From a virus, in IMG/VR virus record IMGVR_UViG_3300000325_000011, positions 8,793 to 28,911 of that record: a stretch of DNA of 20,119 bases, one strand, 5' to 3'. The notes beneath the pieces are model-generated. The model searched no databases. It saw nothing but the letters and a program-made list of their open reading frames with translations, and was not told the origin of the DNA. Positions within the stretch are counted from its first letter, which is position 1; each line of letters opens with the position of its first letter. A program made the position numbers and the translations under genes. This document shows positions 1 to 20,119 of the stretch, one piece after another.

Positions 1-24
1 GCTGCAACAACTAGCGTACCTTAA
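1..24 (+). CDS. Possible 3' end of an upstream gene (partial)
   Basis: Frame 1 reads AATTSVP and then a TAA stop at 22-24. The next gene has its own promoter and start further downstream, so this may be the last few codons of a gene that begins before the window. Seven codons are too few to identify anything, and the reading could be chance. Confidence 0.3.
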   Translation, partial: AATTSVP

Positions 25-42
25 TACACATTTTCCCTAATG

Positions 43-50
43 TATAAATA
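43..50 (+). promoter_or_regulatory. T4-type late promoter (TATAAATA)
   Basis: An exact TATAAATA octamer, the consensus recognised in T4-like phages by the late sigma factor gp55, lies 68 bases upstream of the ATG at 119. It points towards the 947-aa and 422-aa structural genes. Exact copies or close variants stand before most other late gene clusters in the window, which supports the call. Confidence 0.75.
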
Positions 51-118
51 ACTATAATACAAACCCTGGCACCTTGGATTGTAAATGGTGTACGCAAGAT
101 AGCGAAAGGAATCTAAAT

Positions 119-2962
119 ATGGCTATTAGTCGTATTGGCGGTAGAGCATTAAAAGCAAACTTAGAACGAGACTCCAATCTTGCGTTTAATACAACAACAT
201 TAGTAGTAGATTACACAAATGGAAGATTAGGTGTAGGTACTGCTTCTCCTTCCCAAACTATAGATATAACTGGTAGTGCTAATATTAGTACAGCATTAAC
301 TGTGGGCGGACTACAGCTTAAAGATAACAATATTACTACTACTCGTAGTAATGATAATTTAATTCTTGATGCAAGCGGTACAGGAAAAATTAAATTACTT
401 GGTGATTTAGTTATTAATGATGGACTTGCCATCAGTGCTATTCTTGATGAAGATAGTTTTTCTACAAATAGTGCTACTGCATTGGCTACTCAACAAAGTA
501 TTAAAGCATATGTTGATGCAGCGGCCGCGCCAAATGGTATGCAAGTACAGTTAGGAACTTCTACTGATTCTAGTGTAGTAGATGGAGCAATACAAAGTCT
601 AACTACGACAACATATGTTACAAATGCTATTGATGAATTAAATGAAGGACTAGAGAACGTCCGTGCTGATACTTTTGTTAAAAGTACAACATTTACGGCA
701 AATACAACCTCAGGACCTGCTGGAACGGCAGTTACGTTAACAATTACAAGCGTTGGTAATCCAAACAGATATGATATCACTTGGGGTGATGGAAATTCTA
801 CATCAGGTACTACAGATAGTACCCCAACTCATACATATTCATCTAATAGTGGAAGTCCTTTTGATGTAACAGTAAGAGCATACAATAATGGAGGCAGTGG
901 CACTGGTAGTGAAGCAAGTTTAACAAGAACAGATTATATAACAATCTATACTGCAACACCCGTTGTGGGATTTGGTTTCTATAGAGCAAGCTCAGGTGGT
1001 AGTGTACTTTCAGGTAATGATATCTATGTTGTTGAAGGTAATAGTCTTTATATGGCAAACACAACAACAAACATTGGTGGAGCTACGGTAGACTATACTA
1101 TGAATTGGGCTGATGGATCTAGCAATGATGCAATAGCTAATGATAGTGCAGCAGGTGGTACTGCCGGTGCAAGATTATCTCATTCTTGGGGAGCAGGTAC
1201 AAATAGTGGTACTGGACGAGATACTACTACATTAACATTGAACAACCATAGCACTGCCGCTCCAGCTGATATTCCTGCTAATGGTACTGTATCATTAAAG
1301 GTTTATGATGATTTTCCTGCGGCCCCAAATAATTTAAGTTCAAAAACTATAGCAATGAATGCAACAACAGGAACGAGTCCAAAACTTTGTTCTGGTTTTA
1401 CTGAAAACGTTGACGGTTCTCCAGATTATGAGGCAGGAGATACTGTTAACAGAATTACAACAGTTGATCCTGTTAGAACTGCATCACAATCGACTTTCTG
1501 TTACAATGCCGCCGCCGGTGTATTAACAGCATTAGTAAATGGAGTTGCCGACGGAGCCATTACCATGTCAGGTAGTGATAATAGCGGTACAACAACAAGT
1601 TTAACAATAGAATCAGAGAGTGATTATAATTTATTAGATGCAACTGGAGCAGCTACTTCTTTTGCGTCAAGCATTTATTATCCAGCTCTTTATTCTGGAT
1701 TTAAGGCAATTATTAGTAAAGCAACTAGTGGAATTAGCGTAGGTGTAAACAGTTTTCAATTACAGTCTACATCACCATCTCTTGTAAGAACAAACGATTT
1801 AGAATTTGTTAAAGATGATGTAACAGCAACACCAACAATTTCAGGTGCAGGAACATTAGCAGAAGGAACAGCAGGAACTAAACTATACATTTCAGGAATA
1901 CCTTATTATTCTGATTCTGGCACAGCACCAAGTTTAAATTTAACTGGAGTTACAGTAACTAACTTAACTGGCCAATGTTACTCTGATGTTTCTAATCCAG
2001 TTGAAGTTGACGCTGATTCTCGATTAGAAGGCAGTGCAGGTTCTGCAATAGCAAATTTAGATTTTACATATGCAAATATTGACGGTTCATCAACTATGTT
2101 AAGCAGTGGAACACCTACTGTTAACGTAGGAGTTTCTTCAGCATATACACTTGGCACTCTTGCTGTTCCAGTTACTACATCAGGTTCAGCAAAAACAGTT
2201 AACGAAATTAAAATAAGAGCAAGAAATTGTAATGGTGCAGGTAGCTACAATACTTCTAGCACAACAAAAATTCAAGTTTATAATGCAGCAACATCTGGTT
2301 TTGACAAAGAAGACGGCGGGATTGCAGTAGCAGATGCTTTAGGTTCATCACATGATGATGACGCTAAACGCATTTTTGATTTTAATGCAGCTACTACGAA
2401 CACTCCTGCTTTTAATGGTGCAACAAACTTTTATACTAATAGTGTTTATTCAGCATCAAGTGATCCTGGGGTTGCGGGAACAAAAGAAGCAACTGTTCGA
2501 TTTGGTGTAATAAAGTATGATGTAACTAATTGGAGTTCAGGTTATTTGCCTGCAGGACCAAATAGAAGTGGTGATACGGGTACGCAATACTTTACATTTG
2601 CTTTCCGTAGAGCAACCGTAGCGAACTTTGATATTAATATTACATCGAGTGGTATTGCAGGACTTTGGATTGCGGCGCCTGGAACTGGTATAGATGACAG
2701 TTCAGGATTAAATGGTTGGTTACAGGCAGATACAGCATATGGTGGTAGTGGGCAACCTGGTAGTGACACAGGTAATAGTGGAAATGGTAGCAATGGATGT
2801 GCGTATACGTCTGGTGATAGAATAGCAGCAAGCACAAGCCTTAGTGGCGGTTATACTATGACATTAGGTACTGAAAACCTGAGTAATGCAACAGCAAATG
2901 TTGCTCTTGTTCGTATTGCTCTTACTAGCGGGCAATCTGTAACCGCATTGAGTATATCGTGA
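119..2962 (+). CDS. Large tail-fibre/adhesin-like structural protein with PKD domains (947 aa)
   Basis: Probable virion fibre or adhesin. The ATG at 119 is preferred over an upstream in-frame TTG at 74. It follows AAAGGA at an 8-base spacing, and the resulting start MAISRIGG resembles MAITRIKT of the 1274-aa fibre. Residues about 30-60 carry the fibre motif GRLGVGTASPSQTIDITG. A repeat shared with other fibres of this window follows (NNITTTRSNDNLILD..GTG), and then a QQSIKAYVDAAAA segment. Residues about 198-257 form a PKD-like domain (YDITWGDG, PTHTY, FDVTVRAYN). A second, weaker one covers about 324-395 (YTMNWADGSS). The remaining half is Ser/Thr/Gly/Asn-rich and predicted beta, without a recognised domain. 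PKD domains are immunoglobulin-like folds often used in surface adhesion. It is followed 9 bases later by the 422-aa gene. Exact virion position is unknown. Confidence 0.8.
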   Translation: MAISRIGGRALKANLERDSNLAFNTTTLVVDYTNGRLGVGTASPSQTIDITGSANISTALTVGGLQLKDNNITTTRSNDNLILDASGTGKIKLLGDLVINDGLAISAILDEDSFSTNSATALATQQSIKAYVDAAAAPNGMQVQLGTSTDSSVVDGAIQSLTTTTYVTNAIDELNEGLENVRADTFVKSTTFTANTTSGPAGTAVTLTITSVGNPNRYDITWGDGNSTSGTTDSTPTHTYSSNSGSPFDVTVRAYNNGGSGTGSEASLTRTDYITIYTATPVVGFGFYRASSGGSVLSGNDIYVVEGNSLYMANTTTNIGGATVDYTMNWADGSSNDAIANDSAAGGTAGARLSHSWGAGTNSGTGRDTTTLTLNNHSTAAPADIPANGTVSLKVYDDFPAAPNNLSSKTIAMNATTGTSPKLCSGFTENVDGSPDYEAGDTVNRITTVDPVRTASQSTFCYNAAAGVLTALVNGVADGAITMSGSDNSGTTTSLTIESESDYNLLDATGAATSFASSIYYPALYSGFKAIISKATSGISVGVNSFQLQSTSPSLVRTNDLEFVKDDVTATPTISGAGTLAEGTAGTKLYISGIPYYSDSGTAPSLNLTGVTVTNLTGQCYSDVSNPVEVDADSRLEGSAGSAIANLDFTYANIDGSSTMLSSGTPTVNVGVSSAYTLGTLAVPVTTSGSAKTVNEIKIRARNCNGAGSYNTSSTTKIQVYNAATSGFDKEDGGIAVADALGSSHDDDAKRIFDFNAATTNTPAFNGATNFYTNSVYSASSDPGVAGTKEATVRFGVIKYDVTNWSSGYLPAGPNRSGDTGTQYFTFAFRRATVANFDINITSSGIAGLWIAAPGTGIDDSSGLNGWLQADTAYGGSGQPGSDTGNSGNGSNGCAYTSGDRIAASTSLSGGYTMTLGTENLSNATANVALVRIALTSGQSVTALSIS

Positions 2963-2971
2963 GGTTAGATA

Positions 2972-4240
2972 ATGGCTATTACTGACACACAAAAAATTGA
3001 TTATCTTTGGAAAAAGATAGGTTACGCCGCAACTAAAACAGATACAAATGCGAATAAAAAAGCACCTAACGAAGCCATAGCAAGTCCGCTACCGTTACGT
3101 GCTGATAAAGTTTGGAAACTAGCTAGTTCAATACCTGCTACACAACCAGGCAGTAGTAGTAGTCCTTTAACAGTTTATCCAACATCTGCGCCAACAGAAT
3201 GTACTGCTGATGTTACAGCAACAACAAGTAGAACATGGAAAACTGGATTAACTGATTGGATACCGCCTGAATTTGGTTCTACATATCTAGTAAAAGTTTA
3301 TGTTCATACTTCAAGTAATGCGGGCTCTGCCGCAGGCAGTGGAGATACATTGTCTGCAACAGGATCAGGAAATAATGACGAATGGTTCTTTGATTATCAA
3401 AGTGGAGTATTACATTTTATTGGTACTAACCTACCTAATGGTATAAGTTTTTCCGGTAAAAGCGTTTATATAGCTGGTTCAAGATATACTGGTGAATTTG
3501 GAGTAGGCGGTGATACTGGTGCATATACGTTTACTGATAACCGCATACAAACAACCAGTACAAACGAAGAAATTATTATAGAGCCAGCCGGTACAGGTTA
3601 TGTTGCTATTGATGCATCAAGTGGATTAATTGTACCTGTAGGAACAACTGCACAACGTCCTAGTGGACAAGCAGGTATGTTGCGTTTTAATGAACAAACA
3701 TCAGTATTAGAAGTTTACAGCGGAAGTTCATGGGGTAATGTTGGTGCAGGAGGCAGTACTGTTACAGTCGATGACTTTACTGGAGATGGAAGTGATACCA
3801 CGTTCTCACTATCACAAACTGGATCAGCTGGCAGTGTGATTGTTAGCATAAACGGTGTTGTTCAAGAAACAGATACATATGGAATTAGTGGAACTACATT
3901 AACGTTTAGTGAAGCACCAGCTAATGGTGACTCAATTCAAACTAGAAACTTTTTTAGTGGTGCTACAGTCAATGTTGCAAAACTACAAGACGCTGACGAA
4001 GATACTAAGATACAAGTAGAAGAAAGTTCAGACGAGGATACTATAAGATTCGATGCTGCTGGTACTGAAATAGCAACGATGACTAGTAGCAAAACAGAAT
4101 TTGCTACCGCAGTTCAATTAGCAAGTTTGACAACTACTCAGCGTAATGCACTTACTGCTGCCAATGGTATGGTAATTTATAATACTACAACCAGCAAATT
4201 CCAAGGATATGCTGGTGGATCTTGGGTAGACTTCCATTAA
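2972..4240 (+). CDS. Phage structural (fibre-like) protein, 422 aa
   Basis: Virion structural protein. The N-terminus (residues 1-55: KIDYLWKKIGYAATKTDTN, KKAPNEAIASPL, ADKVWKLASSIP) is a conserved head domain I recognise from structural proteins of marine T4-like phages, probably an attachment domain. Residues about 188-215 hold the repeat DNRIQTTSTNEEIIIEPAGT. After this come GTTAQRPSGQAGMLRFN, an FTGDGSDTTFSLS..VSINGVVQ beta module, and a DTKIQVEESSDEDTIRFDAA segment. These last three blocks recur in the same order in the 1274-aa fibre. The C-terminus repeats the tail-fibre theme (TTTQRNALTAANGMVIYNTTT..FQGYAGGSW). It is co-transcribed with the 947-aa gene. Its TAA stop overlaps the stop codon of the convergent protease gene by two bases. 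Confidence 0.82.
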   Translation: MAITDTQKIDYLWKKIGYAATKTDTNANKKAPNEAIASPLPLRADKVWKLASSIPATQPGSSSSPLTVYPTSAPTECTADVTATTSRTWKTGLTDWIPPEFGSTYLVKVYVHTSSNAGSAAGSGDTLSATGSGNNDEWFFDYQSGVLHFIGTNLPNGISFSGKSVYIAGSRYTGEFGVGGDTGAYTFTDNRIQTTSTNEEIIIEPAGTGYVAIDASSGLIVPVGTTAQRPSGQAGMLRFNEQTSVLEVYSGSSWGNVGAGGSTVTVDDFTGDGSDTTFSLSQTGSAGSVIVSINGVVQETDTYGISGTTLTFSEAPANGDSIQTRNFFSGATVNVAKLQDADEDTKIQVEESSDEDTIRFDAAGTEIATMTSSKTEFATAVQLASLTTTQRNALTAANGMVIYNTTTSKFQGYAGGSWVDFH

Positions 4241-5304
4241 GGAACAGTTAACTCGGTTGTTATAATTGTTTTTAGTATAACTACATTCCCAACATTAGGA
4301 ATATTTCGTAATATTTGCACTTCAATTTCTGCTAATGGTCTTACATCGTCCATTGCTTTACCTAAATCTTCAGGCCTGTTAATAACAACGCCGTTGATTT
4401 TTTGAATTATATCGTTTTTTCTAAATCCAGCCAACGCCATAGGCCCTCCCTCCTCAACGCCATTAATAATAACTAATCCAGTGGTTTTATCTAAAATAAA
4501 TGCTAGTCCTAGTTTTCCTCTTTTAACCTTGCCTTTTTCAATTAAAGTGTTAATAATTGAAACTGCACGATTACTAGTAACACTAAAATTAACACCAATG
4601 CTTCCAGTATGATTTGGACTTAAAATAAAACTATTAATACCAATAACGTTACTATTAGCATCAAGCAAAGGGCCGCCGCTATTTCCCTGATTTATACTAA
4701 CATCTGATTGAATAACTTCTTGCCAAGTATTTGCAATACGTTTTTTAACTGAACTTACAATTCCTTGTGTAATAGACCATTCTTGACCAAGTGGATGACC
4801 AATAGCAATTACTTGCTCACCTTGCACTACGTGGTCGCTGTTTCCAAACTTTAAAGGAGTTAATTTTTCTAAAATAGTTTGACCTTCTGTAGTTTCCATT
4901 TTTAAAACTGCAATGTCACTAACCTTATCTGTGCCTACTATTATTGCTCGATGTTGTTTTAAATTATTTTTAAAACCAATATAAAGCGCAGTGTTTGGTG
5001 CGCTATTAGCAACATGATCATTAGTAATTAAGTATTTTATGTTGTTGATTGAAACAACAAAACATGTACCAACTCCAGTAGTTGGAACTGATTGGTGCTG
5101 GTATAAGTTTGGCAACTTAAATTTTTCAAATGGATTTTCACTATTACTCTTACTGTCAATAACCACAGTTTCTTGCGAAAACTCAACTAAACATACACTG
5201 TCAATAGTATTCTTAACAACATCCTTGAAACTATGAGCACTAACATTACTTGAGTAAGAAAGTGCCAATAGCACGACCGCTGCTCGCATCAAATTGGTCC
5301 ACAT
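4237..5304 (-). CDS. Secreted HtrA/DegP-like trypsin-family serine protease with PDZ domain
   Basis: Likely periplasmic or secreted serine endopeptidase of the S1C (HtrA/DegP) family. Residues 1-23 look like a signal peptide: Arg7, a hydrophobic core AAVVLLALSY and a cleavage site after NVSA. The trypsin-like domain (about 25-255) has all three catalytic residues: His97 in ITNDHVA, Asp130 in VSDIAVLK and Ser209 in NQGNSGGPL. GHPLGQEWSITQGIVS is the typical HtrA strand. A single PDZ domain spans about 263-348 (LGLAF, GGPMALAGFRKNDIIQKING). Full-length DegP has two PDZ domains, so this is the shorter DegS-like layout. The ATG at 5304 has AGGA 9 bases upstream. It overlaps the zinc-ribbon gene by 59 bases and ends tail to tail with the 422-aa gene. 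Such an enzyme inside a fibre cluster is unusual. It could process fibres or host envelope proteins, or act on periplasmic proteins during infection. Family call is firm; role is inference. Confidence 0.9.
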   Translation of the reverse strand: MWTNLMRAAVVLLALSYSSNVSAHSFKDVVKNTIDSVCLVEFSQETVVIDSKSNSENPFEKFKLPNLYQHQSVPTTGVGTCFVVSINNIKYLITNDHVANSAPNTALYIGFKNNLKQHRAIIVGTDKVSDIAVLKMETTEGQTILEKLTPLKFGNSDHVVQGEQVIAIGHPLGQEWSITQGIVSSVKKRIANTWQEVIQSDVSINQGNSGGPLLDANSNVIGINSFILSPNHTGSIGVNFSVTSNRAVSIINTLIEKGKVKRGKLGLAFILDKTTGLVIINGVEEGGPMALAGFRKNDIIQKINGVVINRPEDLGKAMDDVRPLAEIEVQILRNIPNVGNVVILKTIITTELTVP

Positions 5305-5536
5305 ACTTGTTAATCCTTTTCTGTTTTACACTAGATTGTTGTGCTATAACATAATGGTTACAGTTAGAACAACAATGCATTTGTGTAGGTTTAAATTTCT
5401 TACTAGTTTTTTCAAACTCAGAACCGCATCCGTCACACTCTAATACGTAAATTTTTTGTCTAGTAGTTACTTGTTCTTTTTTATTATTTTTATAACGATT
5501 ATGAGTGTTTGATTTATAATAAGTTGTTACTAGCAT
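5246..5536 (-). CDS. Small zinc-ribbon protein (96 aa), function unknown
   Basis: Short basic protein with a four-cysteine zinc-ribbon-like core: YVLECDGCGSEFEKTSKKF and then MHCCSNCNHYV, that is CxxC and CxxC pairs about 20 residues apart. The N-terminus is Lys/Asn/Tyr-rich and the tail is KRINKYVDQFDASSGRAIG. Similar ribbons occur in small phage proteins and at the ends of phage homing endonucleases, but no nuclease motif is visible here. The last 59 bases overlap the start of the protease gene in another frame, so the two are probably translationally linked. The start at 5536 has only a weak GGA upstream. Possible roles are nucleic-acid binding or transcriptional control; neither is demonstrated. 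Confidence 0.65.
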   Translation of the reverse strand: MLVTTYYKSNTHNRYKNNKKEQVTTRQKIYVLECDGCGSEFEKTSKKFKPTQMHCCSNCNHYVIAQQSSVKQKRINKYVDQFDASSGRAIGTFLLK

Positions 5537-5545
5537 TATATCCAG

Positions 5546-5553
5546 TATTTAGC
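5546..5553 (-). promoter_or_regulatory. Weak late-promoter-like site (GCTAAATA) for the zinc-ribbon/protease pair
   Basis: On the minus strand GCTAAATACT lies about 10 bases upstream of the ATG at 5536. It shares TAAATACT with the sites at 11803-11810 and 18806-18813 but differs from TATAAATA at its first two bases. Plausible only because of position; the resulting leader would be very short. Confidence 0.35.
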
Positions 5554-5571
5554 ATGCGGCTTCATAGCCTA

Positions 5572-5583
5572 TGTAAATAAATA
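5572..5583 (+). promoter_or_regulatory. Late-promoter-like site upstream of the 231-aa fibre gene
   Basis: Two overlapping variants of the late octamer, TGTAAATA (5572-5579) and AATAAATA (5576-5583), lie 32-43 bases upstream of the ATG at 5616. A strong AGGAGG ribosome binding site follows at 5599-5604. The site faces away from the zinc-ribbon/protease pair, so 5537-5615 is a divergent promoter region. Confidence 0.55.
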
Positions 5584-5600
5584 CAATATAACACCTGTAG

Positions 5601-6311
<711 letters not shown>

Positions 6312-6321
6312 GGAGTAACCA

Positions 6322-7839
6322 ATGTCAAAACAAACAATTAATGTTGGTTCTAATCAAGATGATGGTACTGGTGATTTACTAAGAACAGCATTTACAAAAG
6401 TAAACGATAACTTTACTGAATTATATAACGAAGTTGGCGGAACTGATCTTAGTAATATTAGGTTTAGCGGAAGCACTATTACTACAGATGAAACCAACAC
6501 AAACATAATTATTAATCCAAATGGTGTTGGCAAAGTAGACATACAAGCTGATGCATTGTTTAATGAAAATGCAGATATAACAGGAGCCGTAACTATTGGC
6601 GGTAACCTAGGTGTAACAGGCGGAACTAGTCTTGCAAGTACATTAACGGTAGGTAGTACCTTAGATGTTACTGGCGCAACAACATTATCAAGTACACTGG
6701 GTGTCACAGGAACCAGCACACTAGCTAGTTTTACAGCATCAGGAACAGCCGCTATTACAGGAACTACTACTCTTTCAGGAAACTTAATTGCTAACGGAAG
6801 TGTTGATTTAGGAGACACCAGTGCTGATACTGTTACTATTACTGGTAGAATTGACAGTAGTCTTGTTCCAAATGCAAATACTACATATAATATAGGCAGT
6901 GACAGTTTACGCTGGGCAACAGGATACTTTAATACCATTGATGTAACAACGTTAAGCGTTGGTGCAACTGTTATGGATACTATTAGTATTTCTGGTAATA
7001 AAATTAGTACTAACGCTACTAATGCTAACATTGAGTTAGATCCAATTGGCACTGGTATTGTTGATATTAGAAGTAACCTTACTTTAAACGGCAATACAAT
7101 GACAGGAAATGTTACTGGTAACCTAGTAGGAAACGTAACAGGTAATATTGGATCGTCCGGCACAAGCACGTTTACTACTGTTGATATTAACGGCGGCGCT
7201 ATTGATGGAACAACTATTGGAGCCGCGGCACAAGCTGCAGGTTCGTTTAGTCAGGTAACAGTTGACCGAGTAGGAATAGATACCGCAACTATCAGTACAT
7301 CTAGTGGTGATCTAATTTTAGCGAGTGCTGGGGACGTTAGTGTATCTAATAAGAAGATTACTCAATTAGCAGCTCCGGCATCTGGAACAGATGCAACAAA
7401 TAAAACATATGTAGACGGCAGAACTTTCCAACAGATTACTGATGCTTCAGCAACTACTACTAACCATGTCACTATTGATAACTTAAATTTTGCAGACAAT
7501 AATATTTCTAGTGTTAATACTAACTCTGACATTGTACTTATTCCTGCAGGCACAGGTAATTTAGTTGTACAAGGCGGAATACGTTTACCAATGCAAAGTG
7601 GTAATCCAACAGCAGATACAAGTAGCGGTTATGTGTTTAGCAAACTAGACACTAATGCAGAAGTACATGTTATGGATGGCGCGGGTAACGTTACTAAAAT
7701 TTCACCACATAATAATACTGGTGAATGGGAATACTATTCTCGTAATGTTAACACAGGAAAAGTTATGCGTGTTAATATGGAGCGTATGATTAGAAAACTA
7801 GAGGAACTTACTGGAGAAACGTTTATTGAAGAAGTTTAA
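6322..7839 (+). CDS. Tail-fibre-like structural protein with NDGTGD-type head (505 aa)
   Basis: Longer paralogue of the 231-aa protein. The head (residues 1-36) reads INVGSNQDDGTGDLLRTAF, then [11 protein letters not shown]. Three copies of the shared repeat follow: ITTDETNTNIIINPNG, KISTNATNANIELDPIGTG and NISSVNTNSDIVLIPAGTG. Between them lie short beta repeats of the type LTVGSTLDVTGATTLSSTLG, typical of trimeric fibre shafts. ITQLAAPASGTDATNKTYVD is a common tail-fibre segment that occurs in variant form in two other proteins of the window. The last 38 residues (EWEYYSRNVNTGKVMRVNME, then IRKLEELTGETF) look helical and could be a trimerisation or attachment end. AAGGAG is 6 bases before the ATG. 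Confidence 0.82.
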   Translation: MSKQTINVGSNQDDGTGDLLRTAFTKVNDNFTELYNEVGGTDLSNIRFSGSTITTDETNTNIIINPNGVGKVDIQADALFNENADITGAVTIGGNLGVTGGTSLASTLTVGSTLDVTGATTLSSTLGVTGTSTLASFTASGTAAITGTTTLSGNLIANGSVDLGDTSADTVTITGRIDSSLVPNANTTYNIGSDSLRWATGYFNTIDVTTLSVGATVMDTISISGNKISTNATNANIELDPIGTGIVDIRSNLTLNGNTMTGNVTGNLVGNVTGNIGSSGTSTFTTVDINGGAIDGTTIGAAAQAAGSFSQVTVDRVGIDTATISTSSGDLILASAGDVSVSNKKITQLAAPASGTDATNKTYVDGRTFQQITDASATTTNHVTIDNLNFADNNISSVNTNSDIVLIPAGTGNLVVQGGIRLPMQSGNPTADTSSGYVFSKLDTNAEVHVMDGAGNVTKISPHNNTGEWEYYSRNVNTGKVMRVNMERMIRKLEELTGETFIEEV

Positions 7840-7871
7840 ATATATGGGTTGAATTAGAAATAAACAGACCA

Positions 7872-7879
7872 TATAAATA
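7872..7879 (+). promoter_or_regulatory. T4-type late promoter (TATAAATA)
   Basis: An exact TATAAATA lies 38 bases upstream of the ATG of the 1274-aa fibre gene, in the 78-base gap after the 505-aa gene. A strong AGGAGG ribosome binding site lies between them. Confidence 0.75.
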
Positions 7880-7917
7880 AATTTAACTACTGATACGTGT
7901 CTTAGGAGGAGCATAAG

Positions 7918-10900
7918 ATGGCTATTACGAGAATTAAAACAGATCAGATAACTGATTCTGCTGTTACTACAGGAAAAATTGCAGATGATGCGATCACAGC
8001 AGCAAAATTAGCTGATTCGATCACATATGGTAGTGACTTAACAATCTCTGGCAATTTAACAGTTAGCGGAACAACCGTTGCTGTTGCGACTACGAACACC
8101 AGGGTTGATGATGCCATAATCTCATTAGCCCAAGGTACTTCTGGTTCACCAAGTGAGGATGCAGGTATCCTTATCGACCGCGGTTCAAGCGACAACGTTG
8201 CATTTTTATGGGACGAGTCAGCTGACCAATTTATTTTAAACAACGTCGGATCAGAAGACGGCGACACAGCAGGTAACGTCACCTTAGGTGCTTACCAAAA
8301 CTTACAATTAGGTACACTTACTTTTGCCACTCTTAATGATGGCACGACCGCAATGACATCTACTACTGCAGAATTGAACTTAATTGATGGTTCAGGTGCT
8401 GGTACAATTGTTAACAGCAAGGCAGTAATTTACGGCTCAAGCGGTGAAGTTAATGCAACTACACTACAAATTGGTGGTTCAAGCATTACATCAACAGCTG
8501 CTGAACTAAATCTTGTTGATGGTATAACCGCAGGTACAGCAGCAGCTAGTAAAGCAGTTATACTTGATGGTAGCAAAGATATTGCTGGCCTTAATGACGT
8601 TAGTGCAGCAGGTATTACACTTAGTGACTTAACTGACAACCGTGTTGTGATTGCTGGTACAAGTGGTATTCTTGAAGATGATGCCAACTTTACATTCGAC
8701 GGTACTACATTTACCGTTGGTGGTGGTGATATTTCAGTATTCAGTGCAACTGTTGCTGGTGTTGGTAATTTTGACGGTGCATTAACCGTTGATGGATTAC
8801 TAAGTGCTGATGGCGGCCTTAATACAAATGACGACTTTACAGTTGACACAGACGGTAACGTTGTTGCTGTTGGATTAGTAACAACTGGTGTTATGGACTT
8901 TAACAACACTACAGAAGCAACAAGTGCCACAACTGGTGCTGTTCAAATAGCAGGTGGTGTTGGTATTGCTAAAGACCTTTGGGTTGGTATTGACCTTGAC
9001 GTTGTTGGTGCTACTACACTTGACGGTGCAGTAACATTAGGCAACGCTTCCGGCGATGCAGTTACAGTCACAGGTACAGCAACATTTACCCCAAGTGCAG
9101 ACTTTGACGGTGGTTTCACTGTTGCAGGTTCACAAACAATTAACATGGGTGCAAACAGAGTACAAGCTGTTGCAGATCCAACCTCGGCACAAGACAGTGC
9201 TACAAAAGCATATGTTGATAGTCAAGTTAGTTCAGGTTCAAGTTTAACAATTGCCGCTGATACAGGGTCAAACGACACTGTAACAGTTGGTACAGACACA
9301 CTAACATTTTCTGGCACAAGTAACGAAGTTAACACCGCAGTTACTAACAATACTATTACAATTGGTTTACCAGATGATGTTACAGTTGGCGGTGTACTTA
9401 CAGTTACTGGTAACTTAGTTGTTAACGGTACTACAACTACACTTTCATCTACAAATACAGTTGTTGAAGATACACTTATCGAACTCAACACAGGTGCAGG
9501 TTCAAATGCAAACGATATGGGAATTATCATGGAACGTGGTTCCACTGGTGATAACGCTATCTTTATGTGGGATGAAAGTGCAGACGGGTTCCAAGTTGGT
9601 ACAACCACAGCCGTAGCAAGTGCAACAGGTAACATTAGTGTAACAGATGCTCCATTTGCAGCAGCCGCTATTACATCCAGTGGTGTTGTTACAGCAACTG
9701 GCTTTACTATTGGTAGTGCAGTTATTAACGAAGCAGAACTAGAGACAATTGACGGCATTACTGCTGGCACGGCCGCAGCAAGTAAAGCAGTTGTACTTGG
9801 CGGTTTTAAAGATATTACAGGTATTGGTACTGTTGGCTGTGGAGCAGTGACATCGACTGGTGTTGTTACTGGAACAGGGTTTACTATTGGTAGTGCAGTT
9901 ATTAACGAAGCAGAACTAGAGACAATTGATGGTGTTACGGCAGGTACAGTAGCAGCAAGCAAGGCTGTCGTAGTTGATGCAAACAAAGACATTGCTAGTT
10001 TCCGTAATCTCGGCGCAACCGGAGAAACTACACTAGGAAGTGCTATTGTTAGTGATCTAACTGACAACCGTATTGTGATTGCTGGTACATCAGGCGCACT
10101 AGAAGACGATGCTAACTTCACATTCGACGGTACAACGTTTACTGTTGGTGGTGGTGATAGTACTGTGTTTAGTGCTACAGTAGCTGGTGTTGGTAACTTT
10201 GATGGTGCATTAACAGTTGATGGACTTGCTAGTTTAGATGGTGGAATTAACACCAATGACGACTTTACAGTTGACGTAGACGGTAACGTTGTTGCTGTTG
10301 GATTAGTAACAACTGGTGTCATGGACTTTAACAACACTACAACTACAACAAGTGCTACAAGTGGTGCTGTTCAAGTTGCTGGTGGTGTTGGTGTTGCTGA
10401 AAACATTTATGCAGGTGGCACAATTACTGCTACTGGACAAATTCACGGCGATGCAACTACGACTTCAACTAGTGTAACAACTGGTTCTGGCGTATTTGAC
10501 GGTGGCTTAGGTGTTGCAGAAAACATCTTTGCAGGTGGGTTTATTAACACTGCTGATGACCTTAGAATCTTAGCAGATAATAAGCAACTTGAAATTGGTG
10601 CTGGTACAGACTTTACTATCGGACACAATGCTACAGATACAACTATTGCCAACGCAACTGGTATACTTGCTATTAATAGTGCAGGTGGAATCCGTATCAA
10701 CGAAGACAGTGCTAACGTAGACGTTGTTATTGAATCCAATGATAACGCTACTATGTTTATGGTAGACGGTTCTGCTAACAATGTTGGTATTGGTGGAGCA
10801 CCTAGTGCAAACGCCATACTTGATATTACAGGCACAGGTGCCATGATTATTCCAGTAGGAACAACTGCACAACGTCCAACAGGTGAAACAGGACAATTTA

Positions 10901-11742
10901 GGTATAATAGTACAACTAATGGTTTAGAATTTTATGATGATGCTGGATGGGAAAGTTTAAGCACTTCCTTTACACTTGCAACATCCCAGACATTTACTGG
11001 TGACGGTTCAGACCTTACATTTACACTTTCTGCACTAAGTGGATCAGATTCTTACACAACTGCTGGTGTATTTGTTAGTATTAACGGTGTTGTACAGCAA
11101 CCAACAGTTGTTTATGGTATCAGTGGTACTACACTTACATTTACTTCAGGAAGCGCACCAGCTAACGGTGACTTAATTGAGGTACGTAAGTTTACTACAA
11201 CCACAACAATTAAATCATTGGCTGATGGTGATGGTGATACACAGGTACAAGTTGAAGAAAGCAGTGATGAGGACAAAGTTCGCATTGATGCTGGTGGATC
11301 AGAAATTGCTGTTATTGACAGTAGTGGTATTACACTTACAACAGGTAGCTTTGTTGGTACAGCTACACAAGCACAATACGCTGACCTTGCAGAAAAATAC
11401 GCAAGTGATGAAGATATTGCTGCTGGTTCAGTTGTACATTTTGTAGGCGAAGGCAAAGTTGCATCATGCAATGCAGCAAACTGCCCTGTAGTAGCAGGTG
11501 TTGTTAGTACAGATCCAGCTTACTTAATGAACAGTAAGCAAGACGGTGTTGCATTAGCACTAGCTGGTCGTGTACCTACCAAGGTAACAGGCGCAGTTGC
11601 CGCAGGAGACTTAATGGTTTCCGCAGGTAACGGAATGGCAATGGCTAACAACGATGCCAAAATGGGTACAGTAATTGGTAAAGCAATCGAAGCCAACGAA
11701 GGCGGAGAAGGCGTTATTGAAGTACTAGTAATGATGATGTAA
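7918..11742 (+). CDS. Very large modular tail-fibre/adhesin protein (1274 aa)
   Basis: Probable main long fibre. The N-terminus MAITRIKTDQITDSAVTTG, followed by KIADDAI and AAKLAD, is a repeat-type head common in marine phage fibres. The body is built of duplicated modules: DAGILIDRGSSDNVAFLWDE (about residues 80-105) recurs as MGIIMERGSTGDNAIFMWDE near residue 535. AEL(N/E)xxDGxTAGTxAASKAV occurs four times, starting at bases 8368, 8500, 9733 and 9910. A 116-residue block occurs twice. Residues about 975-1140 (GTTAQRPTGETGQFRYN, FTGDGSDLTFTLS, SINGVVQ, QVEESSDEDKVRIDAG) match the C-terminal half of the 422-aa protein. The last 123 residues (YADLAEKYASDEDI, AGVVSTDPAYLMNS, LAGRVPTKVTGAVAAGDLMV, GTVIGKAIE) form a C-terminal domain shared with the 187-aa protein. 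It distantly recalls phage autoproteolytic fibre-tip domains, which I cannot confirm. AGGAGG lies 8 bases before the ATG. Confidence 0.85.
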   Translation: MAITRIKTDQITDSAVTTGKIADDAITAAKLADSITYGSDLTISGNLTVSGTTVAVATTNTRVDDAIISLAQGTSGSPSEDAGILIDRGSSDNVAFLWDESADQFILNNVGSEDGDTAGNVTLGAYQNLQLGTLTFATLNDGTTAMTSTTAELNLIDGSGAGTIVNSKAVIYGSSGEVNATTLQIGGSSITSTAAELNLVDGITAGTAAASKAVILDGSKDIAGLNDVSAAGITLSDLTDNRVVIAGTSGILEDDANFTFDGTTFTVGGGDISVFSATVAGVGNFDGALTVDGLLSADGGLNTNDDFTVDTDGNVVAVGLVTTGVMDFNNTTEATSATTGAVQIAGGVGIAKDLWVGIDLDVVGATTLDGAVTLGNASGDAVTVTGTATFTPSADFDGGFTVAGSQTINMGANRVQAVADPTSAQDSATKAYVDSQVSSGSSLTIAADTGSNDTVTVGTDTLTFSGTSNEVNTAVTNNTITIGLPDDVTVGGVLTVTGNLVVNGTTTTLSSTNTVVEDTLIELNTGAGSNANDMGIIMERGSTGDNAIFMWDESADGFQVGTTTAVASATGNISVTDAPFAAAAITSSGVVTATGFTIGSAVINEAELETIDGITAGTAAASKAVVLGGFKDITGIGTVGCGAVTSTGVVTGTGFTIGSAVINEAELETIDGVTAGTVAASKAVVVDANKDIASFRNLGATGETTLGSAIVSDLTDNRIVIAGTSGALEDDANFTFDGTTFTVGGGDSTVFSATVAGVGNFDGALTVDGLASLDGGINTNDDFTVDVDGNVVAVGLVTTGVMDFNNTTTTTSATSGAVQVAGGVGVAENIYAGGTITATGQIHGDATTTSTSVTTGSGVFDGGLGVAENIFAGGFINTADDLRILADNKQLEIGAGTDFTIGHNATDTTIANATGILAINSAGGIRINEDSANVDVVIESNDNATMFMVDGSANNVGIGGAPSANAILDITGTGAMIIPVGTTAQRPTGETGQFRYNSTTNGLEFYDDAGWESLSTSFTLATSQTFTGDGSDLTFTLSALSGSDSYTTAGVFVSINGVVQQPTVVYGISGTTLTFTSGSAPANGDLIEVRKFTTTTTIKSLADGDGDTQVQVEESSDEDKVRIDAGGSEIAVIDSSGITLTTGSFVGTATQAQYADLAEKYASDEDIAAGSVVHFVGEGKVASCNAANCPVVAGVVSTDPAYLMNSKQDGVALALAGRVPTKVTGAVAAGDLMVSAGNGMAMANNDAKMGTVIGKAIEANEGGEGVIEVLVMMM
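8623..8970 (+). repeat. 116-codon internal repeat, copy 1 (1274-aa fibre)
   Basis: Runs from [15 protein letters not shown] to AGGVGIA. It aligns without gaps to 10051-10398: by hand count 103 of 116 residues are identical. The first third also occurs in the 231-aa protein around 5972-6070. Confidence 0.85.
9703..9752 (+). repeat. Exact 50-base direct repeat, copy 1 (177-base period)
   Basis: Encodes FTIGSAVINEAELETI. It is identical base for base to 9880-9929. The start-to-start distance is 177 bases (59 codons), and the flanking residues (ITSSGVVTATG, then AGTAAASKAVV) also repeat, so this is a tandem 59-residue unit. Confidence 0.85.
9880..9929 (+). repeat. Exact 50-base direct repeat, copy 2 (177-base period)
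   Basis: Second copy of 9703-9752. The lack of any difference over 50 bases contrasts with the heavy synonymous divergence of other repeats in the region, which suggests a recent duplication or gene conversion. Confidence 0.85.
10051..10398 (+). repeat. 116-codon internal repeat, copy 2 (1274-aa fibre)
   Basis: Second copy of the block at 8623-8970, exactly the same length (348 bases), from SDLTDNRIVIAGTSG to AGGVGVA. Differences are mostly synonymous or conservative. This indicates in-frame duplication of a fibre-shaft segment. Confidence 0.85.
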
Positions 11743-11770
11743 TTCATTACATTTTCAAACTGAAAAAGAG

Positions 11771-11802
11771 ATAGGGAGGATTTAATCCTCCCTATTTTCT
11801 TG
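11771..11802 (+). terminator. Intrinsic terminator after the 1274-aa fibre gene
   Basis: A perfect 10-base stem (ATAGGGAGGA with TCCTCCCTAT) around a TTTAA loop is followed by TTTTCTT, and AAAAAGAG precedes the stem. It begins 29 bases after the stop codon at 11742. It should end the transcript of the 1274-aa gene just before the next late promoter. This is the clearest terminator of the window. Confidence 0.85.
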
Positions 11803-11810
11803 GATAAATA
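11803..11810 (+). promoter_or_regulatory. Late-promoter variant (GATAAATA)
   Basis: GATAAATACT directly follows the terminator's T-tract and lies 25 bases upstream of the ATG at 11836. It differs from TATAAATA at the first base only. The terminator-promoter pair makes the 667-aa gene the start of a separate late transcript. Confidence 0.65.
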
Positions 11811-11835
11811 CTAGCAACGAAATAAGGAGTTTTTC

Positions 11836-13839
11836 ATGGCACTTACTATGCCCAAAGCTAGTCAAATTAATTTTGATTTAACTAATATCTCAGATCCGAT
11901 TATTAGATTAAACAGCGGTGAAAGTGGAAGTGCTGATAAAGATACTGGTATAGTATTAGAACGTGGCAGTGATACAAACGTTGCATTACTATACGATGAA
12001 AGTGCAAACCAGTTTGCACTAGTTAATACTAACGAAGATGGTACAACTAGCGGCAATGTTACTATTGCAAGCTATGCTCCTGTCAAACTCTCAAATCTTG
12101 TAATTGCTGATGCTGGTAATATTGGATCAGCAAGTGATACAGATGCTATTGCTATTAGTTCTGGCGGCGTAGTAACTATGAATCAGATACCAGTATTCAG
12201 TGCCGGTATCAACGTCTCTGGTGGAACCATAGCAGGAACTCTTGCCACTGCGGCCCAAACAAATATTACTTCACTTGGCACATTAACTGCTCTTACTGTT
12301 GATGATGTTGCTATAAATGGTAAAGTAATGACTATGACAGGGTCAAGTAGCGATACTGCCGTGTTTACCGTTGGTACAAATGGTACACTTTCAATTGTTA
12401 CTACTGATACTGCCGCGGCAGCGGCTAACATTCAAATTACTGCTGATGGTACTGCCGAACTTGCAGGTACTACAGTCACATTAGATTCTAGTGGTGGAAT
12501 TACTCTTGATGCAGACAATGGAACAATTACATTTGCAGATGCTGGTGTTTCGTTAGGTACAATTACTTCTTCGGGGTATACCGGAAATGTAGTTGGTAAT
12601 GTAACAGGTAATGTAAGTGGTACAGCCGCAACCGTTACAACAGCCGCACAAACAAATATTACTTCACTCGGTACATTAACAACATTAACAGTTGATAATA
12701 TTATTATAAATGGCGCAAATATTGGTCATACATCCGATACTGATTCGATTGCTATTGCCGCTGATGGCGTAGTTACAATGAATCAAATACCTGTGTTTAG
12801 TGCAGGTATTAATGTGTCAGGTGGTACTATTGCTGGTACATTAGCAACTGCCGCACAAACAAATATTACAACTGTTGGTACACTAACTGCATTACAAGTA
12901 GATAATATCAATATTAACGGTAATGCAATAACAAGTACTGCTGGTATTGATCTAACGATTACCCCATTGGCAGGTCAACAGATTGTTCTTGATGGAACAA
13001 TTGTTGTTGATGCAGGAGTAGTCACCGGTGCAACGAGTATCACATCAACTGCATTTGTTGGCGATTTAACTGGTGATGTTACAGGTAATGCTGATACATT
13101 TACAGCAACAGCAAACAATTCTACAAATGAAACAGTTTATCCTGTTTTTGTAGATGGAGCAACTGGTACTCAAGGAGCAGAGACAGATACAGGGCTAACT
13201 TACAATCCATCAACGGGACTTCTTACTTCAACTGGATTCTCAGGGAACTTAACAGGTACACTACAAACTGCTGCTCAAGGCAATGTAACATCGTTGGGAA
13301 CATTGACAACGCTGACCGTTGATAATATCATCATTAATGGAACAAACATTGGTCACACTTCTGATACTGATGCCATTGCTATTGCCGCTGATGGTAAAGT
13401 TACGTTTAGTCAAGAAACAACTGTTACAACAGCTATTACACTAAATGCACAAGCAGATCTAAGATTTGCTGATGCAGATAGCAGTAATTGGCTTGCATTC
13501 CAAGCACCAAATACCGTGGGTAGTAACGTAACATGGACTTTACCATCAGCTGATGGTACTGAAGATCAAGTACTAAGCACAAATGGCAGCGGCACACTAG
13601 CTTGGGCTGATGCTGGGTCGGGTGGCAGTTCAAGCGCCAGTAGTTACCCCAACAGTACAGTTTCAACAATGCCAGGTAGTGCCGGTAACTACGACTTAGG
13701 AAAAAACACAGCTCAAGATACAGCAGAGACACCATTCGAAGCAGGTGGCGCAGATGCATTTGGAGTTAACTTAGGAACAGTATATAGTATGATGGATCCT
13801 GCTGGCACAACAACCACAGTTGATCTTGGTACGATGTAG
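11836..13839 (+). CDS. Modular tail-fibre protein with internal repeats (667 aa)
   Basis: Fibre-like structural protein. The head MALTMPKASQINFDLTN is followed by a DTGIVLERGSDTNVALLYDE module that is shared with the 1274-aa fibre. The central part holds repeats: VVTMNQIPVFSAGINVSGGT occurs twice, 600 bases apart, and TAAQ(T/G)N(I/V)T(S/T)(L/V)GTLT occurs four times. Most of these are followed by DNIIINGxNIGHTSDTD-like segments. Near the C-terminus, ADLRFADADSSNWLAFQAPN and WTLPSADGTEDQVLSTNGSG form a module I recognise from many marine phage fibres, followed by a Gly/Ser linker. The terminal 60 residues (YDLGKNTAQDTAETPFEAGG) have no recognised fold. AAGGAG is 6 bases before the ATG. The 187-aa gene follows after 25 bases. 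Confidence 0.83.
   Translation: MALTMPKASQINFDLTNISDPIIRLNSGESGSADKDTGIVLERGSDTNVALLYDESANQFALVNTNEDGTTSGNVTIASYAPVKLSNLVIADAGNIGSASDTDAIAISSGGVVTMNQIPVFSAGINVSGGTIAGTLATAAQTNITSLGTLTALTVDDVAINGKVMTMTGSSSDTAVFTVGTNGTLSIVTTDTAAAAANIQITADGTAELAGTTVTLDSSGGITLDADNGTITFADAGVSLGTITSSGYTGNVVGNVTGNVSGTAATVTTAAQTNITSLGTLTTLTVDNIIINGANIGHTSDTDSIAIAADGVVTMNQIPVFSAGINVSGGTIAGTLATAAQTNITTVGTLTALQVDNININGNAITSTAGIDLTITPLAGQQIVLDGTIVVDAGVVTGATSITSTAFVGDLTGDVTGNADTFTATANNSTNETVYPVFVDGATGTQGAETDTGLTYNPSTGLLTSTGFSGNLTGTLQTAAQGNVTSLGTLTTLTVDNIIINGTNIGHTSDTDAIAIAADGKVTFSQETTVTTAITLNAQADLRFADADSSNWLAFQAPNTVGSNVTWTLPSADGTEDQVLSTNGSGTLAWADAGSGGSSSASSYPNSTVSTMPGSAGNYDLGKNTAQDTAETPFEAGGADAFGVNLGTVYSMMDPAGTTTTVDLGTM
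12181..12270 (+). repeat. Protein-level repeat copy 1 in the 667-aa fibre (30 codons)
   Basis: Encodes NQIPVFSAGINVSGGTIAGT and then LATAAQTNIT. It is identical in protein sequence to 12781-12870, but 20 of the 30 codons differ synonymously. Confidence 0.88.
12781..12870 (+). repeat. Protein-level repeat copy 2 in the 667-aa fibre (30 codons)
   Basis: Second copy, 600 bases (200 codons) downstream of the first. All 30 residues are the same as in copy 1, with 20 codons changed. See the separate finding. Confidence 0.88.
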
Positions 13840-13864
13840 TAAATAATTTAAAAGGAATTTAATT

Positions 13865-14428
13865 ATGCCAACAACATTACAATTTAGAAGAGGTACAACT
13901 GCTCAAAACAATGCATTCACTGGCGCCGCTGGTGAGTTGTCAGTTGATTCAACACTGGATACAGTAAGAGTACATGATGGATCAACTGCTGGAGGTTTTC
14001 TACTAACATCTCGTACATCCTTATACGCTGATATTGCAGAACGTTATTGGGCTGACGGTGTATATGAACCAGGAACTGTACTAGTATTTGGTGGAGAAAA
14101 TGAAGTTACTGTTTCTACACAACCACAAGACACTAAGTTTGCTGGAGTAGTATCTACAGAACCCTATGCTATCATGAATAGCCCAAACAGAGAACCAGAC
14201 TTAACAGATGAGATGCATCCAGCATTAGCTCTTATAGGACGAGTTCCTTGCAATGTATCAGGATTTGTAAGAAAAGGAGACTTAATTGTAACTAGTACTG
14301 AAGTTGGTGCAGCCATGGCATGGCGTGATGAAAGCAATCCTCCGACAGGCAGTGTTATTGGCAAGAGCTTAGAAGACAAAGATGATAAAGCAGTAGGAGT
14401 TATTGAAGTAGTCGTTGGAGTTAGATAA
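13865..14428 (+). CDS. Short fibre/tip protein: RRGTT head plus YADIAE C-terminal domain (187 aa)
   Basis: Residues 1-50 (LQFRRGTTAQNNAFTGAAGE, LSVDSTLDTVRVHDGSTAGG) form the RRGT..GEL..D...V.DG head found at the N-terminus of many phage fibre, hyaluronidase-like and tropism-determinant proteins. Residues about 53-187 (YADIAERYWADGVYEPGTVL, FAGVVSTEPYAIMNS, LIGRVPCNVSGFVRKGDLIV, GSVIGKSLE, GVIEVVVG) match the last 123 residues of the 1274-aa fibre. The protein is therefore a head joined directly to a tip domain, with no shaft. AAAGGA lies 8 bases before the ATG. A weak late-promoter-like AGTAAATA lies at 13838-13845. It may be a short fibre or a tip that assembles with a longer one. Confidence 0.8.
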   Translation: MPTTLQFRRGTTAQNNAFTGAAGELSVDSTLDTVRVHDGSTAGGFLLTSRTSLYADIAERYWADGVYEPGTVLVFGGENEVTVSTQPQDTKFAGVVSTEPYAIMNSPNREPDLTDEMHPALALIGRVPCNVSGFVRKGDLIVTSTEVGAAMAWRDESNPPTGSVIGKSLEDKDDKAVGVIEVVVGVR

Positions 14429-14433
14429 CAAAT

Positions 14434-15189
14434 ATGTTTAAGTTTTATACGGCAGATTACGAGGGAGAGATGGTTTCAGATAGTCTGCATTGGAGAGACG
14501 GAAACAAAGATTCTAACGGAGTGTGGATACCAAAAACTGTTTTAAACGACGATCATACTAAAACCGCACACATTATAGGAAACGGTCCGAGTCGCGAAAA
14601 AATAAATTTGTTTTTACTTGACGGTCAGTCTGGCGGCGAAGGCGGTATTACCAGTGTTGGGCAATCTTATGGTTGTAACCAAACATTTGAAGAGTTTAAT
14701 CCTACGTTTTTATTCTGTGTTAATACTGAAATTTTAGAACAAATGGTGCTTACTGGCTATTATGAAGACAATATTGTGTATACAACTAGAAATAACTTAT
14801 TAAAGTTTCCAGGAAAGTTTCATCTATATCCACACTGGCAAAAGTTATACATGGGACCAGCAGCAATGCGTATGGCTTGTGCAGATGGACACAAAAGAGT
14901 ATACTTAATTGGTTTCGATTTTTATTTTGGAGAGGTGCATCATCTATACCCAGCAACTGACACTTCTTACTTGCCAATGGGAAATACAGAAACACTCCGG
15001 TCTAAACTTCTTAAGCAAGTATGTAACATAATTAAGTTATACGATGATGTTGAATTTTTTCATGTACTTAATACATTTAACAACAAGGTTGAACATCAAT
15101 TTGAGGAGTTTAAGTGGTTGCCAAATATTAAACCGATTGGTCTATTTGAGTATACAAACCAAACTGGACTAGGTGCTGTAGCCAAATAA
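14434..15189 (+). CDS. DUF115/MptE-like protein (251 aa)
   Basis: Cytoplasmic protein resembling the DUF115 (6-hydroxymethylpterin pyrophosphokinase MptE-like) group. That group also includes motility-associated Maf-type proteins linked to flagellin glycosylation. Supporting motifs are HIIGNGPSRE at residues 46-55 (a Gly-rich nucleotide-binding-like loop), GQSYGCNQTF at about 76-85 and YMGPAAMRMACADGHKRVYL followed by IGFDF at about 139-163. That is the sequence order of the family. No signal peptide or membrane segment is seen. It starts 5 bases after the fibre gene's stop without a convincing ribosome binding site, so translational coupling is likely. Its 3' end overlaps the convergent Nudix gene by 21 bases. 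Position suggests a role in modifying fibre proteins or glycans, but this is inference; a nucleotide-related enzyme is also possible. Confidence 0.65.
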   Translation: MFKFYTADYEGEMVSDSLHWRDGNKDSNGVWIPKTVLNDDHTKTAHIIGNGPSREKINLFLLDGQSGGEGGITSVGQSYGCNQTFEEFNPTFLFCVNTEILEQMVLTGYYEDNIVYTTRNNLLKFPGKFHLYPHWQKLYMGPAAMRMACADGHKRVYLIGFDFYFGEVHHLYPATDTSYLPMGNTETLRSKLLKQVCNIIKLYDDVEFFHVLNTFNNKVEHQFEEFKWLPNIKPIGLFEYTNQTGLGAVAK

Positions 15190-15612
15190 CTCTGAAATAG
15201 TTGTTATCTTTGCTCGTATCTCATTAACATTAATAGTATTAAATACTCCAGGATGCAACGGCCTTGGCCAACTGTCTATAGTTGTCCAAGCATAACCTTT
15301 ATGTTCTGTGTTTAGCATAGGTATAAATTCGCCTTCAACTACAGTAACAAAAGTGTGATATTCAAACTTTTTCTTTGTATTGATAAACTTTTCAATAGGA
15401 ATATGTTTTTCTACTTCACCAGTAAAGTTAATTTCTTCATGAATTTCTCTCATTAACCCTTGTATAATAGACTCATGTGGCTCTAGCTTCCCGCCAACAA
15501 ATGCCCAGGTGTTATCAAAACTAGTTTCGCTTCGTAATAAAAATAAAAATCTCTGTGTAGATTTGGCAAAAAATACAGTGCCAACACTTTGTTTTAAATT
15601 ACTATTGTCCAT
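15169..15612 (-). CDS. Nudix hydrolase (147 aa)
   Basis: Hydrolase of nucleoside diphosphates linked to another group. The Nudix box GX5EX7REUXEEXGU is visible at residues 41-63 (GKLEPHESIIQGLMREIHEE). The metal-binding Glu residues 56, 59 and 60 are intact, while the box's second Gly is Asn62. The usual strands are present: VGTVFFAK, RFLFLLRS and WAFVGGKL before the box, and YHTFVTVV and YAWTTID after it. Family members clean up oxidised or non-canonical nucleotides or decap nucleotides; the substrate cannot be predicted here. The start at 15612 overlaps the end of the gp15-like gene by 19 bases, with AAGG at suitable spacing. The last 21 bases overlap the convergent DUF115-like gene. Confidence 0.88.
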   Translation of the reverse strand: MDNSNLKQSVGTVFFAKSTQRFLFLLRSETSFDNTWAFVGGKLEPHESIIQGLMREIHEEINFTGEVEKHIPIEKFINTKKKFEYHTFVTVVEGEFIPMLNTEHKGYAWTTIDSWPRPLHPGVFNTINVNEIRAKITTISELFGYST

Positions 15613-16997
15613 TCTCCGGCCTTGTATTCGCCTTCGTAACTCTTAAGCCATGCATCACCAGTCCATTTGTACTGGATTCCTGTATTAGTATTTGTCATAT
15701 AGTGTACACCCGTTTGGGTACTACTGTCAAATACTATATTCCAACGTATGCCGTCATATTGAATAATATCATTTGCTCCAGCTATAAAATCATTGCCAGA
15801 TGTATCTTTCCAAGCATCAGGCCCGTCAGTATTACTAGCATCACCAATACTGTTAAGGATTAAATACCGCTGCCCAACTGCCTTCGCGTCTAAACCAACG
15901 CTTGGTCCCACTTTTAATGGATTAATAATTTTAAGTACTGGATCTAGATCGTTAGTGGGAATAGTATCTTCATCTAATGTAAACAATAATTTACTGTCGT
16001 CACTAGGGTGGTGTGCTATTGTTCCAACTATTTCGCCAGTACCAAAGTCAATTCTTATTTGACTAATTCCTGATTGCAACTCACCATATTGATTAATTAC
16101 TGCTCGCCAAGTAATAAGATCTCCAGTTCCTGCCTTTGCAGGCGGATCGTTTGCAATACTAGGTTCAGACTTATTAGTAACAGTCTCGTGTCTCTCTAGT
16201 ATTTCTATCGTGCTTCCTAGTAGTAAAATACCATAATTCATAGGTGTAAATTTTAGTCTTGTACCCATCAATATGTCTTGATCAATAACGCCGTCGCTTA
16301 AATCTCCTGACTCGTCAAATATGCTAGCAACAATCTTAGATACTACGCCGAGTTTCTTAACTTTAGCTGGTGGTGAAAGCCATACTGGTAACATAAATTG
16401 CAAAGTTGCAATATCAATTAGGTCGTCTACACCAACTGGCACTGCTCTGCTACTCCAAGTAGTTTGCTGTAACTCAATATAACTTAAACTTCCCCAATCT
16501 AGGTAGTTGTCTGTGCTTTGTATTTCTAAAGCAGGATTAAATAATACAAGGATTTGCTCTAATAACTGTAATTTCTGTGTAGTATTGCTAGTCCAAATAT
16601 CAACTGTCATTGTTAAATTATATGGAACAGGCATATGACGTTCTACGCTAAATGCATTGCCTTGTTGTGTATTATACTCTCCAGTATTATCATCAAATTG
16701 TCTCATTCGAATATGACGCTTGTCTACAAACGTAGGCTCTTGCCTGCGTTCTGGATTGTATTCCATAGCAGAAATGTAACAACTAATCATTGGACTAGGG
16801 TTAATCTTGTTTTCACTATTCTCTTTAATAATACTGCTAACAATACGTGTTGAGTCGCCGTACTTAACCGGCACAGTTACAAGGGATACATTGCCAGCTC
16901 TGTCTTTGCCATACTCAATCTGAAAATTACTAAATGCACGGATAAACTGTAACAGAAATCTTCTAATTTGTTGGTCGTAAAAGAATTGCATCGGCAT
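15594..16997 (-). CDS. 15: gp15-like tail sheath stabiliser and completion protein
   Basis: Homologue of T4 gp15, which caps the contracted or extended tail tube and sheath and joins it to the neck. Residues about 4-40 (FFYDQQIRRFLLQFIRAFSN, FQIEYGKD) match the gp15 start. MPVPYNLTMTVDIWTSN followed by LEQILVLFNPALEIQS matches the gp15 core (SPIKMIYELSIFTR..QILPYF). T4 gp15 is 272 aa, so this 467-aa protein has a C-terminal extension of roughly 190 residues with modules such as VGQRYLILNSIGDASN, NDIIQYDGIRWNIVFD and IQYKWTGDAWLKSYEG. ATG at 16997 is preferred over the GTG at 17000 because it overlaps the preceding TGA by one base (TGATG). It lies downstream of gp14 and the homing endonuclease. 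Confidence 0.82.
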   Translation of the reverse strand: MPMQFFYDQQIRRFLLQFIRAFSNFQIEYGKDRAGNVSLVTVPVKYGDSTRIVSSIIKENSENKINPSPMISCYISAMEYNPERRQEPTFVDKRHIRMRQFDDNTGEYNTQQGNAFSVERHMPVPYNLTMTVDIWTSNTTQKLQLLEQILVLFNPALEIQSTDNYLDWGSLSYIELQQTTWSSRAVPVGVDDLIDIATLQFMLPVWLSPPAKVKKLGVVSKIVASIFDESGDLSDGVIDQDILMGTRLKFTPMNYGILLLGSTIEILERHETVTNKSEPSIANDPPAKAGTGDLITWRAVINQYGELQSGISQIRIDFGTGEIVGTIAHHPSDDSKLLFTLDEDTIPTNDLDPVLKIINPLKVGPSVGLDAKAVGQRYLILNSIGDASNTDGPDAWKDTSGNDFIAGANDIIQYDGIRWNIVFDSSTQTGVHYMTNTNTGIQYKWTGDAWLKSYEGEYKAGEWTIVI

Positions 16998-17596
16998 CAC
17001 TTATCCATCCATACTCGTTTGCCATCTACAAGTTTCCAAGTTTTACCTTTTACTTTCGCCGCAAGTTTTTGTAAATGATCTTTGTTTTGTTGTGTATATT
17101 CTTTGCTTGTATATCTTTTTTGTGCCGCTTTTTTATACTTTTGTATAGAATCTTCACTGTGAGACCACAAACCTGAAGTTCCTTTTATAGGATGTGCTTT
17201 GCCCTTCATAGCACCACCATCTCTACGAGTCCAGCCACCAACATTATTTTCTCTGTGTCTTTTTAACTGTGCTTGGCGCATTCTTTCAATGCTTTCTGGA
17301 CTGTGTGTTTTGTTGTTTCCTGCTTCACGATTGTTATATACGACAGTTTTTTGTCTATAATGTGCCAACCACTGTGCTTCTTTTTCGTTTAGTTCATCTA
17401 AGTTTTTGGCGGTATCAATAACTTCCCAATTAAAACTTTCTTTACCGTATTTTCTAATACTATCATACAAATAAGTCTTTTTGCCTCGTCTAGCATCGGC
17501 TAAGTGAGCATACCAACGCATTTTAGGATTAGATTGGATTGTTTGTCCAACATAAACTTTATTGTTTTCTTTGTTTGTAATAATATAGATGAGCAT
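16997..17596 (-). CDS. Free-standing GIY-YIG homing endonuclease (199 aa)
   Basis: Site-specific mobile nuclease resembling T4 Seg enzymes. The GIY-YIG domain covers residues 1-95: LIYIITNKENNKVYVGQT (with IYI and YVG as variants of the two signature triads), the catalytic Arg in KMRWYAHL, the metal-binding Glu in LDELNEKEAQW and the conserved Asn in VVYNNREAG. DNA-binding NUMOD3-type repeats follow (THSPESIERMRQAQ, WSHSEDSIQKYKKAAQ), then a basic tail ending KGKTWKLVDGKRVW. It sits between gp14 and gp15 with TGATG stop/start overlaps on both sides, so it is translated from the late neck transcript. The family commonly cleaves phage relatives lacking the gene and thereby spreads. Confidence 0.9.
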   Translation of the reverse strand: MLIYIITNKENNKVYVGQTIQSNPKMRWYAHLADARRGKKTYLYDSIRKYGKESFNWEVIDTAKNLDELNEKEAQWLAHYRQKTVVYNNREAGNNKTHSPESIERMRQAQLKRHRENNVGGWTRRDGGAMKGKAHPIKGTSGLWSHSEDSIQKYKKAAQKRYTSKEYTQQNKDHLQKLAAKVKGKTWKLVDGKRVWMDK

Positions 17597-18783
17597 CAGT
17601 CATCTTCCCTAGCACTTAGTATTTGACTTAATCCTTGACGTTGGTCTATCTCTACATTGTCATCTCGAGTTGTCTTAGCTGTATTGTTTGTAAACGTATC
17701 TATCTGTCTTGTTCCAGTGCCAGGAGTTAATGGAGATCTCACACTATCTTCTACCTTAACCCAACGTGATCCATTATATCTAAATAGCCTATTAGGTAAA
17801 AAGTCTAAACGTAAAACATAATCCCCTTCTTGTGAGTCAGTAGGAAAGCTAGTACCCATTGTAACTTCTTCTCCATTTGGCGCAAGACCGTCACCTACCA
17901 AGTATCCACCGTAAGCATTTGCATTTTCTGGACTGATACGTGTTGAGTCTGCTGTAATAATATTGCTGTCCGCGGATATAGTACTTATATCACTGGTATA
18001 GCCTTTAGGATCAAGCGGTTGACCAGTATCATCTGCTGGTACAACATAGTATCTACTGGTATCATATCCGCTCTTAGGAACTTCAACTTCAGCTTGTTCT
18101 ACAACCTTGTTGGTAATTTCAAGCTCTTTCTTATACGTGCTGAGCAAGTCTCTTAAAGTAGCATCTGTAGATTCGCCAGTTTCTTCATTTATTTGTATCT
18201 TGTTAAGAATATCGTTGTATTCTTGGCTGTCTACCATTGGTGTGCATTTAACACGCCATAAGTGCGGCCACCATGTTGGACTATATCCTTCTGTGGGTCT
18301 CGTGCCTTCTTGAACAACATAATAGCGTTTTAACGCTACTTCTAAACTTGTATCTAAACTATTGTAATCTTTAAGATGCGGTAACTCTAATACGTCACCG
18401 CTCATTAACCTGCGGCCAAGGATACGATCCATGTCTGCAAGGTGAAATGTAATAAACAATGTGTCGTTTTGTAAAAATAGCCCAAACTGGCTAAGATCAA
18501 AGTCTGTATCTGCTACATTGTATATGCCACGCATATTATAAATGTCAGTGTCGTATTTTCTATCTCTGTTCTCTAAGAACAGCAAGTCTTGGATCCCTAA
18601 GGGGTCATCTTCAACTGTTTGGGGTAAACTAGCGTCTGTGCTTGGGCCTTGATTTAGTATGCCTAAGTACTTGTGAACAGAGATGCCAGTGCCGCCGACA
18701 GTGAACATCTCTTTGATGTTGCGATCAAAAAACTTAAAATCAGAGGAGTGTGTTCCCTCTTTCCACATACTAATACGGGGCAT
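17596..18783 (-). CDS. 14: gp14-like neck protein (395 aa)
   Basis: Homologue of T4 gp14, part of the neck (head completion and tail attachment). Recognised blocks are MPRISMWKEGTHSSDFKFFD with FTVGGTGISVHKYLG at the start, LFLENRDRKYDTDIYNMRGI near residue 70, ITFHLADMDRILGRRLMSGD followed by VLELPHLKDY, and YSPTWWPHLWRVKCTPMVDS. The C-terminal DYVLRLDFLPNRLFRYNGSR and WVKVEDSVRSPLTPG, ending QRQGLSQIL, are typical of marine T4-like gp14. It is longer than T4 gp14 (256 aa), as in marine relatives. AAGGA lies 6 bases before the ATG. gp13, usually a neighbour, is not in the window. Between the conserved blocks, residues about 208-240 look helical (ILNKIQINEETGESTDATLR). Confidence 0.85.
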   Translation of the reverse strand: MPRISMWKEGTHSSDFKFFDRNIKEMFTVGGTGISVHKYLGILNQGPSTDASLPQTVEDDPLGIQDLLFLENRDRKYDTDIYNMRGIYNVADTDFDLSQFGLFLQNDTLFITFHLADMDRILGRRLMSGDVLELPHLKDYNSLDTSLEVALKRYYVVQEGTRPTEGYSPTWWPHLWRVKCTPMVDSQEYNDILNKIQINEETGESTDATLRDLLSTYKKELEITNKVVEQAEVEVPKSGYDTSRYYVVPADDTGQPLDPKGYTSDISTISADSNIITADSTRISPENANAYGGYLVGDGLAPNGEEVTMGTSFPTDSQEGDYVLRLDFLPNRLFRYNGSRWVKVEDSVRSPLTPGTGTRQIDTFTNNTAKTTRDDNVEIDQRQGLSQILSAREDD

Positions 18784-18805
18784 TGCGAATCCTTAAACTT
18801 AATAG

Positions 18806-18813
18806 TATTTATT
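18806..18813 (-). promoter_or_regulatory. Late-promoter variant (AATAAATA) for the gp14 cluster
   Basis: On the minus strand AATAAATACT lies 22 bases upstream of the gp14 ATG at 18783. It differs from TATAAATA only at the first base and has the same ACT extension as the site at 11803-11810. It would drive gp14, the homing endonuclease, gp15 and Nudix as one late transcript. Confidence 0.6.
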
Positions 18814-18826
18814 GGTTTAGAAACGG

Positions 18827-18854
18827 TTGACTATCCCTGTGTTTGTGCTATTAT
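18827..18854 (+). promoter_or_regulatory. Sigma70-like early promoter
   Basis: TTGACT (18827-18832), a 16-base spacer and TATTAT (18849-18854) resemble a host vegetative promoter. It faces the small plus-strand genes and is back to back with the gp14 late promoter. The predicted start point, around 18861, nearly coincides with the ATG at 18860, which implies a leaderless message or a different true -10. A second candidate -10, TATAAA at 18852-18857, would give a 19-base spacer. Confidence 0.5.
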
Positions 18855-18859
18855 AAAGT

Positions 18860-19060
18860 ATGATTAGGACAAAGAAACTTGGTGCCGGTGACTACGTAAC
18901 CACAAACACCAGCCCTGTATACTACATTTCCAAGAGTTACGATGGTGGAAACTATTGGATCCTTCACGATGAACTGTATGACATGTACGGATCCGGCTAT
19001 TATAGTACATGGGATACCAAGAGAGATTGTATTGAGATCATAAAAGAGAGGGTTAGATGA
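18860..19060 (+). CDS. Small hypothetical protein (66 aa)
   Basis: Not recognised. Acidic-aromatic small protein with many Tyr and Asp residues (GAGDYVTTNTSPVYYISKSY, GGNYWILHDELYDMYGSGYY), possibly a small beta-barrel; no Cys motif or membrane segment. No ribosome binding site is visible before the ATG. The following gene starts within its stop (ATGA overlap), which supports real translation and coupling. Probably an early accessory protein because it follows a sigma70-like promoter. Confidence 0.65.
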   Translation: MIRTKKLGAGDYVTTNTSPVYYISKSYDGGNYWILHDELYDMYGSGYYSTWDTKRDCIEIIKERVR

Positions 19061-19341
19061 GCAAAGAAACCACAGTTGCTACTATTCTTAAGGATTTGGA
19101 CGACAAAGTCGTTTCTCCTAACGGTTATACCCGTGGTGAGTTAAGCAATGCTTTTGATAACATTGCTGATCCTTCTAACTGGAAGATGCCCGTCCTCAAG
19201 TTAATTCACAAAGATGAATTTGATATTAGCAATGAGGCTTGTATCTTCTTCACTGGCTCTGCTTTGAAGCATGCAGGTGTTGACGAAAACGATTGTATGC
19301 TGGTGTCTGCCGCAGGTTACTACAACACCATAGGAGCCTAA
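19057..19341 (+). CDS. Conserved phage hypothetical protein (94 aa, AAGYYxxIGA type)
   Basis: Function unknown. The layout matches a small-protein family I recall from marine phages: an N-terminal segment NGYTRGELSNAFDNIADPSN followed by WKMPV, then FFTGSALKHAG and the C-terminal SAAGYYNTIGA. The start ATG overlaps the preceding stop by four bases (ATGA). Its TAA stop lies inside the palindromic repeat at 19334-19362. Family recognition is from memory and moderate. Confidence 0.75.
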   Translation: MSKETTVATILKDLDDKVVSPNGYTRGELSNAFDNIADPSNWKMPVLKLIHKDEFDISNEACIFFTGSALKHAGVDENDCMLVSAAGYYNTIGA

Positions 19342-19362
19342 ATTTAGGCTCGAGCCTAAATT
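19334..19362. repeat. Three-arm palindrome (two overlapping hairpins)
   Basis: The order is GAGCCTAAA (19334-19342), TTTAGGCTC (19343-19351), GAGCCTAAA (19352-19360). Arms 1 and 2 form one perfect 18-base palindrome. Arms 2 and 3 form another, which extends to 22 bases (19341-19362). Only one hairpin can form at a time, and it contains the stop codon of the 94-aa gene. No long T-run follows, so a simple intrinsic terminator is uncertain. A terminator/antiterminator switch, an RNA processing site or a protein-binding site is possible. Confidence 0.7.
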
Positions 19363-19388
19363 AACACTTAACATAAGGAGAGATGCAT

Positions 19389-19580
19389 ATGTCATCCAAA
19401 GTAGTTATTAAAGCAATGCCAACCGATAACCGGTATGTGCGTGAAAAACTGTTTAAGATAGTGAAACTAGTCAATTATGATAGCGTTGGATTAGTTGACA
19501 CTGTTTTCACTGAAAATCAGGTTGAACGGTTTCTTAAGACCTTAAATAAGCGAGTGTCATACGAAATATTAGGCGCATAA
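19389..19580 (+). CDS. Small hypothetical protein (63 aa)
   Basis: Not recognised. Small basic protein (MSSKVVIKAMPTDNRYVREK) that appears mixed alpha/beta, ending FLKTLNKRVSYEILGA. The second in-frame ATG at 19389 is chosen over 19383 because AAGGAG at 19375-19380 is then 8 bases away, whereas it would be only 2 bases from the first. It follows the three-arm palindrome and precedes another small gene by 2 bases. Confidence 0.65.
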   Translation: MSSKVVIKAMPTDNRYVREKLFKIVKLVNYDSVGLVDTVFTENQVERFLKTLNKRVSYEILGA

Positions 19581-19582
19581 CA

Positions 19583-19747
19583 GTGTCTAATATTATTGAT
19601 TTTAAAACTCGTAAACCTATTCCTATAAGTACCCTACAGAAGGAATGGGTTGAAACTGTTTCTAACGAAGCCATAGACAACTTAGACATGGCTGATATTA
19701 TGAGCCTTATTGAAAGTATGGAGAAGTTTTATGGCAACGACAGTTAA
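19583..19747 (+). CDS. Small hypothetical protein (54 aa, GTG start)
   Basis: Not recognised. Starts with GTG two bases after the previous stop and reads MSNIIDFKTRKPIPISTLQK, followed by an acidic helical part (AIDNLDMADIMSLIESMEKF). The opening resembles small phage proteins that begin with an IIDFxTRK motif. The ribosome binding site is weak, and the last 17 bases overlap the next gene. Tight spacing on both sides argues that it is real. Confidence 0.58.
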   Translation: MSNIIDFKTRKPIPISTLQKEWVETVSNEAIDNLDMADIMSLIESMEKFYGNDS

Positions 19748-20119
19748 ACGTAAAAAGAAAACAGCAACAGCCAGGAGAACAAAAACTGGTATTGGAGCAG
19801 TGTCACATAACAAAGGATATCGTTTCTTTTGTCAAATCGTTCATCGCGATGTTGAAACAAAAGAGTATGGAAACGTTATTAAGGGATATGTGAGGAAAGC
19901 CTTTGATAAGAAAACAGCACAGGCTATATGCGCTAACCACGATAGTAAGATAGCAAACAGTGGAATGGCCGCATGGTGTTATTGGACTAGTGTTCACATG
20001 GATAAGCCATTCGCTAAAGGTGATTTCGGTCCGTGTGCTGGTGCTAAAAATGATGAAGATTCTTATACTCAGAGCACTGAGTACTATACAAATAAATTTA
20101 ATGAACTGGCTGAGTCTGG
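19731..20119 (+). CDS. Hypothetical protein, 3' end beyond the window (at least 129 aa)
   Basis: Open from ATG 19731 to the window end without a stop. GGAG lies 7 bases before the start. It overlaps the preceding gene by 17 bases. The N-terminus is strongly basic (MATTVKRKKKTATARRTKTG), which suggests nucleic-acid binding. The rest (GYRFFCQIVHRDVETKEYGN, AFDKKTAQAICANHDSKI, AAWCYWTSVHMDKPFAKGDF) is not recognised. Cys residues occur at isolated positions with no zinc-ribbon spacing. Confidence 0.7.
   Translation, partial: MATTVKRKKKTATARRTKTGIGAVSHNKGYRFFCQIVHRDVETKEYGNVIKGYVRKAFDKKTAQAICANHDSKIANSGMAAWCYWTSVHMDKPFAKGDFGPCAGAKNDEDSYTQSTEYYTNKFNELAES

Follow-up and report, generated by a model that had tools for sequence, protein, structure and literature searches.

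The two identical peptides encoded in a 667-aa tail-fibre-like gene of this virus most probably (a probability of about 0.7) represent two separately descended, strongly constrained copies of one module, joined in a single gene by cassette shuffling. The gene lies within the window, the whole stretch of 20,119 nt analysed here, which is part of a virus record of 37,535 bases. The same 30 residues, NQIPVFSAGINVSGGTIAGTLATAAQTNIT, are encoded at 12181-12270 (copy A) and 12781-12870 (copy B), and translation of both agrees; 20 of the 30 codons and 21 of the 90 bases differ, and every change is synonymous. Chance could not plausibly give an identical 30-mer; its source is homology. The identical peptide is in fact longer than the 30 residues described by the sequence-only reading: with GVVTM in front it comprises 35 residues, and 22 of the 34 degenerate codons of this core differ between A and B. 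Around the core, a 71-residue unit aligns without gaps between the copies, with 56 of 71 residues identical (79%) and 71% identity in DNA. At the DNA level this is a direct repeat of 215 nt with 71% identity (12118-12332 and 12718-12932; Table 1).

Table 1. Parts of the 667-aa tail-fibre-like gene, with positions in the window.
Feature	Position	Strand	Basis
Mosaic tail-fibre-like gene, 667 aa, holding both copies	11836..13839	+	ORF; patchy homology to relatives
N-terminal block (residues 1-87), shared with syntenic relatives	11836..12096	+	42-74% identity over residues 1-88/90; DNA matches stop at 12077-12078
71-residue unit A	12118..12330	+	Ungapped against unit B, 56/71 residues
Copy A, frozen 35-residue core	12166..12270	+	Same peptide as copy B, with 22 differing codons
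Downstream partner of copy A, class D0, TMTGSSSDTAVFT...	12331..12569	+	Join recurs in many other viruses
71-residue unit B	12718..12930	+	Ungapped against unit A, 56/71 residues
Copy B, frozen 35-residue core	12766..12870	+	Same peptide as copy A, with 22 differing codons
Downstream partner of copy B, class D1, TSTAGIDLTITPLAGQQIVLDG...	12931..13098	+	At most 86% DNA identity to L039 over 12828-13098; D1 joined elsewhere to other upstream modules
Third repeat, partial: linker and VDNIIINGTNIGHTSDTDAIAIAADG, without the NQIPVF core	13255..13416	+	Identical-peptide pairs with unit B; 173-nt repeat
C-terminal block, kept in syntenic relatives, with a sharp junction at 13418	13418..13836	+	L021 and L321 match only from 13418

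The silent sites of the two copies are saturated and on the high side, and their excess over saturation is not significant. Under NG86, pS between the copies is 0.84 over 30 aa and 0.79 over 35 aa, where dS is saturated and not computable; over the 71-aa unit, dS is approximately 2.0 and dN is 0.17. Independent codon draws predict 16.4 +/- 2.6 differing codons of 30 if usage is taken from the rest of the gene, copies excluded, and 16.5 +/- 2.6 if it is taken from all fibre-like genes in the window. The observed 20 lies at z of about 1.3. Among all family pairs, the A-B core pS of 0.79 falls at the 88th percentile, and the pS of 0.70 over 71 aa ranks 60 and 66 of 92. Within a 21-residue core the copies differ at 16 codons, a difference of at least 16 being found in 4% of between-contig pairs (distinct encodings). 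Expected counts, NG86 values and the family entropy given below bear out the earlier claim of strong protein constraint on both copies together with saturated silent change. The neighbouring 1274-aa fibre does carry the exact 50-base repeat reported from the sequence (at 9703 and 9880), and also a second exact repeat, of 42 bases, at 8850 and 10278. The repeats of that fibre are much younger than A and B, with 84% identity over 300 nt between 8621-8920 and 10049-10348.

The unit is a member of a widespread tail-fibre module of marine phages. A 12-residue seed, NQIPVFSAGINV, searched as a degenerate DNA pattern, matched in 90 viral contigs; the same pattern had no match in bacterial and archaeal genome contigs. 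Protein constraint with free silent sites is family-wide, because entropy in the core is low and distinct encodings are many. Averaged over the 35-residue core, protein entropy is 0.28 bits, a value made partly circular by the search pattern, versus 0.62 before the core and 1.25 after it, and 39 distinct encodings of the 21-aa core occur in the family. Residues 22-33 are fixed by the search pattern at many loci, so that their invariance is partly circular; GVVTM lies outside the search seed and is invariant in 93 of 93 instances. Copies of the module on the same contig range in core pS from identical (L211) through 0.28 (L061) and 0.79 (the window) to 0.88 (L092), which is the spread expected from duplication and import at all ages. 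At 12187-12189 and 12199-12201 in copy A, which encode residues 24 and 28 of the 71-aa unit, codon choice hardly varies within the family (ATA in 88/93 and AGT in 85/93), whereas the unit's other Ile and Ser codons do vary. In the core of copy A (12166-12270), 12 of 35 codons have G or C in third position, versus 3 of 44 in the sequence directly flanking it (Fisher p 0.003, for a contrast picked post hoc); this excess may reflect a separate origin of the core.

The setting of the gene is that of phage tail genes, with neighbours that match the PHROG tail sheath and sheath stabiliser families; other neighbour matches are to the T4 gp9/10 N-terminal domains and the Mtd N-terminal domain. The 667-aa protein itself had no Pfam or PHROG family match and no PDB sequence match. 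Unit A and its downstream partner, modelled as a monomer from 31 sequences, consist mostly of strands and loops (mean pLDDT 80, pTM 0.56). Fold searching of the unit A model against PDB returned no significant match (best E 1.4), the top insignificant ones (E >= 1.4) including phage endosialidases, a Bdellovibrio fibre and the lambda central fibre. The same search of BFVD gave four matches below E 0.001, with 28-49% sequence identity, to uncharacterised or unnamed proteins. The repeats, the position of the gene among tail genes and a weak hint from the model together suggest a shaft role for the module, which may be a trimeric beta shaft. Two further genes of the window lie on the minus strand. 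A homing-endonuclease homologue (17000-17596; PHROG, GIY-YIG) adjoins the tail-sheath-stabiliser-like gene, and is absent from the sibling L021, which matches to 16982 and again from 17593 with 11 bases between. A serine-protease-like protein (4237-5304; PHROG protease match, GNSGGPL motif) is encoded between fibre-like genes, on the strand opposite to them.

Homology within the 667-aa gene is patchy and has sharp junctions, and one module occurs in different combinations, as seen in the matrix of upstream and downstream segments at a short linker. Relatives were found via the neighbouring tail-sheath-stabiliser-like gene or a 187-aa gene downstream. In most syntenic relatives, the fibre matches over residues 1 to ~88 and ~530-667, and the middle, with both copies, is mostly different. 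The sibling L021 is 95.6% identical over 13418-16982, with 23 identical bases after the join at 13418, and its fibre upstream of that base is unrelated. Because the more distant L321 begins to match at the same base, 13418, and shares its upstream modules with L021, the window's line would be the likelier one to have switched its fibre middle, after the split from L021, by parsimony over the three sequences. Other edges of DNA matches to other viruses lie at 12077-12096, ~12245-12320, 12713-12742, 12908, 13098 and 13414.

The linker, AAQTNITSLGTL and variants of it, is 12 residues long and was found in 209 distinct instances in the fetched loci. When the segments upstream and downstream of it were clustered at 40% identity, the upstream and downstream classes proved to be widely combined. 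The NQIPVF class is followed by D0 26 times, D2 26 times, D3 nine times and D1 three times. Four linkers occur in the window, with joins U0-D0, U2-D2, U0-D1 and U11-D2, copy A leading to D0 and copy B to D1. The linker may be a shared stretch at which cassettes exchange, i.e., a crossover site, with the caution that a boundary of conserved sequence alone also ends matches there. The only clean junction seen, at 13418, sits at another shared segment and not at the linker.

Copies A and B are each nearer to copies in other viruses than to one another. The sequence-only reading had proposed comparing the copy-to-copy silent distance with orthologue distance. The A-B silent distance is larger than that from either copy to certain copies in other viruses: over 71 residues, pS is 0.70 for A-B versus 0.50 for A-L033 and 0.39 for B-L012. 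In protein, A shares 67/71 residues with L046, and B shares 62/71 with L300 and with L017, compared to the 56/71 shared by A and B. Among 86 other members of the family, A has 74 that are nearer to it than B, and B has 19 that are nearer to it than A. A recent intragenic duplication was rejected on the core pS of 0.79 and on the nearer relatives of each copy in other viruses.

We infer that A and B were acquired separately and not duplicated long ago. The module would be a conserved, probably structural (shaft) part of marine myovirus tail fibres, in which purifying selection would keep 35 residues almost unchanged in many viruses, with silent sites left free to saturate. A and B would stem from separate module lineages with their own downstream partners, D0 for A and D1 for B. 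Cassette exchange at short shared segments would swap the middle of the gene, approximately residues 89-528, while the N- and C-terminal ends stay, and would have brought A and B into one gene. Silent codon changes would then stand at saturation because A and B come from different, old lines of a module that is shuffled. Against this reading, all protein differences between A and B fall in the core's flanks, and these may have recombined alone; the imported middle could also have carried both copies already. For the A cassette at 12096-12713 and the B cassette at 12742-13098, no donor above ~87% DNA identity was found, and separate acquisition was therefore not caught in the act.

The alternative that survives best, although we consider it unlikely, is an ancient duplication in place, in an ancestor either of the gene or of its middle's donor, followed by silent saturation under protein constraint. 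The ungapped 71-residue unit shared by A and B fits such an event, and clear module duplications exist elsewhere, e.g., in L211, where the copies are 207 nt apart and have identical cores. In trees A and B are not sisters, and constraining them to be sisters is not rejected (AU p 0.35 for DNA and 0.14 for protein); 71 residues with saturated silent sites carry little signal, and phylogeny alone leaves the matter undecided. What argues against this duplication is that each copy is nearer to other viruses' copies both in protein and at silent sites, that the downstream partners of A and B differ and each pairing exists elsewhere, and that the middle of the gene is replaced relative to L021 and L321. 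The original suggestion of an old duplication thus stands only in the wide sense that the module lineages are old; the copies themselves look like separate family members. Independent acquisition, which had been named as the contrary case, is nearly reached, with both copies in a middle that is replaced in syntenic relatives, and the AU tests leave room for an ancient duplication.

The sequence-only reading had also suggested that selection favours codon divergence, such that copies with similar DNA are lost by repeat recombination and the codons of the survivors are pushed apart. This appears very improbable for A and B, which stand on the high side of the family (88th percentile; over 21 codons, 4% of between-contig pairs differ at least as much) but just z 1.0-1.3 above independent codon choice. 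L211 and the neighbouring fibre gene, moreover, carry near-identical copies, although one tandem, in L077, reaches z +4.06. We surveyed 279 intragenic identical-peptide pairs of at least 20 residues in 90 non-redundant ORFs, a set that may include antisense frames and in which pairs from the same gene are not independent. Values of z > 2 were found in 5 pairs versus 6.4 expected if all were saturated, and z > 1 in 19 versus 44; the dropping of identical repeats by short-read assembly would, if anything, inflate apparent divergence. The closest-spaced class was the least codon-diverged, and spacing and divergence overall gave a Spearman coefficient of 0.08 (p 0.16). With no surplus over saturation in the survey, the idea of selected codon divergence lacks support, and as a general rule it was rejected. 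A literature search on codon divergence between repeats turned up nothing relevant. In its codon aspect the A/B finding is ordinary, and selection is not needed.

The L077 tandem (ORF from base 1346, plus strand; residues 913-950 versus 999-1036) has a period of 86 aa, with 32 of 38 identical residues differently coded. Its z, taken against the gene's own usage, is by far the strongest in the survey, and its relatives L075 and L079 reach z of about +2. It is very improbable, if conceivable, that tandem modules in some marine phage fibre genes are stable since only copies with over-diverged codons survive recombination, L077 being a trace of this and A/B a weaker one. Finally, an assembly artefact, in which short-read assembly joined fibre pieces of two viruses, might be suspected of a metagenomic record with repeats and a mosaic-looking gene, but is scarcely credible given that contigs L004 and L005 (possibly from related samples and methods) have the same arrangement at >99.9% identity.

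These results show that module copies within one gene, though identical in protein, can have diverged silently as much as copies from unrelated viruses, and it follows that intragenic repeats need not be in-place duplications. They also name, for the fibres of marine phages, a frozen core of 35 residues and a joint of 12, and what fixes these is a concrete structural question.

In T4-type phages, parts of tail fibre genes are exchanged at short homologous or conserved segments, best known at the receptor-binding distal end. Fibre parts of the window gene likewise appear to be exchanged at short homologous segments, but here the middle is swapped and the ends are kept. The pelagimyophage host recognition cluster and the matching cyanomyophage region form a hypervariable tail-fibre island in marine T4-like phages (PMC7029224), and the window similarly has several fibre-like genes near a tail-sheath-stabiliser homologue. 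A difference is that cultured phage records match this fibre in short pieces only. Phage receptor-binding proteins (tail fibres and spikes) show domain mosaicism, with homologous fragments across otherwise unrelated fibres and ongoing shuffling (Smug et al., 2023; PMC10684548). Cassette shuffling is thus an already known mode of receptor-binding protein evolution, and A/B would be a clear example of ordinary fibre mosaicism. The window gene shows the same shared fragments and shuffling, and differs from the fibres of that study in that one short module is present several times, with the silent divergence of its copies measured here, and in joins that show a recurring 12-aa linker.
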